From: Candidatus Dormiibacterota bacterium
GTDB lineage: Bacteria; Acidobacteriota; Polarisedimenticolia; Gp22-AA2
Reading direction: 5' to 3'
Length of the DNA stretch: 64,000 nucleotides
Assembly (NCBI GenBank): GCA_035635555.1
Contig: DASQAT010000035.1
Span: 62,001 to 126,000 of the forward strand
Shown here: in pieces, positions 1 through 64,000 of the stretch
How the letters are laid out: the number at the start of each line of letters is the position of its first letter
How positions within the stretch are numbered: position 1 is the stretch's first letter
Notes under the pieces: generated by a model
Databases searched by the model: none
What the model saw: the letters and a program-made list of their open reading frames with translations, nothing else
Told to the model about the DNA's origin: nothing
Translations under genes and position numbers: made by a program

Positions 1-479
1 GCCGAAATGTCGGCGCCCGGGATGCCGCCCGTCTGTCCGGTGTTGTTCAGCCCCCACTGGGACGCGTAGCCCGGATCGTCCGGGGTCCGTGCCGCCTGCA
101 CGATGTAATCCGCCTCGGCGTAATCGACGTGCGGGTTGCGCAGCAGGCGCTCGATCGCCTGCGCCGTCGTGCGGCCCGGTCCCAGGCGCAAGTGCTCGGC
201 ATGGCTCCTGAATTCGTGCAGACGCTTCGCGCCGAGGTCGGCGCGCGCCTTGCCGCGCTCGCTCTGGGGAGCGCGCGCCTTGAACTTGACCAGGACGTCC
301 CCCTCGACGTAGGGCAGCCCGGTCTTCTTCCCGGTAAGCGCGGGGGTTCCGGAAGTCGGCCCTCCGGTCTGCGGGGCGCCGCCGGCAGACAGTGCCGACA
401 GGGTCAATGCCGTGAGGAGGACGAGGGCAAAGCGCGCCCCCGCCCTGAAGGCTGGTGCCTGGCCTTGTCCCCGTTTCAT
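1..479 (-). CDS. Subtilisin-like (S8) serine protease, N-terminal part only
   Basis: The gene starts at 479 (ATG) and runs off the left edge, so only about 159 residues are visible. They show a signal peptide (basic start, then a hydrophobic segment around residues 18-34) and a pro-region with the pattern 'YVEGDVLVKFK' at about residues 55-65, as in fervidolysin-type propeptides. The mature start follows, 'DPGYASQWGLNNTGQTGG', which is the classic entry into S8 catalytic domains. The Asp/His/Ser triad would lie outside the window. It is predicted to be a secreted protease. The assignment rests on the propeptide and the W-G-L-N-N-T-G motif, which are very characteristic. No other gene competes for this stretch. 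Confidence 0.85.
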   Translation of the reverse strand, partial: MKRGQGQAPAFRAGARFALVLLTALTLSALSAGGAPQTGGPTSGTPALTGKKTGLPYVEGDVLVKFKARAPQSERGKARADLGAKRLHEFRSHAEHLRLGPGRTTAQAIERLLRNPHVDYAEADYIVQAARTPDDPGYASQWGLNNTGQTGGIPGADIS

Positions 480-653
480 GCCGCCTCCGGCCGGCCCGGG
501 CCCCGGATCCTGGCAGGGTCCACGACGGGCTGGGGGGCCTTCCGTCCTGAGGGCTGACCTGTCGCGACTATACCCCACCCGGGCACCGGCTCACAAAGCG
601 CGGGGTGCGCGGTCGCGGCCGTTGCGGCTCGGATACAGCAGGCCTCGGGAGTC

Positions 654-1568
654 TTAGTTTTTGACCCGGATCCGCGCTGCGTTCACCACCGCGACCCCCC
701 CGAGGATGATTCCGGTGCCGGCGGCCATCCTCCAGTCGAGCGACTCGTCGAGCAGAAGCCAGCCGAGGAAGACGGCGATGATCGGGTTGACGTAGGCGTA
801 CGTGGATACCTTGGCGGCCGGCACGTGGTGCAGCAGCCAGATATAGGAGGAGTAGCCGCACAGGGAGCCGGCGACGACGAGCCATCCCACCGCCAGCGCG
901 GCGCGGGGCGTGAGATGGTAATGGGGCGCCTCTCCGAGGAGAAGGCCCGCCAGCGTCAGGGCCGCGCCGGCGATCAGCATCTCGAGGGCCACGCCCATGA
1001 GCGGGGCGATGCCGCGGATGTGCCGGCGGGAGTAGATCGATCCGTACGCCCAGCACAGGTTCGCGGCCAGGAGCGCGAACTCGCCCCGGAAGTCGCCGAG
1101 CCCGTGGTGCCCGGTCGAGGCCAGCTTGGGCCACATCAGGACGAGCATCCCGGCGAATCCGATCACGAGCCCCAGCACACCGGTGCCGGACAGGCGCTCG
1201 CCGTCCTTGCGGCCCGCTTCGATCGCGGCCACGAAGAACGGCAGATTCGCCACGATGACCGCCGCCATGCCGGACGGCACGGTGAGCTCGGCCCAGGTGA
1301 CCAGATAATTTCCGCCGAACAGGAGGAGCATCCCGGTGATTGCGATCGGCAGGAGCAGCGACCTCGGCGGCAGCGGCACGCGGCGCACCAGGAGCCACGA
1401 GAACAGGAGCGCGCCGGCGATCAGGAAACGGGTCCCGGCCAGGAGCGCCGGCGGCAGGTCCTGGACCCCGAACCGGATGGCGAGGTAGGTCGACCCCCAC
1501 AACGTGTAGACGGAGGCGAAATTCAGCGCGACCAGGAATGTACGGCGGGACTCGGCGGCATCCTGCAT
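654..1568 (-). CDS. EamA/DMT-family inner-membrane transporter
   Basis: A protein of about 304 residues with ten hydrophobic segments in two halves. The first half opens with 'YTLWGSTYLAIRFG', the hallmark of EamA (DUF6, RhaT-like) drug/metabolite transporters, and the second repeat ends 'IAVFLGWLLLDE'. The substrate cannot be read from sequence; amino acids or small metabolites are usual for the family. The start at 1568 is preferred over an in-frame Met at 1631, because a -10-like TAGAAT lies at 1580-1585 on this strand and because homologous sequence begins just after 1568. Transcript and start codon would then be almost coincident (leaderless or very short leader). It is divergent from the phosphatase gene. 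Confidence 0.85.
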   Translation of the reverse strand: MQDAAESRRTFLVALNFASVYTLWGSTYLAIRFGVQDLPPALLAGTRFLIAGALLFSWLLVRRVPLPPRSLLLPIAITGMLLLFGGNYLVTWAELTVPSGMAAVIVANLPFFVAAIEAGRKDGERLSGTGVLGLVIGFAGMLVLMWPKLASTGHHGLGDFRGEFALLAANLCWAYGSIYSRRHIRGIAPLMGVALEMLIAGAALTLAGLLLGEAPHYHLTPRAALAVGWLVVAGSLCGYSSYIWLLHHVPAAKVSTYAYVNPIIAVFLGWLLLDESLDWRMAAGTGIILGGVAVVNAARIRVKN

Positions 1569-1579
1569 AAGAGCGCCGG

Positions 1580-1585
1580 ATTCTA
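1580..1585 (-). promoter_or_regulatory. -10-like element (TAGAAT) of the EamA gene
   Basis: TAGAAT on the minus strand, 11-12 bases ahead of the ATG at 1568, leaves no room for a Shine-Dalgarno site. The same GCTAGAATC context recurs ahead of thiE at 10861-10869. No clear -35 was identified. Confidence 0.4.
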
Positions 1586-1665
1586 GCAGAGCGACCGCGC
1601 CCGGGGGCGCGGCGTCTCGTGTAGAATCCATGCGTTCAGGCGCGGCCCGAGGGGGAATCGCGTTC

Positions 1666-2409
1666 GTGGCGGAATCTTCAGTCTCCAAGTGGCCTTCGCT
1701 TCTGGCCGTGATGCGGCACGCCGAGAGCCTCGCGACCGAGAGACGCAAGCATCTCGAGGACAGCCGCTCGCAGGAGATCCATCTCGGCCTCCCGATGCGC
1801 GACGTCGACGTGCCGCTGACGTCCGAGGGACGCGAGCACGCGCACGCCACCGGGACGCGCCTGAACGACCTCGGCCCCTTCGACGTCCTGTATGTCTCCC
1901 CCTACCGGCGGACCGTGCAGACCGCCGAGGAGGTCATGACCGCGCTCGCGGAGCGCCCTCCCCTCGTCAAGGAGGAGCGGCTGCGCGAGAAGGAGTGGGG
2001 CGTCCTCGAGGGGCTGACCAAGCACGGCATTCGCGCGCGCTATCCCGACGAGGAGGCCCGTCGCCGCCACGTCGGCAAGTACTATTACCGGCCTCCGGGA
2101 GGCGAGTCGTACGCCGACGTCAACCTGCGCGTCCATTCCTTCATCGGAACCCTCGTGCGCGAGCACGCCTCCCAGCGCGTCCTGCTGATCACCCACCAGG
2201 TGGTGGTCGTCGCCTTCCGCAAGCTCCTCGAGCGGATGGAGGAGGAGATGGTCCTGGCCCTCGATCGCCAGGACGAGGCACGTCCCGCGTCCCTCCTGAT
2301 CTACGAGCTCGAGCATCCGGACGGGCGGAACGCGGCCCTCGTTCGGACCCACTGGAATCTGATTCTGTACGGGCACGACTCCCCTGCCATTGCTCGGACA
2401 CGCTCCTAG
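1666..2409 (+). CDS. Histidine phosphatase (phosphoglycerate mutase-like) family protein
   Basis: A protein of about 247 residues. The N-terminal motif is R-H-A-E-S (the RHG motif with Ala at the third position), which carries the phospho-accepting His. It is followed by 'YVSPYRRTVQTAEEV', the conserved Arg region, 'REKEWGVLEG' with the acidic residue, and 'LLITHQVVVVAFR' with the second catalytic His. These fix the histidine phosphatase superfamily; the substrate is unknown. I chose GTG at 1666 because a GAGGGGGA ribosome site lies at 1649-1656 and a TAGAAT -10 at 1622-1627 would put the transcript start downstream of the ATG at 1630. The TAG stop lies inside a small dispersed 15-mer (see the repeat at 2395). 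Confidence 0.8.
   Translation: MAESSVSKWPSLLAVMRHAESLATERRKHLEDSRSQEIHLGLPMRDVDVPLTSEGREHAHATGTRLNDLGPFDVLYVSPYRRTVQTAEEVMTALAERPPLVKEERLREKEWGVLEGLTKHGIRARYPDEEARRRHVGKYYYRPPGGESYADVNLRVHSFIGTLVREHASQRVLLITHQVVVVAFRKLLERMEEEMVLALDRQDEARPASLLIYELEHPDGRNAALVRTHWNLILYGHDSPAIARTRS
2395..2409. repeat. Dispersed 15-mer CGGACACGCTCCTAG, copy 1
   Basis: This exact 15-mer recurs inverted at 11548-11562. It recurs with one mismatch at 3529-3543, and its 11-base core GACACGCTCCT is at about 11608-11618. Copies 1-3 each contain the stop codon of the adjacent gene, because the terminal CTAG reads TAG on both strands. Confidence 0.55.
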
Positions 2410-2422
2410 TCGAGGGACACAC

Positions 2423-3085
2423 ATGGCCGATAACCTCGTTCTCTACATCGGAGAAAAGAACGTCTCCTCGTGGTCCATGCGAGGCTGGCTCGGTCTTGCG
2501 GCCAAGGGTCTGCCGTTCGACGAGCGCACCATCGAGCTGCGCGAGGACAAGGATCGCGTGAAGCGCAGGCGCGTGTCGCCCACGGGCCGCGTGCCGGTCC
2601 TGCACCACGGAGCCCGCGTCATCCCGGACTCGCTCGCGATCCTCGAGTACCTGGAGGAGGTCTTCCCGCCCCCGGAACACCCGCCGCTGTGGCCGGCCGA
2701 CCGGGAGGCGCGCTCCCACGCCCGCTGGCTGGCCGCCACGATGCACTCGTCGTTCCTGAAGCTGCGCGAGTCGATGTCGTTCAACCTGTGCTTCCTCCCG
2801 CAGCCGCCGCACCCGACGCCGGAGGCGCTGGAGGAAGCGGCGGAGATGCTGCGTCTCCTGCAGGACGCTCTCGACCGCAGGAGGGCCCAGGGGCCGTTCC
2901 TGTTCGGGGCGTTCGGGGCCGCGGACATCATGTACGCGCCCGCGATCGTGCGCCTCACCGCCTTCAAGGTGCCGACGACCCACGCCCCGAAGACAGCGGC
3001 CTTCATGGACGCGGTCCTGTCGCATCCCCCGGTGAAGCGCTGGATGGATGCCGCCCGGGCCCTGCCGCCGCGCCCCACCTATTGA
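2423..3085 (+). CDS. Glutathione S-transferase family protein
   Basis: A protein of 220 residues. The N-terminal thioredoxin-like half begins 'LVLYIGEKNVSSWSMRGWL', where the SSWS segment is the typical active-site entry of bacterial GSTs that activate thiol through Ser. It continues to the cis-Pro and substrate region 'GRVPVLHHGARVIPDSLAILEYLEE', which contains the glutathione-binding D-S pair. The C-terminal half is helical and ends with 'GAFGAADIMYAPAIVRL', the usual C-terminal signature. It is cytosolic; conjugation or disulfide reduction is the likely chemistry, but the substrate is unknown. The ATG at 2423 has a GAGGGA site at 2412. It probably forms an operon with the phosphatase 13 bp upstream and the small gene downstream. 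Confidence 0.9.
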   Translation: MADNLVLYIGEKNVSSWSMRGWLGLAAKGLPFDERTIELREDKDRVKRRRVSPTGRVPVLHHGARVIPDSLAILEYLEEVFPPPEHPPLWPADREARSHARWLAATMHSSFLKLRESMSFNLCFLPQPPHPTPEALEEAAEMLRLLQDALDRRRAQGPFLFGAFGAADIMYAPAIVRLTAFKVPTTHAPKTAAFMDAVLSHPPVKRWMDAARALPPRPTY

Positions 3086-3126
3086 GGCGGGCGGCGCGCG
3101 CTGCGCCGTCCGCGGAGGACCGCACC

Positions 3127-3513
3127 GTGGCTTCCGAACGTGCCATCCGGATCGAGGCGGACGGCGTGCGCGTGTACGCCATCCTCGCCTCGACCCCGAC
3201 CGCCCTTGCGGTCTGGGACGCCCTTCCCCTCGGCGGGGCCGCGCGTCTCTGGGGCGAAGAGATCTATTTCGACGTCGCCCTGAAGCTGCCGCTCGAGGCA
3301 CAGGCGCGCGCCGAGGTCGCCGTGGGAGAGATCGGGTACTGGCCGCAGGGACCCGCCATCGCCCTGTTCTTCGGCCGCACGCCCGCGAGCCGCGACACGG
3401 CTCCGGTCGCCGCCTCGCCGGTCAACGTCTTCGGCCGCATCACCGGCGACGCCACGCGCCTGGCCCGCGTGCGCGCCGGCGGCAAGGTCCGGCTGACGCG
3501 CCTCGACGGCTAG
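3127..3513 (+). CDS. Cyclophilin-like fold protein (TM1367-like small domain)
   Basis: A small protein of 128 residues starting with GTG at 3127 behind a GCGGAGGA site at 3111-3118. It carries the signature of the small cyclophilin-like family: 'WDALPLGGAARLWGEEIYF' near the start, then 'EIGYWPQGPAIALFFGRTP' and 'VNVFGRITGD'. Family members have the cyclophilin barrel without a proven prolyl isomerase active site, and the function is unknown. It is probably cotranscribed with the GST gene. Confidence 0.75.
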   Translation: MASERAIRIEADGVRVYAILASTPTALAVWDALPLGGAARLWGEEIYFDVALKLPLEAQARAEVAVGEIGYWPQGPAIALFFGRTPASRDTAPVAASPVNVFGRITGDATRLARVRAGGKVRLTRLDG

Positions 3514-3528
3514 AACACCGCGATGCCC

Positions 3529-3543
3529 CGGACAGGCTCCTAG
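3529..3543. repeat. Dispersed 15-mer, copy 2 (one mismatch)
   Basis: CGGACAGGCTCCTAG, which is 14/15 identical to 2395-2409. It overlaps the TAG stop (3540-3542) of the minus-strand gene. Confidence 0.5.
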
Positions 3544-4085
3544 CGCGCAGAATCCCCCAGGTAGTGCCGCCTGTGGCTCCTCTCGGGAGCATCCTCCCGG
3601 GGGCGCTCCTCGATCAGATCTTCCGCGAGCGCCGTGTGGAACGACAGGACGACCCAGTGCCCGCCCCGCACCACCACCTGGTGCCAGGTGCCGGCCGGGA
3701 TGGTGACCCATCTCCGCCGCAGCGGGGCGCTGCCGTCACTCACGAGCCTGTGGCTCGTCCAGCGGGCGCCCGTCCGGGTCATCAGGTCGCCGGCGCCGCG
3801 CCAGGACAGAGTGCGCTGGACGCTGTTCGGGTGTCTTTCGGCCCCGGTCACGGCGCCGTCGCGCAGGATGAAGACCCAGCCCGAGCGGATCGTCTGCGGC
3901 AGGCCGGGGTCGAACGTGGACAGCGGCACGGTCTCCCAGGCCATCTGCGCCCCGGGAGCGGCGAGCAGCGTCTTCTCCACCCTCTCGGCTGCCGCGTCGA
4001 TCACGGCGCGGACTCCGGGGCGTTTCATGATCGGATCGAGCGCCGCGAGGATCCCTTGCTCCCCGGCGGGCAGGGGCATTTTCAT
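3540..4085 (-). CDS. Uncharacterised protein, possibly cupin-like
   Basis: A protein of 181 residues that I do not recognise with certainty. The C-terminal half contains 'WVTIPAGTWHQVVVRGGHWVVLSFHTA', a pattern seen in beta-barrel (cupin-type) sugar or metal-binding proteins. A full set of cupin metal ligands is not evident. The start at 4085 (MKMPL...) is preceded by GAGGTGA in the message sense, and no signal peptide is present. It lies directly downstream of the DUF4139 gene on the same strand. A cytosolic role is all that can be inferred. Confidence 0.6.
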   Translation of the reverse strand: MKMPLPAGEQGILAALDPIMKRPGVRAVIDAAAERVEKTLLAAPGAQMAWETVPLSTFDPGLPQTIRSGWVFILRDGAVTGAERHPNSVQRTLSWRGAGDLMTRTGARWTSHRLVSDGSAPLRRRWVTIPAGTWHQVVVRGGHWVVLSFHTALAEDLIEERPREDAPERSHRRHYLGDSAR

Positions 4086-4156
4086 GGTCGTCACCTCATC
4101 CTGGGAGGAGCCGGGCAGCGCGATCTGGCGATCGTGTGAGCGCGGGGCTGCCCGAG

Positions 4157-5641
4157 TCACCAGCTGTAGCGGGCCTGGTACGTCACGACCCTCTCACCGT
4201 CCGGCGGCACCTTCACGCGGAACTCGATCGTCCTCGAGTCGGTCTTGTCGTAGGGATCGGATGACACCGCGATCTTCCAGGTGGCCCAGCGGTACAGGTG
4301 CTCGACGATCCGCACCTCGACCGGCTCCTTCTTGTGGTTGCGCACCTTGATCTCGTAAGACTCGTCGGCGGCCTGCTTGCTGGTGTCGACGCGGTAGTTC
4401 ACCTGGCGGCGCTCGCCGACGAGGTCGAAGGCGTTGCCCAGATACAGACGCACCTTCTCCCCCGCGGGAGTATGGTCGATGACGTTCTCCCCGACGAACT
4501 GGCGCGCGCCGTCGGTGTCGGTGCGATAGATCTTCAGCGTGCCGCGCGGCAGCGGGATGCCGAGCCCCGACGTCTTGTTGTTGACGAACTCCAGCATGGT
4601 GTAGACCTTCGTGTTGCTCTCGGTGCCGTAGTCGGGGCGGTTGCGGGCCATCCCGGGATCCCAGCCGCCATACATCCCCATCTGGGCCCCGTCGTAGACG
4701 TACAGGCGCGCGGCCGGGACATCCGCGCCGCGGCAGAACTCGACCTGCTTGACCTCCCGATCGCGCAGCAGGGTCGGCTGCGGCAGCGTGTAAAGATGAT
4801 ATTCGTCGAAGGCCTTCTCGGTGACCTCCGGCGGGGGGCTGACCGCCCTCTCCATGACGGCCGACTCGAGCATCGCCCGTGCCCGCTGCGGCTGGATCTT
4901 GCTCACCTCGCCGGCCATCAGCTTGATCCGCGCATCCTTGAAGGCGACGCCGCTCTGGTTGTTCAGGGTGATCCAGCCGACCAGGTCGAACCGGTCCCCT
5001 TTCTCGGGGGTCACGGCATTGTAGGTCGCCTGCCATCCGAGCCCCCCGGTCAGGTAGGAGATCTCGACGTCGCGCCCGCCCGCCTTGTCGCTCCACAGGC
5101 GCCACAGGAGCGTCGGCTCGAGAATCGCGTCGGCCCCGAGGGCCGTGAACAGCGGCTCTCCGGGAAGCGAGAACTGGATCCTGCCGTCGACCTCGATGAT
5201 GGGGGTCGACGGCGCGTACGCCATGCCCGGCTGCTGGGGAGCGTAACCGCTGCGGACCACGCGCCCGTTCACGATCTCCTTCTTCCCAGTCGCCGGGTTG
5301 AGCGACTGGAACGCCACCACCTTTCCCTCGTTCTGGCGCAGCAGGAACCCCTGGCTGAGCGGGTCCCCCTCGTAATTCTGCTCCAGGATCCGGAGCCCCT
5401 TCGGGTCCTGGCGATCGCGCAGCACCACCGAGTCGGGCTCGAGCAGGGCGGTGACCCCCGCCACACGCGTCTCGCTCTCACCCTCCTTCACGAGGATCGT
5501 GCGGATCTGCCGGACGAGCGCGAAATCCTGGTTGTAGATCGTGATCTGGGGCCCCTCCTCGCCGGCGCGCGCGGCGCCCGCCAGGGCGACGATCCCCAGC
5601 GCGGCCCACGCCGTGACGACGACCGATCGGCTCAGGTTCAT
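4157..5641 (-). CDS. DUF4139-domain secreted protein
   Basis: A protein of 494 residues with a clear signal peptide (MNLSRSVVV... to ARA-GEE, about residues 1-24). The opening 'ITIYNQDFALVRQIR' and the later 'WQATYNAV', 'GRDVEISYLTGGLGW' and C-terminal 'FRVKVPPDGERVVTYQARY' match the DUF4139 family. These are beta-rich exported proteins of unknown function, related to the 'mucoidy inhibitor'-like proteins. The start is set by GGAGGAGA just upstream of the ATG at 5641. It probably acts in the periplasm or cell envelope. The cupin-like gene follows in the same direction. Confidence 0.85.
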   Translation of the reverse strand: MNLSRSVVVTAWAALGIVALAGAARAGEEGPQITIYNQDFALVRQIRTILVKEGESETRVAGVTALLEPDSVVLRDRQDPKGLRILEQNYEGDPLSQGFLLRQNEGKVVAFQSLNPATGKKEIVNGRVVRSGYAPQQPGMAYAPSTPIIEVDGRIQFSLPGEPLFTALGADAILEPTLLWRLWSDKAGGRDVEISYLTGGLGWQATYNAVTPEKGDRFDLVGWITLNNQSGVAFKDARIKLMAGEVSKIQPQRARAMLESAVMERAVSPPPEVTEKAFDEYHLYTLPQPTLLRDREVKQVEFCRGADVPAARLYVYDGAQMGMYGGWDPGMARNRPDYGTESNTKVYTMLEFVNNKTSGLGIPLPRGTLKIYRTDTDGARQFVGENVIDHTPAGEKVRLYLGNAFDLVGERRQVNYRVDTSKQAADESYEIKVRNHKKEPVEVRIVEHLYRWATWKIAVSSDPYDKTDSRTIEFRVKVPPDGERVVTYQARYSW

Positions 5642-5773
5642 GAAGTCTCCTCCCGTGGCGGCACGATAGCACCGCAGCCGCACCTCCACAACCGCGTTGC
5701 GGCCCGCCCCCTTGACCTCCGAGCCCCCTCTCCCTACGATGCGCCCCACGCCATTACTGAGGAGGGCCACACC

Positions 5774-6241
5774 ATGAGACAGGCCGCGATCGCGTTCGTC
5801 TCGCTGTTTCTTCTGGCCGGGGCCGGCCCGGCGCCGCAGGGGCCCGGGGAGCCGCCGTACGGAGCCCGGGAGGGGGCGGGACGGATCTATCACGTCGAGT
5901 ATCTGCGGGCGTTCCCTGGAAAGTCCGGCGACTATGATAGATTCGTGAAGACGGTCTTCCGGCCGATGCTCGAAGCCATGGTGGCGCGGGGCATCTGGAC
6001 AAGGTACAGCTTCCTGACGGTCCCCTACCACGGTCCCGCTCCCTGCGCCGATTACACCCACGTCTTCGTGGCGCAGCTTAGGGACTTCGCGGCCCTCGAT
6101 CGCGAGCAGCCGTCCTGGGGGGAGCTCCAGAAGAGGTTCCATCCGGACGAGGCCGAGCGCCGCCGTCTGTTCGAAGACGAGCTGCCGAAGATCCGCGAAA
6201 TGGTGCGCGAGGAGTTCCTTCAGGACTTCGACTGGAAGTGA
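5774..6241 (+). CDS. Hypothetical secreted protein
   Basis: A protein of 155 residues. Residues 1-20 form a signal peptide (MRQAAIAFVSLFLLAGAG). The remainder is charged and soluble and contains 'YHVEYLRAFPGKSGDYDRFVKTVFRPMLE', which resembles the first strand and helix of dimeric alpha-beta barrel (ABM-like or EthD-like) proteins. No catalytic residues are identifiable. The start at 5774 has GAGGAGGG at 5759-5766. It is divergent from the DUF4139 gene and convergent with the ArsC-like gene. The function is unknown. Confidence 0.7.
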   Translation: MRQAAIAFVSLFLLAGAGPAPQGPGEPPYGAREGAGRIYHVEYLRAFPGKSGDYDRFVKTVFRPMLEAMVARGIWTRYSFLTVPYHGPAPCADYTHVFVAQLRDFAALDREQPSWGELQKRFHPDEAERRRLFEDELPKIREMVREEFLQDFDWK

Positions 6242-6261
6242 TCTCCCGGCCGCGGCAACGG

Positions 6262-6642
6262 CTACCTTGTCCCGGATCTCTTCCGAGCGGGACCGACCAG
6301 CCGGAGAAGAGCCTCCTCGTCGAACCCCATGACCGCGTGACCGCCGCGCACGACGATCGGCCGGCGGATCAGGTTCGGGTTCTGCGCCATGAGGCGGATC
6401 GATTCGGCCGGCGACGGCGGGTTCTCCGCCATCTTCATGGTCCGGTACTGCTCGTTCCGCGTATTCAGGAACTCGCGCGGGTCGCGGTCGCCGAACAGAT
6501 CCTTCAGCTCACCTTCGGTGAGAGGGTTCCTGCCGATGTCGCGCTCGACCAGGACGACCCCCTTCTTCAGCAAAAGACCTTTTGCTTTGCGGCAGCTCGT
6601 TCAGGTCGGCTTGTGGTAGAAGCGCAGCTCGGTCTTCGCCAT
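6262..6642 (-). CDS. ArsC/Spx-like thioredoxin-fold protein, predicted selenoprotein (UGA at codon 14)
   Basis: Reading from ATG at 6642 (GGGAGG site 7 bases upstream), the protein begins 'MAKTELRFYHKPT', then TGA (6603-6601), then 'TSCRKAKGLLLKKGV', and ends at TAG after 126 codons. Arsenate-reductase-like proteins have C-x-x-C or C-x-x-S exactly here, so the TGA replaces the nucleophilic Cys and gives U14-x-x-C17. Downstream 'FLNTRNEQYRTM' and 'PIVVRGGHAVMGFDEE' are conserved family segments. They show that the frame after the TGA is real. A perfect hairpin follows the TGA (see the SECIS entry). Reading only from the internal Met would remove the active site. The likely role is a cytosolic redox enzyme (thiol or arsenate type); the substrate is unknown. 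Confidence 0.8.
6569..6586 (-). promoter_or_regulatory. Predicted bacterial SECIS hairpin of the ArsC-like gene
   Basis: In message sense the 18 bases AGCAAAAGGUCUUUUGCU, at +15 to +32 after the UGA, form a perfect 7-bp stem with a GGUC loop beginning at +22. The apical AGGUCU matches the SelB-recognised apical sequence known from E. coli fdhF, and the distance is in the accepted range for bacterial SECIS. Confidence 0.75.
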
Positions 6643-6680
6643 GGCGGCCTCCCGTTGCGTGCGGCGGGAGTGTAGCATCA

Positions 6681-7598
6681 CTACTCCTGAAAGTAATTCG
6701 GATCGTCGGCGATGAGAATCGAAGCGAACACACCGTTCTTCAGCTCGACCGAGCAGGTGGAGTGCGCGAGGACCAGCCGGGTGTACCCCTCGCCGCTCGA
6801 CACCGTATCCACCGGTTTGCCGAGGACGCTCGCGACCTCCGACGAGGGGGCTCCGAACCGCAGGGTCCTGAACACGGCGGGCCGCTGGCCCGGCTGCCCG
6901 GTGAGCTGCACGGAGAACACCTTGTCGCGGTACCCTTCGCCGGCGTCCCCCACGACGACGTACGTCTGCGACTCCAGGTCGACCAGGAACACGTAGAGAT
7001 TCTCCTGCCCGCGCCGCATGACGTGCGGCTCGCCGTATTTGGCCTTAAGCCCCTCGAGGACCGGCGCCAGCGGCCGTCCCACGGCGATGCCGAAGAGCTG
7101 CCTCGCGAAGCACGTGTCCCGCGGCAGGGGCTTCGGCGGGCCCGCGTCGAAGTCGATGAGGAGGTAGAGGCGATCGGGGCCGGAGAGCGCCGCCCCAAGG
7201 TAGCGCACGTACACGGTGAATTCCTGCCCGGGGTTCAGAAGCTTCGCGAGCTCCGACAGCACCTCATCCTGGATCGGCAGCCAGTACGACCGACCCTGCT
7301 CGACCACCTCGATCTCCTTGCGGTAGAGGGCGGAGTATTCCGGCTTGTGCAGCGAGCGCGCCACCATCACGATCTGGGCGGCCCGGAGTGCCGCGATCGA
7401 ACGGGTCGCACCGGAGTACTTCACGCCGACCGCAAGGGCCGGCGTCGCGGCATCGAAGACGAAGTCCCGTCCCTCGGCCGCCGCCGGCTGCTGTCTTTGG
7501 AAGTTCTTGAAGGTCGCCGGATGGAATTCCGCGGAATCGAAGGCAAGAACCGCGACGCACGCCGTGGAGGCCACCAGGACGAAAACGGCTCTTTTCAT
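6681..7598 (-). CDS. Hypothetical secreted protein
   Basis: A protein of 305 residues starting MKRAVFVLVASTACVAVLA, a typical signal peptide, followed by a mixed alpha/beta mature part. It contains 'YLLIDFDAG' and two similarly spaced 'GEP/GKP' segments ('LKAKYGEPHVM' and 'ASVLGKPVDTV'). The latter resemble the short motif of SmpA/OmlA-like or PepSY-like folds, but this is not strong enough for an assignment. It starts 4 bp after the histidine kinase stop, on the same strand, so the two are probably cotranscribed. The function is unknown. Confidence 0.7.
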   Translation of the reverse strand: MKRAVFVLVASTACVAVLAFDSAEFHPATFKNFQRQQPAAAEGRDFVFDAATPALAVGVKYSGATRSIAALRAAQIVMVARSLHKPEYSALYRKEIEVVEQGRSYWLPIQDEVLSELAKLLNPGQEFTVYVRYLGAALSGPDRLYLLIDFDAGPPKPLPRDTCFARQLFGIAVGRPLAPVLEGLKAKYGEPHVMRRGQENLYVFLVDLESQTYVVVGDAGEGYRDKVFSVQLTGQPGQRPAVFRTLRFGAPSSEVASVLGKPVDTVSSGEGYTRLVLAHSTCSVELKNGVFASILIADDPNYFQE

Positions 7599-7602
7599 CT
7601 CA

Positions 7603-10600
7603 TCACCTCCGCGCCAGCGCCCTGTCGATCCGCGACAGCAGCTCGGTCATGGTGAACGGCTTCTGCAGGAGGCCGAGCGCCCCCTCCTTGATCGCCTTCT
7701 GCGCCTTGTCGTTGTCGGTGAACCCCGAGCACAGAAGGACCCGCGCCGTCCGGTCCATGCCGAGCAGGCGCCTGTAGGTTTCGAGACCGCCCATGCGGGG
7801 CATCACCATGTCCAGGAGCACGAGATCGAGGCGGCCCCACTCGCGCCGGTAGACTTCGAGCCCGTCGACTCCGTCGACGGCGGTCACCACCTCGTAGCCG
7901 GCGTTCTCCAGGATGTCCCGCGCCATCTCGCGGATCGCCCCCTCGTCGTCGATGACCAGGATCCTTCCCTTCGCCGGGACCCTGGCCGGCGCCGGCGCGG
8001 GAGGCTCGGTCGCGGCGGCCGCCGGTGCGGGAGGGTCGGTCGCGGGGTCCGCCGGCGCGGCACGCCCGGGAGGCGCCGGCGGCTGCGGAGGGACCGCGCG
8101 CGCGCTCGGGCGCTCCGGTGCGGCCGCCCCGGCCACGACTTCCGCCGCCTTCGGCTTGCGGCGCTCGACCTTCACGACCGCCACGCGCTCGAACGGGGCC
8201 GGCAGCAGGGGCGCCCGCGCGGACCGTGCCGCCGGCGGACGGGAGACCGGGGCCGCGGCGCTCTCCGCCTGTCGGACGCGGTCGAACGCCGGCAGGTACA
8301 CGCGTACCGTCGTGCCGAGTCCGGGGGTGCTGTTGAGGGTCACGTGTCCCTTGTGGTTCCGGACGATGCCGTAAACGACCGACAGCCCGAGACCGGTCCC
8401 CTTCCCCTCGCTCTTGGTGGTGAAGAACGGCTCGAAGACGCGGTCGGTGATGTCCGGCGGCATGCCGACGCCCGTGTCGCCGATCACCACCTCGACGTAG
8501 TCCCCCGACTCGAGGTCGGGCCGCGATCGGACGAAGCCTGAGTCGAGGTGCGCCACGCGTGTCTCGAACGTGATCCGCCCCCCCTCCGGCATGGCCTCCG
8601 CGGCGTTGACCGCCACGTTGACCAGGACCTGCTGCAGCTGGCTGGCGTCGGCCTCGACCAGCGGGAGGTCCGGGTCGGCGCGCGTCTCGATCACGATGCG
8701 CGGGTCGATGCTCTTGGACAGGAACGACACCGTGTCCGCGATCGCCTGGTTCATGTCCAGCGGCTCCAGCGTGTACTGACCGCCGCGCGCGAAGGCTAGG
8801 AGCTGCCGCGTCAGCTCGCTCGCGCGCCGCGACTGCTGCTCGATGGTGATCGCCTGGCGGTGGATCGGATTGTCGGTCGTCGTCAATCCCCGGATGTGGC
8901 TCGCGTAGCCGAGGATGGCGCCCAGGATGTTGTTGAACTCGTGCGCGATGCCGCCGGCGAGCGTGCCGATGGATTCCATCTTCTGGGCCTGCACGAGCTG
9001 CACAGGCAGCTCCTGGTTCGGCGGCCCGGCCGGGGCCGTCTGCTGGAAGGCGCGCGCGTTCTCGACGGCCAGCCCGAGAAGCTCCCCCATCGCGGCCAGC
9101 GTCCTCGTGTCGGGCTCCTCAAGGACGAGGTCGTGCGGACCGGCCAGCGCCAGCACGCCGTGCACGCCGCTCATGGCCCGCAGCGGCACCGCGGCTCGGA
9201 AGCGCAGGCCGTCCGTGTCGAGCAGGTCGGCGGGGTCCGTCGACCCGAGGATCGGCTGTCCCGCCTCGAGCGTCCTGCCGATCATCGTCCGGGACAGCCG
9301 GGAGCCCAGTTCGTCGAGGGCGTTCTGCGGCAGACCTTTCTGTGCCTTCAGATGCAGGGCGCGCGTGCCAGGGTCGACGAGATGGACCGTCCCCGCCGGA
9401 AGGTCCAGGAGGGCGAGGGCGCGATGGAGGGCGCTCTCGACGACCTCCCTCAGATCGTTCGAGCGGCTCGCGGTCTCGAGCGTCGCCTGCAGCGCGGCGA
9501 TCACGTCGTGGCGCCGGGCCAGGTCATGCGTTTGCGTCTCGATCTGCGCCTCGAGATTCAGGCTGTGGCGCATCACGTCCGACAGCAGCCGGCCGTTCTG
9601 GATGACGATGGCGATCTGGCCGGCGATCGCCTGCGCCAGGCTCGGCCGGCTCTCGAGCTCCGGACGCGCCTCGGTCGACAGGAGCTCCATCGTGCCGATG
9701 ACGCGGCCGCGCGCCACGAGCGGTACGACCGCCAGGGCACGATAGCCGGCGCGCCGCAGGACGACGAGCTCGTCCGCGTGCCCCTCGAGAGACAGATCGG
9801 CCGAGAGGTCGGCGATGGCGACCGGCTCGCCGCGCTCCCACACCCGGCCCGCCACGCCCTGGCCCTTGCGGTGCTCGCGCCCCCGCGCCAGGCCGAGGTA
9901 CGTCGGGTCGCCCACGCCGCGCGCGAAGCGGAGCGTTTCGCCTGCGCCGGCGTCCTCGACGAGGAAGATCGCGCCGACCTTGAAACGGGTCACCTCGAGC
10001 GTCTTGCGCAGCGCGATCTCGATCTGCCGTTCGAGATCGAGCGACGGCGTGGCCGCGGCCGCGACGCTGTTGATCGCCTGGAGCTCCAGGGTGGTCTCGT
10101 GCAGGCGCTTGATCGCCGTCCCGCATTCGTCCTGGATGCGCTCGCTGGCGCGCCGCGCGTCGGTGGCGCGCAGCGCCCGCTCGATCTGGATGGCCATGAG
10201 CGTCGCGAGGATGTCGGCGAGGAGGACCTGCTCGCGGCTGAACGGCAGAGGATCGTGACGCGCCAGGACGATAGCACCGCGCGGTCCCATGGCCGCGTCG
10301 ATCCCGAGCACCAGCATCGATCCGAACTGCGGCGCCCGCATCGCCTCCATCGGCCGGCCGCCCGGTGCCGTGCCGAGCTTGCCGGCGGTGTCCGGGCCCT
10401 CGGCTGCCCCGAGAACGACGCGCGAGACCTTGCCCGAGCGCACCCTCTGGATCGGCTCCTCCAGCCGCCGCAGGACCATCGCGATCTCGTGCTGCGCCAT
10501 GGGCCGGCCCTCGAGCCATCCGAAGCGCAGGGTCGGCTGTCCGTTGGAGGGCTCGACGACGGAGACGGCGCAATCGGCGCCGACGATCTCCACGGTCCCG

Positions 10601-10857
10601 GTGGTTCCTTCTCCCAGAATCGACTCGGCCCGGCCTTCCTGCGACAGGGTGATCTGCAGCTCGCGCAGGCTTTGAAGATGGGCCAGGAACGGGTTCGCGA
10701 CCTCACGCGGACGAGGTTCCGAGTCCGACCCGGGCGGTCGGGGGAGAGCCGGGCCCGCCTGGTCGGCGGCGCGGGCGGGCTCGAGCCCCGGCGCGGCCGT
10801 CTCGGTCGTGTCGGGGTCGACCTGTCTGGGCGGGCTGGCCGGATCGGTCTCGCTCAT
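7603..10857 (-). CDS. GAF-domain hybrid histidine kinase with C-terminal receiver
   Basis: A protein of 1084 residues without membrane segments, so a cytosolic sensor. A Pro-rich start is followed by three GAF-like regions (roughly 60-240, 260-430 and 465-600). The dimerisation helix has the H box 'GGIAHEFNNILGAILGYAS' (about 640), and the ATPase has 'NVAVNAAEAMPEGG' (N box), 'DTGVGMPP' (G1) and 'GKGTGLGLSVVYGI' (G2). An Ala/Pro linker of about 100 residues leads to a receiver domain with 'VIDDE' and the phospho-acceptor in 'LVLLDMVMPRMGG'. A separate output protein is not adjacent. The start at 10857 lies only 34 bp from thiE, so the two share a divergent promoter region. Confidence 0.93.
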   Translation of the reverse strand: MSETDPASPPRQVDPDTTETAAPGLEPARAADQAGPALPRPPGSDSEPRPREVANPFLAHLQSLRELQITLSQEGRAESILGEGTTGTVEIVGADCAVSVVEPSNGQPTLRFGWLEGRPMAQHEIAMVLRRLEEPIQRVRSGKVSRVVLGAAEGPDTAGKLGTAPGGRPMEAMRAPQFGSMLVLGIDAAMGPRGAIVLARHDPLPFSREQVLLADILATLMAIQIERALRATDARRASERIQDECGTAIKRLHETTLELQAINSVAAAATPSLDLERQIEIALRKTLEVTRFKVGAIFLVEDAGAGETLRFARGVGDPTYLGLARGREHRKGQGVAGRVWERGEPVAIADLSADLSLEGHADELVVLRRAGYRALAVVPLVARGRVIGTMELLSTEARPELESRPSLAQAIAGQIAIVIQNGRLLSDVMRHSLNLEAQIETQTHDLARRHDVIAALQATLETASRSNDLREVVESALHRALALLDLPAGTVHLVDPGTRALHLKAQKGLPQNALDELGSRLSRTMIGRTLEAGQPILGSTDPADLLDTDGLRFRAAVPLRAMSGVHGVLALAGPHDLVLEEPDTRTLAAMGELLGLAVENARAFQQTAPAGPPNQELPVQLVQAQKMESIGTLAGGIAHEFNNILGAILGYASHIRGLTTTDNPIHRQAITIEQQSRRASELTRQLLAFARGGQYTLEPLDMNQAIADTVSFLSKSIDPRIVIETRADPDLPLVEADASQLQQVLVNVAVNAAEAMPEGGRITFETRVAHLDSGFVRSRPDLESGDYVEVVIGDTGVGMPPDITDRVFEPFFTTKSEGKGTGLGLSVVYGIVRNHKGHVTLNSTPGLGTTVRVYLPAFDRVRQAESAAAPVSRPPAARSARAPLLPAPFERVAVVKVERRKPKAAEVVAGAAAPERPSARAVPPQPPAPPGRAAPADPATDPPAPAAAATEPPAPAPARVPAKGRILVIDDEGAIREMARDILENAGYEVVTAVDGVDGLEVYRREWGRLDLVLLDMVMPRMGGLETYRRLLGMDRTARVLLCSGFTDNDKAQKAIKEGALGLLQKPFTMTELLSRIDRALARR

Positions 10858-10862
10858 GGTGC

Positions 10863-10868
10863 TAGAAT
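10863..10868 (+). promoter_or_regulatory. -10-like element (TAGAAT) of thiE
   Basis: TAGAAT is followed at 10878-10884 by GGGGAGG and by the ATG at 10892, a sensible spacing for transcript start, ribosome site and start codon. The sequence context is the same as ahead of the EamA gene. Confidence 0.45.
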
Positions 10869-10891
10869 CGGCTCCCCGGGGAGGTCTCCTG

Positions 10892-11551
10892 ATGGACGGG
10901 TGGCCACGCTATGACCTCTACGTCATCACGGACCAGGCCCTGTCCCGCGGGCGCTCTCACGTGGAGGTCGCCCGCGCGGCCCTGGAGGGCGGTGCCGACG
11001 CCATCCAGATCAGGGACAAGTCCTCCACGGCCTACAACTTAAGTTGCGTCACCGCCGAAATCCAGCCGATCGCCCGCAAATTCGGGGCGGCCCTTCTCAT
11101 CAATGACCGGGTAGACGTGGCGCTGGTGTCCGGGGCGGACGGCGCGCACGTCGGCCGGGACGATCTGCCGGCGCGCGAGGCCAGACGCCTTCTGCCGAGG
11201 CCGCGCCTCATCGGGGTCTCCGCCTCGACGAGGGAGGAGGCCAGGCGGGCGCAGAAGGACGGCGCCGACTACATCGGCGCGGGCCCCGTGTTCGCCACCT
11301 CGACCAAGCCGGACGCGGGGGAGCCGCTCGGGCTGGAGCGTCTCGCGGAGATCGCCTCATCGGTGACCATCCCGGTCGTGGCCATTGGCGGGATCACGGT
11401 CGAGAACGTGGCCCGGGTGTTCGAGGCCGGAGCCGGGGGCGCGGCCGTCGTGTCCGCCGTCGTCTCGGCGGAGGATGTCACCGCCGCCGCGCGCGCCCTG
11501 AAGCGCGTCATCGCCCAGGTGAGGAGGAGCGGGCGCATGCCGGGAGGCTAG
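10892..11551 (+). CDS. thiE: Thiamine phosphate synthase
   Basis: A protein of 219 residues that couples the thiazole phosphate and HMP pyrophosphate halves of thiamine. All family motifs are visible in TIM-barrel order: '[11 protein letters not shown]' (about 38-48), '[26 protein letters not shown]', 'RLIGVSAST', '[20 protein letters not shown]' and 'PVVAIGGIT'. The length is normal. The ATG at 10892 is chosen for its GGGGAGG site rather than upstream in-frame starts that would overlap the kinase. thiD follows in the same direction, 78 bp downstream, with its own promoter. No TPP riboswitch is visible upstream. Confidence 0.95.
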
Positions 11552-11562
11552 GAGCGTGTCCG
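11548..11562. repeat. Dispersed 15-mer, copy 3 (inverted)
   Basis: An exact reverse complement of 2395-2409. It contains the thiE stop TAG (11549-11551). With the core GACACGCTCCT at about 11608-11618 it makes an 11-bp inverted repeat that brackets the thiD promoter. Confidence 0.55.
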
Positions 11563-11572
11563 GACCTTCCCG

Positions 11573-11601
11573 TTGCTCCCCGGCAGCGCGTTCGATATAG
11601 T
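11573..11601 (+). promoter_or_regulatory. Sigma-70-type promoter of thiD
   Basis: TTGCTC (11573-11578), a 17-bp spacer and TATAGT (11596-11601). The ATG at 11630 follows with GGGGAGG in between. The promoter lies inside the arms of the 11-bp inverted repeat formed by two copies of the dispersed motif. Confidence 0.6.
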
Positions 11602-11629
11602 GGCCCCGACACGCTCCTGGGGAGGCCCG

Positions 11630-12421
11630 ATGAAACGTGCCCTGACCGTCGCCGGCTCCGACTCCGGCGGAGGCGCCGGCATACAGGCCGACCTCAAGAC
11701 CTTCGGCGCCCTCGGCGTGTTCGGCACGTCCGCGATCACCGCCGTCACGGCGCAGAACACGGTCGGCGTCACGCGCATCCAGACCATCGACCCGGACGTG
11801 GTCGCCGCGCAGATCGAGGCCGTCGCCCAGGACATCGGCTTCGATTCCGTCAAGACCGGCATGCTCGCGAGCACGGCCATCGTCGAGGCGGTCGCCGCAG
11901 CGCTCAAGAAGTTCCGCGCCCCCAACCTGGTCGTCGATCCGGTGATGGTCTCCAAGAGCGGCACGCGCCTTCTGGACGAGGACGCCGTCACGACGATGAA
12001 AGCGCGCCTCCTGCCGCTCGCCGAGATCGTCACGCCGAACATCCCCGAGGCGGAGGTCCTCTCGGGACACACGATCGCGGACGTCGAGGCGATGCGCGAC
12101 GCCGCGAAGCGCATCTTCGAGCTCGGCCCCAGGCGCGTCGTGATCAAGGGGGGTCACGCCGAGGGGCCCAACGTCGTGGACCTCTACTACGACGGCGAGC
12201 GCTTCGAGGAGTTCAAGGCGGAGCGGGTCGTCACCCGCAGCACGCACGGCACCGGCTGCACCTATTCGGCGGCCATCGCCGCCTATCTGGCGCACGGTCT
12301 GCCGCCCCTGGACGCCGTGGCGCGCGCCAAGGAGTTCCTGATCGCGGCCCTGCAGACCGCCCCCGACATCGGCAAGGGGATCGGCCCGGTCAACCACTTC
12401 CACGCCTTCCACAAGGCCTGA
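11630..12421 (+). CDS. thiD: Hydroxymethylpyrimidine/phosphomethylpyrimidine kinase
   Basis: A protein of 263 residues with the ribokinase-like fold. The start '[22 protein letters not shown]' is the HMP-binding signature. '[18 protein letters not shown]' and '[13 protein letters not shown]' are internal motifs, and the C-terminal '[16 protein letters not shown]' holds the anion hole and catalytic Asp/Cys region. It phosphorylates HMP and HMP-P for thiamine synthesis, feeding ThiE just upstream. ATG at 11630 has a GGGGAGG site. The length and motif set are standard. Confidence 0.95.
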
Positions 12422-12434
12422 CCGTCCCGCGGCC

Positions 12435-13685
12435 ATGCCCTCGCACCCGCGCGTCATCCTGCACGTCGACATGGACGCGTTCTATGCGGCGGTCGAGGTG
12501 CGCGAGGAGCCGCGCCTCGCGGGACGACCGCTCATCATCGGACACAAGGGACCGCGCGGCGTCGTGTCGACCTGCTCGTATGAAGCGCGGCCCTACGGTG
12601 TGCGCTCGGCGATGCCGTCGATCGTCGCCATGAGGCTCTGCCCGCAGGCCACATGGCTGCCGGGACGGATGGGGCTCTACGTGGAGGTGTCGCGGCGGAT
12701 CCGTTCGATTTTCGACGACTTCACCCCCCTGGTCGAGCCACTGTCGATCGATGAGGCGTTCCTGGATCTCACCGGGGTCGTGGCCGACCTCCGCGGAGGC
12801 GCCGAGACCGCGCGCCGTCTCAAGGAGACGATTCGCGCCCGGGAGCGGCTCGGGGCCTCGGTCGGCGTGGCACCGACGAAGTTCCTTGCCAAGGTGGCCT
12901 CCGATCTCGAGAAACCGGACGGCCTGGTCATCTTTCCGCTCGAAGATGTGCCGGCGCGGTTGTGGCCGCTGCCGGTCGAGCGCCTGTGGGGCGTCGGTCC
13001 GAAATCGGCCGCCCGGCTGCACCTCCTCGGAGTCCGGACGATAGTCCAGCTCGTCGAGACCGGCGAGGACCGGCTCGCCGCGGCGCTGGGGGAGGGGCCG
13101 GCGCGTCACCTCCTGTCGCTGGCCCGCGGCGAGGACCTCCGGCCTGTCGTGCCGGATCGGGCGTCCAAATCGATCTCGGAAGAGCGCACGTTCGCCGCGG
13201 ACCTGTGCGATCCAGACGCCATCGAATCGGAGCTCCTGGAGCGGTCGGAGGGGGTGGCGCGCGAGCTGCGGCGCGAGGGACTGGGCGCGCGGACCGTCCG
13301 CGTCAAGGTCCGCGCCGGCGATTTCACCACCTGGACGCGGGCGCTGACGCTGCCGGCCCCGACCTTCCTGACGGAGGAGATCTACGCCGCGGCGTGCGAC
13401 TTGTTCCGCACGCGCATCCGTCTCGGAGGGAGGGGGGTCAGGCTGCTCGGCGTCGGCGTGACCCACCTCGCGCCGCCCGGCTCCGGCCAGCTCGATCTCT
13501 TCGCCGATCCGGTCCACGAGCGTTCCGCGCGGGTGGCGCGCGCTTCCGACACGCTGGCGGAGAAGTTCGGCGCCGGCATCGTGACGCGCGCGCGTCTTTT
13601 GAAGCGGCCGCGCGGCAAGGACGGGCGCGCGCGGCCCGGACCGGGGAAGCCCCCCCTCGCCTCGAGTCTGCCCACGGTGGACTGA
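12435..13685 (+). CDS. dinB: DNA polymerase IV (Y-family translesion polymerase)
   Basis: A protein of 416 residues. It begins 'VILHVDMDAFYAAVEVREEP', with the first catalytic Asp pair, and contains 'CSYEARPYGVRSAMP' (steric gate region) and 'EPLSIDEAFLDLTG', with the second metal-binding Asp-Glu. It also has 'GVAPTKFLAKVASDLEKPDG', a helix-hairpin-helix 'LWGVGPKSAARLHLLGV' and a little-finger domain. 'GQLDLF' near residue 353 is a canonical sliding-clamp-binding motif. It starts 13 bp after thiD, likely in the same transcript. The last 30 residues are basic and Pro-rich. Confidence 0.95.
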   Translation: MPSHPRVILHVDMDAFYAAVEVREEPRLAGRPLIIGHKGPRGVVSTCSYEARPYGVRSAMPSIVAMRLCPQATWLPGRMGLYVEVSRRIRSIFDDFTPLVEPLSIDEAFLDLTGVVADLRGGAETARRLKETIRARERLGASVGVAPTKFLAKVASDLEKPDGLVIFPLEDVPARLWPLPVERLWGVGPKSAARLHLLGVRTIVQLVETGEDRLAAALGEGPARHLLSLARGEDLRPVVPDRASKSISEERTFAADLCDPDAIESELLERSEGVARELRREGLGARTVRVKVRAGDFTTWTRALTLPAPTFLTEEIYAAACDLFRTRIRLGGRGVRLLGVGVTHLAPPGSGQLDLFADPVHERSARVARASDTLAEKFGAGIVTRARLLKRPRGKDGRARPGPGKPPLASSLPTVD

Positions 13686-13701
13686 GTCCCCTGACGAGGG
13701 C

Positions 13702-14253
13702 TCACTCTTCGCTCACAGCCGCCTTCGGATTCTCGTCCGGCACGGTGCCCAGTCCCGCCGCCAGGCAGTTCAGGAAGGCGCTCAGCGCGGTGACCTGCAC
13801 CGCCTCGAGGATCTGCGCGTCGGCGAAGCCGTGGGCGCGCAGGGTCTCGACGTCGTCGCGCGTCATCCGATCGGGACGGCGCGTCAGCTTCTCGACGAAG
13901 TCCAGGAGGGCCTTGTCGGTCCCGGGAATGTCCGCCGAGCGATGGTCGGCGGCCAGATCGTCCGGGTCGAGCCCGCCCAGATCGAGATGACGCAGCATCT
14001 CGCTGTGGCGGGCGACGCAGTAGGAGCTCAGGTTGGCCACCGACGCCACGAGCATGATGCATTCCTTCTGCAGCCTCGACAGCGCGCCGTCCTTCGCGAC
14101 GATCGCGGCGTAGAGATCGGTCTCGGCCTGCACCACGTCCGGCCGCAAGGTCTGGGCCCGGAACAGATTGGGAACGAACCCGAGGCTCTGGCGGAAGGCG
14201 ATGAACGGCTCGAACAGGGTTTCGTCCAGGGGGGACTCGCGGAGAAAGCTCAT
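13702..14253 (-). CDS. AhpD/carboxymuconolactone-decarboxylase-like peroxidase-related protein
   Basis: A protein of 183 residues, all helical. 'QKECIMLVASVANLSSYCVARHSEML' is the AhpD-like core. The usual C-x-x-C redox pair is reduced to S-x-x-C (Ser, Ser, Tyr, Cys), so only the second Cys plus the downstream His remain. 'LLDFVEKLTRRPDRMTRDDVETLRAHGF' and 'EAVQVTALSAFLNCLAAGLGTVPD' match peroxidase-related CMD proteins. The ATG at 14253 overlaps the anti-sigma stop by four bases (ATGA), so it is translationally coupled to the sigma/anti-sigma pair. This suggests a function in the same redox response. Peroxidase activity with one Cys is uncertain. Confidence 0.8.
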   Translation of the reverse strand: MSFLRESPLDETLFEPFIAFRQSLGFVPNLFRAQTLRPDVVQAETDLYAAIVAKDGALSRLQKECIMLVASVANLSSYCVARHSEMLRHLDLGGLDPDDLAADHRSADIPGTDKALLDFVEKLTRRPDRMTRDDVETLRAHGFADAQILEAVQVTALSAFLNCLAAGLGTVPDENPKAAVSEE

Positions 14254-14510
14254 GACTCCTGGCCGCCGGAATCCTTCGTGGTGCAGCCGGCGGCCCGGAT
14301 TCTGGCCATGATCTTCGCGGACATCTTCGCCGGCAGCTCGAACGAGCGGCACCCGGTGATGATCTTCACGGTCCTTTGCGCCGAGTCCGCCACCACCTGG
14401 CACGGGCGGCAGTCCGACAGGTGCTCTTCGAGCTCGCGCCGCAGATCGGGCGCCAGCTCTTCGTCGAGATAGTCGCCCAGCTCGTCGAGCAGGTCCTTGC
14501 AGCTAATCAC
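14250..14510 (-). CDS. Zinc-finger anti-sigma factor (ZAS type)
   Basis: A protein of 86 residues with 'LLDELGDYLDEELAPDLRRELEEHLSDCRPCQ'. The H-x-x-x-C-x-x-C triad is the zinc-binding signature of anti-sigma domains such as RsrA and ChrR. It has no membrane segment, so it is a soluble anti-sigma factor. It overlaps the sigma gene upstream by 8 bp and the AhpD-like gene downstream by 4 bp, the arrangement expected for a cognate regulator. Release of the sigma factor through thiol oxidation or zinc loss is known for some family members and is inferred here. Confidence 0.88.
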   Translation of the reverse strand: MISCKDLLDELGDYLDEELAPDLRRELEEHLSDCRPCQVVADSAQRTVKIITGCRSFELPAKMSAKIMARIRAAGCTTKDSGGQES

Positions 14511-15207
14511 GGCCGCCCTCCCGCCCCTTCGGCACGGGCCTCCCCCCGGTCGTCTGCCTGAAATGCGGCGCCAGCGCCTCGCGCAGCATCAGCCGGCCGC
14601 GCAGAAGCCGTGTCTTCAGGGTCGCGACGTTCAGCCCGAGCGCGGTCGCCGCTTCCTCGGTGTTGAGCTGCTCGAGGTCGCGCAGCATGACGACCACGCG
14701 GTACTTCGCGGGCAGCTTCTTGATCTCCTTCTCCACGATCTCGCGCACCTCGGCCTGCGAGTATTTCTGCTCCGGGTTCTCATCCCACGGCCGGACGCTG
14801 CGCGGGCGGAAGGTCTCCTCGTCCGCCGCGTCCCACTCGTCGAGGTTCCGGTTGAATTTGCTCCGGCGCCGGCGCAGGACCTCGAGCCCCTCGTTCATGG
14901 CGATGCGCAGAAGCCAGGACGAGAACTTCGAATGACCCTGGAACTCCCCGATGTTCTGGTAGGCCTTCAGGAACGTGTTCTGCACGCCGTCCTCTGCGTC
15001 CGACTCGTTACCGGTGATCCCGAGGATCATCCGGTAGACCCGCCGCCCGTGCCTGTCCACCAGCTTCTCGAATGCCTCCATCTCCCCGGCCTGCGCCCGC
15101 GCCACGAGCGGCGCATCGGGGTCCGTACGGAGGACCGCCTCCACGGGGACCGGGGCGGTGTCCAGAGGGAGTGGTTCCATGGGAGGGTTGCCTTTGGGGG
15201 ACTCCAT
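14503..15207 (-). CDS. ECF-type RNA polymerase sigma factor
   Basis: A protein of 234 residues. Region 2 is 'EMEAFEKLVDRHGRRVYRMILGITGNESDAEDGVQNTFLKAYQNI', followed by 'FSSWLLRIAMNEGLEVLRRRR'. Region 4 is 'LPAKYRVVVMLRDLEQLNTEEAATALGLNVATLKTRLLRGRLMLRE', with a standard helix-turn-helix. A linker of about 40 acidic residues separates them. It heads a three-gene operon with its anti-sigma factor and an AhpD-like protein. Two in-frame Mets (residues 1 and 10) are possible starts, and neither has a strong ribosome site. Confidence 0.93.
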   Translation of the reverse strand: MESPKGNPPMEPLPLDTAPVPVEAVLRTDPDAPLVARAQAGEMEAFEKLVDRHGRRVYRMILGITGNESDAEDGVQNTFLKAYQNIGEFQGHSKFSSWLLRIAMNEGLEVLRRRRSKFNRNLDEWDAADEETFRPRSVRPWDENPEQKYSQAEVREIVEKEIKKLPAKYRVVVMLRDLEQLNTEEAATALGLNVATLKTRLLRGRLMLREALAPHFRQTTGGRPVPKGREGGRD

Positions 15208-15267
15208 GGCCTGTTTTTCCCTCTAGATGATCGCGCCCGCGGGGAAGATTCGCTCGACCGCTCCCTA

Positions 15268-15295
15268 AGTGTACCCTGGAGTCGTTCCAAAGCAA
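15268..15295 (-). promoter_or_regulatory. Promoter candidates of the ECF sigma operon
   Basis: On the minus strand TTGCTT (15295-15290), a 16-bp spacer and TACACT (15273-15268) form a housekeeping-type promoter. GGAAC (15288-15284) is also present in the same stretch, the usual -35 core of ECF-dependent promoters, so autoregulation is possible. The sequence cannot decide between them. Confidence 0.4.
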
Positions 15296-15307
15296 CAGCA
15301 GGCCCCG

Positions 15308-16726
15308 TCAGCGGACGACCCGGAAGGCCCCCCGGCCCTCCGCTTTCGCAGCGGTGCGGTTGTCGGTGACCCGGACGCGCACCTGGTAGCTCCCTTCCGG
15401 CCAGCCCAGGAGCGGCAGAGAGTAGGCGTGTGACTCGCTCGTCTGGTGCTTCAGCGTGACCGGCCTGCCCGCCTGACGAGGGTCCCCCTCGGTCTCGAGG
15501 AAGAATTCATACGTCAGTTCGAGGTCGGTCGTGGCTCCACCCTTGTGCTCGGCGTTGTACACCTCGAACGTGAACCCGATCGTCTCCCCGGGATGGAAGG
15601 CGCTGTCGGGCTCCGGGATCAACGCCGGCCCGCCGCTTCCGCCCGCATCGTCGCGCAGCCGCCCCACGGCGATCGAGCTGAGGGCCAGACCGCGACCGAA
15701 GTCGGGCGCGTCGATCGCCTCGGTGCGTCGGATGCCCCGGTGGCTCTTCGTGTCGAGGATCGTGACCATAGCCGTATAGGCACCCGGCTCGATCGTGAAC
15801 GAGCCCTGGAGCAGAAATGGCCGGTCCATCGAGGCCGAGGCGGCCCCCGCGGACCGCAGCGTTTCCGAGAAGCTTCCCACCGGCTTGTTCTTCTTCGGAT
15901 CGTCGATGGCCACGGACAGTGTCACCTCGGGCGTCTGAACTCCGCCGTCCCCGCCGCGAAACTGATCCTTGGGCAGCGCCAGCGTCACCGCCACGCGCGT
16001 CGAGCCGCGCTTGACCCTGTAGAAGTCGTAGCGCAGACGACAGTCCAGAGACGCCGTGGCGAAATCGGCCCGCACGCTCGCCACCGGGAACTCCGTCATC
16101 CGGAGCCGCCCCTTCATGATCTGGGGCGTGCCGTTTTCAGAGCGCACGGCCAGGAAGGTCTCCCCCGCCGGCGGTCCGTCGGTTTCGGCGGTGGGGTCCC
16201 AGAAACGGAGCGCGCCCCGCCCGACGTACTCCTGGTGCCCCATGCGGTATTCCCCCTCGCTGTTCCTGCCGAATCGGAACGTGACATCCGGGTCCGCTTC
16301 CGGATGCGGCGGCACCTGATACTTCCAGATCTCGGCGGGCCCCTTCGTTTCGCGCCTGTCCGGCGGACCCATCAGGATGTACACCTTCCCGCGGTCGGTC
16401 TTCCATCCCGGTGTCATCGCCTCCCTGAACAGGCGGTCCGCTGCCTCGACCCGCTTCCAGAATTCCGTCCGCCGCTCGTTCGACTCGGTGCCCGGGGTCG
16501 GATCGAGCGCCGCCCAGAACCTCTCGATGAACGCACCGCGCTCCTCGTCTGTCGCCAGCGACTTGTACCCGTGGTCTTCCTGGACGACGAGGATGTAGCG
16601 GACGGGACCCTGACGCCAAGCGGCATCGGGGACGTCGATCTGCGCGTCTCCCGTCGCGGCGAACGACGGCACGAGGAGCCGGCAGGCCAGGACGTGAAGG
16701 ATCAGAAAGGTGCTGCGACGCATCAT
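15308..16726 (-). CDS. GWxTD-domain secreted protein
   Basis: A protein of 472 residues with a signal peptide. Residues about 40-135 form the GWxTD domain: 'VRYILVVQEDHGYKSLATDEERGAFIERFWAALDPTPGT', then 'TPGWKTDRGKVYILMGPPDRRE', which gives the family its name. The rest is beta-rich, with a second repeated Ig-like region. Members occur mostly in Acidobacteriota, Gemmatimonadota and Bacteroidota; the function is unknown, and exported or envelope localisation is likely. Met residues 1 and 2 are adjacent, so 16723 is an equally good start. Confidence 0.85.
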   Translation of the reverse strand: MMRRSTFLILHVLACRLLVPSFAATGDAQIDVPDAAWRQGPVRYILVVQEDHGYKSLATDEERGAFIERFWAALDPTPGTESNERRTEFWKRVEAADRLFREAMTPGWKTDRGKVYILMGPPDRRETKGPAEIWKYQVPPHPEADPDVTFRFGRNSEGEYRMGHQEYVGRGALRFWDPTAETDGPPAGETFLAVRSENGTPQIMKGRLRMTEFPVASVRADFATASLDCRLRYDFYRVKRGSTRVAVTLALPKDQFRGGDGGVQTPEVTLSVAIDDPKKNKPVGSFSETLRSAGAASASMDRPFLLQGSFTIEPGAYTAMVTILDTKSHRGIRRTEAIDAPDFGRGLALSSIAVGRLRDDAGGSGGPALIPEPDSAFHPGETIGFTFEVYNAEHKGGATTDLELTYEFFLETEGDPRQAGRPVTLKHQTSESHAYSLPLLGWPEGSYQVRVRVTDNRTAAKAEGRGAFRVVR

Positions 16727-16785
16727 GGATCGGCCCGGCTGTGACGCGAGGATACCAGAGAGCCGGTGGATCCGCTCTCGCGGAT

Positions 16786-16812
16786 TTGACAGCCGCGGCC
16801 GCGCGTGATAAC
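16786..16812 (+). promoter_or_regulatory. Promoter-like region of the DUF2235 gene
   Basis: A perfect TTGACA at 16786-16791 is followed by a TGATAAC extended-10-like element at 16806-16812. The spacing is shorter than ideal (15 bp), so the call is tentative. The ATG is at 16843. Confidence 0.35.
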
Positions 16813-16842
16813 CGTACGCCCCGCGCTCGACGCGTCTCTCAC

Positions 16843-17946
16843 ATGCCCAAGAGCCTGATCGTCTGCTGCGACGGAACCTGGAACTCCTACGATGACCCCT
16901 GTCCGACGAATGTCTTCAAGCTCCGCAATCTGATCCTGCCGGACGGGCCGGCAGGCGTGCGGCAGTCCGCCTACTACGATAGCGGGATCGGCACACGCGG
17001 CTCCTGGATCGAACGCACCTTCGACGGCGCGACCGGGCGCGGGCTCTCCGAGAACGTCCGCCAGGCGTATCGCGCGCTCGTCGACAACTACGAGCCCGGG
17101 GACGCCCTGTACCTGTTCGGATTCAGCCGGGGAGCGTTCACGGTGCGCAGCCTCGCGGGGCTGATCCGCAACTGCGGCATCCTGCGCCGCGACCAGCGGG
17201 ACATGGTCGAGAGCGCCTACGACTACTATCGCGATCCGGATCCGGCGAAGCGGCCGGACACGCCGGCGGCCGAGGCCTACCGCAGGGCGCACGCCGTGGA
17301 GCCGGCGACTTTCATCCATTTCATCGGCGTGTGGGACACGGTCGGGTCGCTGGGGAATCCTCTCATGCGGCACAGTCTGATCAACAGGAGGCTGCGGTTC
17401 CACGACCTCAGCCTGAGCTCTTACGTGAGGAACGCGTTCCAGGCGCTGGCCATCGACGAATACCGCCTGCAGTTCCAGCCCGCGATCTGGCGTCAGCAGC
17501 CGCACGCGCGGGAGCAGGTCATGCGGCAGGCCTGGTTCGTCGGCGCGCATTCCGACGTCGGCGGGGGCTATCCGGACTCGGGACTGTCGAACATCAGTCT
17601 CGGATGGCTGGCCCGTCGCGCCGCCCGGTGCGGCCTTGCGATCGACGAGGCGAGCCTGAGGGGACGGCTCGGCGAATCCTACCCCGACTGGATGTCGATG
17701 CCGCACGACTCCCACCGCGGCTTCTACACCTGGTTTCCGTCCAGCCCGCGCGCCATCGACAGGCCGGCCGCGGACAAGGGGGGACGTCCGGCCACGAACG
17801 AACGGCTGCACTGGACCGTGATCGAGCGCTACCGGCAGGACCTGGGTTACCGCCCGGTCGCGCTGCTCGAGTACATCCGCAGGAACCCCGGCGTCCTCGA
17901 GGGGGAGCCGCGCAGCAACACCCTTTTGGAGAGCCCCGATCTCTGA
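16843..17946 (+). CDS. DUF2235 alpha/beta-hydrolase (Tle1-like phospholipase domain)
   Basis: A protein of 367 residues. 'KSLIVCCDGTWNSYDDPCPTNVFKL' at the N-terminus and 'DALYLFGFSRGAFTVRSLAGLIRNCGIL' with the nucleophile in G-F-S-R-G define DUF2235. 'FIGVWDTVGSLGNP' and 'FVGAHSDVGGGYPDSGLSNISLGWL' (catalytic Asp and His region) complete the domain. Some relatives are type VI secretion lipase effectors (Tle1), but no T6SS genes, immunity gene or export signal are visible here. A housekeeping intracellular hydrolase is therefore as likely. The start lacks a strong ribosome site. Upstream is a divergent GWxTD gene. Confidence 0.85.
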   Translation: MPKSLIVCCDGTWNSYDDPCPTNVFKLRNLILPDGPAGVRQSAYYDSGIGTRGSWIERTFDGATGRGLSENVRQAYRALVDNYEPGDALYLFGFSRGAFTVRSLAGLIRNCGILRRDQRDMVESAYDYYRDPDPAKRPDTPAAEAYRRAHAVEPATFIHFIGVWDTVGSLGNPLMRHSLINRRLRFHDLSLSSYVRNAFQALAIDEYRLQFQPAIWRQQPHAREQVMRQAWFVGAHSDVGGGYPDSGLSNISLGWLARRAARCGLAIDEASLRGRLGESYPDWMSMPHDSHRGFYTWFPSSPRAIDRPAADKGGRPATNERLHWTVIERYRQDLGYRPVALLEYIRRNPGVLEGEPRSNTLLESPDL

Positions 17947-17956
17947 GGCTCCTCCT

Positions 17957-18793
17957 TCAGTGCCGCTGCTGCCGGTACGGGTCCGGAGCGAATCCGGGCT
18001 CCAGGAACCCGCGGGCGGACTCGCGGCGTGACAGCGGGGTGTCGCACGGGCGATCGGGCGGGACCACGCCGAGGCGCACCAGGGTGTCGCGATACTCGTA
18101 ACGGAGCTCGAGCAGGGCGCTCGGGGCGTCCTCGGCATCGAAGGCGACCTGCACGACGTTGTGATCGACCTCGCGGCCGATGCCGGTCGCGGCCAGATAG
18201 CCGAGGCTCTCGAGACTCTTGCGCTGCTCCGTGGATGGAGCCGCGGAGGGCTCCGGGGCCCTGCGTGAATCGGCGCCGGAATCCTGGCGCCGCTCCTCCC
18301 CCTGGATCGGGATCGGCAGACTCCTCTTCTGGCGGAAGACCGCGGCGGCGACGATGCCGAGGTTCTTCGTCCGCCCGAGCCAGGAGCCGTACGATCGATC
18401 CTCGGTCGTGAAGACGAACCGCCGCGCCGTGCTCGTGCTCGTCTGCCAGCCGTCGAGCGTGATCGTCCCGTAGGGCTCGAGGATCCACTTGCGCGCCTCC
18501 GACGCCGTGGTCGTGCGCGCGTCGATCGAATTGAGCCCGTCCACCGAGAGGGCGATCGCGACGCGCTCGCCGGTGCGGTTGCGCAGCCGGACCGAATACT
18601 CGCGGCCCCTCACGGCCTCGACGTAGCTGGTGCCGCGGCCGGCGTATTCCTGAAGCGGCGCCCCGTCGATGAGGATCTCCATCGAGCAGGACTCGCGATC
18701 CAGGGCGAACGCCGCGCCGGACGGCACGAGGGGCGTCAGAAGCGACGCGAGAGCGAACACGAAAAGGGGAAGCCTGCGAACGAATCGGGACAT
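17957..18793 (-). CDS. Hypothetical secreted protein
   Basis: A protein of 278 residues with a signal peptide (about residues 1-30). The mature part begins with 'MEILIDGAPLQEYAGRGTSYVEAVRGREYSVRLRNRTGERVAIALSVDGLNSIDAR'. This looks like the beta-sandwich seen in exported 'DUF-type' proteins that carry a conserved 'GREYSVRLRN..GERV.V.LSVDGLN' segment. A charged Pro-rich middle and a C-terminal segment, 'VVQVAFDAED.PSALLELRYEYRDTLVRLGV', follow. The function is unknown. It is convergent with the DUF2235 gene and probably cotranscribed with the upstream membrane-anchored gene. Confidence 0.75.
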   Translation of the reverse strand: MSRFVRRLPLFVFALASLLTPLVPSGAAFALDRESCSMEILIDGAPLQEYAGRGTSYVEAVRGREYSVRLRNRTGERVAIALSVDGLNSIDARTTTASEARKWILEPYGTITLDGWQTSTSTARRFVFTTEDRSYGSWLGRTKNLGIVAAAVFRQKRSLPIPIQGEERRQDSGADSRRAPEPSAAPSTEQRKSLESLGYLAATGIGREVDHNVVQVAFDAEDAPSALLELRYEYRDTLVRLGVVPPDRPCDTPLSRRESARGFLEPGFAPDPYRQQRH

Positions 18794-18874
18794 GACCGGC
18801 CACCTCCATCGGGCCCCTCACCGCGGACCCTGAGGATTCGACAGTCCCGGGACCCTGAAGTTCCCGCGTCCCGA

Positions 18875-19729
18875 TCAGGGCCACGACTTGAGGTACGGGA
18901 ACACCTGGCAGGCGATCTCCTGGGGTGGCCGCCGGGCCATCAGGCAGACCCGCACATCCACGCTTTTGTAAGGCCCGCGGCGGTACTTGCGGATGAGGAC
19001 GGAGGAGGTCCCGCTCCCGGCCTGCACGTCGGCGGAGCCGGTCCCCCTCTCGAACCCGGTATCGGGAACCTGCCGGCCGCCCTGCATGCGCGCCATGGCC
19101 GCCAGATAGACCGAGCGCGGATCGGAGCCGAACTGGCCGGCATAGCTGTAATCCACGGTGACGAGCAGGGACGAGTCCGCCGGCTCCACACCCCGGAGGT
19201 TCCACACGGCGTCGCGGCGATGCTCCGGCTGCGGCGGACCGGTCAGGCTGAAGCGCAGGGGGAACTTCCGGCAGGCCTGCCTCGCCCTCCCGTCCGCGGC
19301 GGGCGCCCCGACGAGACAGACCTGGACCGACTCGATCGGGTAGGCTCCCGGGCGGTCGGCGCGCAGGTCGATGGCGAAGCTGCCGCTCCCTTTCGGGACT
19401 CTCGTCGTCGACACGGCAAGGCCGGGCGGCAGGGGGCCGCTCGATCCGGCCGGGGTGAGCAGGACACCCGCCACATCGAGCCCCAGATCTCCCGTGTAGG
19501 TGTAATCCACCGTCACCCGCAGCTCGCGCTCCGACACGCCCGTGGATGAGATCCCGCGGATCTCCGTCCTTGAAGCGTCGCCGGGTGGACGAACGCCGCC
19601 CTTCGCGCGGCCGCCGATGATCCCGGCGGTATAAAGGGCGGTGGTGAGGGCCGCCACTGCCCCGACGAGGCCGGCCAGGCCGGTGAGGATTCCGGGAAGC
19701 GTCTTCCAGAAGGACTCGCCTTCGGACAT
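18875..19729 (-). CDS. Membrane-anchored protein with an internal duplication
   Basis: A protein of 284 residues. A single membrane segment near the start (about 10-38, 'LPGILTGLAGLVGAVAALTTAL') anchors two repeated extracytoplasmic domains. 'LRVTVDYTYTGDLG' with 'IESVQVCLVGAPAADGRARQACRKFPLRFS' in the first matches 'LLVTVDYSYAGQFG' with 'SVDVRVCLMARRPPQEIACQVFPYLK' in the second. Each repeat holds a Cys pair that probably forms a disulfide. I do not recognise the family. It precedes the secreted gene at 18793 on the same strand. Confidence 0.7.
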   Translation of the reverse strand: MSEGESFWKTLPGILTGLAGLVGAVAALTTALYTAGIIGGRAKGGVRPPGDASRTEIRGISSTGVSERELRVTVDYTYTGDLGLDVAGVLLTPAGSSGPLPPGLAVSTTRVPKGSGSFAIDLRADRPGAYPIESVQVCLVGAPAADGRARQACRKFPLRFSLTGPPQPEHRRDAVWNLRGVEPADSSLLVTVDYSYAGQFGSDPRSVYLAAMARMQGGRQVPDTGFERGTGSADVQAGSGTSSVLIRKYRRGPYKSVDVRVCLMARRPPQEIACQVFPYLKSWP

Positions 19730-19846
19730 CAGGCCCTCGTGGAGGAAGCGGCGTGCACGACAGGACGTTGCGCGAGAGTATAAATGATGCGGCCTGGGCG
19801 CGCGACCCCCGGTGGTAGGATGGCCGCCGCATCCTCTGGAGGGATC

Positions 19847-21685
19847 ATGCGCCGGTCAAACGCACTCTGTCGGGCACTCTTCCGTCTGTCCACCCTGACG
19901 CTCGTCGTCCTGCCCCCGGCGGCGATCCTTGGCGCGGCCCCCGCTCGTCCCGCTTCAGGGGAGGCCGACCTCCAGGCGGCGCGCGCGCTGTTCGAGAAGA
20001 ACCTCGACGCCATCCGCAGGCGGGACCGCGCCGGCTATCTGGCGTGCTACCTGCACGCCGACACTCTCGCCCGCACCGGGTTCGAAGGATCGACGCTCGG
20101 CTACGATTCGTTCGTAAAGGAGTCGGGGGACGACTGGCCCGATCTGTTCGAGGGGCTGGACCTGCAGCTCGTCCCCGTCCGGCCCGGGCTGGTCTACGGG
20201 ACGTATCGATACCGGGTGCTCTACGGTCCGAAAGAGGACTCGGGGATCTCCGAGCGGTTCTTCGTGAAGACGGGCGACGGCTGGAAGATCGCGGTCACCA
20301 CGGCGTTCTCGGCGCCGCCGGCCACACCTCCTCCGCCGCGCGCTCTGGTCGGCGCGACGCTCGTGGACGGCACCGGCGTCCCTCCGGTCCCCGACTCGGT
20401 CGTCGTGCTGCGCGGGGGCAAGATCGACTGCGCCGGCACGCGGGCCCAGTGTCCTCCCCCCTCGGGGGTCGCGGTAGTCAATCTGAAGACCTTCTACGTC
20501 ACGCCGGGGATCGTGGACGCGCACGTGCACTTCTCGCAGACCGGCTGGGCCGACGGCCGGCCCGATTCGATCGACGTCCGCGACCGCTATCCCTACGACG
20601 AGGTCGAGGCCCGCCTGCGCGCTCATCCCGAGCGTTTCCTGCGCTCGTATCTCTGCTCGGGCGTGACGGCGGTCTTCGACGTCGGCGGCTACTCCTGGAC
20701 CTGGGACCTCAGGGCGCGCGCCGACGCCGACCCCCTGGCGCCGCACGTCGCTTCGGCGGGGCCCCTCCTGTCGACCCTGGACTTCTGGCTCAATCTTCCG
20801 GCCGAGAGGCAGTTCATCTATCTCGGAACCGAGGAGGACGCGCGCGCCGGCGTGCGCTACCTGGCGTCGCACGGCGCCGACGCCGTCAAGGTCTGGTTCA
20901 TCCCTGTCGCCGAGCGGAATTTCGATGACATGGCGAAGGCGGTCCTGGCGGCCGGCGACGAGGCGCGCGCCAGGAAGATACCGCTCATCGTCCACGCCAC
21001 CGGGCTGAAGGAGGCCACGGTCGCCCTGCGGGCGGGTGCGTACCTGCTGGTGCACAGCGTCGGCGACGTCCCGGTCGACGCGGAGTTCCTGCGCCTGGCG
21101 AAGGAGAACCGCACGATCTACTGCCCGACGCTGACCGTCCTCGACGGCTACCGTCGTCTGCAGGAAGCGGCCGCGGGAAAGAGCGTACCGGCCATCGATG
21201 ACCCGAACGGCTGCGTGGACCCCGAGACGCTCTCCCACGTGGCCGAGACCGCCCGTCTGTCGGTGAAGGACGCCGACCCGCAGACTCTGGAGAGACGCAG
21301 GCAGCGCATCGCGACCTTCAACACGGTGGGGCCCGCCAACCTGAAGGCGGTCCGCGATGCGGGCATCACGATCGCCATGGGGACCGACGCAGGCAATCCG
21401 CTGACCCTGCACGGTGCCTCCGTATATGCGGAGATGGAGGCGATGCAGGCCGCCGGGATGACGCCGATGGAGGTCCTGATCGCCTCGACCCGGGGCGGTG
21501 CGCTGGCGATGCATCGTCTGGATCATTTCGGCACCGTGGAGAAAGGGAAGCAGGCCGACCTGCTCGTGGTCGCCGCCGACCCGGCCCGCGACATCAAGAA
21601 CCTCCGGCAGATCCGCTACGTCATCAAGGGGGGCGTCGTGCGCGCGCAGTCGGAGCTGCACCCGGCGGCCCCCGCGGCACGTTAG
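19847..21685 (+). CDS. Secreted amidohydrolase with N-terminal SnoaL/DUF4440-like domain
   Basis: A protein of 612 residues. After a signal peptide (residues 1-36) comes a cone-fold domain of about 130 residues ('LQAARALFEKNLDAIRRRDRAGYLACYLHADTL' to 'GDGWKIAVTTAF'), as in SnoaL/DUF4440 proteins. An imidazolonepropionase-type amidohydrolase follows: 'LVGATLVDGTGVPPVPDSVVVLRGGKI', the metal motif 'GIVDAHVHFSQ', 'PLIVHATGL', 'AMGTDAGNP' with the catalytic Asp, and 'GTVEKGKQADLLVV'. It probably cleaves cyclic amides or peptides outside the cytoplasm; the substrate is unknown. The start at 19847 is fixed by TGGAGGGA. Confidence 0.88.
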   Translation: MRRSNALCRALFRLSTLTLVVLPPAAILGAAPARPASGEADLQAARALFEKNLDAIRRRDRAGYLACYLHADTLARTGFEGSTLGYDSFVKESGDDWPDLFEGLDLQLVPVRPGLVYGTYRYRVLYGPKEDSGISERFFVKTGDGWKIAVTTAFSAPPATPPPPRALVGATLVDGTGVPPVPDSVVVLRGGKIDCAGTRAQCPPPSGVAVVNLKTFYVTPGIVDAHVHFSQTGWADGRPDSIDVRDRYPYDEVEARLRAHPERFLRSYLCSGVTAVFDVGGYSWTWDLRARADADPLAPHVASAGPLLSTLDFWLNLPAERQFIYLGTEEDARAGVRYLASHGADAVKVWFIPVAERNFDDMAKAVLAAGDEARARKIPLIVHATGLKEATVALRAGAYLLVHSVGDVPVDAEFLRLAKENRTIYCPTLTVLDGYRRLQEAAAGKSVPAIDDPNGCVDPETLSHVAETARLSVKDADPQTLERRRQRIATFNTVGPANLKAVRDAGITIAMGTDAGNPLTLHGASVYAEMEAMQAAGMTPMEVLIASTRGGALAMHRLDHFGTVEKGKQADLLVVAADPARDIKNLRQIRYVIKGGVVRAQSELHPAAPAAR

Positions 21686-21720
21686 AAGCCGACCGCGCCT
21701 TCGTCCCGAGCGTCGGTGTC

Positions 21721-23790
21721 TCAGGCTCCAGTCGAGGGCTGCGCCGTGCCCGCGATCTGGACGCCATGGACCGCGGCGATGTTCTGCCGGATGACGGCGG
21801 TCATGGCGCGCTCGATCGACTCGCGGTCGGGGAAGAGACTCCAGGCGTCCTCGGCGTCCCGCGACGAGGTCCCCGTGCCCGAGGCGTTCATCGCGCGCAC
21901 CCAGGCGATCCGGTCGGCGGGGGACGGGTGGCTGTCGTACGGGGAGGGCTTCGACTCGAGCGCCTCCTTCACGCTCGTCTCGACGCCGGTGGCGATCGGC
22001 GGGCGCTCGGGCCTGTAGGTGTAGAGGTTCTCCAGCGGCCGCTTCGCGTTGATGACTTCGTTGAGGGTCGCGTCGGCGTGCGCGTTGAAGCGCACGGCGC
22101 GCGCCACCACGTGCCGCAGTCCCTCCTCGAACGCCCGCGATCCGTAGGACAGGGCGGCCCAGCGATCCGCCAGCACTTCCTGAAGCCGCGACGCCCCCTG
22201 CGAGATACGCAGGAAGACGCGGTAGAACCCGATCACGAACAGCCACGCCGGGTTGTACCAGGCGGCCGCTCCGCCGCGTGCGATCCCCTGCCCCATGGTC
22301 AAAAGCGATCGACGCACCGCCAGCGCGAACCCTCCGCCCGCCGTGTCCCGGTTCGAGAAGTGGCCGTACTCGTGGGCGAGAATCGCCTTGAACGGCCCCA
22401 GGCGCATCTCCTCGAGCGCGGCCGCTCCCAGGATGAGACAGCGCTCCGCCCGACCGCGCGCGCGGGCGAGCATGCTGCGCCCCCGCTCCATGACCGCGAC
22501 CTGGGCGCCCGGCGTTATGTACACGTTGTCCACCGTGCGCGTCCCGACCCGCTGCGCGACTTCATCGAGCACGGTCTTGAGTCGTGAGTGCCGCTCCAGA
22601 TCGAGACGCTCGCCGGGGTCCTGGTCCACGCCGCGGACGAACAGGCTCCGGGCCATGGCCGCGAGGGTGTAGAGGGTGATCGCTCCGACGACGAACACCA
22701 GCTTGATCGGGATCTGGCCCAGCCGCAGGAAGGCGTAGATCGTCCCGCCTCCCGCGGCCAGCACGAGGAACGCCACGATCGGGACAGAAATGTAGTAGTA
22801 CCCGCAGCACAGCCAGAGCACGCCCTGATAGATCCGTCGCAGCCGGGCGTCCATCCCGGTCACGGCCCCTTCGTATCCGGACGGCACCTGCCCCGCGGCG
22901 CGCAGCGCCGCGCGACTGAGGATGAGGCCCGCCACGAGCAACGCACCCAGGACGCCGAGCCAGATCCCTCCGGCGGGGAGCACCAGCGCCGCCACGTGCG
23001 ACATCGACCAGCGGTCGCGGCGCAGCAACTTCAACTGCTGCCGGTAGGCCTCGTCGGGGAGCAACCCCGCGTCGTGCGCCTTCTCCAGATGATCGACCGC
23101 CTCGTCGTAGCGTCCGGCCTCGGCGGCCCGGATCATCTGGAAGAAGTGGGTGATCCCCTCGTCGGGGTAGCGGGTCGCCATGTTTCCCACGCAGCCCTCG
23201 AGGATCCTGCGCTCGCCCCTCCCGAGCGCCGCCTGGCACTGCACCGCCAGGGCGAAGATGTTGCCGGGCTCCATCCCGGCCGCGCGCGTCGCCAGTTCCA
23301 GGGCCTCGATCTGGTCCGGCGGACGGCTCGGAAAATTCGGCGTGCCCGCCATGAGGGCGCGGGCCAGGGCCGCCAGATTGTCCGCCGATTCCTTCTGACG
23401 CACGGCATTCCTGCAGAGCGCGACCGCCATCTCCCTGTGCCCCTGCGCCAGCTCCTCGTTGCATTGCCGGCGCAAGGCGTGCGCGAACGAGGGCACCCTG
23501 TCGTAGACCTGCCCGTAGAGCAGGCAGGCCGTGGCATGGTCCGCCCGGTCGCGCGCTTCATTGGCTTGCGTGAACAGGCGCGCCGTCTCGGGATCCGAGT
23601 GTTCCAGCTCCGCCGTGAGCCGCCCGTCGATATCCCTCCCCTGCCTCTCCATCTCCGACATCGGTCGAGAGATCGTTGCCGCGGACGATGATTCGGGCTG
23701 TGGCGGGTTCTGGAGGGCGAGGGTCGGCGGGCCGCCGAGCAGACCGACCGCGAGCGAAAGGACCAGGAGAGGAATTCGAATCGGGTTCAG
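21721..23790 (-). CDS. M48-family membrane metalloprotease with N-terminal TPR-like region
   Basis: A protein of about 689 residues. An N-terminal signal or anchor is followed by helical repeats (about 50-260, including 'DEGITHFFQMIRAAEAGRYDEAVDHLEKAHDAGLL'). Three or four membrane segments follow. The peptidase domain has the zinc motif H-E-Y-G-H in 'ILAHEYGHFSNRDT' and the third ligand Glu in 'LQEVLADRWAALSYGSRAF', as in HtpX/Ste24 proteases. It may act in membrane protein quality control. No ATG is available at the start; the best candidate is CTG at 23790, overlapping the stop of the previous gene (CTGA). The start is uncertain. Confidence 0.82.
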   Translation of the reverse strand: MNPIRIPLLVLSLAVGLLGGPPTLALQNPPQPESSSAATISRPMSEMERQGRDIDGRLTAELEHSDPETARLFTQANEARDRADHATACLLYGQVYDRVPSFAHALRRQCNEELAQGHREMAVALCRNAVRQKESADNLAALARALMAGTPNFPSRPPDQIEALELATRAAGMEPGNIFALAVQCQAALGRGERRILEGCVGNMATRYPDEGITHFFQMIRAAEAGRYDEAVDHLEKAHDAGLLPDEAYRQQLKLLRRDRWSMSHVAALVLPAGGIWLGVLGALLVAGLILSRAALRAAGQVPSGYEGAVTGMDARLRRIYQGVLWLCCGYYYISVPIVAFLVLAAGGGTIYAFLRLGQIPIKLVFVVGAITLYTLAAMARSLFVRGVDQDPGERLDLERHSRLKTVLDEVAQRVGTRTVDNVYITPGAQVAVMERGRSMLARARGRAERCLILGAAALEEMRLGPFKAILAHEYGHFSNRDTAGGGFALAVRRSLLTMGQGIARGGAAAWYNPAWLFVIGFYRVFLRISQGASRLQEVLADRWAALSYGSRAFEEGLRHVVARAVRFNAHADATLNEVINAKRPLENLYTYRPERPPIATGVETSVKEALESKPSPYDSHPSPADRIAWVRAMNASGTGTSSRDAEDAWSLFPDRESIERAMTAVIRQNIAAVHGVQIAGTAQPSTGA

Positions 23791-24605
23791 GGACAGGCGC
23801 CCCGAGCGGCGTCGATCCGCGCGTCGCAGGTGCCGTCCCTGCCGGGGTCGCCTGAGTCGTAGGTCGTGCCCGCGACGCCGCCGTGCGCGCGGACGAGGTA
23901 CCAGAACGCCTCGCCAAACGGAGGATCGGACGAGCCGGCGACGGGAGAGGAGGGGACGTCGCTCCCGAGGCAGCCGGACGTCGCCGCGGTGAAATCTCCC
24001 CCGGTCCCGCGCAGCACGCTCACGCTTCCGAAGACGGCGTCGTAGCCGGGCGAATCCGGGAACAGGTCCCAGACGAGATCGGACGGATCGACCCGCAGGC
24101 TCAGCGTCACCGGCCGGGCCGGCGCGGCCTTCAGGTAGAAGGCTTTGTCGTTGCAGTAGAAGCCGTGGATGCTGATGGCGATGTCGATGAACGGAAAGGG
24201 TGCGGTCACGGGCACGAGCCCGCTGTCGAACTTCTCGGGCGGCGCGCCGTTCTCGCTGAGATTGACAAGGAGTTGCTGCTGCGCGGTTCCCTTCCAGCCG
24301 ATCAGGTACCGGCCGCTGCCGGTGAAGGTCTTGCCGAGGACCGGGACGGTCCAGTTGATGTCCAGCACGTCGTAGACGATGAACGGCGGCTGGAAGCCGC
24401 TGAAGCTGAGCGTGAATCCCCCCTTCGTCCCGTCCTGGAGCAGGATGGGACACATGCACGGCGCGAAGCATCCCTCTTCGTACCGGGTGTCCGGGAGCAG
24501 GACGTACGGGATCGGGAAGGGGGACGTGCCGTTCGACTGGGCGCCGGCCGGGAGGACAGACGCCGCAAGAATGATGGCCAGCGTGAGAGCCGCGATCGAG
24601 CGCAT
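23787..24605 (-). CDS. Secreted protein with lineage-type Cys 'YLVR' C-terminal module
   Basis: A protein of 272 residues. ATG at 24605 has a GGAGGAT site, and residues 1-23 are a signal peptide ending AGA-QSN. The middle is beta-rich with a Cys cluster ('GCFAPCMCPIL'). The last 85 residues, from 'YDAVFGSVSVLRGTGGDF' through 'GEAFWYLVRAHGG' to 'GTCDARIDAARGACP', are a module shared with the dehydrogenase at 24799 and the FG-GAP protein at 39538. No enzymatic motif is visible. It is cotranscribed with the M48 protease downstream (4-bp overlap). Confidence 0.75.
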   Translation of the reverse strand: MRSIAALTLAIILAASVLPAGAQSNGTSPFPIPYVLLPDTRYEEGCFAPCMCPILLQDGTKGGFTLSFSGFQPPFIVYDVLDINWTVPVLGKTFTGSGRYLIGWKGTAQQQLLVNLSENGAPPEKFDSGLVPVTAPFPFIDIAISIHGFYCNDKAFYLKAAPARPVTLSLRVDPSDLVWDLFPDSPGYDAVFGSVSVLRGTGGDFTAATSGCLGSDVPSSPVAGSSDPPFGEAFWYLVRAHGGVAGTTYDSGDPGRDGTCDARIDAARGACP

Positions 24606-24720
24606 CGAGATCCTCCTCTCGAGATTCTTCGCGCCCCCCGAATGTCCCCGCGAAGACATCTACCCGGCGTCCCTCCGCGGACCCCGGAACACCTGACCGC
24701 ACTGCCTCTCGTGTGCGTGG

Positions 24721-24729
24721 ATTATACCA
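24721..24729 (-). promoter_or_regulatory. Extended -10 promoter of the 24605 gene
   Basis: On the minus strand TGGTATAAT is a perfect consensus TATAAT preceded by TGn. This would start transcription near 24714 for the secreted protein and protease operon. No convincing -35 was seen, as is common for extended -10 promoters. Confidence 0.6.
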
Positions 24730-24764
24730 GCCTCGGCGCGTCAGGGCAGGTGGTCAATTCCGAC

Positions 24765-24792
24765 TTGCCTGACGGTCGAATCGCCGTATAGT
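24765..24792 (+). promoter_or_regulatory. Promoter of the sugar-dehydrogenase-like gene
   Basis: TTGCCT (24765-24770), a 16-bp spacer and TATAGT (24787-24792). The first in-frame ATG (24799) coincides with the expected transcription start, so the message would be leaderless. Confidence 0.55.
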
Positions 24793-24798
24793 CCCCCC

Positions 24799-26787
24799 AT
24801 GAGCCGCCGACTCTCTGGCACCCGCATGCGGACGTCGTGCATCGGCGTCACGCTCCTCATTCTCGCGGCCTTCCCAGCCGCGGCGCAGACGGTCAACGAT
24901 CCCGGGCTCCAGGTCGAAATCATCGCCGGCGGTCTGGCGCAGCCGACGACGATGGCCTTCATCGCGGACAACGACATCCTGGTCCTGCAGAAGGGGAACG
25001 GACAGGTGCGCCGGGTCATCGGCGGAGTCGTCCAGGCGGCCCCGGTGCTCGACGTGGCCGTCGACTCGGCCAGCGAGCGGGGGCTGCTCGGCATCGCCCT
25101 AGACCCGGACTTCGCGGTCAACCGGCGCGTCTTCCTGGATTACACCGAGAGCGCGACCGGCGCCGACACGGCGGGCTCCCCGGTCCCGCTCGGGAACCGG
25201 GTCTACCGGTATACCTGGGACGGGACCGCGCTCGTCAACCCGGTGCTGGTGCTCGATCTGCCGGTGACGTCCGGCCCGAATCACAACGGCGGGGTCCTGA
25301 CGTTCGGCCCGGACGGCGCCCTGTACGCCGTGATCGGCGACCTGAACCGCGGCGGCAAGCTGCAGAACTTCCCTACGGGCCCCGCCCCCGACGACACCGG
25401 TGTGATCTTCCGCGTGGACACGAACGGTGCGGCGTTCGCCGACAATCCCTTCTTCAACCCGCTCAACCCATCCGACCCGATGAACCGCTACTACGCGTAC
25501 GGCGTGCGCAACTCGTTCGGGCTGACGATCGACCCGGTCACAGGCGCCTTGTGGGACACGGAGAACGGACCGGACGCGTACGATGAGGTGAACCGGATCG
25601 TCCCCGGTCTCAACAGCGGCTGGACGCAGATCATGGGACCCGACCTCCGCGACCCGCAGGGGCAGGGCGACCTCTGGGTCGCCCCCCGATCCGTCTACAG
25701 CGATCCGGAATTCTCCTGGGCGATCCCGGTCGCCCCCACCGCCCTCGCGTTCCCCGCCAGCCCGCTCGCCGGATGCGGGCAGCTGCACAACCTCCTGGTC
25801 GGAGACAACAACTGCGGGCAGCTCTACCGCTTTGTGCCGAATGCCGCGCGCGACGGCCTGGCGTTCTCCTCGCCCGCGCTGCAGGACCTGGTCGCCGACA
25901 ACAACGCCGCGATCTGCTCCGCGGAGATGTCGGAGATCGTCTTCGGCTCGGGCTTCGGCATCGTCACCGATCTCGAGAACGGACCGGACGGGAGACTGTA
26001 CGTCGTGTCTCTCACCCAGGGGAGGGTGTATCGCATCGGCCCCAAGCCGGGCGCCTTCCCGGACGCCGACGGCGATGGAGCCGCCGACGCATGCGACTGC
26101 GCCCCCTCGGACGCCGGTTCATACGCCGCGCCCGTCGAGGTCCCGCGCCTGCGCGCCACGGGCGTGGCGCCGACCGATCTGAACTGGGATCCCCAGGCGG
26201 CTTCGGCCGGCCCCGGCACGGTCTACACCGTCGTGACCGGTGACTCCACCGTGCTCAGGAGCGACGGCGGATTCGCCTCGGCCTGCACGCTCAGCCGCGG
26301 CGTCGCCGCCACGAGCCTTACCGAGACACGTCCCGATCCCCCGGCCGGCTCCGGGTACTACTACCTCGTGCGGGCAGAGAACGCCTGCGCCAACGGCACG
26401 TTCGGAGAGCCTCCGCTCGATGCGACCCTGCCGCCCGACTGCCCGTGCAGCGCGCGTACCGGCGGAGCGATGATCAGATTCGGGATTCAGAACGAGTCAC
26501 TGACCGTCTGGGTGACGAACGGCCCCTTCATCGACCGGGCGGTGCAGCTCCTCGCCACGGGCGGCCGTCAAGTCCCGATCTTCGGAACCCTTTTCGACGG
26601 TGCGGCCTGCGACCCCCAGTGGACCTGGCACGTCGATCCGCAGAACGTCTCCTTCGCCGACGCCGCCATCGAGCTGTGCGACGGCCTCCCCTCCCACATC
26701 GAGGCGAACAAGGCGTACTGGCTGGGTACCGTGAAGTCGTATTGTCCCTGGTCGGCGGTGGTCACGGCCATAGACGACCGACGTTGA
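24799..26787 (+). CDS. Secreted glucose/sorbosone-dehydrogenase-like beta-propeller with C-terminal modules
   Basis: A protein of 662 residues. A signal peptide ends at AAA-QTV. Residues about 30-420 form the PQQ sugar dehydrogenase propeller (GSDH family): 'VEIIAGGLAQPTTMAFIADNDILVLQK', 'RGLLGIALDPDF', 'PNHNGGVLTFGPDGALY' and 'YGVRNSFGLTIDPVTGALWDTENGPDAYDEVN'. A short acidic 'DADGDGAADACDCAP' calcium-type loop leads to the shared 'YYYLVRA' module (about 450-548). A last domain, 'WTWHVDPQNVSFADAAIELCDGLPSHIE', resembles the BP74-type domain. Catalysis with PQQ is a family inference. The start could also be ATG at 24826; no ribosome site precedes either. Confidence 0.82.
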   Translation: MSRRLSGTRMRTSCIGVTLLILAAFPAAAQTVNDPGLQVEIIAGGLAQPTTMAFIADNDILVLQKGNGQVRRVIGGVVQAAPVLDVAVDSASERGLLGIALDPDFAVNRRVFLDYTESATGADTAGSPVPLGNRVYRYTWDGTALVNPVLVLDLPVTSGPNHNGGVLTFGPDGALYAVIGDLNRGGKLQNFPTGPAPDDTGVIFRVDTNGAAFADNPFFNPLNPSDPMNRYYAYGVRNSFGLTIDPVTGALWDTENGPDAYDEVNRIVPGLNSGWTQIMGPDLRDPQGQGDLWVAPRSVYSDPEFSWAIPVAPTALAFPASPLAGCGQLHNLLVGDNNCGQLYRFVPNAARDGLAFSSPALQDLVADNNAAICSAEMSEIVFGSGFGIVTDLENGPDGRLYVVSLTQGRVYRIGPKPGAFPDADGDGAADACDCAPSDAGSYAAPVEVPRLRATGVAPTDLNWDPQAASAGPGTVYTVVTGDSTVLRSDGGFASACTLSRGVAATSLTETRPDPPAGSGYYYLVRAENACANGTFGEPPLDATLPPDCPCSARTGGAMIRFGIQNESLTVWVTNGPFIDRAVQLLATGGRQVPIFGTLFDGAACDPQWTWHVDPQNVSFADAAIELCDGLPSHIEANKAYWLGTVKSYCPWSAVVTAIDDRR

Positions 26788-26818
26788 GGCGCGGCTCGAT
26801 CCTCGTCGGTATTAACCA

Positions 26819-28324
26819 TTATTGCTCAACATCTGCAGCATGGGCCGCTTTCGGCTCTTTCATGCCCAGAAAGGAGCGGAACATCGGATGCACGTGAAAG
26901 CGCTGGATGTTCCGGACATTAATGTTCGATACCTGGTGAGGACCAACATAGCTGCTGCCGCTTCTTCTGAGCGCCTTCAGCCCGCCAACAGCGTAGGCTC
27001 GCAAGAAGCCCACGCGCCAGAGGATCTCAATCAACAGTTCGTGATCCTGATTTTCAAGCCATCTTGCTGCGGGATCCGTCGGATGTTCCCCCGTAATAAT
27101 CCCGAGGCACACCTCCTCAAGATCAGTTCTCTCCATCAGGTAAGGACGTCCCCGGAACACCTCGAAGACACTTAGAAGGCCGGGATACTGAAAACGATAC
27201 TCACCGGCGATGTCTCTTGTTCGTGCCTCTGAGTAACGAAGTTCCGCCCGACTAATGACTGGATAATCAATTGGGACTACCTTACTTAGGCGGCTCTCCT
27301 CAAGTGCGTCCGAACAGAACTGAATAATTTCGCGTGGCCTATACAACGTTCTGTCAATCATGTAATTGAAGGAATTTGCCCCCCGGTATTGGAGCACCTC
27401 GGCAAATATGGCGGCCCAGCAAGCGTCATTAGTACCTTCGACGAATTCTGGCAGGCTGTGTCGAATTCGGCTAGCGATGACAGACTTCAAAGATGGTTCA
27501 TCCCAGTGGATCGTCTCAATTATGTCCCGGTACTTCTGAGTATCTTCATAGAGCACCGGGATGCTATCGTACAGCTCTTGTCTTAGAGATACGTACACGG
27601 TCAATTGGGGATTAAATTCGTTTAGCGAGATCGCTGCCTGGAACAGCCCCGCGACAAACGCCTGTGCATTTTCGGACGCGTCCCATCCACGATCGAGCTC
27701 GTCTACGAAAACCAGTGCACGGCGTTGTCTGAGGATTTCCGATAGTGGAGCGAGCAGAGGCTCAAGTTCCTCAAGCTTGTAGAGTCGGGCCAGTTCTCTC
27801 GTTTTAAGAGCTGCCTCAAACTGCCCAACTTTGATTCCTTCAATTCGCTTGAGATAAGAGATCAGAATGGCGGCAACATTGCCTTGGGAATTCTGATAAT
27901 TATCGCGAAGGTATTCGTAGATCCGTGCGGCCCCACCCCTCTTCAGCGTTGGACCAGATTGCGTTAACGCCTTCATTACTAATACTAGGATGAGGAACTT
28001 CCATGCAGCCGCGAAGGCTCCATGCTTTACCCAAGAGCCTTCTCCTTGAGAACGGAGAGTTTGAGCAAGCATCTCGTATGAATAATCCTCGGGACGCATT
28101 TCGAGGACCGAGGCCCCTGCGCTCCTCGATCTTTCGGCAAGGACCTTGAATATTGCGCTCTTGCCGGTCCCCCGGTTTCCAAGAACGATAGTCTTCTCAC
28201 CTCGAGCAACTCTTTGGTAGGTTTCAGAGTCGACGAAATACTCAACAAGCCCCTGTTGAATGTCTCGTTCGGCTGCTGGTGCACCAAATGTTAGACGACT
28301 TATGTCCATTTCTGCTTTCCCCAT
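26819..28324 (-). CDS. P-loop ATPase, Sll1717-like family
   Basis: A protein of about 501 residues. The Walker A motif 'IVLGNRGTGKSAIFKVL' is near residue 45, and Walker B 'RALVFVDELDRGWD' is near residue 207. 'MRPEDYSYEMLAQTL' and 'AAWKFLILVLVMKAL' sit between them, as in the Sll1717-type STAND/KAP-like ATPases often found in variable or defence loci. The C-terminal half ends in a winged-helix-like region. It is clearly AT-richer and uses different codons from both neighbours, which is a sign of transfer. It stands alone between the dehydrogenase and nrdJ. The start is at 28324, or 28309 with a weak GGGGAAA site. The partner or target is unknown. Confidence 0.7.
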   Translation of the reverse strand: MGKAEMDISRLTFGAPAAERDIQQGLVEYFVDSETYQRVARGEKTIVLGNRGTGKSAIFKVLAERSRSAGASVLEMRPEDYSYEMLAQTLRSQGEGSWVKHGAFAAAWKFLILVLVMKALTQSGPTLKRGGAARIYEYLRDNYQNSQGNVAAILISYLKRIEGIKVGQFEAALKTRELARLYKLEELEPLLAPLSEILRQRRALVFVDELDRGWDASENAQAFVAGLFQAAISLNEFNPQLTVYVSLRQELYDSIPVLYEDTQKYRDIIETIHWDEPSLKSVIASRIRHSLPEFVEGTNDACWAAIFAEVLQYRGANSFNYMIDRTLYRPREIIQFCSDALEESRLSKVVPIDYPVISRAELRYSEARTRDIAGEYRFQYPGLLSVFEVFRGRPYLMERTDLEEVCLGIITGEHPTDPAARWLENQDHELLIEILWRVGFLRAYAVGGLKALRRSGSSYVGPHQVSNINVRNIQRFHVHPMFRSFLGMKEPKAAHAADVEQ

Positions 28325-28342
28325 CAATCGCTCTAAAGCGAA

Positions 28343-28362
28343 GGGGGCCAAACTTGGCCCCC
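28343..28362 (-). terminator. Hairpin between nrdJ and the ATPase gene, probable nrdJ terminator
   Basis: GGGGGCCAA, a 2-base loop and TTGGCCCCC form a perfect 9-bp inverted repeat. It is followed on the minus strand by TTCGCTTT, a weak T-tract. It lies 65 bp past the nrdJ stop and 19 bp before the ATPase start. Confidence 0.5.
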
Positions 28363-28426
28363 TCTCTGAACTACCGCGTCCACAGCCTTTGAGGAGAACT
28401 CCGTACTCCCCGTATTGAATTCTCCC

Positions 28427-32389
<3,963 letters not shown>

Positions 32390-32400
32390 CGATACCCCCG

Positions 32401-32433
32401 AAAAGGTCGGGCCATCCTGAATGGCTTCCGACC
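32401..32433 (-). promoter_or_regulatory. Leader hairpin with T-run just before nrdJ (possible attenuator)
   Basis: In message sense GGTCGG-AA-GCCAT pairs with ATGGC-CCGACC across a 5-base loop and is followed by TTTT. It ends 11 bases before the nrdJ start and just ahead of the GGGGG ribosome site. It resembles an intrinsic terminator or a translation-blocking stem. No cobalamin riboswitch consensus was recognised in the leader. Confidence 0.5.
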
Positions 32434-32619
32434 GACGTTTGGACTACCCTCGCCCTGCCACGGCATACCGATTTTCACGACGAAACGACCCCGCCCGGGG
32501 CGTCTGACTTCCCGGGAAAAGCACGGCCACCGTCTCATAGATGGGGTCGCGCGACCTCCGACCGAGGGTCCAGCACTCACGCTCGCGGTGACGAAACGCG
32601 CCTCGGCCGCGATGCTCGG

Positions 32620-32648
32620 AGAATATCCACCGACCGGGGACGTGTCAA
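32620..32648 (-). promoter_or_regulatory. Sigma-70 promoter of nrdJ
   Basis: On the minus strand TTGACA (32648-32643), an exact 17-bp spacer and TATTCT (32625-32620). Transcription would start near 32612, giving a leader of about 220 nt. The NrdR-box-like sites lie immediately upstream of the -35. Confidence 0.75.
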
Positions 32649-32655
32649 GGGGCGA

Positions 32656-32703
32656 ACACAAAATGTTGGGGGCCGTCCACAGGCGTGACACAACATCCTG
32701 AGC
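32656..32703 (-). promoter_or_regulatory. Tandem NrdR-box-like sites upstream of nrdJ
   Basis: Two 16-base sites, ACACAAAATGTTGGGG (32656-32671) and ACACAACATCCTGAGC (32688-32703), match the NrdR box consensus at about 12 and 11 of 16 positions by eye. They are spaced 32 bp centre to centre, about three helical turns, as NrdR pairs usually are. NrdR represses ribonucleotide reductase genes. nrdR itself is not in the window. Confidence 0.6.
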
Positions 32704-32893
32704 TTTCTAGCGTTTAGTCTGTGGGCGAGCCTGTGGAAATCGTGTGCGCTGGAAACCGCCTTCCGGCAAGCCGCCGACCGGCGAGCGTTCGGCGGAGAAC
32801 GTCGAGAGAGGCGGCGCGAAACCCGTTGACCGGCGCGACCTCCCGGCGCTGAAGTTTTTCATCTCGCCCCCCTTCCGTCGAGGAACCCGCTCG
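32704..32893. other. Intergenic spacer between the nrdJ control region and msr gene
   Basis: No gene, RNA motif or convincing terminator was recognised here. Short reading frames in this stretch lack ribosome sites and family sequence. Confidence 0.4.
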
Positions 32894-34036
32894 TCAGTCG
32901 CGGAGGTAGTGACAGGTGTACCCGCCGGGGTGCTTCTGGAGATAGTTCTGGTGGTAGTCCTCGGCCGGCCAGAACTCGGTGGCCGCGACGATCTCGGTCG
33001 TGATCGGGCGTTTCCACTTCCCCGAGGCGTCGACGCGCGCCTTGACCTTCTCGGCGATGCGCTTCTGCTCGTCGTTCTCGTAGAAGATGGCCGAGCGGTA
33101 CTGGGTGCCGACGTCGTTCCCCTGGCGGTTCGGGGTCGTCGGGTCGTGCATGCGGAAGAACCACCCGAGCAAGTCCTCGTAGGACAGCTTGTCCGGATCG
33201 AAGACGATGCGCACCGACTCGGCGTGGCCGGTCCTGCCGGTGTGGACGTCCTCGTACGTGGCGTTCGGGGTCGTGCCTCCGGTGTAGCCGGCGATCGTCT
33301 CGACGACACCCGGGATGCCGCGCAGGATCTCCTCCATTCCCCAGAAGCAGCCGCCGGCGAGCACGGCCACCTCGCTCCGGCCGGTGGACGTTTTCGAGGC
33401 GGCGGGCTTGACGGCGCCGGCCGGCTTCGCCGCATCGCCCGCCGGCGCGGGCTTCCCGAACAGCGGCAGGTACTGGCCGTACCCTTCCTCCTCGAGCTTC
33501 TCGACCGGCACGAAGCGCAGCGACGCCGAGTTCATGCAGAAGCGCTGGCCGGTCGGGGCGGGACCGTCGTCGAACACGTGTCCCAGGTGCGAGCCGGCGT
33601 GCTTCGAGCGCACCTCGGTGCGGCTCATCCAGAACGTCCGGTCGGTCTTCGTCATCACGTTCGCCGGATCGAGAGGGCGCGTGAAGCTGGGCCAGCCGGT
33701 CCCCGAGTCGAACTTGTCGAGCGAGGAGAACAGCGGCTCGCCGGACACGACGTCCACGTAGATGCCGGCCTGGTGATTGTCCCAGTACTCGTTCCGGAAG
33801 GCCGGCTCGGTCCCCTCCTTCTGGGTCACCTTGTACTGGTCCGGGGTCAGGCGCTTCTTGAGCTCGTCGTCGGAGGGCTTGGTGTAGTCCTTCATGGCGT
33901 CTCCTTCCCATCGGGGAGGCGCTCCGGCCGGCTGACCGGCCGCGGCCACCCCGCCGCCCGAGCAGGCGGCACAGGCAAAAAGGACCGTGACGACGAAGAT
34001 GGACGCCACGATCCTCAATGAGTTCAGTGCGGTCAT
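32894..34036 (-). CDS. Fused peptide methionine sulfoxide reductase MsrB-MsrA, exported
   Basis: A protein of 380 residues with a lipoprotein-like N-terminus ('[12 protein letters not shown]'). MsrB comes first (about 50-185): '[39 protein letters not shown]' and catalytic C167 in '[13 protein letters not shown]'. The zinc Cys pairs are absent, so it is the metal-free type. An Ala/Pro linker leads to MsrA (about 222-380), with '[15 protein letters not shown]' carrying catalytic C230, 'GYTGG' and '[10 protein letters not shown]'. It repairs R- and S-methionine sulfoxide in envelope proteins. The active Cys codons are ordinary Cys, not TGA. A good AAGGAGG site precedes ATG 34036. Confidence 0.94.
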
Positions 34037-34185
34037 GACGGCTGTCCTCCTTGGGAGTGCGACGCCATTCTGATGCCCCTGGCGGCGGCCCGGATTCAGC
34101 CGGATGAGAATAACTTAGCGCAGTCCGGCCCCCCCGGCAAAGGCCAAATCAGCCTGCTCCAGACGTGGCTCGTCCTGAGGAAGGT

Positions 34186-34785
34186 CTAGCAGGCGGCCGG
34201 GAGGAGATCGGAATGGGTCCGGCCGACCACCTGGGAGACGCGGGCGTAGGAGGTCATGTCGGCGTCCCCCAGCTCGTAGCAGCACAGGAGGCAGAACCGG
34301 TACAGTCGCGCAAGATCATTCAAGTACGTCTCCAACTGGATGGACGCCGCCGTGTTACGGGAGCGCCACAGGTCGCTCACCATCTCGCCGTAGACGCGCA
34401 TCCCGCTCCAGCCGCCGGCCTGGGCGGCCTCGATGGCGGGACCGAGCGTCGCCTGGAGGTCGTCGCGCCGGGGCATGCCGTCCCGCATGAACCGGCCCAG
34501 CAGCTCCTGCGAATCCCGCACGACCAGTTGCCCCGACTCCTTCAGCTCGCGCGTGTCCAGACCGCGCTCCTTCAGAGAGTGCAGGTAGCGCTCCGTGTGG
34601 AAGGCCGCCGCGATCATGATGACTGAGTCACCCCGGCGCAGCCCCGAAGAGGCGAACTCACAGACCGATTCCATAAGAGTCTGCCGATCCTTGTGCAGTT
34701 GCGCCATGTGGTGGCCGGCGGGCGCCACGAGTAGCAGATCGGTGAGGTTTCGTGAGGAGATCCTGGCCGTTCTGTCCGCCGACAT
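34186..34785 (-). CDS. MEDS-domain (DcmR-like sensory) protein
   Basis: A protein of 199 residues. 'HMAQLHKDRQTLMESVCEFASSGLRRGDSVIMIAAAFHTERYLHSLKERGLD', then 'MRVYGEMVSDLWRSRNTAASIQLETYLNDLARLYRFCLLCCYEL', are the two halves of the MEDS domain. This is a RecA-like sensory domain found in DcmR and in some anti-sigma or kinase partners. No DNA-binding domain or kinase is attached, so it is a stand-alone sensor module. It is divergent from the tRNA-Ser/HtrA region. The signal and partner are unknown. Confidence 0.8.
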   Translation of the reverse strand: MSADRTARISSRNLTDLLLVAPAGHHMAQLHKDRQTLMESVCEFASSGLRRGDSVIMIAAAFHTERYLHSLKERGLDTRELKESGQLVVRDSQELLGRFMRDGMPRRDDLQATLGPAIEAAQAGGWSGMRVYGEMVSDLWRSRNTAASIQLETYLNDLARLYRFCLLCCYELGDADMTSYARVSQVVGRTHSDLLPAAC

Positions 34786-34868
34786 AGGAACCTCTTATAG
34801 GACCTCGGCGGCGGCCGGGCAATGGGGTCATGACCTCAGGAGGCTCAGGAAATTCGCCGGATGTCGCG

Positions 34869-34897
34869 TTGACTCCGCCCCTCGGGCGGTCTATCAT
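34869..34897 (+). promoter_or_regulatory. Promoter of tRNA-Ser
   Basis: TTGACT (34869-34874), a 17-bp spacer and TATCAT (34892-34897). The tRNA begins at 34936, about 30 bases after the expected start. Confidence 0.65.
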
Positions 34898-34935
34898 CCG
34901 GCCCGATTCCGTCAGCCTGAGCACACGCTTCCCGC

Positions 34936-35025
<90 letters not shown>

Positions 35026-35063
35026 TACTCCCCCCGCCCGAGTCCGCGATCCCGGAGGGTTCC

Positions 35064-36119
35064 ATGATGAGGTCACGCACCGCCGTTCTCCTCTCCATCA
35101 TCTTGATATGCGCCGGAGCGCCGCCTGCCCGCGCCGCGACGCAGGCGCTGTCCGAGGTCTTCAGGCGGGTGGACCCGGCGGTCGTGGAGATCCACACGCA
35201 GGAGACCGGCCTGCCGACGGTGCCACAGGGGCAGCCGGTCAGCATCGCCGGCCTCGGCTCCGGCGTGCTGATCTCCCCGGACGGCAAGGTGCTGACCGCG
35301 GCGCACGTGGTGCAGACCGCCGACGCGATCGAGGTGCAGTTCCTGACCGGCGAGTCGCTCAAGGCCAGGGTCCTGTCGTCCGAGCCGTCGGCCGACGTCG
35401 CTCTCCTGCAGCTCGAAAAGCCTCCCAAGTCGCCGTTCGTGGCCAGGCTCGGCGACTCGGACGCGGTCGAGGTCGGCGAGTCGGTGTTCGTGGTGGGCGC
35501 CCCCCTGGGCGTCAGCCATACCCTGACGGTCGGGTATATCAGCGCGCGCCGCAAGCCGAACGCGACGTTCAGCGGCATGTCACGGGCGGAGTTCTTCCAG
35601 ACCGACGCGGCGATCAACCAGGGGAACTCCGGCGGGCCGATGTTCAACATGCAGGGGGAGGTCATCGGCATCGTCTCCTACATCCTGTCCCACTCGGGCG
35701 GCTCGGAAGGGCTCGGGTTCGCGGTCACCTCCAAGGTGGCGCGCCAGCTCTTGGAGCAGAAATCGTTCTGGAGCGGTGTCTCGGGCTACATGCTCTCGGG
35801 CGACCTGGCGCAGGTGTTCAACATTCCGCCTCCGGGAATCGGCCTCTTGGTGCAGCGCGTGGCCGCCGGCTCCCCCGCCGATCGCCTCGGCCTGAAGGCG
35901 GGATCGATCAAGGCCACGATCGGCGAGGAGGACCTGATCGTCGGGGGGGACATCATCCTGGCCATTCTCGGGATTCCCCTGTCGGGGCCGAACAGCCTGA
36001 CGATCGTCCGGCAGAAGATCACCAGCCTGAACCCGGGCGACCCGGTCACGGTGATGGTGCTGCGCGGCGGCGTGCCGGTCACGCTGACCACGACGGCGCC
36101 GCCCGCGGCCGCGCCTTGA
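35064..36119 (+). CDS. HtrA/DegP-type periplasmic serine protease (S1C) with PDZ
   Basis: A protein of 351 residues. A signal peptide (residues 1-24, ending ARA-ATQ) precedes a trypsin-like domain with the full triad: H81 in 'VLTAAHVV', D111 in 'SADVALLQ' and S189 in 'NQGNSGGPMFN'. One PDZ-like domain occupies about 250-345 ('GIGLLVQRVAAGSPADRLGLKAGS'). It is a likely envelope stress protease. The start uses GGAGGG at 35054; two adjacent Met codons are possible. The stop overlaps the TTG start of the next gene (TTGA), so both are cotranslated. Confidence 0.93.
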   Translation: MMRSRTAVLLSIILICAGAPPARAATQALSEVFRRVDPAVVEIHTQETGLPTVPQGQPVSIAGLGSGVLISPDGKVLTAAHVVQTADAIEVQFLTGESLKARVLSSEPSADVALLQLEKPPKSPFVARLGDSDAVEVGESVFVVGAPLGVSHTLTVGYISARRKPNATFSGMSRAEFFQTDAAINQGNSGGPMFNMQGEVIGIVSYILSHSGGSEGLGFAVTSKVARQLLEQKSFWSGVSGYMLSGDLAQVFNIPPPGIGLLVQRVAAGSPADRLGLKAGSIKATIGEEDLIVGGDIILAILGIPLSGPNSLTIVRQKITSLNPGDPVTVMVLRGGVPVTLTTTAPPAAAP

Positions 36120-38407
36120 GCGCGCCCCCCGCCCGGGGGCGCGCCCGGCTCGCCGCCGTCCTCGCGGCCGGCCTGTTCGGGCCGGCGCACTTCGCCGTCG
36201 CCGGCGGTCCGCCGGCGGATCAGACGCAGGGGCCCCCGTCCCCTGCTGCGACTCCCCCGTCGCGCCCGAAGATAGGCCTCGCACTCTCCGGCGGCGGCGC
36301 GCGCGGCATCGCGCACATCGGCGTCCTCGAGGTCCTCGAGGAGCAGCGGATCCCGGTCGACGTCATCGCCGGCACGAGCATGGGGTCGATCATCGGCGGG
36401 CTGTACGCCGCGGGCATCAGGCCGAGCGACATCGAAGCGGAGATGCTGCGCCTCGACTGGAACGATCTGTTCAACGACAAGCCGCCGCGGCGCGACCTGT
36501 ATTACCGCCGGAAGGAGGACGTGACCGCGGACCTCATCGACCTGGAGGTCGGGCTGAAGGGCGGGAAGCTCGTCCTGCCGCGCGGACTGGTCTCCGGCCA
36601 GAAGATCAGCTTCGTCCTGGAGGCGATGGCGCTGCCCGCCGCCGCCATCCATGACTTCGACCGTCTGCCGATCCCGTTCCGGGCGGTCGCGACCGACATC
36701 GACCGGGGCCAGATGGTGGTCCTCGATCACGGCGACCTGGCGCAGGCGCTGCGGGCCAGCATGAGCATTCCCGGCGTCGTGGCGCCGATCGAGATCGAGG
36801 GCCGGCTCCTGGTGGACGGGGGCCTGGTGCGCAACCTTCCGGTGGACGTGGCGCGCGCCATGGGGGCCGACGTCGTCATCGCCGTGGACGTGAGCACGCC
36901 GCTCCGCGAGGCGGGCTCGATCCGCTCCCTGCCGGAGGTCACGGGCCAGGTGACCGGGATGCTGACCCGTCAGAACGTCGAGGAGCAGCTGCCGCACGCC
37001 GACATCAAGATCACGCCCGCGCTCGGGTCGCTGACTTCGAACGATTATGCCGAGGCCGGGCGGATCCTGGATCTGGGGGAGGCGGCGGCACGCGCGCACC
37101 TCGGCGAGCTGTCCCGCTACGCCCTCTCTCCGGAGGAGTTCGCCGCCCGTCTAGAGCGTCTGCACGCCCCGACGGGGGGGCCGCCCCGCATCGACGCCGT
37201 CCGCGTCGAGGGGGTGACGCGTGTCGATCACCGCATCATCGAGCGGCGCGTCCGCACGCGCCCCGGCGGCCCGCTCGATCTCGACGTCCTGAAGGCCGAC
37301 CTGGCGCGCCTGTACGAGCTTGGGGACTTCGAGACGATCGATTATGCGCTCGTCGGATCCGGCGACCGGACCGATCTCGTCCTCAGGGCGAGCGAGAAGT
37401 CGTGGGGGCCGGACTACCTCCGCTTCGGCGTCAACCTGCGCAACGACCTCGAGGGGAACACCGATTTCACGGTGGTGTCGCGCCTGACCGCCACCCGCCT
37501 CGATGCGCTGGGGGCCGAGTGGCGAAGCGACCTTCAATTCGGCGAGCTGCGCCGCCTGTCGAGCGAGTTCTACCAGCCGCTCGATTTCGGTGGCGTCTGG
37601 TTCGTCTCGCCCAGCATCGACTACGCCAGCAATGTCACCGATGTCTTCGACGGAGACGAGAAGTTCGCGGAGTACCGGACGGGCATCCTGTCGGGGGCCC
37701 TGGCCTTCGGCGCGCAGCTCGGAAAGTACGGCGAGGCCAAGGTCGGTCTCGCGCGCGGCCGGGCGCGCGCCCGTCCGAGCATCGGCGCATCGGATCTGCC
37801 CCGCTTCAACATCCCGATCGCGGCCTACGCCGGACGCCTGGTGATCGATCGCCTCGACAATCCATCCTTCCCCCACCAGGGCCGCTTCGGGGGGCTCGAC
37901 ATCTACCTGGCGCGCAGGAGCCTCGGCTCGGACGTTTCCTACGATCGCGTGTCCGGATCGATCGGGCAGGTCCTCAGCCGCAGGCGCAACACTGTCTTCA
38001 TGACGCTGGCGGGGGGCACCAACCTCGGCAGCGACATCCCCTTCTACGATCAGTTCCCCCTGGGAGGGCTGTTCTCACTCTCCGGCTTCAAGGAGGGCCA
38101 GCTGAACGGTCAGGTCTTCGGCGTGGCGCGCCTCGGCTATTACAGGCGCAACCGGAAGCTCTCCGGCATGATCGGCCGCGGCATCTACGCCGGCGGGTGG
38201 CTCGAGGCCGGGAACGCCTGGGCCTCGAGCCGGGAGGCCTCCTTCTCCGACCTGCACTACACCTCGACGCTCGTCCTGGGGATGGACAGCTTCTTCGGTC
38301 CTCTGTACCTGGCGTACGGCCACGCCGACGGCGGGCGTGACGCCTTCTATCTGTCGATGGGCCGCTCGATCGGCGGGCCGAGGCAGTACGGGTTCAGCCA
38401 CTACTGA
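36116..38407 (+). CDS. Patatin-like phospholipase fused to POTRA and BamA-like outer-membrane barrel (PlpD-like)
   Basis: A protein of 763 residues starting with TTG at 36116, which overlaps the HtrA stop. After a signal peptide, residues about 50-240 are a patatin domain: 'LALSGGGARGIAHIGVL' (oxyanion loop), G-T-S-M-G nucleophile elbow, and 'VDGGLVRNLP' with the Asp of the dyad. A POTRA-like domain follows (about 360-430, 'RIDAVRVEGVTRVDHRIIERRVRTRPGGPLDLDVLKADLARLYELGDFETIDY'). The C-terminal half is a beta-barrel with Omp85-like 'GGLFSLSGFKEGQLNGQ'. This order matches type Vd autotransporters, which display or release a lipase. Coupling to HtrA suggests an envelope-maturation link. Confidence 0.9.
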   Translation: MSAPPARGRARLAAVLAAGLFGPAHFAVAGGPPADQTQGPPSPAATPPSRPKIGLALSGGGARGIAHIGVLEVLEEQRIPVDVIAGTSMGSIIGGLYAAGIRPSDIEAEMLRLDWNDLFNDKPPRRDLYYRRKEDVTADLIDLEVGLKGGKLVLPRGLVSGQKISFVLEAMALPAAAIHDFDRLPIPFRAVATDIDRGQMVVLDHGDLAQALRASMSIPGVVAPIEIEGRLLVDGGLVRNLPVDVARAMGADVVIAVDVSTPLREAGSIRSLPEVTGQVTGMLTRQNVEEQLPHADIKITPALGSLTSNDYAEAGRILDLGEAAARAHLGELSRYALSPEEFAARLERLHAPTGGPPRIDAVRVEGVTRVDHRIIERRVRTRPGGPLDLDVLKADLARLYELGDFETIDYALVGSGDRTDLVLRASEKSWGPDYLRFGVNLRNDLEGNTDFTVVSRLTATRLDALGAEWRSDLQFGELRRLSSEFYQPLDFGGVWFVSPSIDYASNVTDVFDGDEKFAEYRTGILSGALAFGAQLGKYGEAKVGLARGRARARPSIGASDLPRFNIPIAAYAGRLVIDRLDNPSFPHQGRFGGLDIYLARRSLGSDVSYDRVSGSIGQVLSRRRNTVFMTLAGGTNLGSDIPFYDQFPLGGLFSLSGFKEGQLNGQVFGVARLGYYRRNRKLSGMIGRGIYAGGWLEAGNAWASSREASFSDLHYTSTLVLGMDSFFGPLYLAYGHADGGRDAFYLSMGRSIGGPRQYGFSHY

Positions 38408-38471
38408 GCCGAGGGCGGCGCCCTGCGCCCCTTCGTCACCCTGCTGATGGTCCCCGTCCTCACGGGCCCCG

Positions 38472-39335
38472 TCACTCCTTCACGAACGTGCCGCGCCTCA
38501 GGTCCTCCAGCGCCTGCTCGATCTCGGCTCGCGTGTTCATGACGAACGGGCCGTAGCGGGCGATCGGCTCGTTGAGCGGCTTGCCGGAGACGAGCAGGAA
38601 GCGCGCCGGCTCGGTGCCGGTCGTGACGCGAACTTCGTCGCCGTCGTCCAGGACCACGAGACGCGGCTCGTGGACCGTGATCGTCTCGTCGCCTGGGCCG
38701 GGGAAGGTCGCGGTCCCCTGGAACACGTAGGCAAACGCCGTGTGCCCCGGCTCGATCCGCTCGCGGTAGGTGCTCTTGGGCGGGACGAGGACATCGAGAT
38801 AGGTCGGATCGGCGGCGATGTCGGTCACGGCTCCGCGCGTGTCGCCCGCCATGCCGGCGACCACCCTGACCCGTGCGCCGTCCCGTGTCTCGATCTCGGG
38901 GATGCGGTCCGACCGCACGTCCTGGTAGCGCGGTCTCGTCATCTTGACCCTGGCCGGAAGGTTGACCCAGAGCTGGAAGCCGGCGATCCCCTCCGGGCGG
39001 ACCTGTGGCATCTCCTCGTGCATGATGCCGCGCCCGGAAGTCATCCACTGGATGTCCCCGGCGCCGATGCTGCCGGCGTTCCCGAGGGTGTCCTTGTGGC
39101 GCACCGCCCCCGACAGCATGTACGTGACGGTTTCGATCCCTCTGTGCGGATGCAGCGGAAACCCCGCTTCATAGTCCCTCGTGTCGTGCGACCCGAAGTC
39201 ATCGAAGAGCAGGAACGGGTCGAGGTAGTTGACCTCTCTCGTCGCGATGCTCCGCTTCAGCCGCACTCCCGCCCCTTCGAGCACCTGCTGCGGTTCGATG
39301 ATCGACCGCACGCGTCTCGTCCCGGTCGCTTTCAT
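38472..39335 (-). CDS. Pirin family bicupin protein
   Basis: A protein of 287 residues. 'DPFLLFDDFGSHDTRDYEAGFPLHPHRGIETVTYMLSGAVRHKDTLGNAGSIGAGDIQWMTSGRGIMHEEMPQ' is the pirin signature, with the His-x-His and Glu metal ligands. A C-terminal cupin follows ('EPRLVVLDDGDEVRV', 'RFLLVSGKPLNEPIARYGPFVMNTRAEIEQALEDLRRGTF'). Relatives are metal-dependent quercetin-2,3-dioxygenase-like or redox-sensing proteins; the real substrate is unknown. The gene stands alone, convergent with the patatin gene. A second pirin-type gene (YhhW type) is at 42541. Confidence 0.92.
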   Translation of the reverse strand: MKATGTRRVRSIIEPQQVLEGAGVRLKRSIATREVNYLDPFLLFDDFGSHDTRDYEAGFPLHPHRGIETVTYMLSGAVRHKDTLGNAGSIGAGDIQWMTSGRGIMHEEMPQVRPEGIAGFQLWVNLPARVKMTRPRYQDVRSDRIPEIETRDGARVRVVAGMAGDTRGAVTDIAADPTYLDVLVPPKSTYRERIEPGHTAFAYVFQGTATFPGPGDETITVHEPRLVVLDDGDEVRVTTGTEPARFLLVSGKPLNEPIARYGPFVMNTRAEIEQALEDLRRGTFVKE

Positions 39336-39537
39336 TTTCGTCTCCTCCTCGGCCCCGCCGCGAAATCGTGTCGGAATGGGACGCTAATGACGGTGCGCGC
39401 CGCCTTCAGGATTCACGCACCCGGCGCGGAAAATTCCCCGTCCGTCGAACTCGCGCGTCCCTGCGATATGCCCCGCCGCATGCTGCCGATATCTGCTTGA
39501 CAATCCACAGTTTTAAGGTATCTACAACATTCGCATC

Positions 39538-42105
39538 GTGAAAATTGCCCTGCTCCACCGACTCTCGACTCGATTGGGGTCAAGGCGCCGCTCGATGGAA
39601 CACTGGGGGCATCCGAGGGCCCGTCCGGGGTCGAACGCAGCGCTGTCGCTGCTCCTTTTCATCCTGGCCGCCTCCCCTGCCTCCGCCCAGTCGTCCCTGA
39701 AATCGCGCCGGGACATCGGAACCGGCAACCATCCGGTCGGGGCAATTGCCATCGATTTCGACGGTGACGGGCTGCTCGACATCGTCAGCGTCGACCAGCT
39801 GGACGACTCGCTCGGTCTGGTGAAGGGGTTCGGCGACGGCACCTTCCGCCGCGTGAAGAGCCTGGCGGTCGGCTCGCTTCCGTCGGCCGTGGCGTTCACG
39901 GACACCAACGGCGACGGTCTTCCGGATCTGATCACCGCGAACCTGCGCACCCAGGAGGTCACCGTCAACCTGAACGACGGTCACGGCGGCTACGGTGCGA
40001 AGATCAGCAGCCAGGTCCTCGGGACCACCATGTCCGGCATGGCCGTCGGCGACTGGAACGGCGACGGCAAGATCGACGTCGCCGTGATCGCCGCCTCCCT
40101 GAATACGCTGGTCACGATGACCGGTGACGGGGCGGGACACTTCGGCACCCCTGTTCAGTATACCGTCGGGACTTACCCGAAGCAGGTGATCACGGCCGAC
40201 TTCAACAAGGACGGCAAGGCCGATCTGGCTGTGGTCAACAGCACCTCCGCATCGATCCAGATCTGGGGCGGCGACGGGACCGGACAGTTCACGCTCACGA
40301 CCACGCTCGCCACCGGCACCGGCACACAGCCCCAGGGGCTGTCCGCCGGCGATCCGGACAATGACGGCGACGCGGACCTCGTCGTCTGCGACTACGGCAC
40401 CGACAAGGTCGCGGTGTACCTCAACAACGGCAGCGGCGGCTTCGGGAGCCCGACGCTGCTGTCGCCCGGCTTCGGGCCGCGGGCGACGGTCCTCGCGGAC
40501 GTCAACAAGGATGGCAAGCCGGATCTCTTCGTGACCCTCTCCAAGGTGAGCGGCGTCGGTCAGGCGGCGACCCTGCTCGGCAACGGCGCGGGCGGGTTCG
40601 GGGCGCCGTCCCTCGTCAACACCGGTCCGGTCCCGAACACCGCGACACTTGGCGATTTCAACCAGGACGACAATCTCGACCTGGTCACGGTCAACCTGAC
40701 CGGGAACACGCTGTCGATCCTGCTGAACACCGGCTCGGGAGCGTTCATCCTCGGGAGCAAGGTGGCTCTGGCGAGCGGCGCCTACCCGCAGGGGGTCGTC
40801 GCCGCCGATCTGAACAGGGACGGCAGGCCCGACCTGGCTTCCGCCAACCAGGCGCCGGGCAACGTCAGCATCGTGTACGGCGACGGGGCGGGGGGCTTCT
40901 CGGCGCCTGGATCTCCGGTCGGCACAGGCACGACTCCGTCGGCCATCGTGGCCGCCGACTACAATCACGACGGCAACGTCGACCTGGTCACGGCCAACAA
41001 CGGCACCGACAACATGACTTACCTCCAGGGAAACGGCACTTCATTCGCCAATTACAACTTCTCGACCGGCTGCACGGGCCCGGTCTCGATCGCGACGGGC
41101 GACATCTCCGGTGATCTTCTATCCGACCTCGCCGTGGTCTGCGAGGGAACGAGCCAGTTGTGCACGAGGCGCGGAACCGGAGCGAGCGGCAACGGCGCCT
41201 TCGGCGCGTCGGTCTGCACGACCCTGGGCGGGATCCCGACCGACCTGACCCTCGGAAATTTCAACGGAGACGCCTTCGCCGACGCGGCCATCAGCTTCAG
41301 CGCCCTGGGCTCGGTTTCGGTCGCCCTGTCGAACGGCGCGGGAGGCGTGAGCGGCACCCCCGTCTCCGTCCCCGTCGGCCTGCAGCCCTCCGGGATGGCC
41401 AGCGGCGACGTCACCGGTGACGGTATTGCGGACATCGTGGTCACCAACAGCGGCTCCAACTCGATCACCGTCCTGCCGGGCGGTGCCGGCGGAGCGCCCA
41501 TCGAAAGCCCGGCCGGGCTCTCCCCCACCGCGCTGGTCCTGGCGGATTTCAACATGGACGGCAAGGTCGACGCCGCGGTCGCCAATACCGACGACAACAA
41601 CGTGTCGCTCCTCCTGGGAGACGGCACGGGCCGCTTCGTGAGCGCCGGCTACTTCGGGACGCGGGATCTGCCGGTGGCGCTGGGGGCCGGCGACTTCAAC
41701 GGCGACGGCAAGCCGGACCTGGCGGTCGCCGACAGCTTCTCCGACTCGCTGACCATCCTCCTGAACCAGTCGATGGCGGGCGACCCGCTGCAGTGGGTGT
41801 CGATGTTCGGGGGGGAGCGAAACGTGTTCCGCTGGGGAATGGTCCCGGGCGCCGTCTACGATGTGATCCGCGGCAGCGTCAAGTCGATCGTCGCTCAATC
41901 GAACCCTATCGATCTCGGCCCGGTCATCTGCGTCGCGAACGACATCACCGAGACCGACACGACCAGTTACCCCGACAGCGTCAATCCGGCGTTCGGTCAG
42001 GCGTTCTTCTATCTCGTCCGGTCGGTCGTCGGCGGTGTTCCCGGGATCTACACGGTGGCGAGCAACGGCAAGGTCGGCGTCCCCTCCTCCGGCGACTGCA
42101 ACTGA
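39538..42105 (+). CDS. Secreted FG-GAP/VCBS repeat protein
   Basis: A protein of 855 residues from GTG 39538 (or 836 from ATG 39595, which gives a better signal peptide 'SLLLFILAASPASAQ'). From about residue 60 to 745 there are roughly a dozen FG-GAP repeats, each with a calcium-type loop such as 'DFDGDGLLDI', 'DTNGDGLPDL', 'DFNKDGKADL' and 'DFNGDGKPDLAV'. They form one or two seven-bladed integrin-alpha-like propellers. The last 100 residues are the shared Cys-containing module ending 'FFYLVRSVVGG...GDCN'. It is likely a surface adhesin or binding protein. TTGACA at 39497-39502 may be its -35 box. Confidence 0.88.
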   Translation: MKIALLHRLSTRLGSRRRSMEHWGHPRARPGSNAALSLLLFILAASPASAQSSLKSRRDIGTGNHPVGAIAIDFDGDGLLDIVSVDQLDDSLGLVKGFGDGTFRRVKSLAVGSLPSAVAFTDTNGDGLPDLITANLRTQEVTVNLNDGHGGYGAKISSQVLGTTMSGMAVGDWNGDGKIDVAVIAASLNTLVTMTGDGAGHFGTPVQYTVGTYPKQVITADFNKDGKADLAVVNSTSASIQIWGGDGTGQFTLTTTLATGTGTQPQGLSAGDPDNDGDADLVVCDYGTDKVAVYLNNGSGGFGSPTLLSPGFGPRATVLADVNKDGKPDLFVTLSKVSGVGQAATLLGNGAGGFGAPSLVNTGPVPNTATLGDFNQDDNLDLVTVNLTGNTLSILLNTGSGAFILGSKVALASGAYPQGVVAADLNRDGRPDLASANQAPGNVSIVYGDGAGGFSAPGSPVGTGTTPSAIVAADYNHDGNVDLVTANNGTDNMTYLQGNGTSFANYNFSTGCTGPVSIATGDISGDLLSDLAVVCEGTSQLCTRRGTGASGNGAFGASVCTTLGGIPTDLTLGNFNGDAFADAAISFSALGSVSVALSNGAGGVSGTPVSVPVGLQPSGMASGDVTGDGIADIVVTNSGSNSITVLPGGAGGAPIESPAGLSPTALVLADFNMDGKVDAAVANTDDNNVSLLLGDGTGRFVSAGYFGTRDLPVALGAGDFNGDGKPDLAVADSFSDSLTILLNQSMAGDPLQWVSMFGGERNVFRWGMVPGAVYDVIRGSVKSIVAQSNPIDLGPVICVANDITETDTTSYPDSVNPAFGQAFFYLVRSVVGGVPGIYTVASNGKVGVPSSGDCN

Positions 42106-42208
42106 ACCCGCTCTTCTCCCCGACACCCCTCCCTGCCTTTTCCCGTATCATGAATCCCAAGGTCGTGCAGCGGCATCGAAAAGTTGCGCGGCAAGGGAGG
42201 CATCTTCC

Positions 42209-42544
42209 ATGGACTTCGAAGTGACGCGTGACGAGCTGAAGAACAAGATGGATCGCAAGGAGCGATTCTTTCTGGTCGAGTCCCAGTCGCCCATGATGTT
42301 CGAGGACGCGCACCTTCCCGGCGCGGTCAACATCCCGCCCGACCGGGTGGCGGCCCTGGCCCCCGCGGTCCTTCCCGAGAAGGACGCCGAGATCATCGTC
42401 TACTGCTCGGGACCCACCTGACACTCGTCTCTGAACGTCGCCCGGGAGCTGGCGGCGCTGGGGTACACGAACGTGAGACATTACGGCGGCGGAAAGCAGG
42501 AGTGGGCCGAGGCCGGGCTGTCGTTCGAGGGGAGGTCGGCTTGA
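42209..42544 (+). CDS. Rhodanese-like protein, predicted selenoprotein (UGA at codon 71)
   Basis: From ATG 42209 (GGGAGG at 42195-42200) the frame reads a rhodanese domain: 'FFLVESQSPMMFEDAHLPGAVNIPPDRV', then 'EIIVYCSGPT', TGA at 42419-42421, then 'HSSLNVARELAALGYTNVRHYGGGKQEWAEAG', stopping at TGA 42544 after 111 residues. The sequence after codon 71 is the mandatory last third of the rhodanese fold, with the typical G-G-x-x-x-W. The active-site loop is therefore C66-S-G-P-T-U71, where relatives have C-x-x-x-x-C. It is a small cytosolic sulfur or selenium transferase or redox protein. It heads an operon with pirin (TTGA overlap) and DedA-rhodanese. Confidence 0.82.
42436..42457 (+). promoter_or_regulatory. 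Predicted bacterial SECIS hairpin of the rhodanese gene
   Basis: CGUCGCC (42436-42442) pairs with GGCGGCG (42451-42457) over 7 bp, including one G-U pair. The loop CGGGAGCU starts at +22 from the UGA, with G at its second to fourth positions. The stem position and loop start equal those of the other two TGA genes. Confidence 0.65.
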
Positions 42545-43290
42545 TCGCGATCCGGGCGCACGACCAGCGGGGCGGCACGAAGTTCGACTGGTTGGACAGC
42601 AGTCACACCTTCTCGTTCGGCGATTACGGCGACGCCGATCACATGGGGTTCCGGACGCTGCGCGTGATCAACGACGACTATGTCGAGCCGGGACGGGGTT
42701 TCTCGCCCCACTCCCATCGCGACATGGAGATCATCTCCCTGGTCCTGGACGGGGCGCTCGAGCACAAGGACAGCACCGGGACGTCGTCGGTCATCCGGCC
42801 CGGCGACGTGCAGCGGATGAGCGCCGGGACCGGCATCACGCACAGCGAGTGGAACCACTCGAAGACCGAGGAGGTCCACTTCCTGCAGATCTGGATCATT
42901 CCGGACACGCGCGGCCTGTCGCCGGGGTACGAGCAGAAGAGCATCCCGGAGGAGAGCCGGCGCGGCCGCCTTGTCCTCCTGGCGTCGCGCGACGGGCGGG
43001 ACGGCTCGGTCAGCCTGCACCAGGACGTGGCGCTCTTCGGGACCCGGCTCGCCCCGGGGCAGACCGCCGTCCACGCGCTCGGGCCGGGGCGCCAGGCGTG
43101 GGTGCATCTGGCGCGCGGAGCGGGCATGCTCAATGGCCGGCCGCTGGTCGCCGGGGACGGTGCCGCCGTGAGCGACGAGACCAGACTGACGATCGCGGGC
43201 GCGGAGCCGCCGAAATCCGGGGCCATCGGGAGGCACGCCGAGGCCGCCGCGTACCCTTACGCCGACGTCCTGGTGTTTGATCTGGCTTGA
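42541..43290 (+). CDS. Pirin-like bicupin (YhhW type)
   Basis: A protein of 249 residues starting with TTG at 42541, inside the TTGA overlap with the rhodanese stop and behind GGGGAGG. 'RGGTKFDWLDSSHTFSFGDYGDADHMGFRTLRVINDDYVEPGRGFSPHSHRDMEIISLVLDGALEHKDSTG' is diagnostic for YhhW-like quercetinase/pirin proteins. H-S-H and the following Glu are metal ligands. A second cupin forms the C-terminal half. The metabolic role is unknown. Its position between two rhodanese selenoprotein genes suggests a function in redox or sulfur-stress response. Confidence 0.93.
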   Translation: MIAIRAHDQRGGTKFDWLDSSHTFSFGDYGDADHMGFRTLRVINDDYVEPGRGFSPHSHRDMEIISLVLDGALEHKDSTGTSSVIRPGDVQRMSAGTGITHSEWNHSKTEEVHFLQIWIIPDTRGLSPGYEQKSIPEESRRGRLVLLASRDGRDGSVSLHQDVALFGTRLAPGQTAVHALGPGRQAWVHLARGAGMLNGRPLVAGDGAAVSDETRLTIAGAEPPKSGAIGRHAEAAAYPYADVLVFDLA

Positions 43291-44273
43291 GCGAGACCCT
43301 CGATTTCATCCTGCGCCACGGCTACTCGGTCCTGTTCGCGTGGATGGCGGCGGAGCAGCTCGGCCTGCCCATCCCGGCAATCCCTCTGCTTCTCGCCGCC
43401 GGTGCCCTGGCCGGATCGCAGCGCCTGAGCCTCTCCCTCATCCTCCTGGTGTCGGTCGTGGCCTCGCTTCTGGCTGACACGCTGTGGTACGAGCTCGGCC
43501 GGCGGCGCGGCGTGCCGGTTCTCAATTTCCTGTGTCGCATCTCTCTCGAGCCGGATTCGTGCGTGCGCAAGACCGAGCAGATGTTCGGGCGCTACGGAGT
43601 CCGATCGCTCGTCGTGGCGAAGTTCATCCCGGGCCTGAGCACGGCGGCGCCCCCGCTCGCCGGGATCTTCGGCATGCGCCTCCCCCGGTTCCTGCTGTTC
43701 GCCGGCGTGGGAGCCCTTCTGTATGCCGGGACCTTCGCCGGAATCGGCTATCTGTTCAGCGCGCAGCTCGAGAGGATGGCCGGGATGGCGCTCCGCCTCG
43801 GAGAGTGGGCGATCCTCCTCATCGGCGGTGCGCTCGCCGCGTACGTCCTGACGAAATTCTGGCAGAGGCGGCGCTTCCTGCGCGTCCTGCGGGTCGCCCG
43901 GATCACGCCCGAGGAACTGAAGGAGCGGCTCGACCGCGGCGAGGAGATCGTCATCGTCGACCTTCGCCACGCCCTCGACGTCGACTCCGAGCCGCACCAC
44001 ATCCCCGGCGCGCTCCACCTGTCGCCCGATGATCTCGACGCGCGGCACATGGAAATCCCGCGCGACCGCGACATCGTCCTCTACTGCACCTGACCGAACG
44101 AGGCGACGAGCGCCCGGGCGGCGCTCCTCCTGCACCGGCACGGCATCAAGCGCGTCCGGCCGCTCCTGGGCGGCCTGGACGCCTGGCGCGCGAGACACTA
44201 CCCGCTGCAGCCGCGCGTGCGGCCGGCGGCGACGGCGGGCGAATCGGCTCAGGCCTTCTCGGGTGACGGATAG
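43287..44273 (+). CDS. DedA-family membrane protein fused to rhodanese, predicted selenoprotein (UGA at codon 269)
   Basis: TTG start at 43287 in a TTGA overlap with the pirin stop; 328 residues if TGA 44091-44093 is read through. Residues 1-200 are DedA-like with about five membrane segments: 'LFAWMAAEQLGLPIPAIPLLLAAGALAG', 'VVASLLADTLWYELGRRRG' and 'VAKFIPGLSTAAPPLAG'. Residues 210-312 are a rhodanese domain: 'VIVDLRHALDVDSEPHHIPGALHL', 'DIVLYCT', UGA, 'PNEATSARAALLLHRHGIKRVRPLLGGLDAW'. The common form of this fusion has Y-C-x-C-P-N-E-A-T, so U269 replaces the second Cys. Stopping at the TGA would delete the end of the domain. The tail overlaps the convergent response regulator by 25 bp. 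Confidence 0.85.
44108..44126 (+). promoter_or_regulatory. Predicted bacterial SECIS hairpin of the DedA-rhodanese gene
   Basis: GAGCGCC (44108-44114) and GGCGCUC (44120-44126) pair perfectly over 7 bp around the loop CGGGC, which begins at +22 after the UGA. The geometry is identical to the other two candidate elements. Confidence 0.72.
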
Positions 44274-44938
44274 AGGGCGTACCCCAGCCCGCTGACGGTG
44301 ACGAGGTAGCGCGGCGCGGACGGATCGTCCTCGATCTTCCGGCGCAGGCGGTGGACCAGCTGCTTCAGCAGCTGGCGGTCCCCCATCCCGCGGTAGCCCC
44401 AGACGTGCGACGTCAGTCTCTCGAGCGGCAGCGTGTGGCCGCCGTTGGCCAGAAGGAACTGCAGGAGGCGCGCCTCGAGGTTGGTCAGCCGCAGCGGCGC
44501 ACCGCCGCGCACCCGCACAGACTGGGTCTCGAGGTCGAGGACGAGATCGCCGGACGAAAGCGGCGCGGGCTTGTCGACTCCCGCGCGGCGCAGCAGGGCC
44601 CGCACCCGCGCCAGCAGCGTGCGCGGGCTGAACGGCTTGGCCAGGTAATCGTCGGCGCCGAGGTCGAGCCCCTGCACCTGGTCCTCCTCGGCCGAGCGGA
44701 CCGTGAGCATCATGACCGGGGTCGTGGCCGAGGCGGCGCGGATCCGTTTCAGGACTTCGAAGCCGTTCAGGCGCGGCATGTTCACGTCGAGCACCACCAG
44801 GTCGGGGCGCTCGCTTTCGAAAGCGGCGGCACCCGACGGACCGTCCTGCGCCTCGAGGACCATGTAGCCGGCCTGGCGCAGAGCGAAGGCGATGAGCCGC
44901 AGAAGCTCCAGGTCGTCGTCGACCACGAGGACCTTCAT
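44249..44938 (-). CDS. OmpR/PhoB-type response regulator
   Basis: A protein of 229 residues. The receiver domain has 'VLVVDDDLELLRLI', phospho-acceptor Asp in 'DLVVLDVNMPRLNG', 'MMLTVRSAEED' and Lys in 'YLAKPF'. The DNA-binding winged helix ('LRLTNLEARLLQFLLANGGHTLPLERLTSHVWG...QLLKQLVHRLRRKIEDDPSAPRYLVTVSGLGYALYP') is of OmpR type. Its start overlaps the kinase stop (ATGA), so it is the cognate regulator. It ends the six-gene minus-strand operon that begins with the sulfate transporter ATPase and is likely to control it. Its 3' end overlaps the DedA-rhodanese gene tail to tail. Confidence 0.94.
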   Translation of the reverse strand: MKVLVVDDDLELLRLIAFALRQAGYMVLEAQDGPSGAAAFESERPDLVVLDVNMPRLNGFEVLKRIRAASATTPVMMLTVRSAEEDQVQGLDLGADDYLAKPFSPRTLLARVRALLRRAGVDKPAPLSSGDLVLDLETQSVRVRGGAPLRLTNLEARLLQFLLANGGHTLPLERLTSHVWGYRGMGDRQLLKQLVHRLRRKIEDDPSAPRYLVTVSGLGYALYPSPEKA

Positions 44939-47037
44939 CGACCCCCTCCCGCCGGCAGGATAACGCACATGCGCGTTCCCGCGGCGCCGCCGCGGTCCCC
45001 CGCCTCCACCCGTCCGCCGTGTCTCTCGACGATCGATTTCACGATGAACAGGCCCAGACCCATGCCGCTCTCCCGCGGCTCCTCGCCGGCGGCCCGCATG
45101 AAGCGCTCGAACAGGCGGTCGCCCGCCTCGGGCGGCAGGCCCGGCCCCTCGTCCTCGACCCACAGCACGATCTCCCGGCCGCGCGTCTCTCCCCCGATGC
45201 CGATCGCCGAGCCCGCGGGCGCGAACTTGTTGGCGTTCGCGAGCAGGTTGACGAACACCTGCACGAGCCGGGGCGCGTCGCCGCTCACCGCGGGCAGCGG
45301 GTACGGCAGGTCGACGTTCAGCGTCTGCTCCCGCAGGGCGAGGAGGGGGGAGGCGAGATCGACCGCCTCGTCGACCACCTCCTCCAGAGCCACCGGCTGG
45401 CGACGGATCGAGTCGTGCCCGGCGTCGATCCGGACGCTCTCCAGCAGATTGTCGATGAGCTGCGTCAGACGCAGGGTGCCGCGCTCGAGGGACAGGACGA
45501 GATCACGAGCCTCGTCCGTCGTCAGGTCCGCCAGACGGTCGCGCAGGAGCTCGATGGAGGCGAGCTGCGCGGACAGCGGTGTCCTGAACTCGTGCGTGAT
45601 GTTGGCCAGCACGGTGTCGCGCAGGCGGCGCGTCGCCTCGACCTCGGTCTCGTCGCGCATCACCTGGAACTGCCGGGCGGAGTCGAAGGGGGCCCGCGCA
45701 CCCGTCCGGTCGCCGTTGCCGTCGTCCCCCGCGGGGGCGCTGGTGATCACGACGCTCCTGCGCTCTCCCGAGGCGAGCAGCAGGTCCTCGGTGGCCCGGG
45801 CGCTGCCGCGGAAGCGCGCATGCACGATCGGGCAGCGCTCCTCGCAGGGGCGCACCCCCTCCGGACCCTGCGGGTTCAGGATGTCGCCGCAGAAGCGGCC
45901 GATCGCCGCCTCCGGCCGCACGCCCAGAAACGCCGCGGCCTGCGGGTTCAGGTAGCGGATGCGTCTCTCGCGGTCGACCGAGAAGACCGACTCCACGATG
46001 CCTGTGAGGATCGCCTCCGCCTCAGCCTGCCTCTGGCGCAGCTCGGCAGTCAGGTGCAGGAGGTGGCCGCGCATCTCCTCCATGGTCGAGGCCAGAGCAC
46101 CTATCTCCGCCCCGGGAAGGCGCGGGACCGGCGTCGACAGATCCCCCAGGCCGATACGCGCCGTGACCTCCTGGAGGGCCTCGAGCGGCCGCACCAGGCG
46201 CCGGGCGAACAGGACGCTGGACAGGGCGGCCAGGCCGCCCACGACCAGGGCGATCAGGAAGAGAGAGCGCAGGAAGCGCCGTTGCGAGGGGAGCACACCG
46301 GCCGACGGGAGACTCGTCTCGATCAGGCCCGCGACCTGGCCGCCCGGCGCGCGCAGCGGCTGCACCGACAGGTACAGACCGGCCTCATCGAGGCGCTCGG
46401 CGATCGGCTCCTCGCTGTCGAGGACGCGGGATCGGATCGAGGCCTGCGGCGCATCCTGGAGCGCGTCGCCGCGGTCCAGGATGGCGACCGGAAGACCGGC
46501 CTGACGCGTGATGACCTGGGCGAACTCCCGGTCGAGGACGAGCGCCACCGCCACGCCGGTCTGCGGCGCCGACGACACGGCGGACCAGGCGCCCAGGACG
46601 AGCGGCGTCCCGGGCCGGGGGCTGGCGAAGAATCGATAACCCGGGTCGTGCGGCGCGCGGGCGATCTCGTCCCAGGGAATCGCGCCGCCGTCGCGCGCCA
46701 GCAGGCCGCCGTCGACGAACACGGCGCACCCCGACAAACGGCCGGTCCGCCGGACCCGGCCCAGCAGGTCCTGCAGGCCCGGCACGTCGCGCCCCTCGAT
46801 CAACCGCGAGAGCGCCGGCCGCTCGGCCAGCAGGCGGGCCGAGGTGCTCAGATCCCCGCCGGCGCGCTCGACGGCCCGGAGGGCGGTGGAGCCGGCGAGA
46901 CCGACCCGGGCCAGCGTCTGCTCGTCGGCCAGCCGCCGCAGGAGACCGGCCGCGGCCAGGACCACGCAGACGACGGCTGCGGTCACCAGGCCAACGTTGA
47001 CCAGGGTCAGGAGGGACCCGAGACTCAGGCGGCGCAT
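44935..47037 (-). CDS. Membrane sensor histidine kinase (HAMP-PAS-HisKA)
   Basis: A protein of 700 residues. Two membrane segments (about 8-35 and 260-285) flank an extracytoplasmic sensing domain of about 220 residues. HAMP ('ARRLVRPLEALQEVTARIGLGDLSTPVPRL') is followed by a PAS domain with an unusual Cys-rich insert ('GRFCGDILNPQGPEGVRPCEERCPIV'), the H box 'VLANITHEFRTPLSAQLASIEL', and ATPase boxes 'FVNLLANANKFAP', 'DEGPGLP' and 'GMGLGLFIVKSIVERHGG'. The Cys cluster could sense redox or bind metal (inference). The start at 47037 is chosen because the membrane helix begins directly after it. It lies 44 bp downstream of cysW and is coupled to the regulator. Confidence 0.92.
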   Translation of the reverse strand: MRRLSLGSLLTLVNVGLVTAAVVCVVLAAAGLLRRLADEQTLARVGLAGSTALRAVERAGGDLSTSARLLAERPALSRLIEGRDVPGLQDLLGRVRRTGRLSGCAVFVDGGLLARDGGAIPWDEIARAPHDPGYRFFASPRPGTPLVLGAWSAVSSAPQTGVAVALVLDREFAQVITRQAGLPVAILDRGDALQDAPQASIRSRVLDSEEPIAERLDEAGLYLSVQPLRAPGGQVAGLIETSLPSAGVLPSQRRFLRSLFLIALVVGGLAALSSVLFARRLVRPLEALQEVTARIGLGDLSTPVPRLPGAEIGALASTMEEMRGHLLHLTAELRQRQAEAEAILTGIVESVFSVDRERRIRYLNPQAAAFLGVRPEAAIGRFCGDILNPQGPEGVRPCEERCPIVHARFRGSARATEDLLLASGERRSVVITSAPAGDDGNGDRTGARAPFDSARQFQVMRDETEVEATRRLRDTVLANITHEFRTPLSAQLASIELLRDRLADLTTDEARDLVLSLERGTLRLTQLIDNLLESVRIDAGHDSIRRQPVALEEVVDEAVDLASPLLALREQTLNVDLPYPLPAVSGDAPRLVQVFVNLLANANKFAPAGSAIGIGGETRGREIVLWVEDEGPGLPPEAGDRLFERFMRAAGEEPRESGMGLGLFIVKSIVERHGGRVEAGDRGGAAGTRMCVILPAGGGR

Positions 47038-47080
47038 CGGTTCAGCGGCTCGTCCGCATGCTCCATGATAGCAGCGCCGC

Positions 47081-47908
47081 TCACGCCCCCCCCGAGCCCG
47101 CGCGCCATTCGATGATCCCCTTGACCACAAGGGTCAGGACCGCCAGGAGGGTCAGGAGCGAGGCGACCGCGAACGCGGCCGCGAACTGGTACTCGTTGTA
47201 GAGGATCTCGACGTGCAGCGGAATGGTGTTGGTGACCCCCCGGATGTGCCCCGAGACCACGGACACGGCCCCGAACTCACCCGTCGCCCGGGCCGCGCAC
47301 AGGACGACACCGTACAGAAGACCCCACTTGATCTTGGGCAGGCTGATCCGGAAGAACGTCTGCCAGCCGCCGGCGCCGAGCGTCAGTGCCGCGGCCTCCT
47401 CGTCGTTCCCCTGTGATCGCATCAGGGGGATCAGCTCGCGGGCGACCAGCGGGAAGGTCACGAACAGGGTGGCGAGCACGATCCCCGGCAGTGCGAAGAT
47501 GACCTTGACGCCGCGCGCCAGGAGCCAGGGCCCCGCCAGGCCCTGGGCCCCGAACAGCAGGACGAAGACCATCCCCGAGATGACCGGCGACACGCTGAAC
47601 GGCAGGTCGATGAGGGTGGTGAGGAGGTTCTTTCCCCGGAACTCGAACTTGGCGATCGCCCAGGCCGCCGCAACGCCGAAGACGGCGTTGAGCGGCACGA
47701 CCAGGACGGTGACGAGCAGGGTCAGCCGGATCGCCGCCAGCGCCACCGGCTCCCTGATGGCGGCGACGTAGACGCCGAGACCCTTCTGCAGCGCCTCCGT
47801 GAACACCACCACGAGAGGCAGGAAGAGGAAGAGCACGAGGAAGGCGAGCGCCGTCCCGGTGAGGACCCAGCGCACGGCGCGCGGCTCGCTGAGATGGCGC
47901 GGGCGCAC
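47081..47908 (-). CDS. cysW: Sulfate/thiosulfate ABC transporter permease CysW
   Basis: A protein of 275 residues from a GTG start with GAGGATT upstream. Six membrane segments. The permease coupling loop 'EEAAALTLGAGGWQTFFRISLPKIKWGLLYGVVLCAARATGEFGAVSVVSG' is the EAA motif of CysW proteins, and 'VYVAAIREPVALAAIRLTLLVTVLVVPLNAVFG' is the usual N-terminal half. It pairs with CysT, 9 bp upstream, to form the channel. The distance to the kinase gene (44 bp) suggests one operon. Confidence 0.94.
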   Translation of the reverse strand: MRPRHLSEPRAVRWVLTGTALAFLVLFLFLPLVVVFTEALQKGLGVYVAAIREPVALAAIRLTLLVTVLVVPLNAVFGVAAAWAIAKFEFRGKNLLTTLIDLPFSVSPVISGMVFVLLFGAQGLAGPWLLARGVKVIFALPGIVLATLFVTFPLVARELIPLMRSQGNDEEAAALTLGAGGWQTFFRISLPKIKWGLLYGVVLCAARATGEFGAVSVVSGHIRGVTNTIPLHVEILYNEYQFAAAFAVASLLTLLAVLTLVVKGIIEWRAGSGGA

Positions 47909-47917
47909 GGTGAATCC

Positions 47918-48757
47918 TCAGGCGGAGGACGACGCCGCCCGCTGCCTGAGCGACATCACGTTGACGAGGAAGAGCAGGATGAACGAGGCCAGGAGGAACA
48001 CCAGGGCGATCGCCGTGGCCCCGGCGTAGTCGAACTGCTCCAGCTTGATCATGATCAGGAGCGGCGTGATCTCGGAGCGCATCGGCATGTTGCCCGCGAT
48101 GAAGATGACCGACCCGTACTCCCCGAGCGCGCGGGCGAAGGCCAGGGTGGAGCCGGTGAGGGTGGCCGGCACGATCTCCGGCAGGATGACCCGCCCGAAC
48201 GTCTGCAGGCGGCTGGCGCCCAGGCTGGCCGCGGCCCCCTCGACCTGGATGTCGAGGTCGCGCAGGACCGGCTGCACGGTGCGCACGACGAACGGCAGGC
48301 CGACGAACGTCAGGGCCACCACGATGCCCAGCGGCGTGTAGGCGACCTTGATCCCGCGCGGCTCAAGATACTGGCCGACCCAGCCGTTCCCCGCGTAGAA
48401 GGTGGTGAGGACGATCCCCGCCACCGCGGTCGGCAGGGCGAACGGCAGATCGACCAGCCCGTCGACGAGTCTCTTCCCGGGGAAATCGTACCGCTCGAGG
48501 ACCCAGGCGACGAGCAGGCCGAACACGGCGTTGACGAGCGCCGCGGCGAACGAGGCGCCGAAACTGAGGCGATAGGCGGCCAGGGTCCGCGGCGCAGTCA
48601 CCGTCTCCCAGAACTGTCCCCAGGTCAGCGTGGCGGTCCTGAGCGGGATCGTCGCCAGGGGGATCAGGATGACCAGGCCGAGGTACGCGAGGGTGAAGCC
48701 CATCGCCAGCCCGAATCCGGGCAGGACCACGCCGCGCCGCGCTCGACCTTCCGCCAT
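47918..48757 (-). CDS. cysT: Sulfate/thiosulfate ABC transporter permease CysT (CysU)
   Basis: A protein of 279 residues with six membrane segments. 'PRTLAAYRLSFGASFAAALVNAVFGLLVAWVLERYDFPGKRLVDGLVDLPFALPTAVAGI' and the coupling loop 'EGAAASLGASRLQTFGRVILPEIVPATLTGSTLAFARALGEYGSVIFIAGNMP' are diagnostic for CysT/CysU. It sits between the binding-protein gene, 4 bp upstream, and cysW. It transports sulfate or thiosulfate across the inner membrane for assimilation. Confidence 0.94.
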   Translation of the reverse strand: MAEGRARRGVVLPGFGLAMGFTLAYLGLVILIPLATIPLRTATLTWGQFWETVTAPRTLAAYRLSFGASFAAALVNAVFGLLVAWVLERYDFPGKRLVDGLVDLPFALPTAVAGIVLTTFYAGNGWVGQYLEPRGIKVAYTPLGIVVALTFVGLPFVVRTVQPVLRDLDIQVEGAAASLGASRLQTFGRVILPEIVPATLTGSTLAFARALGEYGSVIFIAGNMPMRSEITPLLIMIKLEQFDYAGATAIALVFLLASFILLFLVNVMSLRQRAASSSA

Positions 48758-48761
48758 CGGC

Positions 48762-49775
48762 TCACCTCCCCGGCTGGTAGATCTGGTCGAAGAGGCCGCC
48801 GTCGGCGAAATGCGTCCTGTGCGCCTTGGCCCAGCCGCCGAAGACCTCGTCGATCGTGAACAGCGTCAGTTTCGGGAACTGCGCGGCGTACTTCGTCGCG
48901 GTCGCCTGGAGCCGCGGGCGGTAGTAGTGTCGCGCCGCGATCTCCTGCCCCTCCGGGGTGTACAGGTAGTCGAGGTAGGCCTGGGCGACGTCCTTGGTGT
49001 GGTGCTTCGAGGCGACCCGGTCGATGAGGGCGACTGGGGGCTCGGCCAGGATGCTGACGGAGGGGGCCACGATCTCGAACTTCCCCTTCCCCAGCTCACG
49101 CTCAGCCAGGATCGCCTCGCTCTCCCAGGCGATGAGCACGTCGCCGATGCCGCGCTCGACGAAGGAAACGGTCGCTCCGCGCGCCCCGGTGTCCAGGATC
49201 GGCACGTTCTTGTACAGACGCGTCACGAAGTCCTTGGCCTTCGCCTCGTCGCCGCCATTCTTCTTGAGGGCGTATCCCCAGGCCGCCAGGTAGTTCCAGC
49301 GGGCGCCGCCGGAGGTCTTCGGGTTGGGGCTGACGACCGCCACACCCGGCCTGATGAGGTCGTCCCAGTCCTTGATCCCCTTCGGGTTCCCCTTGCGCAC
49401 GAGGAAGACGATGGTCGAGGTGTAGGGGGCGCTGTTGTTCGGCAGCCGCGTCTGCCAGTTGCGCGGCAGAAGACCGCCCTGCGCAATTGCGTCGATGTCG
49501 TAGGCCAGGGCCAGCGTCACGACGTCGGCCTCCAGACCGTCGATGACGGCGCGCGCCTGCTTGCCGGAGCCGCCGTGCGACTGGTTGACGGTGACGCCCT
49601 GCCCGCTCTTCTTCTTCCAAGAGGCGGCGAACGCGGCGTTCATCTCCTGGTACAGCTCGCGCGTCGGATCGTAGGAGACGTTGAGCAGGGTCACGTCGGC
49701 CCGCGCGGGTGGCGGCAGGAGGAGACCCGCCGCGATCGACACCAGGGCGATGCCGTGCACGACCGTCCGTCTCAT
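48762..49775 (-). CDS. sbp: Sulfate ABC transporter substrate-binding protein
   Basis: A protein of 337 residues; the signal peptide ends ARA-DVT at about residue 26. '[68 protein letters not shown]' is the sulfate-binding protein signature, with the residues that cradle the anion. '[19 protein letters not shown]' and '[19 protein letters not shown]' follow in the usual order. It is periplasmic or lipid-facing and delivers sulfate or thiosulfate to CysTW. Its ATG overlaps the cysA-usp stop (ATGA). Confidence 0.95.
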
Positions 49776-51652
49776 GACCGCCACCACTCCAGGGGGTGGG
49801 GGCGCACGATCAGGACCGACTTCTCGCCGGCGCTCTCCAGGACGCTTCCGATCACGCCGGTCAGGTTCACCCTCGAGCGCCACACCTGAAGGGGCGCCCC
49901 CACGACGAGAAGGTCGTGGTTCCCCTCCTGCAGCTCCGACAGGATCTCCTTCTGCACCGACCCGTAGCGGACGGCGCTCTTCGCGGCGACCCCCAGGAGC
50001 GACAGGGTACGGGTGCCCGCGGCGAGGAAGCGCTCCGCGTGACGGATGGCGTGCGGGTCCCTGTCATCCGCCAGCACCGTGATGATCTTCGCCTCGGCCC
50101 CGAGGTGGCGCACCAGACGCCCCGCGAACAGGACGTCCTCCTTGGCCGGCTCGCCGACGGCGACGCAGATCAGGGCCCGTGTGGGGATCGGCGGAGAACC
50201 GTGCAGGAGGAGCAGGTTGTGATCGCCCGTCTGCAGCAGCCGTTCCGAGAACTCCACGCGGCCCCGCGCGGGCATCGAGTGCACGACCAGGTCGTAGTGC
50301 TGCCGCGCCGCCTCCAGGGCGACCGCCATCGCCGGCGGATCGGGGGACGGCAGCGCCTCGACCGCCGCCAGGCCGCCGCCGATCCATTCCCGCGTCCGTT
50401 GCACCAGGGGGTCGCTCTGTCCCCCGACCGCACCGCTGCACAGGACCGTCAGGCGCGCGTGCGCCAGGCGCGCCATCTGCGTGCCCACCTCCAGGGTGGC
50501 GCGCGACGCCGGTGATCCGTCCGTGACCATGAGGAAGCTCAGACCGGGGTGGGTCAGGGCGTGCACGCGCCGCACCCCCACCCAGGCGGGATCGCCCGCG
50601 CGCAGCGGGAAGCGACGCGCCTGGTGCTGCGACCGCCAGGCTTCGACCAGCACGAAGTCCCCTCCGAAGGGGGCGGGTGGCGCAATCGGCCGGACCCCCT
50701 GCAGCTTCGGCAGCCGCAGGCGCAGACGCTCGAACGATCCGTTGAAGCCGCTCTCCTCGACCACCGCCTGTCCGAGGAGCGGCCAGCCGAGCGCCTCGGC
50801 GCTCGTCTTCACCGCCACGTCCTCCGGGCGGAACAGCACCTGCACGCGGCGCGTCTCACCGACCGCCGCGGGGCGCGTGCTGAGCGGGAAGTGCACCGGG
50901 CCGAGGCGCACCCCGTCGCGCGTCACCTCGCCGACCATCAGGTTGGCCGTCCCGAGAAAGGAGGCCACGAACTCCGTCTGCGGCCGCAGGTACAGCTCGT
51001 TCGGGCGGCCCAGCTCGAGGAGCCGGCCGAAGTTCATCACACCCATCCGGTCCGCCAGCTCGAACGCCTCTTCCTGGTCGTGGGTGACGAACAGGGTGGT
51101 CATCTTGAGCTCGCGCTGGATGTCGTGCACGGTCCGGCGCAGCTCCGTGCGGATGCGCGCGTCCAGCGCCCCGAACGGCTCGTCGAGGAGCAGGACCTCG
51201 GGCCGGTGCGCCAGCGCCCGCGCCAGCGCGACGCGCTGCTGCTGGCCGCCCGAGAGCTGCCCGGGAAAGCGGCGGCCCAGGCCGGCGAGACCCACGAGCT
51301 CCAGGAGCTCGTCACGCCGGCCCCGGCGGTCGGCCGCCGCGACCTTGCGGACGCGCAGGGGGAACTCGATGTTCTCCGCCACGGTCATGTGGCGGAACAG
51401 GGCGTAATTCTGGAACACCAGCCCGATGCCGCGCGCCTGCGGCGGCAGGCGGGTCACGTCCCGTCCGTGAAGCACAACCCGCCCCGAATCGCCGTCGGCC
51501 AGGCCGGCGATCATCCGGAGGAGCGTGCTCTTGCCGCTGCCGCTCGGGCCGAGCAGGACGAAGAACTCTCCGTCGGCGATCTCGAGGGACACGTTGTTCA
51601 CGACCGCGTGCCCTTCGTACCGCTTCAGCAACTGGTCCAGGACGATCGACAT
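49772..51652 (-). CDS. cysA: Sulfate transporter ATPase CysA fused to tandem universal-stress-protein domains
   Basis: A protein of 626 residues, about 270 longer than ordinary CysA. Residues 1-240 are the ABC ATPase: Walker A '[13 protein letters not shown]', Q-loop '[23 protein letters not shown]', signature '[15 protein letters not shown]', Walker B '[13 protein letters not shown]' and 'FVTHDQEEA'. A TOBE-like regulatory region follows. From about 370 come two UspA-like halves: '[33 protein letters not shown]' and '[36 protein letters not shown]', the latter ending '[39 protein letters not shown]'. The last block keeps the Usp nucleotide-loop pattern. It is the first gene of the operon. 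Confidence 0.92.
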
Positions 51653-51972
51653 GCTTCGCGACTCCCTGAAGCCCGGGTTCCGGGACGGTTACAAAACGAC
51701 GCGGGCGGCGCGACCAGCCGCCCTCTCCCGGCGATCGTCCCTGCAGGACCGACGCTCGTCCTCGGCCCCCCGCGTGTGAATCGCCCCGCGCCGTTTTGGA
51801 AATCCAGCCCGCCGGGGCCCGGCGGCCGGGTCCGGGCGCCGCGACGACGCGTCCGGAGAGGGTACACCGGGGAGGTGACATCGTCAGTCGCGGCGGGGTG
51901 ACGGGGATCGAAGTGGGGAAGCGCAGGGAGACCGACGGGGACCGGCCTCATCGCCGGTCCCCGCTGACTTCT
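51653..51972. other. Leader region of the sulfate operon, no gene seen
   Basis: About 320 bases ahead of cysA on the minus strand, downstream of the small Cys-rich gene. GC-rich hairpins are abundant (for example around 51817-51840), but no SAM, B12 or other riboswitch consensus could be recognised, and no CysB- or CymR-type site is evident. The operon promoter is presumably here. Confidence 0.35.
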
Positions 51973-52362
51973 CTAGCAGGTGCTGACCGCGCAGTCGCGC
52001 CCGCCATTGACCGCCTTGCAGTTCGTCCCTGCCGAGGTCGCGCAGGTGAACTTCAGTCCGCGCGGAGCCTGCGTGCAGGCCTTGTTGTTGCACACGGTAG
52101 CGGCTACGGCGGTCGCCGCACCCAGGCCGTCGAGGGCCGAGACGTACGGGCCGCCGGATCGGCCCGTGGACGGGACGAGAGTCGGCAGCAAGGCGACTGC
52201 GGCTGCGAGCGCGAGACACTTGACGACCAAGCGGGACCGGGTGCGCATACGGAGAGTCTCCTGTTCCGGCTCGAGTGATGCGCCGCGCGCTGGAGCCGGA
52301 TCCTGCGCGCGCGGCGTTTCCGCCGGCAAGGGAGCGACCTGATTCGGATGGAGATCTACCAT
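51973..52362 (-). CDS. Small exported Cys-rich protein
   Basis: A protein of 129 residues from ATG 52362, which has a strong GAGGAGGA site. A hydrophilic Pro/Glu-rich leader of about 38 residues precedes 'MRTRSRLVVKCLALAAAVALL', a signal-type helix. The C-terminal 40 residues contain six Cys ('TVCNNKACTQ', 'KFTCATSAGTNC', 'GRDCAVSTC'), likely three disulfides. An alternative start at the second Met (52248) gives 91 residues with a canonical signal peptide. I do not recognise a family. The gene lies upstream of the sulfate operon on the same strand and divergent from the MFS gene. Confidence 0.6.
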   Translation of the reverse strand: MVDLHPNQVAPLPAETPRAQDPAPARGASLEPEQETLRMRTRSRLVVKCLALAAAVALLPTLVPSTGRSGGPYVSALDGLGAATAVAATVCNNKACTQAPRGLKFTCATSAGTNCKAVNGGRDCAVSTC

Positions 52363-52442
52363 GGAAGTGTCCTCCTCGTAAACTCGGCGGCGGCCCGGCG
52401 GGTCTATCATGGGGTCGGGGAAGGATCGGTCCTGGGGGCACG

Positions 52443-54083
52443 ATGACCAAGCCGCACGCACAGCCCGTTCCTACCGAGGCACCCGCTGCCGGCCCGGCCC
52501 TGGCCGCTTCACCCGTCTGGGAGCCGCTGAGGCAGCCGCTGTTCCGCGCCCTGTGGCTCGCCGCCCTGGCGTCGAACGTGGGGACCTGGATGCAGGACGT
52601 CGGCGCGACCTGGCTGATGACCTCTCTCACCACATCTCCGATCCTGATCGCCCTGATCCAGGCGGCGACCACGCTGCCGGTCTTCCTCCTGGCGCTCGTG
52701 GCGGGGGCGCTGGCGGACGTGGTCGATCGACGGCGGCTCCTGATCGTGACGCAGAGCTGGATGCTCCTCGCCAGCGCCGCTCTCGGCGCTCTGACGGTCC
52801 TGGGCCTCGCGAAGGCCTGGGTGCTCCTGCTGTTCACCTTCCTCGTCGGGACCGGCAACGCCCTGAACGCCCCGGCCTGGCAGGCGATCATCCCGGAGCT
52901 GGTCGGCCGCCGCGATCTGCCGTCGGCGCTCGCGCTCAACGGCATCTCGGTCAACCTGGCGCGCGCCGTCGGGCCGGCGGTCGCGGGGCTGATCCTCGCC
53001 GCCGCCGGGCCCGGCGCCACGTTCCTCCTGAACGCGGTGTCGTTCCTCGGGGTCGTCGTCGTCCTGTTCCGCTGGAAGAGACCGCCGCGCCAGAGTCTGC
53101 TGCCGGCGGAGACTCTCCTCGGTGCGCTGCTCGCCGGGATGCGCTACGCGCGGCACGCGCCCGACCTGCACGCCGTTCTCCTGCGTTCGAGCGCCTTCAT
53201 CGTGTGCGGCATCTCGATGTTCGCGCTCCTCCCGGTGCTGCTGCGCTTTCAGCTCGGATGCGGTCCGACGGCCTACGGACTGGTGCTCGGCTGCTTCGGC
53301 CTCGGGGCCGTCGCGGGGGCGCTCCTTCTTCCGCGGCTGCGGCAGGCCCTGTCGTTCGACAGGCTGGCCCAGGCGGCGAGTCTTCTGTTCGGCCTCATAC
53401 TCGGGGGGCTGGCCTTCGCGGAAAGCTACGCCCTGGTCTGCCTGTTGATGACGCTCGGCGGGGCCGCCTGGATCGCCCTCCTGACGACCTTCCACACGAG
53501 CGCGCAGGCGTCGCTGGCGCCCTGGGTCCGCGGGCGCGGGCTGGCCGTGTATCTCCTGGTGTTCTTCGGCGGGATGGCCGGCGGCAGCGCCCTGTGGGGC
53601 GCGGTGGCGACGCACCTCGGACTGCGCGCGGCGCTCGTCCTGGCCGGCGCCATGACGATCCTCGGCGTGCCCGCCACCGTCCGCTTCCGGCTGCGGCGCG
53701 GCGAGGCGCCCGACCTCGCGCCGTCGCGGCACTGGCCGGCCCGCGTGGTCGTGGGAGAACCGGACGCCGATCACGGTCCGGTCCTGATCACCGTCGAGTA
53801 CCGCGTCGATCCCGATCGCGCCGAGGATTTTTCCCGGGCCATGCGGGACGTGAGGCGCATCCGGCTGCGCGACGGCGCGTTCCGCTGGGACCTGCTGAGC
53901 GACCCGGCCGACCCGGGGCGCTACGTCGAATCGTTCCTCGTCGAGTCCTGGATCGAGCACCTGCGCCAGCACGAGCGCGTCACGGTCGCCGACCGGGAGG
54001 TCGAGGACCGCGCCCGCCTCTATCATCTCGGGCCGGGGCCGCCCGTCGTGAGCCACTTCGTCTCCAGGGATCTGCCGCGATGA
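52443..54083 (+). CDS. MFS transporter (MFS_3/EntS-like) with C-terminal ABM-like domain
   Basis: A protein of 546 residues. Residues about 30-420 hold 10-12 membrane segments. 'LWLAALASNVGTWMQDVGATWLMTSLTTSPILIALIQAATTLPVFLLALVAGALADVVDRRRLLI' is typical of the MFS_3 branch that includes enterobactin exporters. The final 110 residues are soluble ('VLITVEYRVDPDRAEDFSRAMRDVRRIRLRDGAFRWDLLSDPADPGRYVESFLVESWIEHLRQHERVT') and match antibiotic-biosynthesis-monooxygenase-like dimeric barrels. The substrate is unknown. The stop overlaps the Nudix ATG (ATGA). Confidence 0.9.
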   Translation: MTKPHAQPVPTEAPAAGPALAASPVWEPLRQPLFRALWLAALASNVGTWMQDVGATWLMTSLTTSPILIALIQAATTLPVFLLALVAGALADVVDRRRLLIVTQSWMLLASAALGALTVLGLAKAWVLLLFTFLVGTGNALNAPAWQAIIPELVGRRDLPSALALNGISVNLARAVGPAVAGLILAAAGPGATFLLNAVSFLGVVVVLFRWKRPPRQSLLPAETLLGALLAGMRYARHAPDLHAVLLRSSAFIVCGISMFALLPVLLRFQLGCGPTAYGLVLGCFGLGAVAGALLLPRLRQALSFDRLAQAASLLFGLILGGLAFAESYALVCLLMTLGGAAWIALLTTFHTSAQASLAPWVRGRGLAVYLLVFFGGMAGGSALWGAVATHLGLRAALVLAGAMTILGVPATVRFRLRRGEAPDLAPSRHWPARVVVGEPDADHGPVLITVEYRVDPDRAEDFSRAMRDVRRIRLRDGAFRWDLLSDPADPGRYVESFLVESWIEHLRQHERVTVADREVEDRARLYHLGPGPPVVSHFVSRDLPR

Positions 54084-54688
54084 GCGCCGCTCCGGACCTC
54101 CTGATCCCGTCGCTCCGCGAGCGCCTGCCGCGGCGCCCGCGGCGCGCGCTCGGCCGCCCGCAGCGTGCCGCGGTCCTGGTGCCGATCGTCGACGACGGCG
54201 GACCGCTGCGCCTGCTCCTGACGCGCCGCACCGAGGACCTGCCGACGCACGCCGGCCAGGTGGCGTTCCCCGGCGGCCTGGTGGAGCCCGGCGACGAGGA
54301 CCCGGTGAACACGGCCCTGCGCGAGGCCGAGGAGGAGGTCGGTCTGCCGAAGGGAGCGGTCGAGGTGCTGGGGCTCCTGGACGACTTCCCCACGCGCACC
54401 GACACGGTCGCCGTCACCCCGGTCGTCGGGGTGCTGCGGCGCGTCCCGCCGCTCCGGGCGCTCGCCGCCGAGGTGGCGCGCATCTTCGACATCCCGATCC
54501 ACGACCTGATGCAGACCGATCGCTGGACCTGGCGTGAGGAGCCGCGCGGCGACAGGCGCCTTCGGATCTATTATTTCCTGCACGAAGGGGAAACTCTCTG
54601 GGGTCTGTCGGCCCGCATCGTCCTTCACCTTCTCGAGGTCAGCGACCTGGGCTCTCCCGTGCCGCTGCGCCCGCCGGAGTACTCATGA
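54080..54688 (+). CDS. Nudix hydrolase, CoA pyrophosphatase-like
   Basis: A protein of 202 residues. The Nudix box 'GGLVEPGDEDPVNTALREAEEEVGL' fits the G-x5-E-x7-R-E-x2-E-E-x-G pattern. The preceding 'RTEDLPTHAGQVAFPGG' matches the L-L-T-x-R-x3-L-x3-G-x3-F-P-G-G extension (UPF0035) of CoA-specific members such as NudL. It is probably a metal-dependent CoA/acyl-CoA diphosphatase in the cytosol. Its ATG overlaps the MFS stop and its stop overlaps the next ATG, so translation is coupled. Confidence 0.9.
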   Translation: MSAAPDLLIPSLRERLPRRPRRALGRPQRAAVLVPIVDDGGPLRLLLTRRTEDLPTHAGQVAFPGGLVEPGDEDPVNTALREAEEEVGLPKGAVEVLGLLDDFPTRTDTVAVTPVVGVLRRVPPLRALAAEVARIFDIPIHDLMQTDRWTWREEPRGDRRLRIYYFLHEGETLWGLSARIVLHLLEVSDLGSPVPLRPPEYS

Positions 54689-55368
54689 TCACATCCCTCG
54701 TCCCGCGTCCCTCGCTCCGACTGCTCGCCTCCGGCCTCGCCGCCGCGGGCCTGCTCGCCTGCACCTCGCACGGCAGCGAGACGGCGCCGCCGGACGCGGT
54801 GGCGCTGGGGGCCAGCGCCGAAGATCTGGCGGCGATCAGCCGCGTCCACCAGCAATACGTCGCGGCCCACAACGACTCGGACGCCGACCGGCTGGTGGCT
54901 CTGTTCACCGAGGACGCCGTCCTCATGCCGATGGACGAGCCGAGCCTCAGCGGCAGGCAGGCGATCCGCGAGCACTACGAGGAGTTCTTCGACCAGAACC
55001 CCTCCGCCATCGAGCTGTCTCCCGTCGAGACCCGCGTCGCCGGCGACTGGGCCTTCGAGCGGATCCTGGTGAAGGTCACTCTCCCCGACGGCAAGGGGGA
55101 CGACCGGCACGCGGACGTCAAGTACCTCTGGATCCTGCAGAGACAGCCGGACCGCTCCTGGAAGATCGCGCGGGCGATCTACAACCTGGACGGAAACATC
55201 GACGACGAGGAGGGGGCGGTCGCCCGGGGCGGCCCGGGCCGGCGCCTACAGGAACAGGCCGGAGGCGAGACCCGTCTCCCAGGCGAGCAGAAGACCGACC
55301 GCCAGGCTCCCGAAGCCCGCGGCGCCGCGCAGCGCACGCGACAGCCCGGCGGCGCGGCGCTCGGCTAG
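54685..55368 (+). CDS. SnoaL/DUF4440-like lipoprotein
   Basis: A protein of 227 residues. A lipoprotein-type signal ('LASGLAAAGLLACTSHGS') leads to a cone-fold domain: 'DLAAISRVHQQYVAAHNDSDADRLVALFTEDAVLMPMDEPSLSGRQAIREHYEEFF', ending with 'DRSWKIARAIYN', as in SgcJ/DUF4440 proteins. The last 45 residues after 'YNLDGNID' are low-complexity and antisense to the permease gene, so the natural end may be debated, but there is no earlier stop. The ATG overlaps the Nudix stop. The ligand is unknown. Confidence 0.78.
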   Translation: MITSLVPRPSLRLLASGLAAAGLLACTSHGSETAPPDAVALGASAEDLAAISRVHQQYVAAHNDSDADRLVALFTEDAVLMPMDEPSLSGRQAIREHYEEFFDQNPSAIELSPVETRVAGDWAFERILVKVTLPDGKGDDRHADVKYLWILQRQPDRSWKIARAIYNLDGNIDDEEGAVARGGPGRRLQEQAGGETRLPGEQKTDRQAPEARGAAQRTRQPGGAALG

Positions 55369-55974
55369 AACGAACGGCGCTGAGAGCGCGAGACTCATCA
55401 GCGCCATCCCGACCATCGTGCCCATGCCGAACACCAGAAGGTAGACGCAGCCCGCCAGGACCGTGGGCATGGTCGCAAGCACCAGGATGGCGAGGGCGGC
55501 GCTGCCCGCCAGCCCGTGCACGGTTCCCACCAGGAACGGCCTCAGGGCCAGGCGGACCGGGTGAGGGTGATGGTGCAGGGCCTCCAACCCCGCCTCGTGG
55601 CGGACCGCGTGGAAATGCAGATGGGCGTGGGTCACGTCGTCGTGCCGGTGCCGGTGGACGTGCAGCCGGTCGCGCAGGGCTCCGCGCATCGCCACGACGC
55701 CCAGGACGATCAGCATCAGGGCCGCGGCGAACTCGAACACCAGCGCCAGTCGCTCGGGGAAGGCGGATCGCAGGAGGATCGCCGTCCCGCCGGCCAGCCC
55801 GATCGTCAGCGCGTGCCCCATCCCCCAGGACATCCCGTTGGCGAGGGCGCGGCGCAGCCCGCCCCTCGATTCCGTCAGCGCCGCCACCGCAGCGATGTGG
55901 TCGGCATCCAGCGCATGCCGCAGTCCCAGGACAAACCCGAGCGTGAGAGTAGTCAGTAATGGAAGATTCGACAT
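55246..55974 (-). CDS. HoxN/UreH-type nickel-cobalt transporter family permease
   Basis: A protein of 242 residues with about six membrane segments. 'GLRHALDADHIAAVAALTES' contains the H-x4-D-H metal-transport signature, and 'GMSWGMGHALTIGLAGG' is the second conserved helix. A His-rich cytoplasmic loop ('HVHRHRHDDVTHAHLHFHAVRH' region, about 100-130) could bind metal. Ni or Co uptake or efflux is the family role; cobalt would be relevant to the B12-dependent reductase here, but that is inference. The start at 55974 has a GAGGACC site. A TGn-TACATT -10 element lies at 56000-56005 on this strand. The 3' end overlaps the DUF4440 gene by 123 bp. Confidence 0.88.
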   Translation of the reverse strand: MSNLPLLTTLTLGFVLGLRHALDADHIAAVAALTESRGGLRRALANGMSWGMGHALTIGLAGGTAILLRSAFPERLALVFEFAAALMLIVLGVVAMRGALRDRLHVHRHRHDDVTHAHLHFHAVRHEAGLEALHHHPHPVRLALRPFLVGTVHGLAGSAALAILVLATMPTVLAGCVYLLVFGMGTMVGMALMSLALSAPFVLAERRAAGLSRALRGAAGFGSLAVGLLLAWETGLASGLFL

Positions 55975-56075
55975 CAGGTCCTCAGCCATCCCCGCACGCA
56001 ATGTAGCATCAACTCCAGGCCGTTGCACGCCCCCACGGAGTCTTGTCGGGTCTGTCCTCGCCTCCGCGGCCCGGC

Positions 56076-56240
56076 GGGGAGCGGCCGCCCGCCTGGCCCG
56101 CGCGGCCGTCTTCGACCCTGCGCCGGGGTCCCGCCGCGCGCTTCCCACCGCGGTGGGCGGCGCAGGGCGAAGCCGAGGGGAGGGCACGCGAGAGCGTGCC
56201 CGGACCCGTGCCGCGCGGGCCAGGCGGGCGGCCGCTCCCC
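56076..56240. repeat. Perfect 30-bp inverted repeat with 105-bp centre
   Basis: The arms 56076-56105 and 56211-56240 are exact reverse complements over 30 bases. The centre is extremely GC-rich and contains a smaller palindrome (CACCGCGGTG at about 56146-56155). No ORF with a ribosome site is inside. It lies between the permease promoter and the SRP RNA promoter and could form a long foldback RNA or be the relic of a small mobile element. Confidence 0.7.
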
Positions 56241-56261
56241 GCACGAGGGCGGGAGGTCGCG

Positions 56262-56290
56262 TTGACAGCCCGCAGGCGATGCATTAGCAT
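56262..56290 (+). promoter_or_regulatory. Promoter of the SRP RNA
   Basis: TTGACA (56262-56267), an exact 17-bp spacer and TAGCAT (56285-56290). Transcription would start near 56297, about 50 bases ahead of the conserved SRP stem, so processing of the 5' end is likely. Confidence 0.6.
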
Positions 56291-56345
56291 CGCGTCGTCA
56301 CGGCCACGAACCACGGACGCGGTGCTGCGCGGCAGGCCGGCGTGA

Positions 56346-56457
56346 CGGCCGGTTCGAGCCCCGCGCGATGCGAACCGCCGAACCCGGTCAGGCCCGGAAG
56401 GGAGCAGCCGTCAGGAGGACCTCGCAGGCGCCGCGGGTCCACTTGAACCGGCTCTCA
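56346..56457 (+). ncRNA. ffs: Signal recognition particle RNA (small bacterial, 4.5S type)
   Basis: The core GGTCAGGCCCGGAAGGGAGC at 56387-56406 is the universal SRP domain IV (Ffh-binding) tetraloop region. The flanks pair: GCCGGTTC (56348-56355) with GAACCGGC (56445-56452), and CCCGCG-type segments inside, giving a single long hairpin of about 110 nt. It lies upstream of dnaX, the classic position. The ends are approximate. Confidence 0.92.
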
Positions 56458-56532
56458 GGCCGGCCTCATTCCAAGGGAAGGCCGCGCACCCCTTGAAGCG
56501 CCCGATCTTCCCGTGATCGATCAGGTCCCCCC

Positions 56533-58194
56533 GTGAGCTACCAGGTCCTCGCCCGCAAGTACCGGCCGCAGACGTTCGAGGAGGTCGTCGGCCAGAAGCC
56601 GATCGTGACCACCCTGCAGAACGCCGTCGCCAACCGGCGCATCCACCACGCCTACCTCTTCTCGGGATTGCGCGGCGTCGGCAAGACGACCGTGGCGCGT
56701 CTCATGGCCAAGTCGCTCAACTGCGTCAAGGGGCCGACCCCGGTCCCGTGCAACGCCTGCTCTTCCTGCCTGGAGATCGCCGAGACGCGCTCGATGGACG
56801 TCCTGGAGATCGACGGCGCCAGCAACCGCGGCATCGACGCGGTGCGGGAGCTGCGGGAGACGGTGCGCTACGCCCCGGCGCGTGACCGCTCCAAGGTCTA
56901 CATCATCGACGAAGTGCACATGCTCACCAATGAGGCGTGGAACGCGCTCCTCAAGACCCTCGAGGAGCCGCCGCCGCACGTCGTCTTCCTGTTCGCGACG
57001 ACCGACTACCGGAAGCTGCCGCTCACGATCCTGTCGCGCTGCCAGCACTTCGAGTTCAAGAAGATCCCGCAGGCGGAGATGGCGGCGCATCTCGGGCACA
57101 TGGCCACAGGGGAGAAGGTGCAGGTGCCGCAGGCGGTCGTCGATCTGATCAGCCGGATGGCGGAAGGGTCGCTGCGCGACGCGCAGAGCGCTCTGGACCA
57201 GGTGATCGCCTTCTCCGGCGCCAACGTGACCGAAGAGACGGCCCGCACCATCCTCGGGGTCATCGACCGCGATCTCATCCTGGACTTCTACGACGCGGTG
57301 CGGGGGCGCGACTACGCCCGCCTCGTCGAGATCGTCGAGACGGTCTTCGAGAAGGGGTACCAGCCGGCGCTGTTCCTGGAGGACCTGATGGCCTACGGGC
57401 GGGATCTCCTGCTGGTCAGCGTCCTCGCGGACCCGGCGCGGCACATCGCCGGGGGGGCGGACGAGGTCAAGGCCCTGCGCGAGCGCTCCGCGAAGTTCGC
57501 CGAGGACGAGCTCCTGAGGATTCTCGAGCTGATGACGCGCGAGGAGCAGCGGGTCAAGAACTCCTCGCACCCGCGCTTCCTGCTGGAGGCGCTGGCGATC
57601 AAGCTGGCGCGTCTCGCGGACCTGCGACCGATCGAGGAGCTCGTGGCGCGGGTGGACAGCACCGCGTCCGGGCGTCCGCCGGGCGAGGCGGAGGGGGCGA
57701 CCCCGAAGCGCCCTGCCGGACCGTCCCCCTCCGATCCCGGGACGGAGCCCGCGTCGGGCGCTCCGTCCGGCGGAGGAGGCGCCTCGGCGCGGGCCGGGAC
57801 GCGCGACCAGGCGGTCGTCGAGGCCTTCCTCAAGAGGGTGCACGAGGAGCGCGGTGCTCTGGGCGGGTTCCTCGAGGCGGCCTCCTGGATCGAGATCGAG
57901 GACGCGGCGCTGGAGATCGCCTTCGGCGAGAAGCACCTCGTCTTCCGGGAGAAGATCGAGGCCCGGGAGAACCTCGAATATCTGAGACGGGTGGCCCGCG
58001 ATGTCGCCGGGCGCGACCTGGCGATCAAAGTGACGGTCGCGACGCCCGGCGTGGTCGCGGGGCGGGCCGCCGCCCAGGGGGAGTCGGAGGAGACGCGCAA
58101 GGAGCGCCTGCGCAGGGAGGCGGAGCGTGCCCCCATGGTGCGCTCGCTCCTGGACACATTCGGCGGCCGGATCGTGGACGTCGACCCGGTCTAA
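56533..58194 (+). CDS. dnaX: DNA polymerase III subunit gamma/tau
   Basis: A protein of 553 residues from GTG 56533. 'LARKYRPQTFEEVVGQKPIVTTLQNAV' starts the clamp-loader AAA domain. Walker A is 'FSGLRGVGKTTVARLMAKSLNC', the zinc module is 'CNACSSCLEI', the DExx box is in 'VYIIDEVHMLTNEAWNALLKTLEEPP', and sensor 1 is 'FATTDYRKLPLTILSRCQHFEF'. Domain III follows to about 370. Then come a Pro/Gly-rich linker and a shorter C-terminal region (about 425-553) that would form tau. No obvious slippery A-rich frameshift site for gamma was seen. It is followed by ybaB and recR, a conserved order. Confidence 0.95.
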   Translation: MSYQVLARKYRPQTFEEVVGQKPIVTTLQNAVANRRIHHAYLFSGLRGVGKTTVARLMAKSLNCVKGPTPVPCNACSSCLEIAETRSMDVLEIDGASNRGIDAVRELRETVRYAPARDRSKVYIIDEVHMLTNEAWNALLKTLEEPPPHVVFLFATTDYRKLPLTILSRCQHFEFKKIPQAEMAAHLGHMATGEKVQVPQAVVDLISRMAEGSLRDAQSALDQVIAFSGANVTEETARTILGVIDRDLILDFYDAVRGRDYARLVEIVETVFEKGYQPALFLEDLMAYGRDLLLVSVLADPARHIAGGADEVKALRERSAKFAEDELLRILELMTREEQRVKNSSHPRFLLEALAIKLARLADLRPIEELVARVDSTASGRPPGEAEGATPKRPAGPSPSDPGTEPASGAPSGGGGASARAGTRDQAVVEAFLKRVHEERGALGGFLEAASWIEIEDAALEIAFGEKHLVFREKIEARENLEYLRRVARDVAGRDLAIKVTVATPGVVAGRAAAQGESEETRKERLRREAERAPMVRSLLDTFGGRIVDVDPV

Positions 58195-58210
58195 GCGGGA
58201 CGGAGAGGTC

Positions 58211-58495
58211 ATGGACATCAAGGCGTTGATGAAACAGGCGCAGAAGATGCAGGAGAAGCTCCAGAAGGAGATCGCCGAGATGAAGGTCGAGGCCTCGGCG
58301 GGCGGGGGCATGGTGACGGTCACGATGGGCGGCACGCACGAGCTCCTGTCGATCCGCATCGCGCCGGAGGTCGTGAAGTCCCAGGACGTCGAGATGCTCG
58401 AGGACCTGGTCCGGGCGGCGGTCAACGAGGCCCGGCGCAAGATCGAAGAGGCGATGGCCGAAAAAGTCGGCGCCCTGCGCGTGCCCGGGCTGTGA
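58211..58495 (+). CDS. ybaB: YbaB/EbfC family nucleoid-associated protein
   Basis: A protein of 94 residues. '[55 protein letters not shown]' and '[27 protein letters not shown]' match YbaB/EbfC along their whole length. It forms a dimer that binds DNA. It lies between dnaX and recR, as in most bacteria, and ATG 58211 has GGAGAGG upstream. Confidence 0.95.
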
Positions 58496-58499
58496 GTTG

Positions 58500-59093
58500 A
58501 TGCGGCTCGCCGCGCCGCTCGAGCGGCTGATCGAGGCGTTCCGGAAGCTCCCTGGCATCGGCGCCAAGTCGGCCCAGCGACTCTCCTTCCACGTCCTGCG
58601 CGCCAGCCGGGAGGACGCCCAGGCCTTGGCGGCCGCCCTCCTCGAAGTCAAGGACGCCCTGCGTCTCTGCTCCGTCTGCTTCAACATCACCGACACCGAC
58701 CCCTGCCTGGTGTGCGGCGACCCCGACCGCGACCGCGCGCAGGTGTGCGTGGTGGAGGAGGCGCACAATCTGATGGCCATCGAGAGATCCGGCTTCCGCG
58801 GCCTGTACCACGTGCTGCACGGGTCGATCGCCCCCTTGCGCGGCCTCGGACCCGACGACCTGAAGATCGGACCCCTGGTCGCGCGCCTGCGTGACGGCTC
58901 GGTCAAGGAAGTCATCCTGGCCACCAACCCGAACGTGGAGGGGGAGACCACCGCCGTCTACCTGTCGCGCCTGCTCAAGCCGCTGGGCGTGCGCGTGACG
59001 CGCATCGCGCTCGGGCTGCCGGTCGGCAGCGAGCTGGAGTACGCCGACGAAGTCACGGTCGGCAAGGCGCTCGAAGGACGGCGGGAGCTCTGA
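58500..59093 (+). CDS. recR: Recombination protein RecR
   Basis: A protein of 197 residues. Helix-hairpin-helix '[24 protein letters not shown]', zinc finger '[18 protein letters not shown]', and Toprim domain '[42 protein letters not shown]' with '[23 protein letters not shown]'. It acts with RecF/RecO in gap repair. ATG at 58500 is taken; the TTG immediately before it (58497) is also in frame. The stop shares one base with the next start (TGATG). Confidence 0.96.
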
Positions 59094-61714
59094 TGCCGCG
59101 ACCCGGCGGCCTCAAGCAGGGGCTGTTCCTCCGGATCGAGGAGTTCGCGCGTCTCAACTACCGCCTCGTCTTCGGTGTCACGGTCGTTCTGGTGCTGGCG
59201 TCGGCCTATCTGGGGACGCACCTGGCGCTCGACGGCGACGTCCTGAACCTGGTGCCGCGCGACAACCGAGTCATCAACACGTTTCGCGAGGCGCTCCGGG
59301 ACTTCGGCAGTCTCGATTACCTGCTTGTCCTGGCCGAGGCTCGCCCGGGGCAGACCGTCGAGGAGCTGCAGGACTACGCCGACGCCCTGGCGGCCCGCCT
59401 GCAGTCGGTCCCGTCGATCCAGTACGTCGAGCACAAGATCGACACGCGCGGCCCGTTCTTCTCTTTCTTCCGGACCAACCAGATCCTGTTCCTGCCGCCG
59501 TCGAAGCTGCCCGATCTCGCCGCCCGGTTCAGCGACCGCGCCATCCACGAGCAGGTGCGGGAGAACTACCGCCAGCTCACCGGGCCGTCGTCGTTCCTGG
59601 TGAAGCAGCTTCTCGAGCAGGACCCGTTCCAGGTGTCGTCCCTGGTGTTCAAGGAGGTGCTGCGCAGCAAGGGGCCGCTCAAGGTCGACCTGTCGAGCGG
59701 CTACTACCTCTCGAAGGACGGCACGGCGCTCCTGATCATCGCCAAGCCGAGACGACCGGCCCAGGACGTCCCGTTCGACAAGAGGCTGGCGGACGAGGTC
59801 CATGCGGCGATCGCCGAGGTCTCCACCCGGTTCGAGACCGACCTGAAGGAGCAGGCGCGCGAGGAGATCCGCCGGCCGGAGGCGCCGGCCGCGGGCGCGA
59901 CCCCGGGAGGCCCGCGCGCGCCGGAGGTGTCGCTCGGCGGCGGCTACATCATCGCGCTCGAGGACAGCACTCTGATCATGAACGACATGCTGTGGAACGG
60001 GACGGTGTCGTTCCTGGTGATCCTGGCGCTGTACTACTTCTGCTACCGCCGCTTCGGGGCGATCCTCTACTCCTCCGTACCGCTGATGGTCGGGCAGTTC
60101 CTCACGCTGGCGGCCGCCTACCTGTTCCTGCGCAACCTGAACTCGGCGACCACAGGCTTCTCGGCGATGCTCATGGGACTGGGCACGGATTTCACCATCG
60201 TCATGTACGCGCGCTACGTCGAGGAACGCACGCGCGGCAGGAGCCTGCCCGAAGCTCTGCGTCTGATGATGGGCGTCTCGGCGTTCGGCGTGTTCACCGG
60301 CGCCATCACCTCGGCAGGCACCTTCTATGCCATGTGCATCACCGAGTACAAGGGGCTCCGCGACTTCGGGTTCCTGGTGGGAACGGGGATCCTGTTCTGT
60401 CTCGTCGCCATCCTCTTCCTGCTGCCGGCGATGATCGCCTGGAACGAGGGGCGCGCACGCAAGACCGACATCACGAAGAAGCTCTACCTGCACTCGTTCG
60501 GCATCGAGGAGGTCATGGCCTGGTCGACACGGCATCCGGGGCCGGTCCTCACCGGCTCGGTCCTGCTGACGCTCGGCCTGGGGTACTACGCCTGGAACGT
60601 GGAGTTCACGAGCGACGTGCGCGAATTGCGCTCGCCGAACAACCGCGGCATCCTGATGCAGGAGGTCATCGCCAGGAAGTTCGAGGCCTCGTTCACCCCG
60701 ATGATGGTGATCTGCCGGGGCAGGGACCTCGACACGGTCATGGACAGGAACCGCCAGGCGAACGGCCTCCTCGAGCGGTTCGTTAAGGACGGCACGCTGC
60801 GCGGCTACGAGTCGATCTTCAACTACCTGCCGCCGCGCCAGGACCAGGAGCAGGTCATCCAGGCGCTGCGCGCCGGGCAGGACGGCGCCTTCGACATCGC
60901 GCGCATCTCCCGGACCTTCCGGACCGCGCTGCGCGAGAACGGCTTCCGGGAGGAGACCTACGACCCGTATCTCAAGGCGCTGCCGGCGATCCTGCGGCCC
61001 GAGCGCCCGGTCGTGATCGACGACCTCGAGGAGGCCGGGCTGGAGCGCTTCATCTCGCGCTATATCAAGAAGGATGAGGACGGCACGTACAAGTCGGTGA
61101 CCTACCTCTTCCCCGCCAACGCCGAGTCGAAGCGCACGGCGCCCCCGGCGCTCGTCGACGCCCTCGATCACCCCGCGCAGGGGATCGAGATCACCGGGGT
61201 GAACATCGCCAGCGCGGAGATGAAACGGATCTTCGGACGCGACGCCTGGCGCGCCGTCTACCTCGGGCTGATCATCGTCACCATCCTCCTGTGGCTCGAC
61301 TTCCGGAGTCTGTGGCTGACCACGCTCGCCAACATCCAGCTTCTCCTCGGCGTCGTCTGGATGCTGGGCTGCATGTGTCTTCTCGGGATCAAGATGAACT
61401 TCGTCAACGCCTTCGTGACCACCATGATCCTCGGCGTCGGAATCGACTACGGCATCCACATCATCCACCGCATCTCGCAGGAGGGTCTGAGCAATTTCGG
61501 GGGGCTCATGGAGACCGGCAAGGCGGTCGTGATGGCCGCCTTGACGAACGTCGCCGGCTTCGGCACCATCGGCTTCTGCAACTACCCGGGGTTGCGCTCC
61601 ATGGGGATCGTCGCGGCCATCGGATCGGTCACCTGCCTCGTCACCGCCCTGACGACGCTGCCGGCTCTCCTGATCCTGACCAAGACGCGCGTCGCCCGCC
61701 GCGAGGAGGACTGA
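59093..61714 (+). CDS. RND-superfamily exporter (MMPL/HpnN-like)
   Basis: A protein of 873 residues with two halves, each of one membrane segment, a large extracytoplasmic domain and five more membrane segments. 'FSAMLMGLGTDFTIVMYARYVEERTRGRSLPEALRLMMG' and 'FVTTMILGVGIDYGIHIIHRIS' are the RND helix-4 motifs with proton-relay Asp residues. 'SLDYLLVLAE' and 'FTSDVRELRSPNN' fit MMPL/HAE3 exporters such as hopanoid transporter HpnN. The cargo, perhaps lipids or hopanoids, is an inference. It is translationally coupled to recR upstream and to the BON gene downstream. Confidence 0.9.
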   Translation: MPRPGGLKQGLFLRIEEFARLNYRLVFGVTVVLVLASAYLGTHLALDGDVLNLVPRDNRVINTFREALRDFGSLDYLLVLAEARPGQTVEELQDYADALAARLQSVPSIQYVEHKIDTRGPFFSFFRTNQILFLPPSKLPDLAARFSDRAIHEQVRENYRQLTGPSSFLVKQLLEQDPFQVSSLVFKEVLRSKGPLKVDLSSGYYLSKDGTALLIIAKPRRPAQDVPFDKRLADEVHAAIAEVSTRFETDLKEQAREEIRRPEAPAAGATPGGPRAPEVSLGGGYIIALEDSTLIMNDMLWNGTVSFLVILALYYFCYRRFGAILYSSVPLMVGQFLTLAAAYLFLRNLNSATTGFSAMLMGLGTDFTIVMYARYVEERTRGRSLPEALRLMMGVSAFGVFTGAITSAGTFYAMCITEYKGLRDFGFLVGTGILFCLVAILFLLPAMIAWNEGRARKTDITKKLYLHSFGIEEVMAWSTRHPGPVLTGSVLLTLGLGYYAWNVEFTSDVRELRSPNNRGILMQEVIARKFEASFTPMMVICRGRDLDTVMDRNRQANGLLERFVKDGTLRGYESIFNYLPPRQDQEQVIQALRAGQDGAFDIARISRTFRTALRENGFREETYDPYLKALPAILRPERPVVIDDLEEAGLERFISRYIKKDEDGTYKSVTYLFPANAESKRTAPPALVDALDHPAQGIEITGVNIASAEMKRIFGRDAWRAVYLGLIIVTILLWLDFRSLWLTTLANIQLLLGVVWMLGCMCLLGIKMNFVNAFVTTMILGVGIDYGIHIIHRISQEGLSNFGGLMETGKAVVMAALTNVAGFGTIGFCNYPGLRSMGIVAAIGSVTCLVTALTTLPALLILTKTRVARREED

Positions 61715-62058
61715 TGGAGATCCGTCCGTCCCGCGTTCTCTTCGCGCTCGCGGCCGCAGCGCTCGTCATGATCCAGGCGACGGGGCCTGCGCCGGCGGCC
61801 GAGACGCCCTGCAAGGACGCGGCCATCACGCGGATCGTGCAGGCGCGCCTGTCCGCGGACCGGGAGATCGGCCAGTTCCGCATCGACGTCACGACGACCG
61901 AGTGTGTCGTGACGCTCCGCGGCTGCGTGGAATCGCGCGATCAGGCGAAGAAGGCGAAGGAGCTGGCGAAGCGGCTGGTCAAGGTGAAGGTCAGGAACGA
62001 GCTCACGGTCTGCACCATAGCACCGCGCAAGCCCGCGATCCGCCCGAAGAAGTCGTAG
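61714..62058 (+). CDS. Secreted BON-domain protein
   Basis: A protein of 114 residues. A signal peptide (to APA-AET, about 29) precedes a BON domain: 'DAAITRIVQARLSADREIGQFRIDVTTTECVVTLRGCVESRDQAKKAKELAKRLVKVKVRNELTV'. Three Cys residues in the domain could form one disulfide. BON proteins bind lipids or stabilise the envelope, which fits a partner role for the exporter gene whose stop it overlaps (ATG within the TGATG). Confidence 0.87.
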   Translation: MEIRPSRVLFALAAAALVMIQATGPAPAAETPCKDAAITRIVQARLSADREIGQFRIDVTTTECVVTLRGCVESRDQAKKAKELAKRLVKVKVRNELTVCTIAPRKPAIRPKKS

Positions 62059-62073
62059 ACGACCCCCGGCGCC

Positions 62074-62760
62074 TCAGCGCGCGTGCGCGCGGATCATCTG
62101 CTCGATCCACGGGAGAGAGGCCCAGCCGACCTCCACGTGGCCGTTGATCAGGAAGCCCGGCGTGCCGAGGGCGTTGGCGTCGAGCGCCTCCTTCGCCTCG
62201 GCCGTCACCTGCAGCTTCACCTTCGGGTCGTCGAGGTCGCGCGCGAACGCGTCGCGGTCGAGACCCAGGTCCGCCGCGAGACCGGTGAGCGCCTCCCGAT
62301 CGAAGCTCCTGGCTTTGAGAAGCGCCTCGTGGTACTCCCAGAATTTCCCCTGTCGCTGCGCCGCCTTGGCTGCGACCGCCGCGTCATAGGCGTGCGTGTG
62401 CATCGCCAGCGGATTGTGATGCAGCTCGACTCGCAGCTCCCCGTTGAAGTCGGCCACGAGTCGATCGAGCTCGCGCGCGGCGCGCGGGCAGACCGGGCAC
62501 TGATAGTCCGTGAAGAACACCAGCGTGTTCTTCGCGTCGGCCGGACCGAGCGAGGGATACCCCTTGCGCGGCGAATGCCGCTCGGCCGGCGCCGCGGGGA
62601 CGGCCTCCCCTCCGGCCTGGACGGTGCGCGAAGACCCGTTGGAGTCTTCCGTCCCGGCGGCCCCGGCGGCCGTCCCCGCGGTATCCCCCGCCTGAACGGC
62701 GGCCCACGCGAAGAGGGCCGCCGCGAGGCAGGAGGTGGTGCCGAGAACCTTTCGTGTCAT
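62074..62760 (-). CDS. DsbA-like thiol oxidoreductase
   Basis: A protein of 228 residues. A signal peptide (about 1-25) and a low-complexity Gly/Ala linker precede a thioredoxin/DsbA domain. The active site is C-P-V-C in 'LVFFTDYQCPVCPRAARELDRLV', followed by a helical insertion and the cis-Pro region 'LGTPGFLINGHVEVGWASLPWIEQMI'. It handles disulfides in exported proteins. Both active-site Cys are ordinary codons. ATG 62760 is preferred to an upstream Met at 62985 because it begins the signal peptide directly. It is convergent with the BON gene. Confidence 0.9.
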   Translation of the reverse strand: MTRKVLGTTSCLAAALFAWAAVQAGDTAGTAAGAAGTEDSNGSSRTVQAGGEAVPAAPAERHSPRKGYPSLGPADAKNTLVFFTDYQCPVCPRAARELDRLVADFNGELRVELHHNPLAMHTHAYDAAVAAKAAQRQGKFWEYHEALLKARSFDREALTGLAADLGLDRDAFARDLDDPKVKLQVTAEAKEALDANALGTPGFLINGHVEVGWASLPWIEQMIRAHAR

Positions 62761-63219
62761 CCAGCCCCGGTAGGTATTCCAGTGCGTCGCGTCGGGCGTC
62801 GGCGCCCAGAGGATCGCCGCGATTGCAAGACACCTGGCGGCGCCGGCCCCGGCGGTGAAGTTCCAGGATAAGAGGCGGCTACAGCGTACGGCGGGTCGAG
62901 GACGCACAATGGATCCTCCAGAACGGGATTCGGGTGAGGCGGGGTGCGGAGCAGCACCGGACGGGCCGGCGCGTCGCCTGCGCATCGTTTTCCTCTAGGG
63001 ACTGTCCGGGAGGTTCGCCGATCTCGGCCGCTCCCCCCGGTTCGGCCGAAAAGTGCCTGACGTTGTCGGTCAGGGTGGTACCGTCGATTCGTACCAGCCT
63101 TATACCCCCATGCCACGCGAGGATCAACGGGATTCGGGGTAGGCGCCGCGGATTCCGATGCGGGGTGCCGGATCCCGCAACACACCCCCGCCGGCGTTTC
63201 ATCGGACCCGCACGTCCGG
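62761..63219. other. Intergenic region, no supported gene
   Basis: About 460 bases between the DsbA-like and phosphatase genes. A TATAAG (-10-like) lies near 63100 on the minus strand, and an in-frame Met at 62985 with an AGAGGAA site could extend the DsbA gene, but the encoded residues are low-complexity. No RNA family was recognised. Confidence 0.35.
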
Positions 63220-64000
63220 TCAGCGCGTCGCGTCCGGGTCCGCAAACGCCGCCGGTATCGGCGGTCCCGCGGCGGGGTTGAACCTCACCGGGTCGAGATC
63301 GAAGAATTTCAGAACTGTCGCGGCGAGGTCCGCCTGGTGCACGGTCGGGTAGGGGGCGAGTTCGCCGACATCCGGGGTATCGGGGCCGATGACCGCGATC
63401 CAGATGTCCTCGGAGCCCGCGATCCCCTCATCGTGGTCGACCCAGTCGGCGGGGGTGACGCCGCGCCCATGGTCGGTGGTGAGGACGAGGGTCGTCCTGC
63501 CGCGGTACGTGTCGAGAGACTGCACCGTCTGCCACAGCGTCTTCAGATACCCGTCCACCACCTGGATGTAGTCCAGAAGTCGATCGTAACGCCGCGCGTG
63601 CGCCCAGTCGTCCGATTCATCCAGGGCGATATAAAGGAGCCGGGGGCGCTGCGTCTTCAAGTATTCGAGCGCGAGATGGAACGTCACGGCGTCGCTCCGG
63701 CCGACCTCCCAGAGCGCCATGATCTCGAACTGCAGATCAGAGAGATACGCCATGCGCGCGTTGGCGATCTCGGGCGGCACTCTCTCGTACCCGGCGTTGG
63801 TGAAGAACGCCTTGTCCTCGCTCGACGACAGCGCGGCGAACCCGTCCCAGGACCCGAAGGTGGCGACCTGTGCGCTGCCGAGGCCGAGCTCGCGGCGGAC
63901 GAACTCGAGCACGGTCGGGTGGGCGTAACGCTTCACGTCGTTGCTCACCACGTCCGGCTGGTACTGCCCGGTCAGGATCTCCGCGTATCCCGGGGCGGAG
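63220..64000 (-). CDS. Alkaline-phosphatase-family protein (type I phosphodiesterase-like), partial
   Basis: The last 259 residues of a gene that continues past the right edge. 'SAPGYAEILTGQYQPDVVSND' at the edge holds the fold's conserved S-x-P-x-Y region near the nucleophile site. 'LLYIALDESDDWAHARRYDRLLDYIQVVDGYLKTLW' and 'TTLVLTTDHGRG' carry the metal-binding Asp and D-H, as in nucleotide pyrophosphatase/alkaline phosphatase enzymes. A last His lies in 'PYPTVHQADLAATVLKFFDL'. The nucleophile and signal peptide are outside the window. The enzyme is a likely exported phosphoesterase or sulfatase-like enzyme; the substrate is unknown. Confidence 0.85.
   Translation of the reverse strand, partial: SAPGYAEILTGQYQPDVVSNDVKRYAHPTVLEFVRRELGLGSAQVATFGSWDGFAALSSSEDKAFFTNAGYERVPPEIANARMAYLSDLQFEIMALWEVGRSDAVTFHLALEYLKTQRPRLLYIALDESDDWAHARRYDRLLDYIQVVDGYLKTLWQTVQSLDTYRGRTTLVLTTDHGRGVTPADWVDHDEGIAGSEDIWIAVIGPDTPDVGELAPYPTVHQADLAATVLKFFDLDPVRFNPAAGPPIPAAFADPDATR

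Follow-up and report, generated by a model that had tools for sequence, protein, structure and literature searches.

The question raised by this locus is whether a TGA codon near the beginning of a short open reading frame on the minus strand of the window (the whole stretch of 64,000 nucleotides that was analysed) ends translation or is read as selenocysteine (Sec). The frame, its ribosome site and the codon in question are located as follows.

6262..6642, minus strand: predicted selenoprotein frame of 126 residues, ATG to TAG, with Sec at position 14; based on the sequence, its orthologues and a Pfam ArsC match of 71.3 bits
6648..6653 (approximate to a base or two), minus strand: RBS-like GGGAGG 5' of the ATG, read from the sequence
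6601..6603, minus strand: UGA codon 14, predicted Sec in a U-T-S-C motif; TGA in all complete orthologues, Cys in homologues

The ATG occupies positions 6642-6640 and is separated by a short spacer from the preceding GGGAGG, in agreement with the start and ribosome site proposed in the first-pass annotation. The frame translates as MAKTELRFYHKPT-TGA-TSCRKAKG..., with the TGA at 6603-6601 lying in a PT-U-TSC motif, and it continues for 112 codons to a TAG at 6264-6262. In the alignment, the column of codon 14 coincides with the reactive Cys of the Spx and ArsC profiles and is also Cys in the Cys homologues, which bears out the earlier claim that the UGA stands at the nucleophilic Cys of the family.

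Decoding of UGA as Sec requires a dedicated apparatus, and a search of the assembly for selA, selB, selC and selD had accordingly been proposed. The host genome (4.28 Mb, 99% complete) contains all four components: SelA (542 bits), SelB (334 bits), SelD (366 bits) and a tRNA-Sec scoring 75.9 bits, to which ARAGORN assigns a TCA (UCA) anticodon. SelB and tRNA-Sec, whose absence the first-pass annotation would have taken as pointing to a nonsense mutation or a sequencing error, are thus both present. The host SelD was found to have an in-frame TGA of its own.

L115:1498-2499 (G000:C46:119634-120566): host SelD with in-frame TGA

This TGA lies near the N-terminus, in the sequence SGGUAAKLSP (U33 of the translated stretch), and is followed by a hairpin. 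The host SelD is therefore probably itself a selenoprotein, and as a second gene it supports decoding of UGA as Sec in this organism.

The TGA at codon 14 is retained in all six complete orthologues, which come from the genus and family of the window and from one public Acidobacteria MAG (L017); TGC, which had been suggested as a possible codon in close relatives, does not replace it. The orthologues share 61-74% identity with the window protein, with conservation on both flanks of the TGA, and Cys17 is invariant. A peptide-pattern search of the species collection recovered one relative only, and a class-restricted profile search returned, beyond the orthologues, only weak matches. That the TGA might stem from a sequencing error or a nonsense mutation, or mark a decaying pseudogene, finds some encouragement in the congener G003, where the N-terminus is broken: the start of the gene, TGA included, is missing, and the sensor kinase upstream is joined at its 3' end to the hairpin described below (L024, L112). 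The junction inside that hairpin may reflect either a real deletion or an assembly error. Seven species whose genomes were assembled separately nevertheless share this TGA, at identities as low as 61% and with the frame conserved after it, which rules out both sequencing error and pseudogene; we consider this explanation refuted and leave it next to no probability. Nor is there any appreciable chance that the UGA is decoded as Trp or some other amino acid, or passed by simple readthrough. The open frame would be compatible with such decoding and nothing further speaks for it, whereas five orthologues appear to use TGA as their normal stop, the homologues have Cys rather than Trp in this column, and tRNA-Sec and SelB are encoded in the genome.

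The first-pass annotation had further described a perfect 7-bp hairpin with the loop GGUC at +22 from the TGA, and this structure was confirmed.

6569..6586, minus strand: predicted SECIS hairpin with a 7-bp stem (AGCAAAA/TTTTGCT) and the apical loop GGUC; based on position, conservation of pairing and codon bias

The stem strands occupy 6586-6580 (AGCAAAA) and 6575-6569 (TTTTGCT) and enclose GGTC at 6579-6576, so that the stem starts at +15 and the loop at +22; as expected of a bacterial SECIS, the hairpin lies directly behind the UGA and has G in its apical loop. By itself the folding energy of the window hairpin is unremarkable, with a z-score of -1.33 against dinucleotide shuffles and no significant difference from synonymous recodings (p 0.56), and the claim of a hairpin consequently rests on its conservation, which exceeds chance. 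A perfect 7-bp stem arises in 1.4% of synonymous recodings. The hairpin occupies the identical place in seven species, as the proposed test of its conservation had called for, with bases 15-21 downstream of the TGA paired to bases 26-32 in 49 of 49 cells, and sliding the partner strand abolishes the pairing. One pair shows a compensatory change, with G-C in place of A-U in three sequences, and another has changed from A-U to G-U, while five of the seven stem pairs are invariant and hence uninformative on covariation. The loop is GGUC in six of the seven species and AGUU in L017. The hairpin is also written in codons that are in the minority in this G+C-rich genome (AAA GCA AAA GGT CTT TTG; joint frequency 2.3e-8 including CTG), of which GCA and TTG are the same throughout the seven species, whereas synonymous sites a few codons further on vary. 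No Rfam family, and no SECIS family among them, scored above threshold on the hairpin.

More distant members of the family have other stems at about the same place, for instance GCCAGGA-GUU-UCCUGGC and GCAAGGC-GGUC-GCCUUGC, several of them shifted by one to four bases. When folding was compared with synonymous recodings, members with TGA did better as a group, with a mean z of -2.1 (n=23), compared to -0.7 for members with Cys (n=8).

With the full Sec apparatus in the genome, the TGA kept in relatives and the hairpin conserved with compensation, the selenocysteine reading of the first-pass annotation is upheld: we predict from sequence comparison, with a probability of roughly 0.94, that the gene encodes a selenoprotein in which the UGA at codon 14 is read as Sec. 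By homology and by comparative anatomy of the gene, SelB, guided by the hairpin past the UGA, would bring Sec-tRNA-Sec to codon 14, and translation would then go on to the TAG.

The product scores 71.3 bits against PF03960, the ArsC superfamily, well above the gathering score of 24. Its predicted structure (pLDDT 88.9) shows the fold of ArsC and Spx and places residue 14 where helix 1 begins, and the best structural matches are B. subtilis Spx followed by ArsC-family proteins. The predicted protein would thus have a thioredoxin-like fold of the ArsC/Spx type, in which Sec14 opens the first helix and Cys17 serves as the resolving residue. Sec14 together with the invariant Cys17 suggests a cycle between a reduced form and a selenenylsulfide with an Se-S bond, by analogy with other UxxC oxidoreductases. 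Judging from motif and fold, the protein is likely to be a cytosolic selenol-thiol (selenol-disulfide) oxidoreductase rather than a regulator or an arsenate reductase.

Both of the latter functions nevertheless deserve consideration. As a Sec version of the Spx switch, the protein would use oxidation of Sec14 and Cys17 to control its binding to RNA polymerase, at the alpha subunit, and thereby regulate transcription. Among solved structures, Spx is the nearest in both sequence and fold; as in Spx/MgsR proteins (TIGR01617; B. subtilis Spx 1z3e, 3gfk), the protein has a residue pair at the CxxC position and two conserved arginines, R62 and R94, which align with R60 and R92 of Spx, and its C-terminal G-F-D/N-E pattern is nearer to GYNE of Spx than to GRP of ArsC. 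It differs from these proteins in having Sec for the first Cys, a loop two residues shorter and no counterpart of Gly52: Asp54 aligns with G52 of Spx, a residue of the region that binds the RNA polymerase alpha subunit, and an invariant Glu64 aligns with K62 of Spx. G52 was mutated in alpha-subunit studies, and K62 is required for full activation (PMC2801614). The score against TIGR01617, 67.7, also lies below the cut-off of 75.05. Control of polymerase binding is considered unlikely, and the literature searched contained no Sec-containing Spx. The same must be said, slightly more firmly, of a transcription regulator that senses oxidants via its selenol, although such a selenol-based switch, if true, would explain why Sec has been retained despite the existence of Cys homologues.

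A Sec-containing arsenate reductase appears highly improbable. The protein matches the Pfam ArsC family and shares its fold and the position of the reactive residue with E. coli ArsC and YffB; of the three arginines (R60, R94 and R107) with which E. coli ArsC binds arsenate, two have counterparts, R62 and R94. The position of R107, however, is taken by Phe (GFD, not GRP), the arsenate reductase model TIGR00014 gives 47.3 bits, far below its cut-off of 106, and in the neighbourhoods examined, where the adjoining genes vary by clade, nothing was recognised as an ars operon. It is the missing third arginine, together with the lack of recognised ars genes nearby, that makes arsenate reduction unlikely.

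The NCBIfam models for Spx/MgsR, Spx and ArsC all match the window protein, each under its curated cut-off, and none of the cut-offs in the NCBIfam scan was reached, that of the ArsC selenoprotein model included. As a consequence the gene is probably mis-annotated, in keeping with the N-truncated or missing gene expected in the first-pass annotation, and genes of this type in related genomes are likely to have been truncated or missed by annotation. The ArsC selenoprotein model, NF041106 (ArsC_rel_Se_1), likewise describes ArsC-like proteins with TGA at the active-site position, but the window protein lies outside that family, with 29.1 bits (21.8 in the search of its own genome) where the cut-off is 85.

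Reports of ArsC-like proteins that contain Sec go back to 2006 (PMC1794560); a UxxC family named 'Arsenate reductase 2' was placed under cd03032 in 2008 (PMC2398784) and repeated in the list of a 2022 review (PMC9312934). Compared by description only, this GOS family of ArsC-like UxxC proteins likewise belongs to the ArsC superfamily and, by the lists of 2008 and 2022, has Sec in UxxC in place of the reactive Cys. The published proteins come from marine metagenomes and deltaproteobacteria, whereas the clade of the window is probably acidobacterial. ArsC-like UxxC selenoproteins have thus been known since 2006 and 2008, and the window protein is a well-supported addition to a known kind, not a new phenomenon.

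A profile search of 396 genomes of the phylum gave matches in 75, some with TGA and others without a stop, and the column was U or Cys wherever it was read residue by residue. The tree requires at least five changes between Sec and Cys, with many weak deep branches. The closest Cys homologue, L071, has the motif CSTC and is 50% identical, and its genome has no selA match. More generally, selA was found in 15 of 15 TGA genomes tested, compared to 5 of 13 non-TGA genomes (8 of 13 were without it), counts that are uncorrected for relatedness and include five non-TGA genomes in which Cys was deduced solely from the absence of a stop. Sec and Cys forms, the latter often in genomes lacking selA, and shifted hairpins make this a good set for studying the evolution of SECIS elements and of Sec/Cys switching.

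One Cys (TGT) homologue, L074:1495-1839, comes from a genome with selA and retains half of a hairpin, AAGAAGTTTTCTT, in the position of the SECIS; this may be left over from a recent change from Sec to Cys. The phylum also has a second family of ArsC-like proteins with TGA (L026-L029, L031), characterised by the motif T-U-STCRK, a GRP tail and a stronger hairpin, GCAAGGC-GGTC-GCCTTGC, which begins 10 bases past the TGA. A third TGA family, mostly with a G-U-TSC motif, occurs in the class and order (L038, L041, L042, L045, L046, L047) and resembles NF041106, an assignment made by eye from the alignment.

The gene neighbourhood differs between clades and gives no guide to function. In the distant genome G299 SelA lies 5 kb from the homologue, which is probably a coincidence. 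The clade to which the window belongs has a sensor kinase upstream of the gene. Within the window, a 305-residue frame (6681-7598, minus strand) that has no Pfam match separates the sensor kinase from the selenoprotein gene; in G001, G002 and G004 the kinase is directly upstream of the selenoprotein gene.
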